Source: Betaproteobacteria bacterium (GTDB lineage Bacteria > Pseudomonadota > Gammaproteobacteria > Burkholderiales > Thiobacillaceae). Taken from it: 49,810 nt of DNA. This document shows positions 1-49,810 of this stretch, piece by piece. The notes beneath the pieces were generated by a model. That model was not told where the DNA came from and did no database searches. It saw only the letters and a list, made by a program, of their open reading frames with translations. Every line of letters starts with the position of its first letter. Within the stretch, counting starts at the first letter, position 1. Made by a program: the position numbers and the translations under genes. The stretch spans positions 1 through 49,810 of the forward strand of contig JAGUXX010000094.1 in assembly GCA_020061585.1 (NCBI GenBank), written 5' to 3'.

Positions 1-1194
1 GGCGAACAGGGCGCGCAGCGGCGCTTCGTCGCCCGCCGCCGCGTCCGCCAACCGCCGCCAGGCCAGGGTGAAGTCCACCTGCTGGGCATGCAGCAGATCC
101 AGCCAGCTTTCGCCCAGCGCGGTGTCGACATGATCACCCTGTTCAATCAGCCCGCGCAGCCCCAGCTTGGCGCGCAGCCCGGCCAGCCAGTGGTGCTGAT
201 AGCGCGTCAGGAAGGCGTCGATCACCTCGGTGGCCAGCTCGATGGCCCGAGCTTCATCGTCGGCGATCAGCGGCAGCAGCGTCTCGGCCAGGCGGGCCAG
301 GTTCCAGCGGGCGATGCGCGGCTGCGCCGAGTAGGCATAGCGGCCCATTTCGTCGATGGAACTGAACACCGCGCGCGGGTCGTAGGCCTCGACGAACGCG
401 CAGGGGCCGTAATCGATGGTTTCACCGGGAATGCTCATGTTGTCGGTATTCATCACGCCATGGATGAAGCCGACATGCATCCAGCGCGCCACCAGCGCCG
501 CCTGACGCTCCGCCACGGCAACCAGGAAGCCGAGATAGCGGTTCTCGGCGTCGAGCAATTCAGGGTAGTGTCGGGCGATGGCGTAATCGGCCAACCGGCG
601 CAGCTTTTCCGGCGTGCCATGCGCCGCGAAATACTGGAAGGTGCCCACTCGCAAATGGCTCGCGGCCACTCGTGTCAGGACCGCGCCGGGCAGCGTGCGC
701 TCGCGCCACACCGGCTCGCCGGTGGACACCACCGCCAGCGCGCGGGTCGTGGGTATGCCTAGCGCGTGCATCGCCTCGCCCACCAGCACCTCGCGCAGCA
801 TCGGCCCCACCGCCGCCTTGCCGTCGCCGCGACGGGAAAACGGCGTGCGCCCCGAACCTTTCAAAGCGATGTCACGGCGCTGGCCGTGGCGGTCGATGAC
901 CTCGCCGATCAGCAGGGCCCGGCCGTCGCCCAACTGGGGATTGAACTGCCCGAACTGATGGCCCGAATAGGCTTGGGCAATCGGCTGCGCCCCCTCCGGC
1001 AGCGCGTTGCCGGAAAACATCGTGGCCAGTACGGTATCGTCATGGCTGTTCAGGCCTAATTGCGTCTCCGCCGCCAGCCCGTGGTTGAAGAACAACAACA
1101 CCGGCGCCGGCACGGTCGCCGGCTGGCAAGACTGGTAAAAACCCGGCAAATCGCGGGCGTAGGTGTTGTCGAAGGGGAGGGCGGTGGTCGGCAT
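1..1194 (-). CDS. selO: SelO/YdiU pseudokinase protein AMPylase, 5' part (C-terminus beyond window)
   Basis: The reading frame is open from an ATG at 1194 to the window edge (398 codons), so only about the last 80-90 residues of a usual 480-490 residue SelO are missing. Family hallmarks are intact: AYSGHQFGQFNPQLGDGRA near residue 75, LKGSGRTPFSRRGDG with Lys112, and NTDNMSIPGETIDYG with Asn249 and Asp261, equivalent to the nucleotide- and metal-binding residues known in SelO. The family transfers AMP from ATP to Ser/Thr/Tyr of target proteins and is linked to redox homeostasis (established knowledge). No strong Shine-Dalgarno precedes the ATG. The gene stands alone, 81 bp downstream of the end of hipA on the same strand. 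Confidence 0.95.
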   Translation of the reverse strand, partial: MPTTALPFDNTYARDLPGFYQSCQPATVPAPVLLFFNHGLAAETQLGLNSHDDTVLATMFSGNALPEGAQPIAQAYSGHQFGQFNPQLGDGRALLIGEVIDRHGQRRDIALKGSGRTPFSRRGDGKAAVGPMLREVLVGEAMHALGIPTTRALAVVSTGEPVWRERTLPGAVLTRVAASHLRVGTFQYFAAHGTPEKLRRLADYAIARHYPELLDAENRYLGFLVAVAERQAALVARWMHVGFIHGVMNTDNMSIPGETIDYGPCAFVEAYDPRAVFSSIDEMGRYAYSAQPRIARWNLARLAETLLPLIADDEARAIELATEVIDAFLTRYQHHWLAGLRAKLGLRGLIEQGDHVDTALGESWLDLLHAQQVDFTLAWRRLADAAAGDEAPLRALFA

Positions 1195-1275
1195 CGGTGG
1201 TTTTCAGTTCAGGCGGTTACGGGCAATTGGGTAATCACTTTGGGCCAACCCTGGAGAAATTCCACCCCAACGGGA

Positions 1276-2631
1276 TCAGGGATACGTTGATTGATGCGTC
1301 GTGAGCGCAGTCAGCTTTCCAGATTGCTTTCTCATGCCGCTGAAAATCGCTTCAGCCACATCCATGGGGAAGTCGTCCGGCAACTCCTTCTCGACCGCGC
1401 CGATCACGCTTTCCGTGGCGACGATCACTTCCTCAATCAAGCGCTCAGCCGCTACAGCCCCGAGGCCGACTTGTTGCGCCTGGGCTATCCAGTGCCTTCG
1501 CTGGATCTTGTCGATCAGGTAATGGTTGCTGCTCCCCCGTACCGCCATGGCAAGTTTGGCCTTTTGCGGTGGAGTCCGGTTTCTTCCCGTTCCGATGACG
1601 GGATGGGCGGACAGCACATCGTAGATGGGGGTGGCGCGGTAGCGGCCGCCCGGGAGCAGGGCGAGGCTGAAGTTTTTCCCATGACCATCGGTGGCGGCCA
1701 GCAGCCAGAAGATGATCTGGGTTTTGAAGAAGGTGTCCCTGTCCTGGGCCGCATTGTCCGAGCCGAGCAGCAATTCCATGATGCGGGCAATGCTCGGGCC
1801 GCCATCCGCCTGATATTTGAGCAGGGGCGATGTTCCCGTTGCCTGGCACATGTCCTCCTGAGGCAGGCGAACGATCCAGCTTCCATCACTGGCCGGGGCA
1901 CGGTCGAAGCGTTCGACCACCAGGGCTTTCTGCTCCTCGAAATGCGCGATTTCGCACGGCGCGATGCGGATGTCGTAAGCCGCCATGATCTTCGAACACA
2001 ACCATTCGTTCTCGACCGAGGTGCGCATATCGGCCTGCATGTGGCCGACCAGTCCGAGCGGTAGTTTGAAGATGTGCGTGGTGGGGGTGCTGCCATGAGG
2101 CAGAAGCCATTGCCCCCCATGGCGCAACAGGGCGGTTTTCTCCTGCGCGCCGGCGATGGAAAGCCTCAGGTCCTCATCGTCGCCACGCTGCCCCAACGCC
2201 TGTGTAAATGTGACATTGCGCAGTCGTTGGGCGATCCCGGCGGCATCCATTGCCTTGCCACGGATTTCATATATATCAGCTGGCGTTTCATCCTCGGGGA
2301 GGAGCTGTATCGCACCCACACAGTCCCGTCCCAGTTTCGCCAGCAGGCGAAAGGCATCCATGCCCCCAGTCTGGTAACGCTGCGCCAGACGACGGCGGAT
2401 GGCATCGTTGTCAGGCAGCAGGTTGTCGAAATAGTCGGTCACGATCTGTCCCTGGTAAGGCGCATTGCCCGGCAAGAAGGGCAGCGATAACGACAATGGG
2501 CGGGACTGCTCATCGGCAAGCCATGCATCGAAATAGCCGAGCCGTTCGCCTTGCCGGGTGGTTTCCCAGTAGCCGACCGGGAGGCCGTTCATCCAGATGT
2601 TCAGCCTTTGTGTCTGTCTGCGGCGTCCCAT
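1276..2631 (-). CDS. hipA: HipA-type serine/threonine kinase toxin
   Basis: This 451-residue protein matches full-length HipA. An N-terminal subdomain (about 1-110) is followed by the kinase. Visible motifs are LSIAGAQEKTALL, with Ser158 at the place of the autophosphorylated P-loop serine of E. coli HipA, ATDGHGKNFSL with catalytic Asp315 and Asn320, and PIYDVLSA with metal-binding Asp338. HipA of E. coli phosphorylates GltX and induces growth arrest; the target here is inferred only by homology. It starts 2 bp after the hipB stop, so the two are co-transcribed, with the antitoxin first as usual. Nothing suggests inactivation: all catalytic residues are present. Confidence 0.95.
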   Translation of the reverse strand: MGRRRQTQRLNIWMNGLPVGYWETTRQGERLGYFDAWLADEQSRPLSLSLPFLPGNAPYQGQIVTDYFDNLLPDNDAIRRRLAQRYQTGGMDAFRLLAKLGRDCVGAIQLLPEDETPADIYEIRGKAMDAAGIAQRLRNVTFTQALGQRGDDEDLRLSIAGAQEKTALLRHGGQWLLPHGSTPTTHIFKLPLGLVGHMQADMRTSVENEWLCSKIMAAYDIRIAPCEIAHFEEQKALVVERFDRAPASDGSWIVRLPQEDMCQATGTSPLLKYQADGGPSIARIMELLLGSDNAAQDRDTFFKTQIIFWLLAATDGHGKNFSLALLPGGRYRATPIYDVLSAHPVIGTGRNRTPPQKAKLAMAVRGSSNHYLIDKIQRRHWIAQAQQVGLGAVAAERLIEEVIVATESVIGAVEKELPDDFPMDVAEAIFSGMRKQSGKLTALTTHQSTYP

Positions 2632-2633
2632 GC

Positions 2634-2933
2634 TTACCAGCTTTCCTTTTTTCTGGTCGGACCAGTGAGCTTGTCGATGGTTTGGCTGGCGGGTGCGTTC
2701 ACCTCGCTGATGGCTGACCCAGTCTGATCCAGCGAAATGTCGACATTCAGCAGACGCAGTACCAGGAAAAGCCGTTCCAGCGTCGCAGTCGCCGGATTGG
2801 CTTCAAAGTAGGCATAGCTTTGCTGGGTGATACCCAGCTTCTCTGCCATGGCCGCCTGGGTCAGTCCTTTCTCCTTGCGGAACCCCTTCAGGACCAGAGG
2901 GAGCTGGCTGAGCGTTTTGATGGGGTAGATCAC
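2634..2933 (-). CDS. hipB: HipB-type antitoxin, XRE-family repressor
   Basis: A 99-residue protein with an XRE helix-turn-helix at about residues 10-68 (FRKEKGLTQAAMAEKLGITQ, then a recognition segment ending FEANP). The start is a GTG at 2933, chosen because a strong GGAGG lies 5 nt upstream and no in-frame ATG precedes the domain. HipB neutralises HipA and represses the operon. The C-terminal tail (about 70-99) is polar and probably flexible. The upstream DNA carries a regular series of TGTA/TACA half-sites (separate entry), which are the likely binding sites. It lies 2 bp upstream of hipA. Confidence 0.93.
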   Translation of the reverse strand: MIYPIKTLSQLPLVLKGFRKEKGLTQAAMAEKLGITQQSYAYFEANPATATLERLFLVLRLLNVDISLDQTGSAISEVNAPASQTIDKLTGPTRKKESW

Positions 2934-2963
2934 TTTTGCCTCCGTTCGCGAGCCTTGCTGAAA

Positions 2964-3062
2964 TACAGGCCTCGGACTGTAAATTAATTTAACAGTCCTG
3001 TGTTTGTATCTTATGTTTACAGAGCATATTTTGTAATTAATATTTACAAACTTGAGTCTGTA
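2964..3062 (-). promoter_or_regulatory. hipBA operator array: TGTA-N9-TACA sites at 27-bp spacing
   Basis: AT-rich upstream region of hipB. Left half-sites TGTA begin at 2978, 3005, 3032 and 3059; right half-sites TACA (or AACA) begin at 2964, 2991, 3018 and 3045. They pair as three 17-bp dyads, 2978-2994, 3005-3021 and 3032-3048, with centres exactly 27 bp apart, plus a lone half-site at each end in phase. The first lies in a larger perfect dyad (arms GGACTGT/ACAGTCC, 2974-2998), the third in TTTGTAA/TTACAAA (3030-3050). E. coli HipB also uses several phased operators but a different sequence (TATCC-N8-GGATA). Assignment to HipB is inferred from position. I could not place a convincing -35/-10 pair. 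Confidence 0.75.
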
Positions 3063-3087
3063 TTTATTCCCTGTTGTCCCCAGCGAG

Positions 3088-3200
3088 CGTAGCCCGAATG
3101 GAGCAACGCAAAATCTGGGACTTTTGACTTGAACGTGCGCGCTGGCGCTGAGCGTTGCGCTGAACCCCCCGGATTCCGCTGCGCTGCATCCGGGCTACGG
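3088..3200. repeat. REP-like divergent inverted repeat pair
   Basis: The arm at 3088-3120 (begins CGTAGCCCGAATGGAGC) and the reverse complement of 3167-3200 (CCGTAGCCCGGATGCAGCGC) are imperfect copies of one another, separated by about 46 bp. The motif GTAGCCCGGATG...CAGCG...ATCCGGG is a common intergenic palindromic repeat type in proteobacterial genomes (from memory, not searched). The left copy is more degenerate. It lies between hipBA and thiC. Confidence 0.6.
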
Positions 3201-3205
3201 GTGCT

Positions 3206-3242
3206 ACAAAAAAACGGCCCGATTGCCTACCGGCAAATCGGG
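3206..3242 (-). terminator. Intrinsic terminator, probably for thiC
   Basis: On the minus strand, a near-perfect hairpin (arms CCCGATTTGCC and GGCAATCGGG with one bulged base and a 4-nt loop, plus positions 3218-3242) is followed by CCG and seven T residues (the A-run at 3208-3214). It lies about 160 bp downstream of the thiC stop. Confidence 0.75.
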
Positions 3243-3261
3243 AGAGCAGCGAGGGGAATCA

Positions 3262-3288
3262 GGGATTATTTCAATGGCAAATAATCCC
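3262..3288. terminator. Perfect 10-bp hairpin in thiC 3' region
   Basis: GGGATTATTT (3262-3271) and AAATAATCCC (3279-3288) form a perfect stem with a 7-nt loop; a short T-run follows on the plus strand. With no plus-strand gene before it, it may stabilise the thiC transcript end or act as a bidirectional terminator. Function is inferred. Confidence 0.4.
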
Positions 3289-3400
3289 CTTTTATCCATC
3301 CTTCCCACTGCAATATGAGGGAGTTAATGAATCACCAAATTGACGAGCAAGATTTAGAGCAGGGTCGCCGAGAGCGCCACGCTATCCGGCGTAGGTTGCA

Positions 3401-5500
<2,100 letters not shown>

Positions 5501-5544
5501 GCGCGGGGGTGGTGGGGTTATAGCGTCATGCCCACGCCTGTTCT

Positions 5545-6885
5545 TCAAGGATGCGCCAGCGGCAGCGTCAGCGTGAACAGCGCGCCGCCATCCGGGTGAT
5601 TGGCGACGGTCAGCGTGCCGCCGTGGCGTTCGACGATGCCGTAGGAAATGGCCAGGCCCAGCCCAGTGCCTTTGCCGATATCTTTGGTGGTGAAGAACGG
5701 TTCGAACACATGCGCCAGAGAGCTTGGGTCGATGCCGGGGCCGTTGTCGCGCAGGCTGATTTCGACCGTGTCGCCAGCCTGGCGGGCGCGGATTTCCAGG
5801 CGCGGCTGGGCAACGTCGACTGTCGCGTCGCAGGCGTTCTGCACCAGATTCATCAACACCTGCTGCATCTGACCGGAGGAACCCAGCACGGTGATGCCCT
5901 CGGGTAACCGCATATCCACCTTGAAGCGATCCGCCGCGGCGGCTTTGGCTACCCAGTGCACGGCGCGTTCGATGACCTGGGTCAGGTTGAACGGCTGAAT
6001 TTCGTCGCGGTCGATTGCCGAGAAACGCTTCAGGCTGTCGACGATGTCACGGGTGCGCTCGGCGCCTTCCACCGTGCCCTCGATCAGTTGCGGCAGATCT
6101 TCCAGGAGTCGGTCGATGCGCAGGTCGCGGCGCAGGATGTCGAGATGTTCACGCGGTTCGCGCGCATGGATCGCGCCGAGATAGGTTTGCAGACGCTGCG
6201 CGTAGCGTTGCAAGGCGTGGGTGTTGCCCAGCACAAAGCTGATCGGGTTGTTCAGTTCATGCGCCACGCCAGCCACCAGACGGCCAAGCGAGGCCATCTT
6301 TTCCGAATGCAAGAGCTGCTGTTGTGTGCGCTTCAGGTCTTCGTGCGTTTCGCGCAGATCCTGATAAGCGCGACGCAGTTCACCCAGCGGCCGGCCGGTG
6401 ATCACCATGCCGACGCGCATTCCCTGATGGTTGATGCGCGGTGTGCAGTTGAGCGACACCGGCACCGCGCCGCCATCGTCGCCGCGCAGCGCCAGCTCGC
6501 AATCAGACAGGCCTTTCAGTACGTGACTATCAAACAAATGCTCGGCGCTCTTGCGGGCGGCGGCATCAGCGAACAGATCGAACAGCGGCGTGCCGATCAA
6601 CTCGCGTTCCGGCTTGCCGGAAAACGCCACCAGCGCCTGATTCACCGTCTCGATGCGGCCGTCCCGGTCGCACACCACCAGAATGTCGGACATCGACCCC
6701 AGCACCGAGAACACGAACTGCTGCGACTCCTCCAGCGCGGCGTTTTTCTCTTCCAGCGCCACCTCGTACTGCAGCAGGTCGTTATAGACCTCATCCATCT
6801 TCTGGATGACCTCGATCCAGGCCTCCTCGCCCAGGCTTTGCAGGCCTTCGGCGAGGATGGGCGGCGGCAGATGCTTGCTGGTCAT
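5545..6885 (-). CDS. PAS-domain sensor histidine kinase, HupT/HoxJ-like
   Basis: 446 residues without membrane segments, so a soluble sensor. A helical N-terminus with a coiled-coil stretch (about 25-57) is followed by a PAS domain (about 58-165), a second coiled coil (170-195), a HisKA dimerisation domain with phospho-acceptor His209 in LVAGVAHELNNPISF, and a C-terminal ATPase with N-box NACDA, G1 DNGPGID and G2 GKGTGLGL. The segment around ELNNPISFVLGN and the sequence DIVDSLKRFSA recall the HupT/HoxJ hydrogenase-regulating kinases, but no hydrogenase or partner regulator is nearby, so that name is only a resemblance. It is an orphan kinase, divergent from the membrane protein at 7094. The ATG at 6885 is the only plausible start. 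Confidence 0.85.
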   Translation of the reverse strand: MTSKHLPPPILAEGLQSLGEEAWIEVIQKMDEVYNDLLQYEVALEEKNAALEESQQFVFSVLGSMSDILVVCDRDGRIETVNQALVAFSGKPERELIGTPLFDLFADAAARKSAEHLFDSHVLKGLSDCELALRGDDGGAVPVSLNCTPRINHQGMRVGMVITGRPLGELRRAYQDLRETHEDLKRTQQQLLHSEKMASLGRLVAGVAHELNNPISFVLGNTHALQRYAQRLQTYLGAIHAREPREHLDILRRDLRIDRLLEDLPQLIEGTVEGAERTRDIVDSLKRFSAIDRDEIQPFNLTQVIERAVHWVAKAAAADRFKVDMRLPEGITVLGSSGQMQQVLMNLVQNACDATVDVAQPRLEIRARQAGDTVEISLRDNGPGIDPSSLAHVFEPFFTTKDIGKGTGLGLAISYGIVERHGGTLTVANHPDGGALFTLTLPLAHP

Positions 6886-7093
6886 GGGTCAGGGGTGGCG
6901 GGGGCAAGAGAGAACAAGTCGAATGCTATACAGGTCATCGAAATCCCGCTCGTGGAACAATGTGAAGGGAAGCAACGTGGACTAGACGAAAGCTCTGGTC
7001 CATGTTTTTCTGACAACGACCTACGCACAAAATCCAGAGCTTCCCAGACGGGTGAGAATGTCGGAATACCTTGTCCCGCAAGCGGAGAAAATC

Positions 7094-7855
7094 ATGATTC
7101 ACCTGAAGCGCAATATCCTGTTGGCGCTGGTCTCGGCGATGGTGCTGTTGGCCTGGCTGCAGCCGCTTGACGAGATGGCCGCCGAGCAGGCGGAGGACGG
7201 TCTGAAACGCGCGGTGGCCAGCTTCGCTACCGCGCGGGCGTTGAATGCGGTGATCTCGGTCGCGCAGGGCACCGAGTTCGCGGTGCAGCCGTTCGGCATC
7301 GGCGTCAACTTCGCCCCCGGCCAGGCGCTCGATCCACTCAACGATCTGGTGGAAAAGTTCTCCGATCTGATGTTGATGGCCAGTGTCGCGTTCGGCGCGC
7401 AGGTACTGTTGCTCAAGATCGGCTTGCACTGGGCGATTTCGCTGGCGCTGACCCTGGCCGCGGGGCTCTGGGCTTGGTTCCATTGGCGCGAGGGGACTGC
7501 GCCGCAACGCGTCAGTCGCTTGCTGGTGGCGCTGCTGCTGGTGCGCTTCATCATGCCGCTGGCGGGTGTCGCCAACGATGCCGTGTATCGCGTGTTCATG
7601 GCATCCGAATATACCGCCAGCCAACAGGGCATCGAACAGTCCAGCAGCGAACTGGCCGCCCTGACGCCCGATAACAAGGTCAGCGAGATGAAGTGGTGGG
7701 AGTTCAGCAAACAGATAGACCGGTTCAAGGCCACGATAGACCGCACCGTCGACCACACCATCCGGCTGATCGTGGTATTTCTGATTCAGACCCTGGTGCT
7801 GCCGCTGGCGATGTTCTGGATATTGCTGCGCAGCGGGCGACTGTTGACGCGATAG
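7094..7855 (+). CDS. Integral membrane protein of unknown function
   Basis: I do not recognise this 253-residue protein. ATG 7094 is preferred to 7052 because a GGAG lies 6 nt upstream. An N-terminal hydrophobic segment (about 4-22) precedes a soluble part (about 25-95), then three hydrophobic segments (about 100-115, 122-140, 150-170), a polar region (180-230) and a C-terminal segment (about 228-250). This suggests about five membrane spans with two extracytoplasmic loops. A long frame on the opposite strand (7903-6935) lacks hydrophobic organisation and is judged a shadow. The 208-bp region shared with the divergent kinase holds an 8-bp inverted repeat, AGCTCTGG (6991) and CCAGAGCT (7034). 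Confidence 0.75.
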   Translation: MIHLKRNILLALVSAMVLLAWLQPLDEMAAEQAEDGLKRAVASFATARALNAVISVAQGTEFAVQPFGIGVNFAPGQALDPLNDLVEKFSDLMLMASVAFGAQVLLLKIGLHWAISLALTLAAGLWAWFHWREGTAPQRVSRLLVALLLVRFIMPLAGVANDAVYRVFMASEYTASQQGIEQSSSELAALTPDNKVSEMKWWEFSKQIDRFKATIDRTVDHTIRLIVVFLIQTLVLPLAMFWILLRSGRLLTR

Positions 7856-8094
7856 GCCGTCCACCCTCTGTGATTGAACGCTGAGCAAGTTTCGAAAGGA
7901 CATGATGCCGGCGTCGACCCCAACCAGGTTGTATTGCTGTCAGAGCCGCCAGGTTCTAATGTTTGACCATGCATTGACAGATCGGCGCTGCTTTGTTGCA
8001 GGCGCTAAAGCACTCGCCTCCGACTTTGCGTTTCCGACTTTGCGCCTCTGCCCGCATCGACTGCCGCCAATTGCCCAACCCGAAAGGAGTCACG

Positions 8095-8412
8095 ATGAAA
8101 ACCCTCGACATTGATGAGTGTGCCGAATTCCTGAAAGTCAACAGCACGGACGTGTCAGAAATGGTCGGAACAGGTGAACTGCCCGGTGCGCGGATCGGCC
8201 GTGCTTGGGTTTTCCTGGAAGAGGATCTGGTGGACTACGTGCGCACACAGATTCGGAATCAGCGGCGCGAACGTCAGTTGGCGCGGTTCGAGAAACAACG
8301 GGAAGACGGATGTAACCTGGAGCAGGACAACCTGTCCATGCTTTCGACGGTTCTGCAAAGCCGGCGAAGTTCGATAACCCCGGCATCAAGCCGTGCCAAC
8401 CAGGTTGCCTAG
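8095..8412 (+). CDS. Excisionase-type (MerR-like) helix-turn-helix protein
   Basis: 105 residues. The N-terminal half is a recognisable HTH_17/excisionase fold: LDIDECAEFLKVNSTDVSEM, a GELPGARIGRAWVF wing, then LEEDLVDYV. A basic helix (residues 55-75) and a polar tail follow. ATG 8095 is supported by AAAGGAGT 5 nt upstream; an upstream in-frame extension has no domain. Such proteins serve as recombination directionality factors or small regulators, but no integrase is adjacent. Unusually, the stop codon (8410-8412) and the last codon lie inside the left arm of a 170-bp palindrome, so the original C-terminus may have been replaced. The 239 bp upstream of the gene show no other recognised feature. 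Confidence 0.75.
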   Translation: MKTLDIDECAEFLKVNSTDVSEMVGTGELPGARIGRAWVFLEEDLVDYVRTQIRNQRRERQLARFEKQREDGCNLEQDNLSMLSTVLQSRRSSITPASSRANQVA

Positions 8413-8576
8413 TAGTCCATTCCACCAAAACAATGACATTAAATGGCGTCTTTTTCCGCCATGCGTCGTTGCAGCCCCTTGCCGTATACCCCATACGGCG
8501 GCGGGACTGCGCCTTGCCTGGCAAAAAAATACATCCATTTAATTTGTCACCGTTTTGGCGGAACGGACTACTTGGC
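8407..8576. repeat. 170-bp long imperfect palindrome, MITE-like
   Basis: The left arm begins GCCTAGTAGTCCATTCC (8407) and the reverse complement of the right end begins GCCAAGTAGTCCGTTCC (8576). The arms match well for about 40 bp (to TTAAATGG, with a 2-nt gap), stay similar through a T-rich block, and meet at a perfect central stem GCCGTAT/ATACGGC (8481-8499) with a 5-nt loop. Four of the five outer mismatches are A/G transitions, a decay pattern also compatible with G-U pairs in RNA. GTT flanks both ends (8404-8406 and 8577-8579), a possible 3-bp target duplication. There is no coding capacity. It could be a non-autonomous transposable element or a transcribed stem; identity unknown. Confidence 0.75.
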
Positions 8577-8819
8577 GTTGATGCGCCACCTTGCTTGACG
8601 ATGGCCTCGGGCTCAGTGAGCGGAAACGTTAATCCTGGAATTCTCTGTTGAACGAGCCCGAGTGTGGGGCTGCCAGATTGGCTGGCGCCGATTGCCGAAG
8701 CGGCTGCTATACAATTTGGCCGAAAACGCCGCGTGCATCCGTCACCGCATACCTTGCGGCATCGGGGACGCGCTGGCGATTCGGCGGCAATGAAGTCAAA
8801 TTCCGAGAGCGTGAACGAC
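8577..8819. other. Intergenic region without recognised gene
   Basis: 243 bp between the palindrome and the HDOD gene. It contains TATACAAT near 8708, which could be a -10 element, but no -35 at proper spacing. An open frame runs in from 8664, but its first 42-52 codons look non-coding. Confidence 0.4.
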
Positions 8820-10169
8820 ATGCTTGACTGGTTCCTGGGTCTGTTCAAATCTTCATCCGCCAAGCCGCTGAGCCAGCGCGGGGATGCGGAATCCGAGTCC
8901 GCTCCGGAGCCGCCGCCGTTCTTGCGGCGCGATGCGATGCTGGACGCCGAGCAGCGGGTGGTGGCCTATGTGTTCAGCGTGGCAACGCCGGCGGCGATGC
9001 AGGCGCATACCTGGCACACGGCTACCCGCAAGTTCTTCGATAGCGTGCTGATAGATCACTTCGCCAGCGACAAACTGGCCGAAGTGCTGGGCAAGCGTCT
9101 GGCGTTTCTGCCGTTGAGCGCCGCCGGCCTGGAACATCCCATGCTGGAGCGCTTGCCGCGCGACAATCTGGTGGTCGAATTCGATCCGCCGCCCGGCGCG
9201 GAGTTCGACCGGGAGCGGGTGCTGGCGCGGCTGACCGGGCTGCGCGACGCCGGCTTGCAGTTGGCGTGTGGCCAGGCGCTGGAACGCCAGGGTCTGCCGG
9301 AAGCGCTGCTACTGGCGAGTTTCATCAGCCTGGGCGATGTGGCGCGCCAACAACCGCCCGATCTGCTGGCGCGCTGCCGCGAGCTGGCGACGCGTTATCC
9401 GGCGTGCCGCCTGATGGCGCGCAATATCGATTCGACCGAGCTGTATCAGGCCTGTCGGCAGATGGGCATCCAGATGTTTCAGGGCGGCTTCATCATTCAT
9501 CGCACGCCGCGCAGCGGCGCCAAGATCGCCACCTATCGCATGGTGGTGGTGGATTTGCTGAATGCCATCAAACGCCAGGCCGAGTTCAGCGAACTGGCCG
9601 GCATCGCCTGGCGCGACCCGGCGCTGGCTTATCGTTTGCTGCGCTTCGTCAATTCGGCGGCGATCGGCTTGCGCGAAAAGATCGACCATCTGAAAACCGC
9701 GATGGTCTATGTCGGGCGCGATGAACTGTACCGCTGGCTGACCTTGTTGTTGTTCAGCAGCAAGAAACCCAATCATCTCGACAGCGCGCTGCGCGAAAAC
9801 GCGCTGGTGCGCGCCAAGCTGGCCGAACGCCTGGCCGATGGCCGCATGCCGCCGAAGGAGCGCGACGAGGCGTTCGTGGTCGGCATCCTGTCGGTGATCG
9901 ATGCGCTGCTGGAGATGCCGATGGCGGAGGCGCTGGCGCAGTTGACCTTGCCGGAGCCGGTGACCCAGGCCTTGCTGCAACGCCAGGGCCGTTACGCGCC
10001 CTACCTGAAACTGGCGATAGCCTGCGAGGAAAGCGATCAGGACAGCATCCGCGCGCTGGCCGCCGAACTGGGCATGGACGCGGTGATGGTGAACCAGCGC
10101 CATATCGACGCGCTGGCCTGGGCGATGCGTTTCAGCGAAGCGCTGGAAGATTCCAACATCGGTAGCTGA
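8820..10169 (+). CDS. HDOD-domain protein with degenerate EAL-like N-terminal half
   Basis: About 449 residues. The N-terminal half (about 35-245) follows the YuxH-type EAL fold (DAEQRVVAYVFSVAT at the start, MGIQMFQGGFI at the end), but the EAL signature and metal ligands are missing, so no phosphodiesterase activity is expected. The C-terminal half is an HDOD domain, with DPALAYRLLRFVNSAAIG as its core. Such proteins act as signalling scaffolds. ATG 8820 has a weak GAGAG 10 nt upstream; ATG 8790 in the same frame is possible. It ends 9 bp from the convergent hprA-like gene with no terminator visible between them. Confidence 0.85.
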   Translation: MLDWFLGLFKSSSAKPLSQRGDAESESAPEPPPFLRRDAMLDAEQRVVAYVFSVATPAAMQAHTWHTATRKFFDSVLIDHFASDKLAEVLGKRLAFLPLSAAGLEHPMLERLPRDNLVVEFDPPPGAEFDRERVLARLTGLRDAGLQLACGQALERQGLPEALLLASFISLGDVARQQPPDLLARCRELATRYPACRLMARNIDSTELYQACRQMGIQMFQGGFIIHRTPRSGAKIATYRMVVVDLLNAIKRQAEFSELAGIAWRDPALAYRLLRFVNSAAIGLREKIDHLKTAMVYVGRDELYRWLTLLLFSSKKPNHLDSALRENALVRAKLAERLADGRMPPKERDEAFVVGILSVIDALLEMPMAEALAQLTLPEPVTQALLQRQGRYAPYLKLAIACEESDQDSIRALAAELGMDAVMVNQRHIDALAWAMRFSEALEDSNIGS

Positions 10170-10178
10170 CCGGCACGG

Positions 10179-11135
10179 CTAAACCACCCGATTGCGCAGT
10201 TCGCCGCGCACGAAGGCTTCGATGTTGTCGATCAGTTGATCGCCCAGCGCCTGCATGGCTTCCCGGCTCGACCAGGCGACATGCGGGGTGAGCAGGAAAT
10301 TCGGCAGGTTCAGGTCGAGCAGGGCATTGCCGGCGCTGGGCGGTTCGACGCTCAGCACGTCGCAGCCGGCGCCGGCGATGCGCCGGGTTTTCAGGGCGCT
10401 GATCAGCGCCGCTTCGTCGACCACGCCGCCGCGCGCGGTGTTGATCAGCAGCGCGCCGCGCTTCATCAGATTGAATTCCCGCGCGCCGATCAGATTGCGG
10501 GTGGCGTCGGTCAGCGGCGTATGCAGGCTGATCTGGTCGGCCTGGGCGAGCACCGCGTCGAACGCGACGCGGCCGGGACGAATGTCCGTCACCCCCTTGT
10601 GTTCGGCGATCAGCACCCGCATGCCGAACGCTTGCGCCAGCCGTTCGACGCCGGCGCCGACATTGCCGTAGCCGATCAGGCCCAGCGTCGAACCGTGCAG
10701 GTCGTGGATTTCGTGATCGAACAGGCAGAACTGTTGGGCTTTCTGCCAGGCGCCTTGCTGCAAGGTTCCGCGCCAGGCCAGCAAGTTGCGGCGCAGCGCC
10801 AGCAACAGCATGAACACGTGTTCCGGTACCGTGTGTTCGGCATAGCCGCGAATGTTGCACACCGCGATGCCGCGTTCGCGACAGGCGTCCAGATCGACAT
10901 TGTTGGTGCCGGTGGCGGCGACCGCGATCAGTTTGAGTTTCGGGGAGGCATCCAGCACCGCTCGGGTGATCGGCGCCTTGTTGGTGATGGCGATGCTGGC
11001 CCGCCAGAGTTGGTCGGCGATCTGATCCGGCGCGCAAGCGGGCAACTCCACCCAGGCGTGGTCGAAGTCCGGAATGCGCAGCTCGGCATGCAGCGTCGCG
11101 CGGTCGAGAAACACGATGTATTCCTTGGTGATCAT
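10179..11135 (-). CDS. D-2-hydroxyacid dehydrogenase (hydroxypyruvate/glycerate dehydrogenase type)
   Basis: 318 residues with the complete D-isomer-specific dehydrogenase layout: a substrate-binding lobe, then a Rossmann fold with GYGNVG (155-160) and the catalytic triad Arg235 (NTARGGVVDE), Glu264 (LSVEPP) and His285 (TPHVAWSS). The sequence is closest in feel to HprA-type glycerate dehydrogenases, which reduce hydroxypyruvate or glyoxylate with NAD(P)H; the substrate is inferred. Its ATG overlaps the stop of the upstream reductase by 4 bp (ATGA, 11132-11135), so the two are translationally coupled. It is the last gene of the 14.2-10.2 kb operon. Confidence 0.9.
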   Translation of the reverse strand: MITKEYIVFLDRATLHAELRIPDFDHAWVELPACAPDQIADQLWRASIAITNKAPITRAVLDASPKLKLIAVAATGTNNVDLDACRERGIAVCNIRGYAEHTVPEHVFMLLLALRRNLLAWRGTLQQGAWQKAQQFCLFDHEIHDLHGSTLGLIGYGNVGAGVERLAQAFGMRVLIAEHKGVTDIRPGRVAFDAVLAQADQISLHTPLTDATRNLIGAREFNLMKRGALLINTARGGVVDEAALISALKTRRIAGAGCDVLSVEPPSAGNALLDLNLPNFLLTPHVAWSSREAMQALGDQLIDNIEAFVRGELRNRVV

Positions 11136-12013
11136 GTCTTGATGTCGTTGAGTTGTTGAACGATTTCGACCAGCGCCGACGAATCCCGTTCGCCGCCGCC
11201 GCCTTCAACCAGGGCATGCATCAGTTGCGCCGCGATGGCCGTCGCCGGCAGCGCCAGGCCGGCCGCCCGCGCCGCGTCGAGCACGATGCCGAGATCTTTC
11301 TGGTGCAGTCTGGCCTTGAAGCCGGGGGTGTAGTTTGCATCGAGCATGCGCTGGCCGTGGATTTCCAGAATCCTGCTGTAGGCGGAGCCGCCGAGCAGCG
11401 CCTGGCGGACCTTGCCGCCGTCGACGCCGTGACGCGCGGCGAAGCTCAGCGCTTCCGCGACGCCGAGTAACGCGGCGGAGACGACGATCTGGTTGCAGGC
11501 CTTGGCGATCTGCCCGGCGCCGCTGTCGCCGACATGGACGATGCCGCCGCCGATGACCTGGAGCAGCGGCAGCACGCGCTGAAACGCGGCCTCCGAACCG
11601 CCGGCCATGATCGCCAGGGTGCCGTCGATGGCACCGGCTTCGCCGCCGGACACCGGCGCGTCGATCAGATGAATGCCGCGTTCGGCCAGGCGCGCGGCGA
11701 GTCGGCGGGTATACGCCGGTGAGCTGGTGCCCATGTCGACCACGATGCTGTCCGCCGCCAGACCGTCCGCCGCGCCGTGCGCGCCAAACAGCACGGCATC
11801 CACGGCGGCGTCGTCGGAGACGTTGATGAACAGCGTGTGCACGCCCCGGGCGACGGCTTCCGGCGTTTCACACAGCGTCGCGCTGGCGGCGCACAGCGCT
11901 TGGCTGTGCGCCGGATTGCGCGCGTAGACCTGCAGTACATGGCCGGCCTGGAGCAAATTCAGCGCCATGGGGCGGCCCATGACGCCAAGACCGATGAAGC
12001 CGATGGTCGACAT
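11132..12013 (-). CDS. garR: 2-hydroxy-3-oxopropionate (tartronate semialdehyde) reductase family enzyme
   Basis: 293 residues of the beta-hydroxyacid dehydrogenase family. Visible are the N-terminal nucleotide-binding GFIGLGVMGRPMALNL (5-20), the substrate loop DAPVSGGEAGA (118-128) and catalytic Lys171 in GQIAKACNQI. The family also includes 3-hydroxyisobutyrate dehydrogenase; the neighbouring hydroxypyruvate-type dehydrogenase favours tartronate semialdehyde as substrate, giving a route from glyoxylate to glycerate (inference). The start is ATG 12013. The open frame continues upstream to 12916, but that part is a shadow of the transporter gene in another frame. The transporter stop lies 29 bp upstream. 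Confidence 0.85.
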   Translation of the reverse strand: MSTIGFIGLGVMGRPMALNLLQAGHVLQVYARNPAHSQALCAASATLCETPEAVARGVHTLFINVSDDAAVDAVLFGAHGAADGLAADSIVVDMGTSSPAYTRRLAARLAERGIHLIDAPVSGGEAGAIDGTLAIMAGGSEAAFQRVLPLLQVIGGGIVHVGDSGAGQIAKACNQIVVSAALLGVAEALSFAARHGVDGGKVRQALLGGSAYSRILEIHGQRMLDANYTPGFKARLHQKDLGIVLDAARAAGLALPATAIAAQLMHALVEGGGGERDSSALVEIVQQLNDIKT

Positions 12014-12042
12014 GATCAATTCCTGTTGAGAGGTTGCGGGGT

Positions 12043-12993
12043 TCAACGTCCCAGCACCGCGATCCAGACCGGCAGGGTGACCAGAAACATCAGGCTGGTC
12101 CAGCTTGCGGTCAGTGCCGCCGCGCGCACGTCGAGCTTGAAGCGGTCGGCGAAGCTGGCCGCCATCAACATGGTCGGCATGGCGACTTCCAGAATCGCGG
12201 CGGTCTGCGCCGGCCGCAGTTCGCCGAAGGTGGCGCGCGCCAGGCCGAACACCAACAGCGGCGCGATCAGCAGTTTGACGGCCACCGCCGCCAGCACCGG
12301 GCGGCTGGGTTTCAGCGCGCCCCAGGGTATCGACAGGCCGAGGGTGAACAGCATGATCGGGATGGTGGCCTGGCCGATCAGCTTGGCCGCCTTGATCAGC
12401 GGCGCCACGTCGATGCCGGCGAGATTGACCGCGAAACCCAGCACGAACCCCCAGATCGGCGGCAGCGACAGCATGGTGCGCAGCAGGCTCTGGCCCTGGC
12501 CGCCATCGTGGCCCAGGCGGGTGGCGATCCACACCCCGAGGGTCCAGACCAGCGGCGTCGAGGCCAGCACATCGGAGAACGCCGCGTAACTGCCGCCGAT
12601 ATCGCCATACAGAAAGGTCAGCGTCGGATAGCCCATGAACAGCACATTGCCGAACACCCCGGCCAGCAGGATGGCGGCGCGTGTCTCGCGCGCCAGGCCA
12701 CGACCGACACGGCTGTGCCAGAGCAGCGGGTAGAGCAGGGCGAAACTGATGGCGATGCCGGCGGTGGTGAGCAGCGGCACGGTGAGCATTTCGCGGCTGA
12801 TTTCCGCCTGCGCCGATAGCGCGAACAGCAGCGGCGGCGCGAATACGTCGATCACCAGCCGGTTGAGGTTGACGCGCAGCGGTTCCGCCGGAAACTGCGG
12901 CCGGAACCGCACCCACAGGCCGCCGGCCGCCACCAGCAGGGCAATCGGCAGCCAGACTTGCAGCAGCAGTTGCAGCAGGAATTCCGGATTCAT
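12043..12993 (-). CDS. AEC-family (auxin efflux carrier) membrane transporter
   Basis: 316 residues with about ten hydrophobic spans and the two-fold repeat layout of the AEC family: N-terminal half FLLQLLLQVWLPIALLVAAG, a central polar region, then IPIMLFTLGLSIP and AMPTMLMAASFADRF in the second half, typical family sequences. Members export or import organic acids such as malate or malonate. Position just upstream of two hydroxyacid-metabolising enzymes suggests a small hydroxy- or dicarboxylic acid, but the substrate cannot be read from sequence. It lies 10 bp after the methyltransferase stop, same operon. Confidence 0.88.
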   Translation of the reverse strand: MNPEFLLQLLLQVWLPIALLVAAGGLWVRFRPQFPAEPLRVNLNRLVIDVFAPPLLFALSAQAEISREMLTVPLLTTAGIAISFALLYPLLWHSRVGRGLARETRAAILLAGVFGNVLFMGYPTLTFLYGDIGGSYAAFSDVLASTPLVWTLGVWIATRLGHDGGQGQSLLRTMLSLPPIWGFVLGFAVNLAGIDVAPLIKAAKLIGQATIPIMLFTLGLSIPWGALKPSRPVLAAVAVKLLIAPLLVFGLARATFGELRPAQTAAILEVAMPTMLMAASFADRFKLDVRAAALTASWTSLMFLVTLPVWIAVLGR

Positions 12994-13003
12994 GCGATGG
13001 ATT

Positions 13004-13579
13004 TCAAGCCAGACGCGTCAATACCGTCGCGAACTCGAACGAGCCGTTCGGATGGCCGACCCGGCCGGCGCCTTCTTGCGGCCATTGCCAGCGCGTCGGG
13101 GCGAACAACGCGCGCATATCGGACATGCCGCAGTGATACGGAGGACCGCCGCCGTGGCGGTTCTGCATGAACAGCGCGAACAGCTTGCCGCCGGGGCGCA
13201 GCCAGCCGAACAGTTGGCGTTCATAGGCCGGCCAGTGCTCGGGGTCGATGGCGCACAGACAAGTCTGTTCGTAGATCGCGTCGAACGGCTGCGGCGGTTG
13301 CCAGGTCAGCGCGTCGGCGCAGACCCGTTCGGCATCGACCCCGGCGGCATGCAATTCGGTCGCCAGATGTTGCAGCGCGGTCGGCGCGATATCCAGCGCG
13401 CTGACCTGAAAACCGCGCCGCGCCAGTTCCAGCGCTTCATGACCATGGCCGCAGCCGGGGATCAGGATACGGCCGCTCGGTACTGCCTCGTCATCCAGCC
13501 AGCCAAGCAGCGCCGGACTGACCGCGCCGCGATCCCAGGGTATGGTTCTGGTGCGGTATTTTTCTTCCCAGTGGCTCAT
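13004..13579 (-). CDS. TPMT-family SAM-dependent methyltransferase
   Basis: 191 residues. The N-terminus (WEEKYRTRTIPWDRGAVSPAL) is the usual thiopurine methyltransferase family opening, and ILIPGCGHGHEALELA (38-53) is the SAM-binding motif I. ALDIAPTALQ (post I) and YEQTCLCAIDP complete the fold. Bacterial members methylate thiols, selenium or tellurium compounds; the true substrate is unknown. It sits in an apparent operon, 19 bp after an exported protein gene and 10 bp before the AEC transporter. Confidence 0.88.
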   Translation of the reverse strand: MSHWEEKYRTRTIPWDRGAVSPALLGWLDDEAVPSGRILIPGCGHGHEALELARRGFQVSALDIAPTALQHLATELHAAGVDAERVCADALTWQPPQPFDAIYEQTCLCAIDPEHWPAYERQLFGWLRPGGKLFALFMQNRHGGGPPYHCGMSDMRALFAPTRWQWPQEGAGRVGHPNGSFEFATVLTRLA

Positions 13580-13598
13580 GCAAGCTTCAAGTCTGGCG

Positions 13599-14168
13599 TC
13601 AACGCCAAGGATAGGTCAGCCAGGGATTGTAAGGTTGTTCCTTGATCGGCGGCGGAGTCAGGGTTTCCTGGAGCTTCTCTTTCAGGCTGTTTTTCAAGTC
13701 TTTTTCCAGTTGCGCGATCAGGTTGTCCATGTAGTGGTCGCTTTCCTTCTTCAGACGCACCAGCAGGATTTCCAGCTTGAAGGCCAGGTCGGGCGGCAAA
13801 CTGACTTCCTCGCCCTTGAACGCGGCGATCACCGATTCCTGCATGTACTGAAACAGCAGGCTGAGTTCTTCCTCGGTGAAGTAATTGCGCAGCGATTTCC
13901 CCAGGTCGGACAGGGTCGGCGGGGGCGGGGTTTGTTGGGCTGGCGCGGCGGACTCAGGCGCGGCCTCGGTCATCGGCGCCAGTGGCGCCTCCGCGTCGAC
14001 TCCGCCGTTTTGCATAGAAGGCGGCAGGGTCGACGTCGCGGGCGCGGCGGGTGCTGGCTGCTCCAGCATGCCATTCGGGGCGGGCGACTGGGCATGCGCC
14101 GACAACGCAAGCCCGGCAAGCGGTATCGCGAGCGTCAGCAGGACGGTTTGTGGCGAGAGGCGGGTCAT
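13599..14168 (-). CDS. Exported proline/alanine-rich protein of unknown function
   Basis: 189 residues from ATG 14168; a GTG three codons upstream (14177) is an alternative and neither has a good ribosome site. A signal peptide (about 1-27, ending ALSAHA) is followed by a low-complexity Pro/Ala linker (28-85), then a helical, charged domain (about 88-170; LSDLGKSLRNYFTEEELSLL and long KKESDHYMDNLIAQLEKD) likely to form a coiled coil. No recognised family. The linker plus coiled coil suggests a periplasmic protein that may span or bind the envelope. It is the first gene of the 14.2-10.2 kb operon. Confidence 0.7.
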   Translation of the reverse strand: MTRLSPQTVLLTLAIPLAGLALSAHAQSPAPNGMLEQPAPAAPATSTLPPSMQNGGVDAEAPLAPMTEAAPESAAPAQQTPPPPTLSDLGKSLRNYFTEEELSLLFQYMQESVIAAFKGEEVSLPPDLAFKLEILLVRLKKESDHYMDNLIAQLEKDLKNSLKEKLQETLTPPPIKEQPYNPWLTYPWR

Positions 14169-14256
14169 GGCAGTCACGGTAAGTGAAGGGCTTTGATGGT
14201 AACAAGCCGAGGGGAAATACGGGCCGGTAGTTGGGCGATTTGCCCTACAGATTGCT

Positions 14257-17200
14257 TTAGGCGCGAGCCTTCGGCTGGTTTTCCGGCAGCGGCGCCAGCA
14301 GCGCGCGCAGATCGGATTCGCCGAATTTGCTCAACGCCGCGGCGTCCTCGCTCAAAACACCGGCGGCCAGTTCCGCCTTCTTTTCCTGGAGGCTGAGGAT
14401 TTTTTCCTCGATGCTGCCGGCCACCACCAGTTTGTAGACGAACACCTTGTTCTTCTGGCCGATGCGATGGGCGCGATCGGTGGCCTGGTTTTCCACCGCC
14501 GGGTTCCACCACGGGTCGTAATGGATGACGGTATCGGCGGCGGTCAGATTGAGGCCGACGCCGCCGGCCTTCAGGCTGATCAGGAAGATCGGCACGCCCT
14601 CGTCCTGGAAGCGGCGGATGACGCCTTCGCGATCCTGGGTATTGCCGGTCAACATCACGTAATCCAGGCCGATCTTGACCAGTTCCTGCTCGATCAGGTC
14701 GAGCATCGAGGTGAACTGCGAGAACACCAGCACCCGGCGGCCTTCGTCGACCAGTTCCGGCAGCATGTCCATCAGTTGATCGAGCTTGGCGCGTTCCTTC
14801 ACCTTCTTGGCGCTGTCCAGCTTCACCAGACGCGGGTCGCAGCAGACCTGGCGCAACTTCAACAGCGCGTCGAGGATGACGATATGGCTGCGCGCGAAGC
14901 CCTTGTCGGCGATGGCTTCGCGGACCTTGGCGTCCATCGCGCTGCGCACGGTTTCGTACAGATCGCGCTGGCCGCCGTCGAGTTCGACGCTGCGCACGAT
15001 GATGGTCTTTTCCGGCAGTTCCTTGGCCACGTCTTCCTTGCGTCGGCGCAGGATGAACGGCCGCACGCGCGCCGCCAGCAGGTCGCGGCGACCGCTGTCG
15101 CCGTGCTTTTCGATCGGCGATCGCCAGGTCTTGGTAAACGACTTCTGGTCGGCCAGGAAACCGGGCAACAGAAAATCGAATTGCGCCCAGAGTTCGCCGA
15201 GATGGTTTTCCAGCGGCGTGCCGGTCAGGCACAGACGATGCCGCGCGCGCAGCTTGCGCACCACCTGGGCGGCGTGGCTGGCGGCGTTCTTGACGGTTTG
15301 CGCCTCGTCGAGGATCAGCAGATGGTATTCCTGCGCCACCAGGACTTCCTCGTCGCGCCAGAGCAGCGGGTAGGTGGTCAGCACGATGTCGTGCAGGGCG
15401 ATCTGGTCGAAGCGTTCGGCGCGTTCCGGGCCGTGCAGCGACAGCACGCGCAGCGCCGGGGCGAAGCGTTCGGCTTCACGTTTCCAGTTGAAGATCAGCG
15501 AGGTCGGCAGAATCACCAGGCAGGGGCGATCCATGCGTCCGGCTTCCTTCTCCAGCAGCAGATGCGCCAGCGTCTGCGCGGTCTTGCCCAGGCCCATGTC
15601 GTCGGCCAGGATGCCGGCCAGATCGTGGGCACGGAGGTACTGCAGCCAGGCCAGACCTTCGAGTTGGTAGGGACGCAGGGTCAGCGCGAAACCGACCGGC
15701 GGCTCGGCGGGTTTGATGCCGTCGCTGTGTTGCAGGTTTTTCGCCATTTCGCGGACCGCGTCGGCGCCCTTGAACTGCCAGCGCTGCATGTCCGCCAGGC
15801 TAGCGGCCATCGCCGCCAGACGCGGCGCATCGAGTTTCGACAGGCGCAATTCGCCGTCGCCGGGCGGCTTGTCGAACAGATCGATCAAGGTCAGCGCCAG
15901 CGGCTTGATGCGTCCGGCCGGCACGCGCAGACGCGAACCGGACGGGGTGGTGAGAATCACCGCCGCGGTGTCGGACATCGCCTTGACCTTGGCCGCGTCG
16001 AGCCAGCGCGCATCGCTGTGGAACAGGTCGTAGAGCAAGGGCGCCAGCGGCAGTCGCTGGCCCTGCACCATGACGCCCATGTTCAGATTGAACCAGCCGC
16101 CGGCATCCTCGCTGAGTTCGCCATCCCAGTCCTCGGCTTCCAGCACCAGATGCCGGAACGCGGCGGCGACCTGGATCTGCCAGCCTTCGTCGCGCAGTTG
16201 CGGCAGATGCTCGGACATGAACTCCGGCCAGTGCGCCGGGCTTTCCAGACCATAGATATGCGGCGGTCGCGGCCGGCTGGCGTAGACCGTGTTGGGCGGC
16301 ACATGCGCGACGCCGTGGCTTTCCAGCGCTTGCAGACGACTTTTTTCTTCGGCCGGACGACGGATGACGCGCACGGTTTCGCCGTTGGCGGTGGTGACGT
16401 ATTCCTGGCGGGAATGCGCATCCACCCGTACATCGCCATACTGGAAGGCCGGCAACAAATAGTCGAATTTGCGCTCGCTGTAGCCATAGCGGCGATAGCG
16501 GCCGGCATCCAGCACATCCAGCGTATCGAGGCTCAGGATCGGCGTCGGCGCGGTGTCGATGATGCGCAGTTCGGGCGCTTCCGGCGCCGGCAGTTGCGGC
16601 GCCAATTCGGCCAGGGTGCTGGCCACCAGCGGCACCTCGGCTTTGTTCAACGCCGGCATGGCGAGGATGCGCGCCACTTGTCCGGCCGGGAAATCGAGTT
16701 GCAGCAGGCCGATTTCCAGGCGTTCGCTGTCCAGATACCAGATGTCGTCCAGCGCGATGGTCGCGCTGATCGCCGGTTGCGACTGCAATTCCGGCAGCAC
16801 GCTGCCATCCTGCTCGTAGCGCCAGGCCAGTTGCGCCGGACGCGGCTCGCCGGCGGCGAATGGCAAGTTGCCGCACTGATCGGCCAGCAGCCGACCGCTG
16901 GCCAGCATGTAGTTCAGGGTTTCCTCGCCGGCGCGGCCGTGCAGCGGGAAATCCAGCGTGTAGCGCGCCTTCGAGCGATGCGACCAGAGCAGCCGCAGGA
17001 TCACCAGATCTTCCTCGCTGATGAACCGGGGCGGCTGGATCAGCGCGCGTTCGACATTGCTCCATTCGGTCATCGCGCCGGCCGGCGCGCCCTGTTCGTC
17101 GCGGCGGGCTTTGACAAACCGCACCGACCAGTCGCGGCCGCCGCCCCAGGCGGAATACAACACATAAAACAGCGCTTCGCGCGCGGCGCCGGCCTTGCCA

Positions 17201-17583
17201 GGCTTCTTGCCGGGCTTTTTCGCCTCCGGAACTTGCAGCGATTCGCGAAACGCATCCAGCCACTCCAGCACATCCACGCGCACCTTCGGCTGCGCCTTGC
17301 CCTGATCGAGCAGATGCAGCATCACCGCCGCCGCATGCTTGCACATCCAGCCTACCGGGCAACTGCAGCCAGCCACCGCGCGCGGATTGCCCTGTTTGTC
17401 CAGATCCAGGCCGATCGCCACGCGATACGGAAACGGCCCGTTGCCCTGCACGCTGGCCGTTACCCGCGGCGGTTTCACCTCCAGATGGCTGACCGCGTCG
17501 AGATAAGCTTGCGCCTTCTCGATCTCGTGTTCGCCAAACCAGCGGGTGACATCGGCAAGGGTGAATTCGGGCAGGCGGGACAT
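14257..17583 (-). CDS. SWIM-zinc-finger SNF2-family helicase
   Basis: 1108 residues. N-terminal SWIM finger CSCPVGWMCKH (Cys73, Cys75, Cys81, His83), a long middle region (about 100-620), then a Swi2/Snf2 motor: Walker A in ILADDMGLGKTAQ (about 655-667), DEAQ box LILDEAQTVKNA (about 757), LTGTPLENHLGELW, and the C-terminal lobe with VFSQFTSMLDLIEQEL, SLKAGGVGLNLTAADTVIH and DRAHRIGQ. The arrangement matches bacterial RapA/HepA-like SNF2 proteins that translocate on double-stranded DNA; the role is probably transcription recycling or DNA repair. It is a stand-alone gene with ATG 17583. The long opposite-strand frame is a high-GC shadow. Confidence 0.95.
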   Translation of the reverse strand: MSRLPEFTLADVTRWFGEHEIEKAQAYLDAVSHLEVKPPRVTASVQGNGPFPYRVAIGLDLDKQGNPRAVAGCSCPVGWMCKHAAAVMLHLLDQGKAQPKVRVDVLEWLDAFRESLQVPEAKKPGKKPGKAGAAREALFYVLYSAWGGGRDWSVRFVKARRDEQGAPAGAMTEWSNVERALIQPPRFISEEDLVILRLLWSHRSKARYTLDFPLHGRAGEETLNYMLASGRLLADQCGNLPFAAGEPRPAQLAWRYEQDGSVLPELQSQPAISATIALDDIWYLDSERLEIGLLQLDFPAGQVARILAMPALNKAEVPLVASTLAELAPQLPAPEAPELRIIDTAPTPILSLDTLDVLDAGRYRRYGYSERKFDYLLPAFQYGDVRVDAHSRQEYVTTANGETVRVIRRPAEEKSRLQALESHGVAHVPPNTVYASRPRPPHIYGLESPAHWPEFMSEHLPQLRDEGWQIQVAAAFRHLVLEAEDWDGELSEDAGGWFNLNMGVMVQGQRLPLAPLLYDLFHSDARWLDAAKVKAMSDTAAVILTTPSGSRLRVPAGRIKPLALTLIDLFDKPPGDGELRLSKLDAPRLAAMAASLADMQRWQFKGADAVREMAKNLQHSDGIKPAEPPVGFALTLRPYQLEGLAWLQYLRAHDLAGILADDMGLGKTAQTLAHLLLEKEAGRMDRPCLVILPTSLIFNWKREAERFAPALRVLSLHGPERAERFDQIALHDIVLTTYPLLWRDEEVLVAQEYHLLILDEAQTVKNAASHAAQVVRKLRARHRLCLTGTPLENHLGELWAQFDFLLPGFLADQKSFTKTWRSPIEKHGDSGRRDLLAARVRPFILRRRKEDVAKELPEKTIIVRSVELDGGQRDLYETVRSAMDAKVREAIADKGFARSHIVILDALLKLRQVCCDPRLVKLDSAKKVKERAKLDQLMDMLPELVDEGRRVLVFSQFTSMLDLIEQELVKIGLDYVMLTGNTQDREGVIRRFQDEGVPIFLISLKAGGVGLNLTAADTVIHYDPWWNPAVENQATDRAHRIGQKNKVFVYKLVVAGSIEEKILSLQEKKAELAAGVLSEDAAALSKFGESDLRALLAPLPENQPKARA

Positions 17584-17868
17584 GGTTTCAGAGCGATGAA
17601 AGCGGCAAGCGAAATGCGGACCAAGCTGGGGATTCTAACTTGCAGCGGCCGCCATGATGGTATTCACGACGCGGAATCGCGCGCGAAGTCGCTGGCGGCA
17701 TCATTCCGTAGGTATTTGGCGGCAGATTTTTGCGGGGTGACCGGCTACTCGGACTTTCAAGGGCTACGGCGGCGATAGCCAGCCTCGTCGTCAGACGAAG
17801 GTTGGTTGTCGTGGTTTGCGCCACCTTCCTATATTCAATTCGCAAATACATTCATATATCTATTCAAA

Positions 17869-18242
17869 ATGACTGCCGTACGAGCTGACCGCATTCGCTC
17901 CCTGTTGGCCAGCGGCCCGGCACATTCGCGTCAACTAATTGATATTGTTGGTGTTAGTCAGCCAACGCTGTCCCGTACCATCACGGGAATGGGCGCGAGA
18001 TCGTCAGAATCGGGGCTGCAAGATCTATTCAATATGCTCTGCGCGATGCCACACGTGGCTTTGCCGAGGTGCCGGTCTACCGTGTCTCAGCCGAGGGACG
18101 GATCAGGCAGCTTGGCATCTTGGTGCCTGCGCCCCCGGATGGCTTTGTCATGCTTCAGGAGGATGGCGCAACGCTTCATACCGAAGGCCTGCCATGGTGG
18201 ATTCAGGATATGCGCCCGAACGGCTTCCTTGGCCGCGCCTGA
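17869..18242 (+). pseudogene. Decayed HipH/YjjJ-type HipA-family gene (5' fragment)
   Basis: ATG 17869 starts MTAVRADRIRSLLASGPAHS, then RQLIDIVGVSQPTLSRTI, the winged-helix N-terminus of YjjJ/HipH proteins. A one-base loss near 17992-17997 shifts the frame; reading resumes from GAG 17997 as EIVRIGAARSIQYALRDATR, VPVYRVSAEGRIRQLG and GLPWWIQDMRPNGFLGRA, then hits TGA at 18240-18242, exactly where an intact protein continues into the kinase domain. The remaining three quarters of the gene are absent. Upstream, TATTCAA is repeated directly at 17832 and 17861. It is probably a dead relative of the hipBA class. Confidence 0.75.
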
Positions 18243-18392
18243 TGCCGTGCATGGCTGCACTGGCGCGACATGTCGAGGATGCCCGTCAGAGGATAGGGAG
18301 GCTTGGTTGAGCATTGTCCCCGACGGGTCTAGCCGCGACGCCTCCAGGTGTGGATACATGCCGTTCCCGCTATCGGATCACCCGGCTGCTAT

Positions 18393-18743
18393 GGCCGATT
18401 ATGCATAGCTCTCGATTATGTGAAGTGGCAGCAGCTGTTTGCCTTGAAAGACCGGCAGCAAGCGGCTTGGCGAAGGCTGAGACTGCCGAATGCTGAACAT
18501 AATTTCACAGTTGCTTGAAGTGGTGTTTGTCTTCTGGCGCGCCGCTTCCGGGGCGCGGTCTGTCACGTCTTGGGAAGCCAAAGGCTGATTCCATCGTGAA
18601 CCGTCCTCCCGACTCGCGAATCGTCGACCTGATTGCGCTGTGATTATGCAAAGGGCGCGTCACCAAGCTTCCGCTGCTCATCAGTGGTTGGCGGGTGTCC
18701 CAAGTTGCTGCTTCACATAATCGAGCACTTTGCATAATCGGCC
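18393..18743. mobile_element. 351-bp segment bounded by 33-bp inverted repeats (possible decayed element)
   Basis: The left end (18393-18425) and the reverse complement of the right end (18711-18743) match at 30 of 33 positions: GGCCGATTATGCA, a variable 5-6 bases, then CTCGATTATGTGAAG (perfect 15). Each end holds two direct copies of CGATTATGNNNAG exactly 17 bp apart. A third, single copy, TGATTATGCAAAG, lies inside at 18641. The interior has no intact gene; a short frame ending at 18519 looks vaguely coding. The architecture resembles recombinase binding sites at mobile-element ends, but I cannot name a family. Confidence 0.5.
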
Positions 18744-19056
18744 GAAGCAGCCGGTGGCAGTATGGTCGGTGTCGGGCGGCAATGCGTCGGTTACCTGTCG
18801 CTCAGGGACTTTCCTGGCTGAGCGGCAGCTTTCGCATCCAGCAATCTCGTGCTTCCGACCCATTTCGGTCAGCCAGTTTTCTCCATGGCTGCCGTCCCGC
18901 CAAAGCCATGTTCCGCGACCAGGATTTCTATAAAGCGGCCGTTGGCGACATCACCCTTCCGGCCAGGAAAGGTCATAGACGCCGACAATTTGTAATCACA
19001 CTGATCGGCGGCTTCCGAGCAGCCAGCCATCATTCAGCTTTCAAGGGACGCTGAGT
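18744..19056. other. Intergenic region, no gene recognised
   Basis: 313 bp between the inverted-repeat segment and vapC. It shows no signal, no domain in any frame and no RNA gene. The sequence style suggests eroded, formerly mobile DNA. Confidence 0.4.
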
Positions 19057-19455
19057 TCAGCGCCAATCCTCGACCTGTAATCCGCCAACTCGCTTGAACT
19101 CACCGACATTTGACGTGACCACCACCAATCCCCGTGCCAGCCCCGCACCGGCGATCAGAACGTCATAAGCTCCAATGGGTTGCCCCATGATCTTCAGCGC
19201 AGCGCGGATCGCAGCAGCGGCCTTGGCGTCGGCTACGTCGAACGGCAAGGTGACGATGGTCGAAAAGAAGGCGTCCAGCATGGGAGTCAGCTTTCTTGCC
19301 CGCTCGGCGTTGAGCGCGAGGCCGTAATCAACCTCCATGCGCGTCAGCACTGATACCGCGATCTGATCCGGAGGCGTTGCCTTGACGCAGGTCAGGACGT
19401 TCGGGAGGCCCTTGACGAAATCAGAGACCGTACAAGTATCGAGCAGATACTTCAT
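19057..19455 (-). CDS. vapC: PIN-domain ribonuclease toxin VapC
   Basis: 132 residues, full PIN-domain length. Conserved acidic residues are Asp6 (KYLLDTCTVSDF), Glu41 (RMEVDYGL) and Asp98 (AYDVLIAG), with TSNVGEF (Asn116) near the C-terminus, so the metal-dependent RNase site looks intact. VapC toxins cleave tRNA or rRNA. Its ATG overlaps the antitoxin stop (ATGA, 19452-19455), the usual coupling of vapBC. It lies in the repeat-rich accessory segment at 17.8-20 kb, consistent with horizontal acquisition. Confidence 0.93.
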   Translation of the reverse strand: MKYLLDTCTVSDFVKGLPNVLTCVKATPPDQIAVSVLTRMEVDYGLALNAERARKLTPMLDAFFSTIVTLPFDVADAKAAAAIRAALKIMGQPIGAYDVLIAGAGLARGLVVVTSNVGEFKRVGGLQVEDWR

Positions 19456-19688
19456 GCCAGCGGATCGGTCGCTGGCGGCTTGATGCTATCTCTGCCGGCC
19501 TCAAACGAGGGCATGTCAGCCATACCCCGGAAGGCGAGCACTTCATCAGGCCATTGTGGTTTGCCATGTCGGCTCAACCACTCGCTCACCGCCCGGCGAA
19601 CCAGGGCATTGCGGTTCTCACCCGCCTGTTTGGCTACATGATTGAGCTGCTGACCGGTTTCGTCGTCGAGGTAGATATTGAAATTCAT
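19452..19688 (-). CDS. vapB: Ribbon-helix-helix antitoxin VapB
   Basis: 78 residues. The N-terminal MNFNIYLDDETGQQLNHVAK, followed by ENRNALVRRAVSEWL, is a CopG/ribbon-helix-helix DNA-binding motif; the C-terminal half (about 45-78) is the likely toxin-binding tail. ATG 19688 is chosen over the longer open frame to 19802 because GGAGG lies 9 nt upstream and the RHH strand begins right at this Met. It overlaps vapC by 4 bp. A dyad immediately upstream is the likely autoregulatory operator. Confidence 0.88.
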   Translation of the reverse strand: MNFNIYLDDETGQQLNHVAKQAGENRNALVRRAVSEWLSRHGKPQWPDEVLAFRGMADMPSFEAGRDSIKPPATDPLA

Positions 19689-19703
19689 GGCTGCGGCCTC
19701 CTT

Positions 19704-19723
19704 ATAACTGCTATACATGTTAT
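19704..19723 (-). promoter_or_regulatory. Putative vapBC operator dyad
   Basis: ATAAC (19704-19708) and GTTAT (19719-19723) frame a 20-bp imperfect dyad around CTATACAT, 15 bp upstream of the vapB ATG and overlapping its Shine-Dalgarno side. Position and symmetry suit an RHH-protein operator; inference. Confidence 0.45.
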
Positions 19724-20047
19724 TTGCTGTAGGGCCGAATTTCAATGGATACGCAAACGAGTGCTGCCCGCCAATAAACCGAGGGAACCTCAGTGCGGAC
19801 AACGATCTGCCCGCCGAATATCGGCCATTGAGTTGGGTAAGATGAAACCTTGCCTATTGAAACTGGATAGTCACGTCGACCGGCGGCTTCTTACGAGCTG
19901 CTGCTCCCCAACCCTGAACTGCCTATGGCCGCTTCCACTGCAAAGTCGACTGTCGTTGTCCAGCCCCTCCTACAGGCGCTCGACGCAAGATTTCTGCGGT
20001 ATCTGGCCGCCGTTGACACGCGACGCCGTTCGAGTCGATTCAGCCCG
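19724..20047. other. Intergenic region, no gene recognised
   Basis: 324 bp between vapB and the alpha/beta hydrolase gene. Short frames here carry no recognisable domain, and no terminator with a T-run is seen. Probably eroded DNA. Confidence 0.4.
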
Positions 20048-20938
20048 TTATGCCGAGGCGCCCGCTGCCCGCATACAGGCGCGCAGAAAGGCGACGAGTT
20101 CGGCGCTGTGGCGTTCGAGTTCGTCGGTGGCATCGTGTTCGCCGGGATACACGCGCAGTTGCACGGTGTCCTGCCGGCCTCGGCCGAACAGGGCGTGCGC
20201 ATCGGCCACGGGGATGGTGCTGTCATCGGCGCCATGCACCAGCAACACCGGACAGGCGACGCGCGGCAGCGTGTTGAGCGGGGCGATGGCGTCGAAGCGG
20301 TGGCCGATGACGTGCTGCACGTAATGCAGAACATACCAGCCGAGCGGCAAGTAGGGCATGCGTTTGGCCGCCAGCCAGCGACGCATCATGGCCGCCGGAT
20401 GGGCGAAGGCGGCCAGGCTGATCACCCCGGCCAAGTCGTCGCGCCGCGCCGCCGACAGCAGCGCGGCGGCGGCGCCGACCGAGTGGCCGATGACGGCGAT
20501 CTGTTCGGGGATGGCTTCTGGCCGGGTTTTCAGCCAGTCGATGGCGGCATCCAGGTCTTCGGCAAAGCGCGGCATCGACGAATAGTCGTCGGCATCGCTG
20601 GCGCCGTGATTGCGCGCGTCGATCAACAGCACGGTGAAGCCGGCGGCCTGCAACGGGCGGGCCAGCGGCAGCATCATTTCGGCATTGGCGCCCCAGCCGT
20701 GCAACACGATCACGGCCGGCGCGGGGGCGTCAGCGTTGCCCGGCAACAGCCAGCCGAACAAGCGTTTGCCGCGTTGCGTCGGCAGCCAGACTTCGCGTCC
20801 GCTCAGGCCATGTTGCATCAGGCTGGCGCTGTGGGCGATGCGCGGCGCGCGCAGGCCGCGGCGCAGTATGTAGTTGAGCAGGACTAGCCCGGTCAGCAAT
20901 CCACCGAGGACCAATATCGGGGTGAGGAATGTGTACAT
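20048..20938 (-). CDS. Membrane-anchored alpha/beta hydrolase
   Basis: 296 residues. A hydrophobic N-terminal segment (about 4-24) followed by RR suggests an inner-membrane anchor. The hydrolase fold has VIVLHGWGANAEM (oxyanion region), nucleophile Ser153 in VIGHSVGAAAA, the acid in VHGADDSTIP (about 237) and His in PGEHDATDEL (about 268). The substrate is unknown; relatives are annotated as esterases or lysophospholipase-like. The ATG lies only 15 bp beyond the sodB terminator T-run and has no good Shine-Dalgarno, so expression probably depends on readthrough from sodB. Confidence 0.88.
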   Translation of the reverse strand: MYTFLTPILVLGGLLTGLVLLNYILRRGLRAPRIAHSASLMQHGLSGREVWLPTQRGKRLFGWLLPGNADAPAPAVIVLHGWGANAEMMLPLARPLQAAGFTVLLIDARNHGASDADDYSSMPRFAEDLDAAIDWLKTRPEAIPEQIAVIGHSVGAAAALLSAARRDDLAGVISLAAFAHPAAMMRRWLAAKRMPYLPLGWYVLHYVQHVIGHRFDAIAPLNTLPRVACPVLLVHGADDSTIPVADAHALFGRGRQDTVQLRVYPGEHDATDELERHSAELVAFLRACMRAAGASA

Positions 20939-20953
20939 ATGGCAGGACGGACC

Positions 20954-20982
20954 AAAAAAAGAGGGGGCCGCATGGCCCCCTC
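20954..20982 (-). terminator. Strong intrinsic terminator of sodB
   Basis: On the minus strand a perfect 9-bp stem (GAGGGGGCC/GGCCCCCTC, loop of 4) is followed directly by seven T residues. It begins 27 bp after the sodB stop and ends 15 bp before the next start codon. Confidence 0.92.
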
Positions 20983-21009
20983 CGGTATTTCACGACTTGA
21001 AACTGACGT

Positions 21010-21597
21010 TTAGCCGGCGAAATTCGCTTCGGCGAACGACCAATTGACCAGGCTGTTGAGGAAGGTCTCGACAAACTTCGGACGCAGGTTGCGGTAGTCG
21101 ATGTAGTAGGCGTGCTCCCAGACGTCGACGCACAGCAGCGGCGTGTCGCCGGTGGTCAGCGGGGTGCCGGCGGCGCCCATGTTGACGATGTCGACGCTGC
21201 CGTCGGCCTTTTTCACCAGCCAGGTCCAGCCGGAACCGAAGTTGCCGACGGCGCTGGTCTGGAAGGCTTTCTTGAATTCGTCCAGGCTGCCCCACTTGGC
21301 GTTGATCGCGTCGGCCAGCGCGCCGCTGGGCGCGCCGCCGCCGTTGGGCTGCATGCAGCTCCAGAAGAAGGTGTGGTTGGAGACTTGCGCGGCGTTGTTG
21401 TAGATGCCGCCGGCCGGCGCGGTCTTGACGATTTCTTCGAGGGACTTGTCTTCGAAAGCCGTGCCCTTGATCAGGTTGTTCAGGTTGGTGACGTAGGCCT
21501 GATGGTGCTTGGCGTAGTGGTAGTCGAAGGTTTCGGCCGACATGTGCGGCGCGAGGGCGTCTTTGGCGTAGGGCAGGGCGGGCAGTTGGTGTTCCAT
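21010..21597 (-). CDS. sodB: Iron superoxide dismutase
   Basis: 195 residues, normal length. Metal ligands are recognisable: His in TFDYHYAKHHQAYV, His in VSNHTFFW, and Asp/His in DVWEHAYYIDYRN. The Gln in NNAAQVSNHTF is in the position typical of Fe-type enzymes. The motif reads QVSNHTF where E. coli SodB has QVWN, a change next to the active site. It detoxifies superoxide in the cytoplasm. GGAGAA stands 6 nt before the ATG. A good promoter lies upstream and a strong terminator downstream, so it is mainly monocistronic. Confidence 0.96.
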   Translation of the reverse strand: MEHQLPALPYAKDALAPHMSAETFDYHYAKHHQAYVTNLNNLIKGTAFEDKSLEEIVKTAPAGGIYNNAAQVSNHTFFWSCMQPNGGGAPSGALADAINAKWGSLDEFKKAFQTSAVGNFGSGWTWLVKKADGSVDIVNMGAAGTPLTTGDTPLLCVDVWEHAYYIDYRNLRPKFVETFLNSLVNWSFAEANFAG

Positions 21598-21649
21598 GAG
21601 GTTCTCCGGGTGGGTTGTGAATGGGCGAGCACGATGAATTCAGGCCCGC

Positions 21650-21678
21650 ATTTTAGGGGCAGGATGCGGCGGCGGCAA
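21650..21678 (-). promoter_or_regulatory. Sigma-70 promoter of sodB
   Basis: On the minus strand TTGCCG (21678-21673), a 17-bp spacer and TAAAAT (21655-21650), about 52 bp upstream of the sodB ATG. Confidence 0.6.
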
Positions 21679-21741
21679 TGCTTGACTGAATTTGTAGGAT
21701 ATTGCCGACATGCTTGTCAGCTTTGCGGTCTGTTGAGCCAT

Positions 21742-23901
21742 TCAGCGGACCTCGAATTCGATCTGATCCAGCAGGTTGTCGTCGGCGTCGAGCAGCTTGA
21801 GCTGGTGTTTGCCGCGCGTCGGCGGCCAGTCGGCGGCTTCCCGGCGCGCGTCGTCGAGTTGCCAGGTCGCGCCGAGCGGCGCGTTACGGGCACGGAAGCG
21901 CAGTAACTGGCGTTCGGCGGGGATGTCCGGATCGAGCGCCAGGATCATGCCGTCGCCGGGATGGATGATTTCGCTGATCGGCCGGGATGGCTGCCAGGTG
22001 TCCGCCGCCGGCTCGGTGCCGGGGATGAACCATTCCTGACGCAGGGCTTCGCCTGGCGGCTGGATGGGCCGACGGATCAGACCGGCGGCGGGCTTGGGCG
22101 GCTGCAAGGCGGTGTCGGCTTCACTGCCAGCGGGATGCAGATGTTCCATGATCGCCGCCCAGGCCGGGGCCGCGCCGCTGATGCCGGAGACGTCGTGCAT
22201 CGGGCCGCCGTCGAAGTTGCCGATCCACACGCCGACGCTGTAGCGGCGCGAGTAGCCGATGCACCAGTTGTCGCGCATGTCCTTGCTGGTGCCGGTCTTG
22301 ACCGCCGACCAGTAGCGGGTGGCGAGCGGATTCTCCAGGCCGAAGGTCAGCGCCCGGGCTTGCCGGTCGGACAGGATGTCGCCGACCAGGAAGGCGGCTT
22401 GCGGGCTTTGCACGCGTTTGCCGGGCGGTTGCGCATCGTCCGGGGTGTAGCGCAGCGGGCCATGCAGCCCGCCGTTGGCCAGCGCGCGGTAGGCGTTGAG
22501 CAGTTCGTCCAGGCGCACGTCGAGACTGCCGAGGGCCAGCGAGTAGCCGTAGAAATCGGCGGCTTGGTCCAGGCCGGCGAAGCCGAACTCGCCGAGCCGC
22601 GCGGCGAACGGTTCCAGACCGGTGAGTTTCAGCGTCTGTACCGCCGGGATGTTCAACGAACTGGCCAGCGCGTAGCGGGCGCTGACCAGGCCTCTGAACG
22701 CATGATCGTAGTTGGCCGGGGTGTACTGGCCGCTGCTGGTGGTGATCGACAGCGCTTCGTCGAGCAGCGGTGAGGCGGCGGTCAGCAGGCGTTGCTCGAA
22801 GGCCAGGCCGTAAAGGAAGGGTTTCAGCGTCGAGCCGGCCTGGCGCGCGGCCTGCACGCCGTCGTTCAGCGCGCCGGCGGATTCGCTGCTGCTCAGGCTG
22901 ACGTAAGCCAGCACCGCGCCGCTGGCGTTATCGACCACCAGCGCCGCCGCGTCATTGACGTTGCGCGCCGCGAGATGCTTGAGCTGTTGCGCCAGCGCGC
23001 TGTGGACCTGGCGTTGCAGGGCGGCATCCAGCGTGGTGCGGATCGGATTGAGCCCCGCCGCGCGGGGATCCGGGCGATACGTCGGCGCGGTCGATTGCAG
23101 CAGCCGGCGCGCCAGGTGCGGCGCCAGATTGGCGGCGGGCAGGATCGGGTAGCGGCCGCTCAGCACGTTGAGCGTGCGCGACTTGATGGCCTTGCACTGC
23201 CGGACAGCGCTCTGGCCCTTGCCGTCGGCGCCGGCAAAGGTGCAGGCGCGCCGCGCGACATCGGCCGGCTTGGCGTTGGGCGAGCGGATCAGCACCGCCA
23301 GGATCATCGCTTCCTGATCGTTCAGGCCGGCCGGCCGCTTGTCGAACAGCGCCCGGGCGGCGGTGTCGATACCGGTGATTTCGCCGCGAAACGGCGCCAG
23401 ATTGAGGTAGGCCTCGAGGATCTCGGCCTTGCTCCAGCTTTTTTCGAGTTGTTTCGCCGCCTGCATCTGCCGCCACTTTTCCGAGACGTTGCGGCGATCG
23501 ACCTTGGCGCGATATTGCGCATCCAGCAAGCCGGCGAGCTGCATGGTCAGGGTCGAGGCGCCACGCGGCTTTTCGTTCAGCCAGTTGGTCAGCGCGGCTT
23601 TGCTGGCGGCCAGCCAGTCGACCCCGGCATGCGCGAAGAAGCGTTGATCCTCGGCCTTCAGCACGGCGGCGATGGCGGCCGGCGAGATGTCCGCCAGCGG
23701 CGTCCAGGCGGTGCGGCGAATCTTCGGGTCGATGCGGATTTCCTGTAGCAGGATGCCGTTCCGGTCGAGCAGCCGCGCTTCCGAGGAGCGCCAGTTGCCG
23801 CGCACCTGCTCGAAATCCGGCAGTTCAGCGGCCAGCGCCGCATTGCAGAACGCCACGACCAGCAGCAGACTGACCAGGCCATGCCGGATACGCAGCGTCA
23901 A
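21742..23901 (-). CDS. pbpC: Penicillin-binding protein 1C
   Basis: 719 residues. A signal-anchor (about 6-24) is followed by a GT51 transglycosylase (about 55-225) with EDQRFFAHAGVDW and GASTLTMQLA, a transpeptidase (about 300-560) with Ser357 in GSTLK, SLN and Lys535 in KTGTS, and a C-terminal BiPBP_C beta domain (about 635-719). All catalytic motifs of the bifunctional class A PBP are intact. It builds periplasmic peptidoglycan. The start overlaps the stop of the alpha-2-macroglobulin gene by 4 bp; this pairing is conserved in many proteobacteria, where the macroglobulin is thought to protect the cell when the wall is breached. Confidence 0.96.
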   Translation of the reverse strand: MTLRIRHGLVSLLLVVAFCNAALAAELPDFEQVRGNWRSSEARLLDRNGILLQEIRIDPKIRRTAWTPLADISPAAIAAVLKAEDQRFFAHAGVDWLAASKAALTNWLNEKPRGASTLTMQLAGLLDAQYRAKVDRRNVSEKWRQMQAAKQLEKSWSKAEILEAYLNLAPFRGEITGIDTAARALFDKRPAGLNDQEAMILAVLIRSPNAKPADVARRACTFAGADGKGQSAVRQCKAIKSRTLNVLSGRYPILPAANLAPHLARRLLQSTAPTYRPDPRAAGLNPIRTTLDAALQRQVHSALAQQLKHLAARNVNDAAALVVDNASGAVLAYVSLSSSESAGALNDGVQAARQAGSTLKPFLYGLAFEQRLLTAASPLLDEALSITTSSGQYTPANYDHAFRGLVSARYALASSLNIPAVQTLKLTGLEPFAARLGEFGFAGLDQAADFYGYSLALGSLDVRLDELLNAYRALANGGLHGPLRYTPDDAQPPGKRVQSPQAAFLVGDILSDRQARALTFGLENPLATRYWSAVKTGTSKDMRDNWCIGYSRRYSVGVWIGNFDGGPMHDVSGISGAAPAWAAIMEHLHPAGSEADTALQPPKPAAGLIRRPIQPPGEALRQEWFIPGTEPAADTWQPSRPISEIIHPGDGMILALDPDIPAERQLLRFRARNAPLGATWQLDDARREAADWPPTRGKHQLKLLDADDNLLDQIEFEVR

Positions 23902-26900
23902 GGCGCGACCTCGAACAGCCGGTTCGGCGCTTCGCCGAACATTTCCGGGGCATACATCGCTTCGACCCGGGTCGGCGGCATCTGGAACTGGCCGTCGCTG
24001 TTCAGGCGCAGCGTGTATTCCAGGCTGAACGGGCCGCGCGGCACGTATTCGTAATAGGCGCGATAGCTGTCGAACAGCGGTTCCCGCCAGGCCGGCCAGA
24101 CACCGCCCTGGCTGGATTCATCGCGCGTCAGCAGCGTCGAGCCGCGTGGCCCGCCGCTACCGAGGATGCTGGCGCCGGCGGGAATCGGATCATCGACGAC
24201 CACCCAGCCCATCGCGTCACGCGCGTCGATGCTCAGGCGCACCCGCAGCACATCACCGCGCCGCCATTTGCCGGGGGTCTGCTGGTCGATCGGCAGAATT
24301 TCCCGCTTGACGCTGTAGCCGCGCCGCACCGGCGCGCTGATCGGCACGGCGGCCAGCGTGGTGACGCTGACGTAGGGCTCGCCGGCGCCTTCATGACGCA
24401 GTTTCAGCGAGCTTGGTTCGGTGGTCAGCGGCAGGAAGGCGGTGGCGCCTTTCGGATAGGTTTTCCAGTCGACCACGCGGCCGTCCTTGCCGAGCACCGC
24501 GTAACTCTTGCCGGATGGCTTGACGGCTTCGAACTGCTGTTGATAAGCGCTCAGCGCCAGCACGCCCCAGGCGTTGGCGGTGGTGGTGTTCCAGCGCCCG
24601 CTGCTTTGTCGGGCAAGCGCGCCGCTGACCAGTTGCGGCAGTCGATCCCGCCAGGCGGCTTCCGGCAGCAGCGTCAGCAAGGCGCGCGGGGCGTTGGTGT
24701 CGGCCGAGGTCATCATCCACCACAGTTCGTCGCGGGCTTCGTTGTGGAAATTCAGCCGTTTACCGGTGAGGTTGAAGCGCGTCTCCAGCGCCGCCAGCGC
24801 CTTGCGCAGCAACGCATCGCGGTCCGCCAGGCGCGGCGATCTTTGCAGGATGCCGATCCAGTCGAGCAGGGCCGAACTCGGCCACAGTTCGGGTTGCGGG
24901 GTTATCGTGGCGATCTGTGCTGCTGTCGCCAGGCCGCCGCGCGACAACGCCTCCAGCGCGGCGAGACGCAGCACGTCGGGGTTTTCCCAGGCGTTGCGCG
25001 GCGTTTCGATGCGGCCATGCAGATAGTCGCTCAGCGCGCGCTGCATGCGATTGCGGGCATCGAGCGGCAGTTCCCAACCGGACTGATCGGCGATGGCCAG
25101 CAGGTAGGCGGTGAGCGCGACGCTGCCCGGCGCGTCGCCGGGGAAGAAGTTGGCCAGGCCGTTGTCGGCCAGATAGCCGGGCAGCTTGCCGATCAGCGCA
25201 TCCCAGCCGGCGCGATCTCGCAATGCCACGGCGCGCGACGCCTGCTGTTCCAGGCAGGCATAGGGGTAGCGGCGCATGTAGTCGCGCAGGCCGGTCTGGC
25301 CGTCGGCCAGGCTGGCGGTCAGCGTGGCGCGCAGCTCGCCGCTGTTCGGCAGACTGGCGGCGGGTGCCGCGACCGGCAGATCGAGCGTCCCATGCAATCG
25401 CTGCAGACTGGCCGACTGCACGCGCACCGGCACGGCGGCATGGATGGCTTGCTTGACCTTGAGCGCGTCGCGCGCCGCCTTGGCGGGGGCTTGGGTGGGT
25501 ACTTTGGCGCCGATTTCCACCGCCTCCAGCGTCCATTCCAGGGAATCCGCATCATCCGGCACGACGACCGGCCAGACAATTTCCGCGGATTCGCCGGCGG
25601 CCAGCGTCAGGCTGCGCGTCGGCAAGGGTTTCAGGGCGGTGGCGGCGGCGCGCGCTTCGATGCGCATCGCCCGCTGGCTGCCGTTGCGCAGCGTGAAATA
25701 GGCTTGCAGGCGGTCGCCTGAGCGAACCACCGGTGACAGACCGGAGAGAATTTGCAGGTCCTGGCTGGCGTGGATCGAGGTCTTGCCGGTGCCGAAGCGA
25801 TTCTCGGAGGCGGCGATGGCGACGGTGCGGAATGCGGTCAGGCTGTCGTTCAGCGGAATCTCGACGCTGGCTTCACCTTGCGCGTCGAGCGCCACCTCGG
25901 CTTGCCAGAACAGCAGGGTGTCGAACAGTTCGCGGGTCGGCAGCTTGCCGCCGCCGCCGCCGACCGGCAGGGCTTTCTTGCCGAAATGGCGCTTGCCGGT
26001 GACCTGCAATTGCGCGGTGAAGGTTTCCATGGCATAGCCACGCGTGGCCATCATCGTCCGCAGCAGATCCCAACTGTCGTTGGGCGCCAGTTCCAGCAGG
26101 CCTTCGTCAACCGCCGCCAGGGTGACCTGCGTGCCGGCCGGTGGCGGACCGCCTTCCGGCGTGCGCACCTTGACGCGCGCCCGGGCCTTGTCGCGAATCT
26201 GGTAGCTGGCGCGGTCGGTTTTGACCTCGACTTCCAGGCGATGCGCGCGCTGGCCGACTTCAATGCCGGTGATGCCCAGTTTGAAGCTGGGCCGGCCGAG
26301 ATCGATCAGCGCGGTCGGCTTGACCGCGTCGTTGCGACCGCGTACCGCCAGCGCCGAGACGAACACGTTGGGCGCCCAGCCGGCCTTGATCGGGATATCC
26401 ACGGTCGGCGCTTTGCCGGTCAACTTGACCACCCGCGCATCGAGCACGCCTTCGCGTTCCACGGTGATCAGCGCGGTGGCGTTGCGATACGGCATGCGCA
26501 CCTGGAAGCGCGCGGTTTCGCCCGGCTCGTAGCGTTTCTTCTCCGGGATCAGATCGATGCGGTCGTGGTTGGCCTGATCGAACAGCCATTCGTCGCGGCC
26601 GGCAACCCAGAAACTGTGCTGGGTTGTCGCGGCGCGTCCGGCGCTGTCCAGGGCGCGAGCGGTGACCAGCACTTCGCCGCCCTGTTCGCTGCGCGCCACA
26701 CAACTGAAACGGCCTTGGGCGTCGGTATGGCCGGCGCAAGGGGCGGCGATCGCGGTTTCGCGGGTTTCGCTGTGATAGCCGTAGAAGCCGCCGGCCAGGC
26801 GGACGCGGTGGGAAAACACCTGGCGCAATGACAGACTGGCCTCCACCGGCGCATTGGCGACCGGTTTGCCGCGCAGGTCGACAGCCAGGAAGTTCAACGT

Positions 26901-29531
26901 GTGCGCCTGCCCGGCGCGCGCCCAGCGGTCATTCTTCAAACCCAGCACCAGTTCCGCCGGCCACAATGGCAAGCGGTTGCTGACCGTCTGGATCTCGCCA
27001 TTCGGGTCGGCGTATTCCATTTCGACACGCAGGTAATGCGGCATGACCCGCGGCGGCAGGCCGCCGATGCGGGTGCGAGCGATGCCGTTGGCGTCGAGCT
27101 TCAGTTCGTTGGTCGGCAGCGCTTGCAAGCCGCTTTCCGCATCGAGTTCATCATTGCGCAGCGCGAAGCCGTAATCCGGGTAATCGCCGAATTCGACCTG
27201 GTAGCGCGGCTCCAGTTGGGCGCGCAGTTTGACCGGCAGATGCCGGGCGCCGCCGCCGTTCAGATAGCGCGCGCCCAGATCCAGTTCAATGCTGTCCGCC
27301 GCCACCGGTTGATTGTCGACCGGTTGGATATCGGCGCGCATCAGCGGCACCCGAAAGTCGCCGACGCTGAACGCGCCGGAGTCGATGCCTTCGAGATATT
27401 CGAGCTGCTCGGTCGGGCTGTCCGGGGCGATCGACTTGTTCAGCAGACGCAGGCTGTAGTCGCCGCGCTTGGCGCTGTCCGGCAGTTTCCAGACGCTGTT
27501 GGCCGCGCCGTTGCGCCAGATCAGCGGCAGGAACCAGCGCTGGCGGCTGGCGCTGTGTTCGATCAGCAAGGTCGGCGGCAGGCTGGCCGGATAGGCCAGG
27601 CCGGTTTCGCGCTTGTCACGCAGGATATGCCGCATGTGCACGGTTTCGCCGGGGCGGAACAGGCTGCGGTCGAGCACGCTGCGGCCGATGCGCGGGTCCC
27701 GCTGCCAGTCCTGCGGCAGGCCGAAGCGCCAGGTTTCGATGCCTTCGTTCCAGTCCGAGCGGGCGAAGCCGAGATCGTCGCCGTGGCGGGCGCTGACCAG
27801 CAGCGGGCAGTCGTATTCCACCGCGCGCGGGTCGGGCAGCTTGTTCGGCAGCAAGGCCATGCCCTGTTTGTCGCTGGTCGATTCGGCGAACAAACGACCC
27901 CGGCAGTCACGCACCGCGATCTTCGCGCCGGCCACCGGCTGTCCCAGATCGAGTCGCGTCACCCAGACCAGCGACGCGGTGCTTCCCCATTTCACATGCA
28001 CCGCCAGGTTGGTCACCAGCGCGCTGCTGCGCACGTACATCGGCTGGTCGGCGCCCAGCAGCGATTTGCCGAGGCGTCGGCTTTCCGCTTCCAGGACATA
28101 GAAACCGGGCTGGGGGAGTTCCATGCCGACCACTTCGAAGGCCTGCGCGCCGTTGGGTTTGGGCAGGCGGTTTTCCTGGACACGCGCGATCTGCTCGGTC
28201 AACAGGCGCGCCCGGCGCGGATCGGGTTGTTGCTCGACATTGGGCACATAGGGCGGGTTGTCGAATTTGCGCAGGCGTTCCTGCCAGTCGAGGATCGCCG
28301 CGTCGTCGGTCAGGCGCAGCCAGCGCAGCTTGGCGGCGGTGCCGCCAGCCGGATCGGACTCCAGGTTGCGCAGGGTGATCGGCAACAGGCTGCCGCCGAC
28401 CCGTTCGATGATGCCGAAATCGCCGGCAAATTTGACCAGCGGCGGCAGTTCGGCGATTTGCAGGCGCAACGGAAAGCGCGCCGCATTGACCAGCGCGCGG
28501 CCCTTGTCGTCGACCAGTTGTTTCGGCAGGCTCAAGTTCAGCGCGGCGCCAGCGGGAAACGGGCCGGCGAACTCGACGTGGGTGTCGAACGCCGCCGGCG
28601 GCTCAGCCTTTTTCTGCCGGTACGACTTGCCCTGAGCATCCTTGAGACTGATCCGATCCAGCAGTTCGCGGGCCACCGGGGCGGTGAACTCGACCCCGAT
28701 CGGCGTCAGCGGAATGCAGCCGGCCTTGGCGTTCTCGCGCTGGCAACGACTGCGCGCCGCGAAGTGGTCGCGGACCTTGAACGTCAGGCGCTGCTCCGCC
28801 GGGTTGTGTTGCCCGGACGGCGTGGCGATGCCCGCCCCCCAAACCAGCGTCAGTTGCGCATTGGCCGGCAGCGTGCGCTGGCAGCGCAGAACTTCCAGAC
28901 GCGGGTCCTGGGCGGGATCCCGATCGGCCCAGCTTTCGCCCAGCTGGTCGAGCCGGTTCTTCAGCAGCCGCAGCATTTGCGCGCGCTCGACCCCGGTCAG
29001 GCGTTGCGCGGGCATTTGCTCGTGGATGCCCCGCGCCTCGCAACGCGCATGCTCGGCAATGCTGTCGGCCCGCGCCGGACCGTTGAGCAGCAGGATGAAG
29101 ACCTGATCCTCGTCGATGGTCGATGCGCTGCTCGGCAAGCTGGTCAGGACGCGCGGCCCGGCGATGGTGAAGGCATAGGGTTCGGCGGCCGTGACCGGTT
29201 CGCCAGCCAGCGTGACCAGTCCGGGTATCGGTTTGAACCGGCAACCGGCGCCGGCTTGCGGCGTTTGCGCCAGGTCGTAGACCCAGTTGCGCTCATCCAC
29301 CCAGTAGCCGTTGCCCGGCACGTCACAGTCGACGCTGAACGGCGCCGGCGCGTCGCCGCGACCCAGCGCGACCATCGGCGCCGAGAACCGGGCTTGCGCC
29401 TGGCGGATGTCGAGTTGTTCGCCCAACGGGCTGAATCTTTCGATGCTCGCGGCTTGCGCGGCGGAGGCCACGCCCAGCGCCATGCCCAGCGCGGCAAACA
29501 GCGAAACGATGCGTTGTGTTAGGCGATGCAT
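23898..29531 (-). CDS. yfhM: Bacterial alpha-2-macroglobulin (YfhM-type)
   Basis: 1877 residues, larger than E. coli YfhM (about 1650). A Sec signal peptide (about 1-27, ending AAQA) has no cysteine lipobox, so the protein is probably soluble periplasmic rather than lipoprotein. Macroglobulin domains fill the N-terminal two thirds. A bait-like region with KLPTRELFDTLLFW lies near 1200. The thioester motif CLEQ is at 1426-1429 (PYACLEQQASRA), so covalent protease trapping is possible. It is the first gene of the pair with pbpC (ATGA overlap at 23898-23901). The ATG at 29531 is preceded by a G-rich stretch. The 873-codon frame on the opposite strand is a shadow. Confidence 0.95.
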   Translation of the reverse strand: MHRLTQRIVSLFAALGMALGVASAAQAASIERFSPLGEQLDIRQAQARFSAPMVALGRGDAPAPFSVDCDVPGNGYWVDERNWVYDLAQTPQAGAGCRFKPIPGLVTLAGEPVTAAEPYAFTIAGPRVLTSLPSSASTIDEDQVFILLLNGPARADSIAEHARCEARGIHEQMPAQRLTGVERAQMLRLLKNRLDQLGESWADRDPAQDPRLEVLRCQRTLPANAQLTLVWGAGIATPSGQHNPAEQRLTFKVRDHFAARSRCQRENAKAGCIPLTPIGVEFTAPVARELLDRISLKDAQGKSYRQKKAEPPAAFDTHVEFAGPFPAGAALNLSLPKQLVDDKGRALVNAARFPLRLQIAELPPLVKFAGDFGIIERVGGSLLPITLRNLESDPAGGTAAKLRWLRLTDDAAILDWQERLRKFDNPPYVPNVEQQPDPRRARLLTEQIARVQENRLPKPNGAQAFEVVGMELPQPGFYVLEAESRRLGKSLLGADQPMYVRSSALVTNLAVHVKWGSTASLVWVTRLDLGQPVAGAKIAVRDCRGRLFAESTSDKQGMALLPNKLPDPRAVEYDCPLLVSARHGDDLGFARSDWNEGIETWRFGLPQDWQRDPRIGRSVLDRSLFRPGETVHMRHILRDKRETGLAYPASLPPTLLIEHSASRQRWFLPLIWRNGAANSVWKLPDSAKRGDYSLRLLNKSIAPDSPTEQLEYLEGIDSGAFSVGDFRVPLMRADIQPVDNQPVAADSIELDLGARYLNGGGARHLPVKLRAQLEPRYQVEFGDYPDYGFALRNDELDAESGLQALPTNELKLDANGIARTRIGGLPPRVMPHYLRVEMEYADPNGEIQTVSNRLPLWPAELVLGLKNDRWARAGQAHTLNFLAVDLRGKPVANAPVEASLSLRQVFSHRVRLAGGFYGYHSETRETAIAAPCAGHTDAQGRFSCVARSEQGGEVLVTARALDSAGRAATTQHSFWVAGRDEWLFDQANHDRIDLIPEKKRYEPGETARFQVRMPYRNATALITVEREGVLDARVVKLTGKAPTVDIPIKAGWAPNVFVSALAVRGRNDAVKPTALIDLGRPSFKLGITGIEVGQRAHRLEVEVKTDRASYQIRDKARARVKVRTPEGGPPPAGTQVTLAAVDEGLLELAPNDSWDLLRTMMATRGYAMETFTAQLQVTGKRHFGKKALPVGGGGGKLPTRELFDTLLFWQAEVALDAQGEASVEIPLNDSLTAFRTVAIAASENRFGTGKTSIHASQDLQILSGLSPVVRSGDRLQAYFTLRNGSQRAMRIEARAAATALKPLPTRSLTLAAGESAEIVWPVVVPDDADSLEWTLEAVEIGAKVPTQAPAKAARDALKVKQAIHAAVPVRVQSASLQRLHGTLDLPVAAPAASLPNSGELRATLTASLADGQTGLRDYMRRYPYACLEQQASRAVALRDRAGWDALIGKLPGYLADNGLANFFPGDAPGSVALTAYLLAIADQSGWELPLDARNRMQRALSDYLHGRIETPRNAWENPDVLRLAALEALSRGGLATAAQIATITPQPELWPSSALLDWIGILQRSPRLADRDALLRKALAALETRFNLTGKRLNFHNEARDELWWMMTSADTNAPRALLTLLPEAAWRDRLPQLVSGALARQSSGRWNTTTANAWGVLALSAYQQQFEAVKPSGKSYAVLGKDGRVVDWKTYPKGATAFLPLTTEPSSLKLRHEGAGEPYVSVTTLAAVPISAPVRRGYSVKREILPIDQQTPGKWRRGDVLRVRLSIDARDAMGWVVVDDPIPAGASILGSGGPRGSTLLTRDESSQGGVWPAWREPLFDSYRAYYEYVPRGPFSLEYTLRLNSDGQFQMPPTRVEAMYAPEMFGEAPNRLFEVAP

Positions 29532-29603
29532 GATGACCCCCCTGATCCGGAAGCGTCATTTTGCCCCTTGCGGCGCAATCCCGCGATGCGCGAAGTGGAA
29601 TAA

Positions 29604-29636
29604 TTGTTGACCAAAAGGGTCAACTATAGATACAGT
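29604..29636 (+). promoter_or_regulatory. Promoter/operator region of tusE with TTGACC dyad
   Basis: TTGACC and GGTCAA (29607-29623) form a perfect 6-bp dyad with a 5-nt centre. The first arm can serve as -35 with TACAGT (29631) as -10 at 18 bp; TTGTTG/TAGATA is an alternative. The region is shared with the divergent alpha-2-macroglobulin gene, so a repressor here could control both. Confidence 0.4.
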
Positions 29637-29672
29637 TCGGCCATCTGTTTTTGACTGAAGAGAGGATGCATC

Positions 29673-30005
29673 ATGGAACTTGAAATCAACGGCCGCACCA
29701 TCGAAACCGATCCCGAGGGCTATCTGGTCAATCTGGAGGACTGGTCCGAGGATGTGGCGATCTATCTGGCCGGCCAGGACAAGCTGGAGCTGGGTGAAAA
29801 CCACTGGAAAATCATCAATTACATGCGTAGTTACTTCCACGAGTACGGCACCGCGCCGAATCTGCGTTTCCTGCAGAAGGGCTTGAAGGAAGAGTTCGGC
29901 AACGAGTGGGGCGAGAAGAAATTCCTGTTCGATATTTTCCCGTTCGGACCCGCCAAGCAGGCCGGTCGCTACGCCGGCACGCCCAAGCCCACCGGCTGCG
30001 TTTAA
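29673..30005 (+). CDS. tusE: TusE/DsrC-family sulfur-relay protein
   Basis: 110 residues, the family's usual size, ending GPAKQAGRYAGTPKPTGCV. The C-terminal Cys109 (CysA) that carries persulfide is present; the second cysteine of true DsrC, 11 residues earlier, is replaced by Gly98. That is the TusE-like state: a single-cysteine sulfur carrier used for tRNA 2-thiouridine rather than DsrC of sulfite reduction. No tusBCD or dsrAB genes lie in the window. GAGAGG stands 7 nt before the ATG. Followed by an intrinsic terminator. Confidence 0.9.
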   Translation: MELEINGRTIETDPEGYLVNLEDWSEDVAIYLAGQDKLELGENHWKIINYMRSYFHEYGTAPNLRFLQKGLKEEFGNEWGEKKFLFDIFPFGPAKQAGRYAGTPKPTGCV

Positions 30006-30029
30006 ATCTCCGCTGGAAAGTCTAGAATT

Positions 30030-30063
30030 GCCCCGCCCGGGTTATCTCGGCCGGGGCTTTTTT
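30030..30063 (+). terminator. Intrinsic terminator after tusE
   Basis: GCCCCG...CGGGGC stem (30030-30057, arms GCCCCGcCCGG and CCGGCCGGGGC) followed by TTTTTT. It lies 24 bp after the tusE stop and 12 bp before the next start codon. Confidence 0.85.
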
Positions 30064-30075
30064 GATGGGATCCTC

Positions 30076-30366
30076 ATGCTACGTTTGTTTCTTTTGCTTG
30101 CCCTGGTAGCGCTCAACGGTCAGGCGCAGGCTTTCCCCTGGTATATCCAGGGCGACAATATTCGCGGTGCGCAACTGATGACACCGGAAGAACGCAAGAG
30201 TTATGTCAGCCGACTGCAAAGCATGAAAACCTTTGACGAGTGCAAAGGCTATATGCAGGCGCATTATCTGGAAATCGACAAACGCGCCAAGGAACACGGC
30301 AGCGTGTTACCGGAAATCAAGGGCGATCCCTGTGAAGTCATGAAAACCATGGGCCGCGTGCGCTGA
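30076..30366 (+). CDS. Small periplasmic protein of unknown function
   Basis: 96 residues with a clear signal peptide (MLRLFLLLALVALNGQAQA, cleaved after 19). The mature 77 residues contain two cysteines (CKGYMQAHYL and GDPCEVM) that could form a disulfide, and are helical and charged. I do not recognise the family. ATG 30076 is chosen because an in-frame earlier start (30028) would translate through the terminator hairpin and lose the signal peptide. It is tightly placed between tusE and thiO. Confidence 0.75.
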   Translation: MLRLFLLLALVALNGQAQAFPWYIQGDNIRGAQLMTPEERKSYVSRLQSMKTFDECKGYMQAHYLEIDKRAKEHGSVLPEIKGDPCEVMKTMGRVR

Positions 30367-30390
30367 TCGCGCAGTTCTGACGCTAACGGA

Positions 30391-31494
30391 ATGGGCGGTT
30401 TGTCGGCCGATTTTCTGATCGTCGGCGCCGGCGCGGTCGGCCTCGCTACGGCGCTGGAACTGACACGACGCGGCGCCCGCGTTACCGTGCTGGATCGTGC
30501 CGCCGGCGGCACCGAATCAACCTGGGCCGGCGGCGGCATCCTGTCGCCGTTGTTGCCATGGCAATACGGTGACGCGGTCAATGCGCTGTCGGAGTATTCG
30601 CGCGGCATGTTCCCGGAGTGGTTGGCGCGCCAGGAGGCCATGTCCGGACTGGATGCCGAGTACTTGACCAGTGGCATGCTGGTGTTGCCGCCGTTCCAGC
30701 AAGCGCTGGCCGTCGACTGGTGCGCGCGCCATGGCTGGCGTTGCGAAACGCGGCCGGGCGCGGAGTTGTTGCCCGGCGCCGCCGAGGCGTTGTGGCTGCT
30801 GGATGTCGCGCAGGCGCGCAACCCGCGTCTGGCACAGGTTCTGCGCGGGGCGGCGGAGGCGGCGGGCATCCGGATCGTGGCGGGCGCCGAAGTTACCGCG
30901 CTGGTTGTCGAGCGAAATCGCGTCAGTCGCGTCGTTACCACACGGGGTGACTGTTCCGCCGACGCTTTCATCGTCGCGGCGGGCGCCTGGTCAGGCGTGA
31001 TTCCGGGTCTGGACCATCTGGCGGCGCGGATCTTTCCAGTGCGCGGGCAAATGCTGTTGTTCAAATTGGCGCCCGAGACGTTGCCCTGCATCGTGCTGCA
31101 AAACGGCGCGTATCTGATTCCGCGCAAGGATGGTCATATCCTGGCCGGCAGCACGCTGGAATATCGCGGTTTCGACAAGTCCACCACCGATTCGGCGAGG
31201 CGTGACTTGCAGGCGTTTGCGGCGGGGATACTGCCGGCATTGCGCGATCTGGCGCCGACCCGGCACTGGAGCGGCTTGCGCCCGGGCTCGCCGGACAACA
31301 TTCCGCTGATCGCGGCGCATCCCGATTACGCCAATCTGTACATCAACAGCGGGCATTTTCGATATGGCGTGACCATGGCGCCGGGTTCGGCGATGCTGCT
31401 GGCGGATCTGATCGAGGGCGAACCGCCGGCGATTGCCGCCGAACCGTATGCGGCGTTCGCGGTCGAGGCAAGCCAGAGTGGTCTGCTTGTTTGA
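30391..31494 (+). CDS. thiO: Glycine oxidase ThiO (FAD-dependent)
   Basis: 367 residues. N-terminal FAD-binding FLIVGAGAVGLATALEL (8-24), TWAGGGILSPLLPW typical of ThiO, and the C-terminal GLRPGSPDNIPLIAAHP and NSGHFRYGVTMAPGSA. ThiO oxidises glycine to dehydroglycine for the thiazole ring, working with ThiS/ThiG (47-48 kb). D-amino-acid oxidases of the DadA family are the main alternative, but the motifs fit ThiO. ATG at 30391 is 24 bp after the small periplasmic gene. Confidence 0.92.
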   Translation: MGGLSADFLIVGAGAVGLATALELTRRGARVTVLDRAAGGTESTWAGGGILSPLLPWQYGDAVNALSEYSRGMFPEWLARQEAMSGLDAEYLTSGMLVLPPFQQALAVDWCARHGWRCETRPGAELLPGAAEALWLLDVAQARNPRLAQVLRGAAEAAGIRIVAGAEVTALVVERNRVSRVVTTRGDCSADAFIVAAGAWSGVIPGLDHLAARIFPVRGQMLLFKLAPETLPCIVLQNGAYLIPRKDGHILAGSTLEYRGFDKSTTDSARRDLQAFAAGILPALRDLAPTRHWSGLRPGSPDNIPLIAAHPDYANLYINSGHFRYGVTMAPGSAMLLADLIEGEPPAIAAEPYAAFAVEASQSGLLV

Positions 31495-31648
31495 CCGAAC
31501 CAATACCCGACACATTCGTGGATGACGATATTTTCCCGGCCGGGCGCTTGAATCCTGACGCTTTTTACGGTCTCATTCACCCGCCAGCCCGATTCGGGCA
31601 ATCAGTATAAAGATGGCTTACAACGAATAGCAGGACGAGGCGATGGAC

Positions 31649-32074
31649 ATGAAACTTGGCAAGGGATTTACCGTCATTGAACTGGTGGTTGCGGTCACCA
31701 TTGTTTGTTTGCTGGTTGCCGTCGCGGTGGCTTCGTTTCAGGATCACATGATCCGCAAGGAGCGGGCATTAGCCAGAAAGGCGCTGATCGAGACCGCCGA
31801 ATGGTTGCGGATGCAACGCCCTGGCAGCGGTACTTACCAAGTGAAGCTGCCTGTCAGCCAAATGTCAGGCAATACGGCCTATCGTATCGAACTGCTCGAT
31901 CAGCCGGTCACCGCCAATGATCCCAAGGCCGAATTTCCGGCGACCTCCGCGGAGGTCTATTCCCTGCAAGCGGTACCGCTCGGAGACTCCGCCTGTGGCA
32001 GCCTGTTGCTCGATTCCGCCGGTCGCACGGGGGTGACCGGCGCGGATGCCAAGGTGACCGATTGCTGGCGATAG
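31649..32074 (+). CDS. Type IV pilin-like protein (PilE/minor pilin)
   Basis: 141 residues. The leader MKLGKG is followed by FTVIELVVAVTIVCLLVAVAV, a class III prepilin signal with Gly before Phe and Glu at +5, so it is processed by a prepilin peptidase and N-methylated. The C-terminal domain has two cysteines (CGSLLLDSAG and TDCWR), the D-loop pattern of pilins. ATG 31649 is preferred over 31643 since GAGG lies 8 nt upstream. It is separate from the main filament module and may be a subunit or minor pilin of it or of a pilus encoded elsewhere. GCCCGATTCGGGC at 31587-31599 is a perfect dyad upstream. Confidence 0.85.
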   Translation: MKLGKGFTVIELVVAVTIVCLLVAVAVASFQDHMIRKERALARKALIETAEWLRMQRPGSGTYQVKLPVSQMSGNTAYRIELLDQPVTANDPKAEFPATSAEVYSLQAVPLGDSACGSLLLDSAGRTGVTGADAKVTDCWR

Positions 32075-32138
32075 CGCATCTCCCGACTGGACGCGGAGCT
32101 ATTCCGTTTTTGACTGTGTCGATGAGCGAGCGCGAAGT

Positions 32139-33149
32139 TTGGTAGGCTCTCTTTCGGCGCAAGCGCTGCCTGTGCTGCGCCAGCTTTCCAGCGATGAATT
32201 TCTGTCCGGCGCCGAGATTGCGCGGCGACTGGGATGTTCCCGCGCGACGGTGCATAACGCGCTGCGTTCAGCGCAGTCCGCCGGGCTAGTGGTGCACGCC
32301 GTGCATGGACGCGGTTATCGCTTGGCCGAGCCGGTGAGTTGGCTGGATGCCGAGCGCTTGGCGCCCGAATTGACGCGGCTCGGCATCACATCGCGGTTGT
32401 TCGATCAATTGCCTTCGACCAATGCCTTCATGTTGCAATGGGTGGCCGGCGATGTGCCGTTCCGAGCCCCGCCGCGGGCGCTGGCGGTCGCCGAGTGGCA
32501 GACCCAGGGACGCGGTCGGCGGGGTCGCGACTGGCATGCCGGCTTGGGCGGCGGACTGACTTTTTCTTTCCTGTGGCGTTCGGCGCGGCCGGCCGCGCAG
32601 CTTTCCGGACTCTCTTTGGCGGTCGGCGCGGTCCTGGTCCGTGGTTTGCAAGACCTGGGCTTGAGCGCGGCGCGGGTCAAATGGCCGAACGATATTCAGG
32701 TCGGCGGGGCGAAGCTGGCCGGGGTATTGATCGAGCTGGCCAGCGACAGGCTGGCCAGTGACGTGCTGGCGCCCAGCACGGCGGTGATCGGTATCGGCAT
32801 CAATGTGTCCGGCGCCGCCGCCTTGACCGACCGGGTCGGCCAGGCGGCGACCGATTTGCAAACGTATCTGGGACGCATCGATCGCAATGATCTGCTGCTG
32901 ACTTTGGCCGCCGCGCTGAATGCCGGGTTGGCGCGGTTCGAAAGCGAGGGTTTCGCGGCATTTCAGGACGCCTGGCATGTCTGCCATGCGCAACAGGGGC
33001 AGCCGGTGTGCATGTTGCTCAACGGCCATGAGACGGTGTGCGGCGTGGCGCTGGGGGTCGACGCGCAGGGTGCGTTGCTGCTGGAAACGGCATCGGGCAT
33101 CCGGGCTTTTCATTCCGGCGAAGTCAGTCTGCGCGAGGCCGTGCCGTGA
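32139..33149 (+). CDS. birA: Biotin-protein ligase BirA (with repressor HTH)
   Basis: 336 residues. N-terminal winged helix (residues 15-67; SGAEIARRLGCSRATVHNAL and HGRGYRL) implies dual repressor/ligase function. The ligase domain shows GRGRRGRDW, the nucleotide/biotin loop, and VKWPNDI, with an SH3-like C-terminal domain. BirA attaches biotin to acetyl-CoA carboxylase. The start is uncertain: no in-frame ATG exists, and a TTG at 32139 is the best available. The gene overlaps coaX by 4 bp (GTGA, 33146-33149). Confidence 0.92.
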   Translation: MVGSLSAQALPVLRQLSSDEFLSGAEIARRLGCSRATVHNALRSAQSAGLVVHAVHGRGYRLAEPVSWLDAERLAPELTRLGITSRLFDQLPSTNAFMLQWVAGDVPFRAPPRALAVAEWQTQGRGRRGRDWHAGLGGGLTFSFLWRSARPAAQLSGLSLAVGAVLVRGLQDLGLSAARVKWPNDIQVGGAKLAGVLIELASDRLASDVLAPSTAVIGIGINVSGAAALTDRVGQAATDLQTYLGRIDRNDLLLTLAAALNAGLARFESEGFAAFQDAWHVCHAQQGQPVCMLLNGHETVCGVALGVDAQGALLLETASGIRAFHSGEVSLREAVP

Positions 33150-33922
33150 TACTGCTGGTGGATGCCGGCAATACGCGCATCAAGTGGCGTGTTGTCAATC
33201 GGCGGGAATTGCTCGGGTCGGGTTCCGTGTCGACTCTGGAAGTCGCTCGGTTGGCCATGATCTGGCGGCCCTATCGGCTGCATGGCGCGCTGCTCAGTTG
33301 CGTCGCGGCGGAGGCGGTGCGCGCAGCCCTGGCGGAGATGCTCGCCGCCGCCGGTATCCCGACGCACTGGCTGGTCGCCGAGCAAGACCATTACGGCGTG
33401 CGGAATCTATATGATATGCCCGAACAACTCGGCGCCGACCGTTACGCCGCGTTGATCGCCGCCGCGCGTCTGAAACTGGGCGATTGCGTGGTGGCCAGCA
33501 TCGGTACCGCCACCACCATCGATCGCCTGGATCGCCACGGCGCTTTTCTCGGCGGGGTGATCCTTCCCGGCCCGGACTTGATGCGGGCGGCCTTGTTGGG
33601 CGGAACCGCGCAGATCGAGACCCGCATGCAAACGCCGCTTGCCGGGTCGATCGCCGGGTCGATCACCGTTACCAGTTTGGAGACGCTGCCGCGCGATACC
33701 GCGTCGGCGGTTGGCGCCGGTATCGCCATGGCGCAGGCTGGCGCTATCGCCGCCGTATGCGCCTTGGGTTCGGGGTCGGAACCGGCCCAGTCGCGGCTGA
33801 TTCTGACCGGTGGCGCGCGCGGGCAGGTGCGTGACAGCTTGCGCATGGAATGGGTCGAAATCGATGACCTGGTGCTGGACGGGCTGTCCTGGGTCGCGCT
33901 GGAGTCGCCATGGGCAAGCTGA
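33146..33922 (+). CDS. coaX: Type III pantothenate kinase CoaX
   Basis: 258 residues from GTG 33146, which overlaps the birA stop. Motifs: LVDAGNTRIKWRVV (phosphate loop 1), GADRYAALIAA, SIGTATTIDRLD and GGVILPG. It performs the first step of coenzyme A synthesis. The longer frame upstream to 33038 is a shadow of birA. It overlaps the SPOR protein gene by 13 bp. Confidence 0.95.
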   Translation: MILLVDAGNTRIKWRVVNRRELLGSGSVSTLEVARLAMIWRPYRLHGALLSCVAAEAVRAALAEMLAAAGIPTHWLVAEQDHYGVRNLYDMPEQLGADRYAALIAAARLKLGDCVVASIGTATTIDRLDRHGAFLGGVILPGPDLMRAALLGGTAQIETRMQTPLAGSIAGSITVTSLETLPRDTASAVGAGIAMAQAGAIAAVCALGSGSEPAQSRLILTGGARGQVRDSLRMEWVEIDDLVLDGLSWVALESPWAS

Positions 33923-34575
33923 TCGGACTGCTGCTGGCGCTGAATCTGGGCGTGTTGCTGGCGGGCACGGCGTTGCGGCACTGGTCGCCGAACCCGGCGA
34001 GTCCGGCGGTATTCAACGCCGAAAAAATCCGCCTGCTGGAAGCGCCGCCCGTCACCGCCGCGTCCAACCCGCCGCCGCCCGCCGCGCTCGAACCCGTCGT
34101 TGCGCCGGATGCGCCGGAGACGGCGCGTTGTTTGGCATTCGATGGCATCGATCAGCATGTCTTCGAGGCCATCGAGGACTATCTGAAACAGGCGGGTATC
34201 GCGACCAGCGCCTATACGCTGGAACTGGAAAAAAAACTCGGCTGGTGGGTGTTCCTGCCGCCCTTGGAGAATCCAGCCGATGCGCCGGCGGTACTTGCCG
34301 GGATTCAGCAACTGGGCATCTCCGATTTTGCCTTGGTCAGGGGCGGCAGCATGCGTAACGCGGTATCGATGGGGGCTTTCGGCCAGCTTGCGTTCGCGCG
34401 CCAGCACGCGGCGACCCTCGCCGCCAAAGGGGTCAACGGGGTGAAATTCGGTCCGCGTCCGGAGTCTGGCGCGGCGCGTCTGGTCTATGCCGACCGCCTG
34501 GCCGATGCGACGCTGGCAAAATTGCGCGCCGGCTGGCCGAAGGTCGCGACGCCCAAGCCTTGCGCGGCGCCGTGA
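33910..34575 (+). CDS. SPOR-domain membrane protein
   Basis: 221 residues. An N-terminal membrane anchor (about 3-22) is followed by a Pro-rich linker (25-75) and a SPOR-like region (about 120-200; WWVFLPPLENPADAPAVLAGI and MRNAVSMGAFG) that binds denuded peptidoglycan in cell-division proteins. It is the third gene of birA-coaX-SPOR, an order common in betaproteobacteria. The assignment rests on the pattern and position; the domain is divergent. Confidence 0.75.
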   Translation: MGKLIGLLLALNLGVLLAGTALRHWSPNPASPAVFNAEKIRLLEAPPVTAASNPPPPAALEPVVAPDAPETARCLAFDGIDQHVFEAIEDYLKQAGIATSAYTLELEKKLGWWVFLPPLENPADAPAVLAGIQQLGISDFALVRGGSMRNAVSMGAFGQLAFARQHAATLAAKGVNGVKFGPRPESGAARLVYADRLADATLAKLRAGWPKVATPKPCAAP

Positions 34576-34591
34576 TTTGCGGATAGCCAGC

Positions 34592-35299
34592 TTAATTTGC
34601 CGCGCACAGCGATGCCGGGTCGCACAGGCGGCCACGTAACCAGTCCGCCGACAGCGGCAGCAGCAGATCGTCGAATTCTCCATCAGGTCGATCGGCGGCG
34701 CGCGGCGGGTGCATGATGAAGCGCTGGTCGCCATTGCTGTTCTCGATTTCCGCCGCCGAAGTCGGCATCAGGTTGCGGCCGTCATTGACATTGATCGCGC
34801 CGAAACCGTTGCGGCCATGCGAAATCACCAGCGCGGCGGCGGACATCGGTTGGGCGCAGGCGCGGTCGGTGCAGATCTGCAGTTGCGCGACGGTCGTGGA
34901 GGATCGGTTTCCAGGCTGCGCCCAGTCCGCCGTGACGGCGTAGCCGAGCCGGTTGCCCCAGGCGTCGCCATCCGCCAGCCCCAAGGTTTTCCAGGGCAGA
35001 TTGCCGGTCAGGGTGGCGCAACCGCCATCGGCAAGCCGATCCTCCTCGCCGTCGTTGGCCTGTTCACTGTTCTCCGAGCGCAGGTCCGGGCAGGGCAGGG
35101 GACCGGCCCGATCCGCCTGGCGCAGCGCGTAACCGAGCAGCGCGATACGCGCCGCCTCCAGCGCGCGTCGGGTTTCCAGCGATTGGCGTTCGGCTATCTG
35201 TTGTCCCAGCGGGGTCAGTACGCCGCCCAGCAGCAAGGTGATGATGAACAGCACGATGGCGAGTTCGATCAGCGTAAAACCGGTCGGTCTCGGTTGCAT
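34592..35299 (-). CDS. Prepilin-like pseudopilin of the filament module
   Basis: 235 residues from ATG 35299. The leader MQPRPTG precedes FTLIELAIVLFIITLLLGGVL, a class III signal with Glu at +5. A longer frame from 35335 has an 18-residue leader and is less likely. The globular part is large for a pseudopilin, and several cysteines are spread through it (PCPDL, GGCATL, QICTDRACAQ, RLCDPASLCA), suggesting disulfides. It is the last gene of the minus-strand module, 25 bp after the GspM/PilO-like gene. It may be a GspH-type minor subunit or the main filament subunit. Confidence 0.82.
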   Translation of the reverse strand: MQPRPTGFTLIELAIVLFIITLLLGGVLTPLGQQIAERQSLETRRALEAARIALLGYALRQADRAGPLPCPDLRSENSEQANDGEEDRLADGGCATLTGNLPWKTLGLADGDAWGNRLGYAVTADWAQPGNRSSTTVAQLQICTDRACAQPMSAAALVISHGRNGFGAINVNDGRNLMPTSAAEIENSNGDQRFIMHPPRAADRPDGEFDDLLLPLSADWLRGRLCDPASLCAAN

Positions 35300-35324
35300 G
35301 GCGTGGGTTCGACGATGTACGGGC

Positions 35325-35879
35325 TCAGTTTGCATCGTGCGCCAGTGTCCACCAGTTCAACACACAGTTGGCCTGTCCCTGACCGCCGTCGTGATCCAGG
35401 ATCAGCGTGCATTGTTCGACCGTGAATCGTCCTGGCGCGGTGGCTCGCAAATGTGTGATCAGTCGGCCGAGACCGGCCGGGTCCAGCGCTGCCGCGGTGA
35501 ATTCCAGTTTGCTGGCGTTGAGATTCGTCGCCACCGGACTGCGCGCTTGCGGCGACAAATGCCACGACAAACTGCTGAGTCGAAACAACGATTGGCTACG
35601 CGCCAGCGCGCTGATCCAACCGACGCGGTCTTCCGGGCCGATGAAACCGCTGTCGCGGATGCGGCTGTGCAGCGCCGCCTCGGCCTGGTCCTGAATCAGC
35701 CGGGCTGGCGCATCGCGCACTTTGCCGGCGGTCTGGTCGGCGCGGGTGGTTGCCGCGATCAGCCTGGCTTCGGCGGTCATCCGGGCATGCAGGCTGAAAT
35801 GAAAAATGGCGGCGCCGCTGAGCAGCGAAACCAGCATCAAAGCCATTGGAATCCGCAGTTTCGGGTCGTTCAGCGTCAT
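35325..35879 (-). CDS. GspM/PilO-like assembly protein
   Basis: 184 residues. One N-terminal transmembrane segment (about 9-30) precedes a helical stretch (coiled-coil-like, 32-75) and an alpha/beta C-terminal domain. Sequence similarity cannot be judged by eye, but size, topology and place, directly after a GspL-like gene and with an ATGA overlap (35876-35879), are those of GspM or PilO inner-membrane platform proteins. Confidence 0.6.
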   Translation of the reverse strand: MTLNDPKLRIPMALMLVSLLSGAAIFHFSLHARMTAEARLIAATTRADQTAGKVRDAPARLIQDQAEAALHSRIRDSGFIGPEDRVGWISALARSQSLFRLSSLSWHLSPQARSPVATNLNASKLEFTAAALDPAGLGRLITHLRATAPGRFTVEQCTLILDHDGGQGQANCVLNWWTLAHDAN

Positions 35880-37417
35880 GGCGCGGCGGCGGTTATTTCG
35901 ATCTGGAATCGGGCGCTGACCTGACTATGCCCGAACTCCCCCTCCAGCTCGCTGTCGACCTGTCCATTCAGCGGCCAGCGGCTGATTTCGACATGGTATC
36001 CGGGCAAATTGGCCTGGAGTTGCTCGGCGAGTTGGCGCAGGCGACGGTGAGCGGCGTCGAAGTTGTTGTCAAACGGCGAAATTTCTCCGTCGACCTGGAT
36101 CGCGGCGCGCGGGGCATGGCTGCTGCCGGACAGGAACAAGCCGTTGCTCGACCAGGCCAGACGTTGAAAACGCAAATCGCCGATCTCCGCGCCGATCTTC
36201 AGCACCTGCTCGAAGATCGGCGACGGTTGCTGATCCAGTCTGCCGACCTGCTGCCAGGCTTCGACGCTAAGCCGGCGCTGTTCGATGACCGCCGCCCCAC
36301 CGGCGACGGCCAGCAGGCGCGCTTCCGCGTCCTGGTTGCGCAGACTGGCGGCATCCGCTTTGGCGGTGGCAACCTGCAGTCGCCAGGCATCCAGCCAGAG
36401 CAACGTCGAGCCGATGGAAACCACGCCCAGCCAGGCCGCCGCGACGAACAGCATGCCGCGTTTCATCCAGTGCACCCGGGTCAAGGCATGCTGATCGCGG
36501 GTCATCATGTTGGCGCTTTGCGGCGCGTCCGAGAGCAGCTTCAGATACAGCGCGTCGGAGGATTCCGCGAGCAACGTGGGCGGCAGATGCAGCGTATCGA
36601 GCAGTTGCCCGCGCAAGATGCTCTCGCACTGGAAACCGGCCGACTCCGGCAACAGCGCGTGCAGTTCCGCCAGGCTGTTGAGCGGATCGAGCAGCAGCGT
36701 GCGCAGCGGTTCCGAGCGCGCCATCAGTCGCTGGCCGACCAATGACTGACGGGTGCGCTCGATTTCTTCGGCGTAGCCTTCCAGCGGGTTGCTGTATTGA
36801 TTGCTGTCCACCGGCGCCAGTCGCGAAAAACGCAATTCGCCATCTTCGAGGTAGGTCAGGCGCAGCCCGCCGGTCTGCTCGGAAACCAGCAGCAACCGCG
36901 AACTGCCGAGTTTGAACAGTCGCGCCAGCGGAATCGTCAGCGCCGGCAACAACCAGATGCCGGCCAGATGGGCGCCACGTACATGCATGATGTCCAGCCA
37001 GGGGCGGATGATCTCGGCATTGGTCAGCCCCATCATCAGGTAACGATCCTGTCGCCGTTCCTTCAGTTGATCCCGCAATCCGGGCGCCAGCGACGATTTC
37101 TGGCGCAGCGCCGCGCGGTAGGCGGAATGGTGGATGAGTTGCCGCAAGCGGCGATCGGTCATTTCGCGGCGGTCGGGGCCATGCACGCGCGGCAGGATGT
37201 CCTGGCGATAGACCTCGTCGACGGTATCCACGGCGATCGCCACCGGCTTGCCGGGATGCTTGAGCAGCAGCGCGTTGAATTCTTCCCAGCCTTCTTCGTC
37301 GCAGGGCAGGGAGCGTACTTCCTTGAGGGTGCTGTTGCGATACAACGCGCAACTGGCGCCGGCCGCGGATACATAGAGCAGGATGCGGTCGTTGCGGGTG
37401 AGCGCTTTGAAAATCAT
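35876..37417 (-). CDS. GspL-like platform protein (PilM-PilN-type fusion)
   Basis: 513 residues. A cytoplasmic N-terminal part (about 1-310) has an actin-like feel (LLYVSAAGASCALYR, RLLLVSEQTGGLRLTYLEDG). One transmembrane helix (about 327-347) is followed by a coiled-coil and a small alpha/beta periplasmic domain. This is the layout of GspL, or of PilM fused to PilN. It probably links the ATPase to the inner-membrane platform. It overlaps both neighbours by 4 bp (37414-37417; 35876-35879), so the three genes are translationally coupled. Confidence 0.65.
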   Translation of the reverse strand: MIFKALTRNDRILLYVSAAGASCALYRNSTLKEVRSLPCDEEGWEEFNALLLKHPGKPVAIAVDTVDEVYRQDILPRVHGPDRREMTDRRLRQLIHHSAYRAALRQKSSLAPGLRDQLKERRQDRYLMMGLTNAEIIRPWLDIMHVRGAHLAGIWLLPALTIPLARLFKLGSSRLLLVSEQTGGLRLTYLEDGELRFSRLAPVDSNQYSNPLEGYAEEIERTRQSLVGQRLMARSEPLRTLLLDPLNSLAELHALLPESAGFQCESILRGQLLDTLHLPPTLLAESSDALYLKLLSDAPQSANMMTRDQHALTRVHWMKRGMLFVAAAWLGVVSIGSTLLWLDAWRLQVATAKADAASLRNQDAEARLLAVAGGAAVIEQRRLSVEAWQQVGRLDQQPSPIFEQVLKIGAEIGDLRFQRLAWSSNGLFLSGSSHAPRAAIQVDGEISPFDNNFDAAHRRLRQLAEQLQANLPGYHVEISRWPLNGQVDSELEGEFGHSQVSARFQIEITAAAP

Positions 37418-38616
37418 AGCGGCAACTCGCCGATGATCTGGTAGACCGGCATGAATACCGCCAGCATCAGCACCGCCAACAACAAGCCAAGCAGCGCGGC
37501 CAGGCCGGGTTCGAGCAAGGTCAGGGCGCGCGTGATGGTTTCACGCGAGTCGCGTTCGAAGAACCAGGCGACGTTTTCGAATGCTTCGGCCAAGGCGCCG
37601 TTGGCTTCTCCGGTATGGACCATGCGCAGCACCAGTGGCGGCAACAGTTCATGTCGACGCAGACTGTTGGCCACGCCCTCGCCGGCGGCGATCTGCTGCG
37701 CGGTGGCGATCAGCTTGAACTGGATGACGCGGTTGCCGGCGCTGTCGGCGCAGGCTTGCAAGGCGTCCAGCAGGCCGACGCCGGATTGCAGCAATAATGC
37801 CAGCAGGCCGGTGACGCGGGCCAGGATGTGCTTGTGCAAGGTAGTCCCGAATATCGGCAATTTCAGCCAGATGCCGTCAAGTCTTCTGGCCAGCGCCGAC
37901 GAGCGGCGAATCGCCAGAAACACGCCGGCCACGCCCAACAGCAGGAACGGCAAGATCCACAACAAATAGTCCCTGGTCAGTTGCGATACCGTGATCAAGG
38001 CTTGGGTGGCGGCGGGCATCGGCAGGTTCAGGCTGGTCACCAGCATGGCCAGTTTCGGCGTCAGGTAGAACAGCAGCACACCTGCGGCGGCGAACACGGC
38101 GCACGCCGCGAGGCTGGGATAGATCAGGCGCCGGGTGAATTCGGCCTGCAAATCATCCTGTTGTTTCAGGCTGGCCTCCAGGCGCGCGAAGACGATTTCC
38201 ATCTGGTCGCTGGTTTCCGCCGCGCGGACCAGGGCAATGAATACGCGGTCGAATACATCGGGATGCGCGGCAAGCGCTTCCGACAGCAGTTTGCCGCCCT
38301 CCAGATCGTCCGCCACCAACGCCAGCAGGTCTCGAAAACGCGAGTTCTCGGTGCTGGCGATGAGATCCTTGAGACCTTCAAGCAACGGCGCGCCGGCGCG
38401 GGAGATCTGCTGCATGTGAAAACAGAAGCTGATCAAGTCTCTACGGCTGGCATGCCAGGTTGAAAACAGGCCGCGTCGATTGGCGACGCGCGCGCGAATC
38501 AGGGTCAAGCCCATGCGGCGCAAGCGCAGATCCAGGTCGATATCGTTGATCGCGGCGAGTTCGCCCTGGATGCGTTGGCCTTCGGTGTTGGCCGCGCGGT
38601 AGCGAAAACGGGGCAT
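37414..38616 (-). CDS. GspF/PilC-type inner-membrane platform protein
   Basis: 400 residues. Two T2SSF domains (about 65-185 and 270-390) with the typical SFCFHMQQISRAGAPLLEGL and a second matching motif LLLQSGVGLLDALQACADS, each followed by hydrophobic helices (about 165-190, 220-240, 370-395). It anchors the ATPase GspE in the inner membrane. It lies 23 bp after gspE. Confidence 0.93.
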   Translation of the reverse strand: MPRFRYRAANTEGQRIQGELAAINDIDLDLRLRRMGLTLIRARVANRRGLFSTWHASRRDLISFCFHMQQISRAGAPLLEGLKDLIASTENSRFRDLLALVADDLEGGKLLSEALAAHPDVFDRVFIALVRAAETSDQMEIVFARLEASLKQQDDLQAEFTRRLIYPSLAACAVFAAAGVLLFYLTPKLAMLVTSLNLPMPAATQALITVSQLTRDYLLWILPFLLLGVAGVFLAIRRSSALARRLDGIWLKLPIFGTTLHKHILARVTGLLALLLQSGVGLLDALQACADSAGNRVIQFKLIATAQQIAAGEGVANSLRRHELLPPLVLRMVHTGEANGALAEAFENVAWFFERDSRETITRALTLLEPGLAALLGLLLAVLMLAVFMPVYQIIGELPL

Positions 38617-38639
38617 GCGGTCGGATCCTTGGTCTGCCG

Positions 38640-40364
38640 TCAGCGGCGAGACAGGTTGACCACGCGGCCGAGTTCGGCAAGCGATGTGTCGCCGCCGCGG
38701 ACCCGATCGAGTCCGTCCTCGGCCAGGTTGCGCCAGCCGCGCTCGGCCGCCAGGCCGGCCAGTTCGCGAGGGGTCGCGCCGCGCAGCACGGCTTCATCCA
38801 GCACGGCGTCCATCAGCAGAAGTTCCATCAGCGGCAGACGGCCGCGATAGCCTTTGAATGCGCAATGCGTGCAGCCCTTGGCGCGGTAGAGGATCTCCGG
38901 AGCATTGCCGTCGAGCAGATGGCGCTCGGTTTCGTCCGGGCTGTAGGCCTCCTTGCAATGCGGACACAAGCGTCGCACCAGACGCTGCGCCACGACCGCG
39001 ACGATGTTGCCGGCCAGAATCGCCGGTCGTATGCCCATGTCCTCGATGCGCGGAAAGACCCCTAGCGCCGAATGCGTGTGCAGCGTGGTGAATACCAGAT
39101 GACCGGTCATGGCGGCGCGAAACGCCATTTCGGCGGCTTCCCTGTCGCGCACCTCGCCGACCAGAACGATGTCCGGGTCCTGCCGCATGATGGCGCGCAC
39201 GCCGCCGGCGAAATCGATTTTCGAGAGTTCCGTGAGCGAGGTCTGGCGGATCAGCGGGTGCGGGTATTCGACCGGGTCTTCCAGCGTCATGATGTTGACA
39301 TCTTCCCGGTTCAGGTGCGCCAGCAGCGAATACAGCGTGGTGGTTTTGCCTGAGCCGGTCGGGCCGGTGACGATGACCAGGCCTTCCGGGCGGGAAATCA
39401 CCTCCAGCAGGCGCGCCAGGGTTTCCGGCGGCAAGCCCATACGGTCGAGTGGAATGATCGATTTCTCGCGGTCGAGTATGCGCAGGACGATGTTCTCGCC
39501 ATGCAGCGTCGGCAGGCTGGAGACGCGGAAGTCGATGCTGCGGCCATACAAGGTCAGCGATAGCCGGCCGTCCTGAGGGGCGCGCGATTCGGCGATGTTG
39601 AGGCCGGAAATCACTTTCAGGCGTACGGATATCGCCGGCCAGTATTTGCGATGCAGGCTGCGCATCGGTTCCAGCACGCCATCGATGCGGTAGCGTACCC
39701 GCAAGAACGATGCTTCAGGTTCGAAGTGCACATCGGAAGCGCCGCGCTTGACCGCTTCGGCGAGCATCGCGTTGACCAGTCGCACGATCGGTTGGGTATA
39801 TTCGGTGCCTGCATGCCCGCCGATGTTGGCTCCGACGTTGGCGGCAAGGTGCAGACTGCTCCAGTCGACTTCGCCGGTTTCGATTTCCTTCAGGATGCCA
39901 TCGACCGACAGATCGAAGCCGTAAAACTTGTCCAGGCACTCGAGGATCTGCGCTTCCGCCGCCAGCATCGGCCGAATATCGTAGCGGCCTTCGAGATACG
40001 CGCGCAGTTGGTCGAGCGCGACCAGGTTGTACAGGTCGGGTACCGCGACGGTCAGAGTATTGGTTTCAGCGTCCGCCGCCAGCGGCAGAAAATGATGTCG
40101 CCGCGCCAGATGTTCCGGGGTCAGCGCGATGGCTTCCGGGTCGGCGACGACATGCGTCAGGTCGATGCTGGTTTCGCCGGCGTTCTGCGCCAGCACATCG
40201 CGCAATACGTTGTCATTGATGAAACCCAGGTTGATCAGTTGGCGCCCCAGCGGCAGGCCGCTGACCGCCTGTTCCATCAGGGCGATGCGCAATTGGTCGA
40301 GGCTGATCAGGCCTTGCCCGGCGAGCCATTCGCCTAGCTTGGGAGGTTCGGAGAAATGGGCCAT
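38640..40364 (-). CDS. GspE/PilB-family assembly ATPase with MshEN c-di-GMP-binding N-terminus
   Basis: 574 residues. The N-terminus carries two MshEN-type motifs: KLGEWLAGQGLISLDQLRIA (9-28, continuing to Gln32) and LPLGRQLINLGFI (37-49, continuing to Gln60), separated by 4-5 residues as in c-di-GMP-binding MshE. The ATPase core has Walker A GPTGSGKT (334-341), a Walker B region DIVLVGEVRD (398-407) and the tetracysteine zinc site CPHC (467-470) and CTHC (498-501). It powers filament polymerisation. c-di-GMP binding is inferred from motif match; the first Arg is Lys here. Confidence 0.93.
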   Translation of the reverse strand: MAHFSEPPKLGEWLAGQGLISLDQLRIALMEQAVSGLPLGRQLINLGFINDNVLRDVLAQNAGETSIDLTHVVADPEAIALTPEHLARRHHFLPLAADAETNTLTVAVPDLYNLVALDQLRAYLEGRYDIRPMLAAEAQILECLDKFYGFDLSVDGILKEIETGEVDWSSLHLAANVGANIGGHAGTEYTQPIVRLVNAMLAEAVKRGASDVHFEPEASFLRVRYRIDGVLEPMRSLHRKYWPAISVRLKVISGLNIAESRAPQDGRLSLTLYGRSIDFRVSSLPTLHGENIVLRILDREKSIIPLDRMGLPPETLARLLEVISRPEGLVIVTGPTGSGKTTTLYSLLAHLNREDVNIMTLEDPVEYPHPLIRQTSLTELSKIDFAGGVRAIMRQDPDIVLVGEVRDREAAEMAFRAAMTGHLVFTTLHTHSALGVFPRIEDMGIRPAILAGNIVAVVAQRLVRRLCPHCKEAYSPDETERHLLDGNAPEILYRAKGCTHCAFKGYRGRLPLMELLLMDAVLDEAVLRGATPRELAGLAAERGWRNLAEDGLDRVRGGDTSLAELGRVVNLSRR

Positions 40365-40414
40365 GTCTGGTTCGCCGCGGCGCCATCAAAACAACGGCTG
40401 GCAGCGCTATCCGC

Positions 40415-41845
40415 TTAGTCGTTCTGATAGGTTTGCATGCGGCTGTACAGTGTGGTGCGATTGACGCCGAGGATTTTGGCGGCTTGCGAAAGATTGCCGT
40501 GGGTCATGGCCAGGGCGGCTTCGACATAGCTGCGTTCCCACTGCCGAATGACCTGGTCGAGGTTGAAGTTATGCAGATTGCGCAGGTGCGCCTTGGCGTA
40601 TTCCTGCAAAGCCAGACCATCGGTGGGCAGGGGAATGGTTGATGGGTTGACCACATCGAGATCGAACTCGTCCTCCAGTTCCCGCGCGTTGACCGTGCGG
40701 CCGGCATATTTGGTGGTCAGGCGGATGACGATGTTGCGCAGTTCGCGGACATTGCCGGGAAAGTGATAGTCCTCCCACAGGCGGCGCGCGTCGGGCGCGA
40801 ACACGAACGGCGCGGCACCGACCTCGCGGGCGAAATGGCCGCGGAAGTGTTCCAGCAGCGAAAGCTTGTCCTCGGTCTGTTCACGCAATGGCGGGACGTG
40901 CACGGAAAACACCGACAGCCGGTGATAGAGGTCGCCCCGGAACCGACCTTCGCGTACTTCCTTGCGCAGATCGCGATTGGTGGCGGCGACAATGCGGGCG
41001 TTGGAAAACCGGCTGCCGGTTTCGCCGACCCGCTGAAACTCGCCGTTTTCCAGGACGCGCAGCAGTTTTGCCTGGAGTTCCAGCGGCAGTTCGCCGATTT
41101 CATCAAGAAACAAGGTACCTTCCCGCGCGTCCTCGAAGTAGCCGGAATGGGCTTGCGTGGCGCCGGTGAACGCGCCCTTGGCGTAGCCGAACAGCGTTGG
41201 CTCGACCAGCGTCGGCGAGATTGCGGCGCAGTTCAGGGCGAGATAGGGTTTGCCGCTGCGCTTCGACCATTGATGCAGGCTCTTCGCGACCAGTTCCTTG
41301 CCGCTGCCGGATTCGCCTTCGATCAACACCGGAAACGGCGCGTCGGCGTAGAGTTTGATCTGGTTGCGCAAGCGATCGACGGCAAAACTCGATCCGACGA
41401 TGCCGCTTGATTCGAGCGTGGCGGCCGGAGGTTGCACGCCAGGCTGCTCCTGATCGAAACGCAATGCGGAGAACAGCGCTTGCTTGATCTGTTCGGGGTC
41501 GGCCGGCTTGGCAATGAAATCGATGGCGCCGAGCGCCCGCGCATGTCGCGCATTGGCATCGTCGTTCTGGCCGGAAAGCACCAGGATGCGGGTTTTCTTG
41601 GAGTAGTTCAGCAAGTCGGTGATCAGCGCGAAACCCTCATCCGGCTTGTGTTGCGAAGGCGGCAGGCCTAAATCGACCAGCGCCAACGGCGGCGGGCTTT
41701 CGAGTTGCGTCAACAGGCTCTTTACCTGCTGCCGGGATTCGGCGACGAACACCTCGAAGTCATTGGACAGCACAAAATGCAGTGTGTCGGTGATCAGCGG
41801 GTCGTCATCGACTATCAGCAGAGCCGGTTTTGCATCAGATATCAC
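40415..41845 (-). CDS. Sigma-54-dependent response regulator (NtrC family)
   Basis: 476 residues. A receiver domain (1-125) has acidic Asp13-15 and phospho-Asp58 in ALVDLGLPP. The AAA+ domain has Walker A GESGSGKE (177-184), GAFTGA (224-229) for sigma-54 contact and Walker B TLFLDEIG. A C-terminal Fis-type HTH (NLSQAAKILGVNRTTLYSRM) binds DNA. The receiver style (DLGLPP with a spaced insert) recalls PEP-CTERM-linked regulators, but no such system is here. It sits directly before the filament ATPase gene (50 bp), so it probably regulates that module. No histidine kinase partner is adjacent, and no clear -24/-12 site was found by eye. Confidence 0.93.
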   Translation of the reverse strand: MISDAKPALLIVDDDPLITDTLHFVLSNDFEVFVAESRQQVKSLLTQLESPPPLALVDLGLPPSQHKPDEGFALITDLLNYSKKTRILVLSGQNDDANARHARALGAIDFIAKPADPEQIKQALFSALRFDQEQPGVQPPAATLESSGIVGSSFAVDRLRNQIKLYADAPFPVLIEGESGSGKELVAKSLHQWSKRSGKPYLALNCAAISPTLVEPTLFGYAKGAFTGATQAHSGYFEDAREGTLFLDEIGELPLELQAKLLRVLENGEFQRVGETGSRFSNARIVAATNRDLRKEVREGRFRGDLYHRLSVFSVHVPPLREQTEDKLSLLEHFRGHFAREVGAAPFVFAPDARRLWEDYHFPGNVRELRNIVIRLTTKYAGRTVNARELEDEFDLDVVNPSTIPLPTDGLALQEYAKAHLRNLHNFNLDQVIRQWERSYVEAALAMTHGNLSQAAKILGVNRTTLYSRMQTYQND

Positions 41846-41947
41846 GAGTGGTCTCCGTCAAGCTGCATTGCGTGCGTGGCGCATGTCATGGGTTCGCGCA
41901 AAGGCGATGGGCGAGGCGCCTGGCGCCAAGCGCTGCCGGACTGGATG

Positions 41948-43609
41948 TCAGGTAGCCAGGTAATACGTTGCCATCAACCATCCATCACCCTTGTCACGCA
42001 CGGAATCGAGCCGAATCAGGCGCATGCCGTTCTGGTCGCGCATGTTGTACTGTCGGCCATGGGCGTAGCGCGCGCTTTCCATGATGATCAGATTGTCGCT
42101 ATCCAGGCTGGGGAAAATCAGCGCTTGGCTGCTGGACTGCTGATAGGTATGGGAGTCTTCCACCGAATAGCTCAACCCCGCGGCGATTTCGTGTGTTTCG
42201 AGCATTACCAGATTGGGCGATGTGTTCAAGGTTTGCACGCCGATCTTGCGCATTTCATCATGCATGCGGGTAATGCGCCTGATCACGCCGATTTGCCAGG
42301 GATGGGTGGGGTCGAGACGAATCGCCAGCAGTTTGCCGACCTTGACCCATTCGCTTTCCTCGCCCTTGAGCATCACGCCGACTCCGGTGTCGCTGCGATC
42401 GAACAGCGGCCATTGTTCCGCGCTGAGGTCGCGGCTGCCCTGAATGCGCTGGGTAACCGCCGATTTGGTGCGTTCCGTGACGAAACCGTAGAGCTTGATG
42501 TCGAGAATTTCTTCGCTGCTGAGTTGTTGGCCCGGGCTGCCGCCACTGGAAATTTCGTTTTCAGCCTCGATGCGTTTGCAGATGGCGTTCAGGTCGCGCA
42601 ATACCTCGCAGCGTCCTTGCGCCGGGGCGCGATTGTTGTTGCGGCGCTCGCGTTCGCTGGTGGCCGCCCATTCGTTGCCGGCATGATTGAGCAGATCGAA
42701 ACCATCCGGCAGGCGAAATTCTTCGCCTAGCCCCAGGCTGGGGGGCAGAGCGCCGGATTTCAGCGCTCTTTCAGTGCTCTTGAGGTGTTCCTGCAAGCGT
42801 TCCGTATCGATGAAGCGGTAACTGGCTTCGATGCTGGCATTGGGCCTGATGCGCTTGAGTCCGTGGCCCTTGTCGGTATCGATGTAGAAGAAGTGGCGGG
42901 AGGCGTCATAAGTCTTCTCGAGCTGCGTTTTGTCCGACCAGTTATCCAGCCAGTGATCGATCATCTCGATCTGCCTCGGCGCCAGACTGCCGGCGCCCAG
43001 CGGCGACAGCAGCAGAGCCTGGACGTACTCATCCATGCAACTGGCGGGCTGCGAGTCGGTGGCGTAGAGCTTCATGCGCGTGGCATGAAAGCCATCGAAT
43101 TCGGCGATGCGATAGAGGTTGTGAAAACGCAGCCAAAGCTTGTCCTCGACCTTTTCGTAACGGAAGTAACGCCATTTGAAGATGTCGGCGAAGCCGCGCA
43201 AAGCGCGTCCGGCGATTTGCGGGATTGCCGGTTGTATCTTGCTGCCGCCCGGGTTGGCGACGAAATCCATGATGAACGTGTGATAGCCGCGGGTGACTTC
43301 CCAGAAAAATGCGTGTATCGCCGTCCACAACCGTGACTCGATGACTTTCGACATGCGCGGATTGCGCAGGTATTGAACACACAGCGAGTACTGCATATCC
43401 CGCGCCTGATTGTCCAGATGAATAAGGACTTGCAGCCGGTCCTTCGACATCGGCAGACCGGCATGATTGAACTGGATCAGGCTTTGCACCACCTGTTCCT
43501 GCGCGGTGTAGATGTCCCCCGCCGGCAGTTCCTGCATCCAGCGCGAGACCGTTTTCAGGTCGCTAAGCGGATCCTCTTCGCCCTTCTTGCGTTTGAAGAA
43601 CCCGAACAT
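41948..43609 (-). CDS. Large cytoplasmic protein with possible C-terminal PilZ-like domain
   Basis: 553 residues, no signal or membrane span. The body (about 1-320) is helical, with no recognised fold. In the C-terminal 130 residues I see DRSDTGVGV followed by a beta-rich stretch (GKLLAIRLDPTHPWQIGVI), which resembles the (D/N)xSxxG core of PilZ c-di-GMP-binding domains. The paired RxxxR motif is only loosely present (QRIQGSR), so ligand binding is uncertain. It follows alaS by 16 bp and precedes the sigma-54 regulator by 102 bp. I do not recognise the family; a signalling partner of the filament module is an inference from position. Confidence 0.7.
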   Translation of the reverse strand: MFGFFKRKKGEEDPLSDLKTVSRWMQELPAGDIYTAQEQVVQSLIQFNHAGLPMSKDRLQVLIHLDNQARDMQYSLCVQYLRNPRMSKVIESRLWTAIHAFFWEVTRGYHTFIMDFVANPGGSKIQPAIPQIAGRALRGFADIFKWRYFRYEKVEDKLWLRFHNLYRIAEFDGFHATRMKLYATDSQPASCMDEYVQALLLSPLGAGSLAPRQIEMIDHWLDNWSDKTQLEKTYDASRHFFYIDTDKGHGLKRIRPNASIEASYRFIDTERLQEHLKSTERALKSGALPPSLGLGEEFRLPDGFDLLNHAGNEWAATSERERRNNNRAPAQGRCEVLRDLNAICKRIEAENEISSGGSPGQQLSSEEILDIKLYGFVTERTKSAVTQRIQGSRDLSAEQWPLFDRSDTGVGVMLKGEESEWVKVGKLLAIRLDPTHPWQIGVIRRITRMHDEMRKIGVQTLNTSPNLVMLETHEIAAGLSYSVEDSHTYQQSSSQALIFPSLDSDNLIIMESARYAHGRQYNMRDQNGMRLIRLDSVRDKGDGWLMATYYLAT

Positions 43610-43625
43610 AGGTTTCAGTCCTCGC

Positions 43626-46241
43626 TCAATTAAGTTTGCCTCTTACCCAATCCGCAACGCCTTGCAGCGCTCCGGGAAGTTGTTCTGGCAGGGTGCCTCC
43701 GGCTTGCGCCAGATCAGGCTTCCCCCCGCCTTTGCCGCCGACCTGAGCGGCAACGAAGTTGACCAGATCGCCAGCCTTGAGCTTGCCAATGACGTCCGGG
43801 GTCACCGCGGCGATCAATGCGACCTTGCCATCCAGCGCGCTACCCAACACCAATGCGCAGGTGCGCAGCTTGTCCCGCAGTTTATCGGCCAGTTCACGTA
43901 AAGCTTTAGCATCCGCGCCTTCGACGCTGACCGCAAGCACTTTAATGCCGGCGATATCGATCGCCTGATTGGCAAGATCGTCGCCTTGGGAGGAGGTCAT
44001 CTTGGATTTGTAGCGCGCCAATTCCTTTTCCAGGGTTTTGACCTGTTCCTGAATTTGCGCCAGACGCGCGGCAACTTCCTGTGGTTGGGCGCGCACCAGT
44101 TCGGCAACTTCGCGCAGTGTGGCTTCCTGAGCTTGCGCGTAAGCCAATGCGCCGGGGCCGGTCACCGCTTCCAGGCGCCTGACGCCGGCGGCGACGCCAG
44201 ATTCGGCAACCACCTTGAACAGACCGATGTCACCGGTGCGATTGACGTGGGTGCCGCCGCACAATTCGGTGGAGAACTGTCCCATGCCGACCACGCGCAC
44301 CTCGTCGCCGTACTTTTCGCCGAACAAGGCCATGGCGCCGGCCTTGATGGCGTCTTGATGTTTCATCAAGCGAGTTTCGACGCGGCTGTTGCGGCGTATC
44401 TCCGTATTGACCAATTCCTCGATGCGGCGAATTTCCTCGACGCTGAGCGGTTGCGGATGAGAAAAGTCGAAGCGGGTGCGCTCGGCATTCACCAGCGATC
44501 CCTTCTGGGTGACGTGGTCGCCCAGCACGCCGCGCAATGCCGCGTGCATCAGATGGGTGGCGGAGTGGTTGTAGGCCGCGCGTTGACGCGCCTGCGCGTT
44601 GACTTGCGCGGTGACGCTGTCGCCGACCAACAGTTTGCCGGTGGCGAGGCGGCCCTTGTGGCCGAACACCTCGGCTTGAATCTTCAGCGTGTCTTCCACC
44701 TCAAATCCGCCATGGCCGCTGGAAATTTCGCCGACGTCTCCGGCCTGGCCACCGGATTCGGCATAGAACGGGGTTCGATCGAGCACCAATACCGCTTCGT
44801 CGCCGGCGGCGATTTCATTGACTTGACTGCCTTCCTTGTAAATCGCCACGATGCGGGCTTCGTATTCGAGGTTGTCATAGCCGACGAACTCGGTTTTTTC
44901 GCCGTCGAACGTCAAGCCCTTGCCCATGCTGAATTTCGAGGCGGCGCGGGCGCGTTCACGCTGCATCTGCATGGCATGCTCGAAACCGGCGAAATCGACG
45001 GTAATGCCGCGTTCGCGGGCGATGTCGGCGGTGAGATCCAGAGGGAAGCCGAAGGTGTCATAGAGTTTGAACACGGTTTCGCCGTCGAGCATCTTGTCTT
45101 CCGAGGCCATCGCGGATTCCAGCACACCCATGCCATGTTCCAGGGTTTCGGCAAACCGTTCTTCTTCCTGCTTCAATACCGCCGCGACGCGTTGCCGCGC
45201 GGCGAGCAGTTCCGGATAGGCTTCGCCCATGACTTCGGCCAGTTCGTCGACCAGCTTGTGGAAGAACGGTGTCTTGCAGCCCAGCTTGTAGCCGTGGCGG
45301 ATGGCGCGGCGGATCACCCGGCGTAGCACATAACCACGACCTTCGTTGCCGGGAATCACGCCATCGACGATCAGGAAGGAACAGGCGCGGATGTGGTCGG
45401 CGATGACTTTCAGCGAGTTGTCGTCCAGGTCGGAGGTGCCGGTTTCACGGGCGGCCGCCTTGATCAGCACCTGGAACAGGTCGATCTGGTAGTTGGAGTG
45501 GACGTGCTGCATGACCGCCGAGATCCGCTCCAGGCCCATGCCGGTATCGACCGATGGTTTCGGCAACGGATGCATGACTCCCGCATCGTCGCGGTTGTAC
45601 TGCATGAACACCAGATTCCAGATCTCGATGTAGCGATCGCCGTCCTCTTCCGGGGTGCCAGGCGGCCCGCCGGCGACTTCCGGGCCGTGGTCATAGAAGA
45701 TTTCCGTACAGGGGCCGCACGGTCCGGTGTCGCCCATCGCCCAGAAATTGTCGGATTGGTAGCGCTGGCCGCCCTTGTCGCCGATACGCGTGATGCGATC
45801 CTTGGGTACGCCGATTTCATCCGCCCAGATGGCATATGCCTCGTCGTCGTCCTGGTAGACCGTGATCCACAACTTGTCTTTCGGCAGGTTCAGCGTGACG
45901 GTCAGAAACTCCCAGGCATAGCGAATCGCATCTAGCTTGAAATAATCGCCGAAGCTGAAGTTGCCCAGCATCTCGAAGAAAGTATGGTGCCGCGCCGTAT
46001 AGCCGACGTTTTCCAGGTCGTTGTGCTTGCCGCCGGCACGCACGCAGCGTTGGCTGGAGGCGGCGCGCAGGTAAGGCCGGGACTCGCGGCCGAGAAACAC
46101 GTCCTTGAACTGCACCATGCCCGCGTTGGTGAACAGCAGCGTCGGGTCGTTGCCCGGTACAAGTTGGCTGGAAGCCACCGGGGTATGCCCTTTCGAGGCA
46201 AAAAAATCGAGAAACTGGCGGCGGATTTCGCTGCTTTTCAT
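43626..46241 (-). CDS. alaS: Alanyl-tRNA synthetase
   Basis: 871 residues, full length. Class II catalytic core at the N-terminus ([27 protein letters not shown]), editing domain with [11 protein letters not shown] and [11 protein letters not shown], which hold the zinc-binding His/Cys residues, and a C-terminal C-Ala region. It charges tRNA-Ala and edits Ser/Gly mischarging. It is 101 bp downstream of trmB and 16 bp upstream of the PilZ-like gene on the same strand. Confidence 0.99.
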
Positions 46242-46342
46242 GGCTAGTTCTTGATAAATAGGGCGTTGCCGAATTGTAGCGACGAAATTTCAGTATCGGG
46301 AGACGCTTGTCCTGTCTTTTTGCCGGCGCGCGCGGCTTCAGA

Positions 46343-47026
46343 CTAGTCGCGCTGGAATACCAGATCCCAAACGCCATGGCCGAGCCGTAGGCCGCGTTGT
46401 TCGAATTTGGTCCGCGGTCGGTATTCCGGGCGTGGCGCGTAATCGACAGCCGTGTTGTTCAGACCGCTGGTGCTGGAGAGCACTTGCAACATCTGTTCGG
46501 CGTAATTTTCCCAGTCGGTCGCCAGATGCAGGTAGCCGCCGGATTTGAGTTTGCGCCCCAGCAGGGCGACAAACCCGGGCTGAATCAGGCGGCGCTTGTG
46601 GTGTCGCGATTTATGCCAGGGATCGGGGAAATAAATGTGGATGCCGTCGAGGCTGGCATCCGCGATCATGTGTTGCAGAACTTCCACCGCGTCATGCTGG
46701 ATGATGAGCAGATTGGTCAGATTGCGTTCGCCGATCTGTTTCAGCAATGCGCCTACCCCGGGCGTGTGGACTTCAACGCCCAGATAGTCCTTCTCCGGGT
46801 GACTTTGCGCGATTTCGGCGGTGGCGCCGCCCATGCCGAAGCCGATCTCCAGGATTTTTTCGGCATGCCGCCGGAAAATCGCCTCCAGGTCGACCGGTTC
46901 CGGCGAGTAGGGCAACACGAATCGCGGTCCCAATGTTTCGAGCGCTTTCTGTTGGCCCGAGCCCATGCGGCCGGCACGCAAGACAAAGGAACGGATGGTG
47001 TGGCGTTTGGCGGTGGATTCAGGCAT
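46343..47026 (-). CDS. trmB: tRNA (guanine-N7-)-methyltransferase TrmB
   Basis: 227 residues. SAM-binding [20 protein letters not shown] near residue 56 and the family signature [19 protein letters not shown] are present. It makes m7G46 in tRNA. It follows thiG by 48 bp on the same strand, so thiS-thiG-trmB look like one unit, an order also seen in other betaproteobacteria. Confidence 0.97.
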
Positions 47027-47074
47027 GGCGCGTCATGGACGCTGGCGTGCAGCGCTGGTCGATTAAGGGAAAAA

Positions 47075-47857
47075 TCAAGAGCCGATCAGGCCGGCGGTCG
47101 GCGAAGATGGGCTGGCCTGATAGATTTTCCTGGGCACGCGACCCGCCAGATAGGCTTCTCGACCGGCTTGCACCGCCTTCTGCATGGCCGAGGCCATCAG
47201 CACCGGATTCCGGGCCTGCGCGATGGCGGTGTTCATCAGCACCGCATCACAGCCCAATTCCATGGCAATCGCCGCGTCCGAAGCGGTGCCGACACCAGCG
47301 TCGACAATCACCGGCACGCTCAATCGGTCGATGATGATCTGCAAATTCCACGGATTGAGGATACCCATGCCGGAACCGATCAGCGAAGCCAGCGGCATCA
47401 CCGCGACGCAGCCGATATCCTGTAGTTGTTTGGCGATGATCGGATCGTCGCTGGTGTAGACCATGATTTTGAAACCGTCCTTGACCAGCACTTCCGCGGC
47501 TCTCAGGGTTTCGACCACATTCGGGTAGAGGCTTTGCGGATCGCCAAGCACTTCGAGTTTGACCAGGTCATGACCGTCAAGCAGTTCGCGCGCCAGTCGC
47601 AGGGTGCGGATGGCGTCTTCCGCCGTATAACAACCGGCGGTATTGGGCAGATAGGTGAATTGCTTGGGCGGCAGGGCATCCAGCAAGCTGGGCTGGTTGG
47701 GATCCTGGCCGATGTTGGTGCGACGTATCGCGACCGTGACGATCTGTGCGCCGGAGGCGTCGATGGCCGCGCGCGTCTCTTGAAAATCTTTGTACTTGCC
47801 GGTGCCGACCAGCAAGCGTGAGTTGAAGGGTTGACCGGCGATGAACAGGGTATCCAT
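47075..47857 (-). CDS. thiG: Thiazole synthase ThiG
   Basis: 260 residues from ATG 47857; the frame is open further upstream to 48139 but that part overlaps thiS in another frame. The Schiff-base Lys lies in [17 protein letters not shown], and [22 protein letters not shown] holds the phosphate site. ThiG joins ThiS-thiocarboxylate, dehydroglycine (from ThiO) and DXP into the thiazole phosphate. It lies 56 bp after thiS. No riboswitch is visible upstream. Confidence 0.98.
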
Positions 47858-47913
47858 GGTATTTATCAATACAAGAAGAGGGTGGGCGGGCGCGAAACAA
47901 CGATAGAAGGAGC

Positions 47914-48117
47914 TTAGCCGCCACAGACGGCGACGACGATCTCCAATTGGTCGGCATCCGTCAGATGGACCGCCGCATGCTGGCTGCGCGGCACAATCTC
48001 GCCATTGCGCTCGACCGCCACCCGTTTGCCGGCAAGATCCAGTTCGAGGAGGAGGGCCGCAACGCTCAACGGCTTGGAAAATTGGTGCTGCTGACCATTG
48101 ATGCTGAGGGTGATCAC
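47914..48117 (-). CDS. thiS: Sulfur carrier protein ThiS
   Basis: 67 residues, beta-grasp fold, ending VVAVCGG, with the C-terminal GG whose carboxylate becomes the thiocarboxylate. The start is GTG 48117; a GGGG stands about 10 nt upstream. It donates sulfur to ThiG. The gene is divergent from tRNA-Gly, whose promoter overlaps its start. Confidence 0.93.
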
Positions 48118-48118
48118 T

Positions 48119-48146
48119 TTGTAGAGCCCCGGAAATCAAGTAGGAT
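48119..48146 (+). promoter_or_regulatory. Promoter of tRNA-Gly (and probably tyrS)
   Basis: TTGTAG (48119-48124), 16-bp spacer, TAGGAT (48141-48146), about 21 bp before the tRNA 5' end. It overlaps the thiS start region on the opposite strand. Confidence 0.5.
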
Positions 48147-48167
48147 GCTGGGCCGCGAGTTTACAAC

Positions 48168-48241
48168 GCGGGTGTAGTTCAATGGTAGAACGGCAGCTTC
48201 CCAAGCTGCATACGTGGGTTCGATTCCCATCACCCGCTCCA
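48168..48241 (+). tRNA. tRNA-Gly (anticodon CCC)
   Basis: 74 nt including an encoded CCA. Acceptor arms GCGGGTG and CACCCGC pair with a wobble, the anticodon stem GCAGC/GCTGC holds loop TTCCCAA (anticodon CCC, reading GGG), and the T-loop TTCGATT is standard. Confidence 0.95.
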
Positions 48242-48363
48242 ATTCCATCAGTTGATTGTTTATCCCTGATTCGCGTTGCGCTCGGCCAAAGGCGGGCTCG
48301 TCTGGCTGTGCCTGGTCGTGTTCGGCGGTTTCGGGATATACCCGAACCAAGGTCCACATGCCC

Positions 48364-49569
48364 ATGACAAAGCCGTCCATCGAAGAATCCCTGGAAATCA
48401 TCAAACGCGGTTGCGACGATCTGCTGGTCGAAGCCGAGTTGGTCGAAAAGCTGAAAAGCGGGCGACCGCTGCGGGTCAAGGCCGGATTCGACCCGACCGC
48501 GCCCGATCTGCATCTGGGCCACGCAGTGTTGCTCAACAAGATGCGGCAACTACAGGATCTCGGGCATCAGGCGATTTTCCTGATCGGCGACTTCACTGGC
48601 ATGATCGGCGATCCGACCGGCAAGAATGCGACCCGGCCGCCGTTGACGCCGGATCAGGTGGAGGAAAATGCCCGCACTTATCAAGCGCAGGTCTACAAGA
48701 TACTCGACCCGGAAAAAACCGAGGTCGAGTTCAATTCGCGCTGGATGGGCGCGATGTCCGCCGCCGACATGATCAAGCTCGCGGCCACGCATACCGTGGC
48801 GCGCATGCTGGAGCGCGACGACTTCTCCAAGCGCTACGTCGGTGGCCAACCGATTGCCATCCATGAGTTTCTTTATCCGTTGATTCAGGGTTACGACTCG
48901 GTGGCGCTCAAGGCCGACCTCGAGTTGGGCGGCACCGACCAGAAATTCAATCTGCACATGGGACGCGAGTTGCAGCGGCATTACCGGCAACCCTCGCAGT
49001 GCATACTCACCATGCCGTTGCTGGAAGGCCTGGATGGCGTCAACAAGATGTCCAAGTCATTGGGCAACTATGTCGGCATTGCCGATACGCCGACAGAGCA
49101 GTTCGGCAAATTGATGTCGGTCTCGGATGTCCTGATGTGGCGCTACATAGAACTGCTGTCGTTCGAGCCGTTATCGGTCATCCGGCGCTGGCAACAGGAA
49201 GTCGAGGCCGGACGCAATCCGCGCGACATCAAAGTCCTGTTCGCTCAGGAAATCATCACCCGGTTCCACGATGCGCAAGCGGCCCGGATGGCGTTGGAAG
49301 ATTTCGAAGCACGCTTCCGCCAAGGCGGTATTCCGGATGACATCCCGGAATTCAGCTTCGAGGCGCCGGAAACGGGTCTGGTCATCACGCAAGCCCTGAA
49401 AATGGCTGGATTGGTGCCCAGTACATCCGAAGCCATGCGATCGATTGCCGGCGGTGGCGTGAAACTGGATGGCGAAAAGGTGTCGGACAAGGGCTTGCTG
49501 CTGCAAAAGGGCGTCTGTGTTGTCGTTCAGGTTGGAAAAAGGCGCTTTGCACGAATTAACTGCGTATAG
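48364..49569 (+). CDS. tyrS: Tyrosyl-tRNA synthetase (TyrZ type)
   Basis: 401 residues from ATG 48364 (an ATG two codons earlier at 48358 is possible). Class I motifs HLGH (50-53) and KMSKS (228-232) are intact; KMSKS marks the TyrZ-type enzyme rather than E. coli TyrS. A C-terminal S4 RNA-binding domain (about 335-395; [20 protein letters not shown]) ends the protein. Encoded 122 bp after tRNA-Gly and upstream of an rRNA operon. Confidence 0.97.
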
Positions 49570-49589
49570 CTAAGGCCATGACTTCATGC

Positions 49590-49615
49590 GGTTTTTATCC
49601 AGGCCGTAAAAAACC
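49590..49615 (+). terminator. Weak hairpin after tyrS
   Basis: GGTTTTT (49590-49596) and AAAAACC (49609-49615) can form a 7-bp stem, but no T-run follows; possible tyrS end. Confidence 0.3.
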
Positions 49616-49627
49616 TGAAACAAAAGC

Positions 49628-49655
49628 TTGACGGTCTGAAATCGCTCCTTATAAT
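49628..49655 (+). promoter_or_regulatory. rRNA operon promoter
   Basis: TTGACG (49628-49633), 16-bp spacer and a perfect TATAAT (49650-49655), followed by a GC-rich discriminator (GCCGGTC) as expected of stringently controlled rrn promoters. An AT-rich stretch upstream could act as an UP element. Confidence 0.85.
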
Positions 49656-49810
49656 GCCGGTCTCTCGCTGCAGCAACGAACGCGGCGAAACAGTAAAAAA
49701 CGTAACAAAATCAGTTCTTTAACAAATCACTTACAGCCTTAAGGTGTGGGCATTGGGTTAAGCCAATTCGCGGAAGATGCAGGTCTGAAGTGAAGGAGCG
49801 AAAGATAAAC
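49656..49810 (+). promoter_or_regulatory. rRNA leader with boxA antitermination site
   Basis: The transcript leader contains GTTCTTTAACA (49714-49724), the boxA-type NusB/NusE site, then GGTGTGGGCATTGGG and a small ATTGG/CCAAT hairpin. The window ends at GATAAAC, which from similar leaders should be just before the 16S 5' end (TGAAGAGTTTGATC); the 16S gene itself is outside. Confidence 0.85.

Follow-up and report, generated by a model that had tools for sequence, protein, structure and literature searches.

An evenly spaced array of four putative HipB operators with a TACA half-site upstream of hipBA in a member of the Thiobacillaceae

The hipBA operon of Escherichia coli K-12 has four operators (O1-O4) of 18 bp each, with the sequence TATCC-N8-GGATA and spacings of 28, 39 and 28 bp. 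HipB binds the four cooperatively, with HipA as corepressor, and the operator is bent by about 70 degrees (PMC3920265). On an O1O2 duplex with the 28-bp spacing, the Kd of HipB is 0.6 nM; the C-terminal tail of the protein controls its degradation, and the C-terminal tryptophan has been called universally conserved (PMC3376134). Disturbed dimerisation of HipA in promoter complexes has been proposed as the effect of the HipA7 substitution G22S (PMC7029023). Operator layout is relevant to the strength of hipBA repression, and hence to persistence. In Shewanella oneidensis, a HipB dimer together with HipA on operator DNA was reportedly described by Wen in 2014.

The DNA analysed here, a window of 49,810 nucleotides from a bacterium of the Thiobacillaceae, carries a HipBA type II toxin-antitoxin system, in which the gene of an HTH antitoxin immediately precedes that of a full-length HipA kinase (Table 1). 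The solved structures closest to the antitoxin are those of E. coli HipB (35% identity over 69 aa), and HipA matches the E. coli HipA structures with an E of about 1e-96. HipA keeps the loop SIAGAQEKTA at 158 (the Ser aligned to E. coli Ser150) and the catalytic Asp motif DGHGKN at 315, and HipB ends in KKESW and so has the terminal Trp. HipB is nevertheless a homologue outside the E. coli-type NCBIfam equivalog NF007271: its score is 43.9 bits where the curated cut-off is 79, and across 274 genomes of the class every HipB falls short of that cut-off. In HipA, Gly22 is kept and E. coli positions 86 and 88 are changed (Pro to Ala and Asp to Arg, respectively); given these two changes, the HipA-HipA contact surface may differ from that of E. 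coli. Among the HipB homologues L013-L044, the C-terminal tail that links the HTH domain to the last Trp varies widely in length, the whole proteins having about 99 to 133 aa. Of 22 other genomes in the genus, only two have close homologues of hipB; the operon thus has a patchy distribution and may be mobile.

Upstream of hipBA is a block of 99 bp (positions 2964-3062) that four 18-bp TACA-N10-TGTA dyads, 27 bp apart, tile exactly, with zero leftover half-sites (centres at about 2972.5, 2999.5, 3026.5 and 3053.5). A search of the 4.59-Mb genome for the pattern, allowing up to two mismatches, gave matches only in this block, and no RNA family was found to overlap the array. The array is genuine, far above chance expectation, and single in the genome. 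The sequence comparisons described below favour reading it as the autorepression operator array of the hipBA operon, four 18-bp HipB operators with a specificity of their own, at a probability of roughly 0.9.

Table 1. Positions of the hipBA genes, the operator dyads and the putative promoter hexamers in the window
Feature	Position	Strand	Description
hipA	1276..2631	-	451-aa full-length HipA kinase toxin; PF07804 and PF13657
hipB	2634..2933	-	99-aa HTH antitoxin; PF01381, E=6.7e-13; recognition helix GITQQSYAYFEA; C-terminal Trp
operator 4 (hipB-proximal)	2964..2981	-	TACAGTCCGAGGCCTGTA; full dyad; in presumed 5' untranslated region
operator 3	2991..3008	-	TACAAACACAGGACTGTT; imperfect half TGTT; overlaps -10 edge and presumed transcription start
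putative -10 TAAGAT	3008..3013	-	inferred; 18-base spacer; homologues have TAATAT, TATAAT, TAAAAT or TAGAAT at this position
operator 2	3018..3035	-	TACAAAATATGCTCTGTA; full dyad; between putative promoter -35 and -10
putative -35 ATTACA	3032..3037	-	inferred; TTTACA in homologues
operator 1 (hipB-distal)	3045..3062	-	TACAGACTCAAGTTTGTA; full TACA-N10-TGTA dyad; putative HipB site

Two other elements lie nearby. An ordinary TPP riboswitch (RF00059, 72 bits) is found at 5366-5469 on the minus strand, upstream of thiC. The thiC coding sequence probably begins at the internal ATG (MNAALPK) and not at the GTG that lies within the riboswitch. Positions 3078-3205, in the interval separating thiC from the hipB operators, hold an interspersed palindromic repeat with ends resembling the arms AGCCCGAAT and ATCCGGGCT. 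Counting full and partial copies, this repeat has 30 matches genome-wide, with a core of about 31 bp that often occurs in inverted pairs, and it resembles a REP or MITE-type element.

The array can be followed in relatives. Homologues of hipB at close and intermediate distance were collected, and the DNA upstream of them was compared in 29 non-redundant regions. TACA-N10-TGTA is present in 28 of the 29, as 60 exact pairs, and most regions have four such sites 27 bp apart. Operator 2 is the best conserved in the 28 regions, and operator 4 is also conserved. Operator 1 is absent or degraded in a few loci (L022, L031, L032 and L037), and the imperfect half of operator 3 is TGTT in most Betaproteobacteria and TGTA in Gallionella-type loci. 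The preliminary description of this locus had tied the array to hipBA and proposed the upstream regions of relatives as a check; nearly every close relative retrieved indeed has the array ahead of hipB, and its phase is retained across Betaproteobacteria.

The same regions point to a promoter. The best promoter-like pair has a -35 that begins two bases before operator 2 in 22 of the 28 homologous regions, and its -10 sits 16 or 18 bases beyond, just before operator 3. A consensus scan of the block itself gave plus-strand matches only, as palindromic arrays can give, and the minus-strand promoter was located through the homologues. Because the hexamers fall at 3037-3032 and 3013-3008, operator 2 is placed between them, and operator 3 overlaps the -10 at its edge together with the presumed transcription start. 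A conserved promoter thus appears to be embedded in the array, its putative -35 and -10 flanking operator 2, and inverted-repeat units of 18 bp lie over it in several copies, as expected of a HipB operator array. One HipB dimer would occupy each operator, laid over the promoter. HipB alone or HipB2HipA2 along the array, perhaps cooperatively and with HipA bridging neighbouring dimers, would shut the promoter, and a drop in HipB (by a protease, as in E. coli) would empty the sites and allow the operon to be transcribed again.

A wider scan took in further hipB upstream regions from the order and class; the half-site and the length of the unit were left free, and any spacing from 20 to 45 bp was allowed. 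Arrays that beat all shuffles were found in 64 of 78 non-redundant regions, with a few spurious calls (L032 and L106), and the other 14 had no significant array by the shuffle test. Three or four copies are usual, and 139 of 152 inter-unit spacings are 26-28 bp. The best unit is of even length in 55 of the 64 significant arrays, mostly 16, 18 or 20 bp with the same centre. Relatives in the same genus whose HipB helix reads SQ(K/N)R (L007, L008 and L010) have 17-bp units every 26 bp, with a gap of 9 bp; since their period shortens with the unit, the 9-10 bp between units is nearly constant. HipA-HipA contacts are reported in the promoter complexes of E. coli, and a fixed spacing fits them; by this analogy, the 26-28 bp most likely reflects contacts between complexes on adjacent operators. 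Phasing near 27 bp is general, and the 39-bp middle gap of E. coli is unusual in the sample compared. The regular spacing is a property of hipBA operons at large and nothing peculiar to the Thiobacillaceae array. An earlier suggestion that neighbouring dimers would sit on nearly opposite faces of the helix, perhaps in a wrapped complex, presumes straight B-DNA, in contrast to the operator bend of about 70 degrees reported for HipB (PMC3920265); E. coli, moreover, has almost this spacing itself (28 bp).

The half-site varies much more than the spacing. The variants among hipBA operons include TACA(G/A), TATCC, TATAC, TACCC, TACAC, TATCG and TACTC. Once the rest of HipB is taken into account, half-site and recognition helix still covary (partial Mantel r=0.35, p=0.0005). 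All 35 of the 35 loci with Gln as helix residue 3 have C at half-site position 3, versus 3 of 24 without Gln (p=4e-13, kinship ignored); counted by distinct helices, again with kinship ignored, the figures are 15/15 versus 2/21. Where residue 1 is Lys, position 4 is C in 8/9 cases, versus 5/50 without Lys (kinship ignored). The half-site of L043 was put in register by hand for these counts, and exceptions to the pairing are L050, L008/L010, L061 and L062. Single steps are seen between near neighbours, with helix residues KQA and half-site TATCC in L058, KQQ and TACCC in L048, TQK and TATAC in L055, and TQQ and TACA in the HipB of this locus.

In that protein the recognition helix GITQQSYAYFEA has Thr36, Gln37 and Gln38, and the half-site is TACA(G/A), with which Thr36 and Gln38 agree. 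Because the half-site changes with the helix across families, HipB itself is supported as the reader of the array, and the relatives suggest which amino acids read the half-site. The half-site here would differ from that of E. coli since Thr36 and Gln38 of the helix stand in the places of Lys38 and Ala40 of E. coli HipB. A specificity distinct from that of E. coli HipB, as first proposed from the motif, is well supported by this covariation.

The block can also be read in a second register, with TGTA-N9-AACA at 2978-2994 and TGTA-N9-TACA at 3005-3021 and 3032-3048 (centres 2986, 3013 and 3040), and with TACA at 2964-2967 and TGTA at 3059-3062 extending the 27-bp phase at the edges. This was the reading of the preliminary description, and the three 17-bp dyads and in-phase edges are present in the sequence as described. 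HipB bound to these dyads, with spare half-sites at both ends, would be on exact dyads at a 27-bp phase whose inner bases are more palindromic (0.5-0.67) than the operator N10 (about 0.3); we read this palindromicity as coming from conserved A/T flanks outside each operator. Two conserved half-sites are left unexplained in this register, whereas both belong to complete N10 operators, which number four in total. The registers part where the arrays vary. In two Pseudoduganella loci (L045 and L046) the spacing is 27/30/27 and the gap between units goes from 9 to 12, so that N9 turns into N12 while N10 is kept in all four operators. The 18-bp unit is likewise unbroken in other relatives with altered spacing (27/23 and 28/27 as well as 27/30/27), and in the unevenly spaced arrays (L045, L046, L047, L048, L049, L075, L095 and L098) the best-scoring units are all centred according to the 18-bp register. 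Because the Pseudoduganella arrays keep N10 while their spacing shifts, and because the E. coli operators are also 18 bp, the 18-bp dyad is taken as the unit. The TGTA-N9-TACA register, which lacks the invariant spacing, was dropped, and it is now improbable. As a layout, 27/30/27 stands midway between the even arrays and the paired 28/39/28 of E. coli.

Two further explanations dispense with HipB. The region is AT-rich and carries promoter-like hexamers, as would be expected of an ordinary promoter with chance palindromes and no protein array. Yet three in-phase dyad copies arose in 0 of 20,000 simulated sequences (first-order Markov, same composition), which bears out the earlier claim that the regularity is improbable by chance. 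In a relaxed model (any 4-bp half-site, gap 5-14, period 20-45), three units arose in 1 of 3,000 sequences and four in 0 of 3,000. Conservation of the phase across many genera refutes a chance origin, to which hardly any weight can be given. The other explanation is that a different regulator, either a global binder of AT-rich DNA or another HTH repressor, binds the array, and that the adjacency to hipBA is fortuitous. TGTA/TACA half-sites are common among HTH repressors, and the AT-richness fits such a regulator too. Against this, the array accompanies hipB in many genomes and is single in the Thiobacillaceae genome, and the half-site shifts with the recognition helix of HipB across families; a different regulator is very unlikely.

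If HipB is the reader of 18-bp operators, a broader rule may be entertained tentatively, although the odds are somewhat against it as a whole. The operators of HipB in Pseudomonadota would follow a readable code, in which helix residue 3 (E. coli 40) sets base 3 (C for Gln, mostly T for Ala, Ser or Lys) and base 4 depends on residue 1 (E. coli 38; C for Lys, mostly A for Thr, Ser or Arg). The frame of 18-bp units with a period of 26-28 bp would be fixed by HipA-mediated contacts, and in uninterrupted arrays a HipA-HipB complex could assemble continuously over all operators, in contrast to the two pairs suggested by the 28/39/28 of E. coli. No precedent for a general 26-28 bp rule or a two-residue code was found in the literature searched, outside of which lie key subscription papers. 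Under such a rule, two amino acids could predict the operators of a HipB and whether hipBA systems that share a cell might cross-talk. The rule is testable, and directly so by the natural near-neighbour swaps (KQA/TATCC, KQQ/TACCC, TQK/TATAC and TQQ/TACA).

Compared with E. coli K-12, the array of this locus has the same kind of 18-bp dyads with an outer TA, in four copies upstream of a homologous hipB (35%) that is followed by a full-length hipA, and a spacing of 27 bp where E. coli has 28 bp within pairs. The two differ in the half-site (TATCC in E. coli, TACA(G/A) here) and in the layout (28/39/28 versus a uniform 27). Other hipBA operons likewise depart from TATCC, so this half-site does not define the wider family. 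In Caulobacter crescentus, hipBA1 and hipBA2 have serial inverted repeats at intervals that the authors find consistent with the E. coli HipBA-promoter assembly; these are putative sites, known from sequence (PMC7029023). The hipBST system of Legionella pneumophila likewise has 18-nt inverted-repeat operators (O1-O3), bound by HipB in gel shifts, and it differs in its 53-bp gaps, six-base repeats, conserved inner sequence and three genes (PMC10653801). Arrays of HipB operators were thus already known from E. coli, noted in Caulobacter and, in another form, shown in Legionella hipBST; the present array is a variant, set apart by its half-site and its even spacing of 27 bp.
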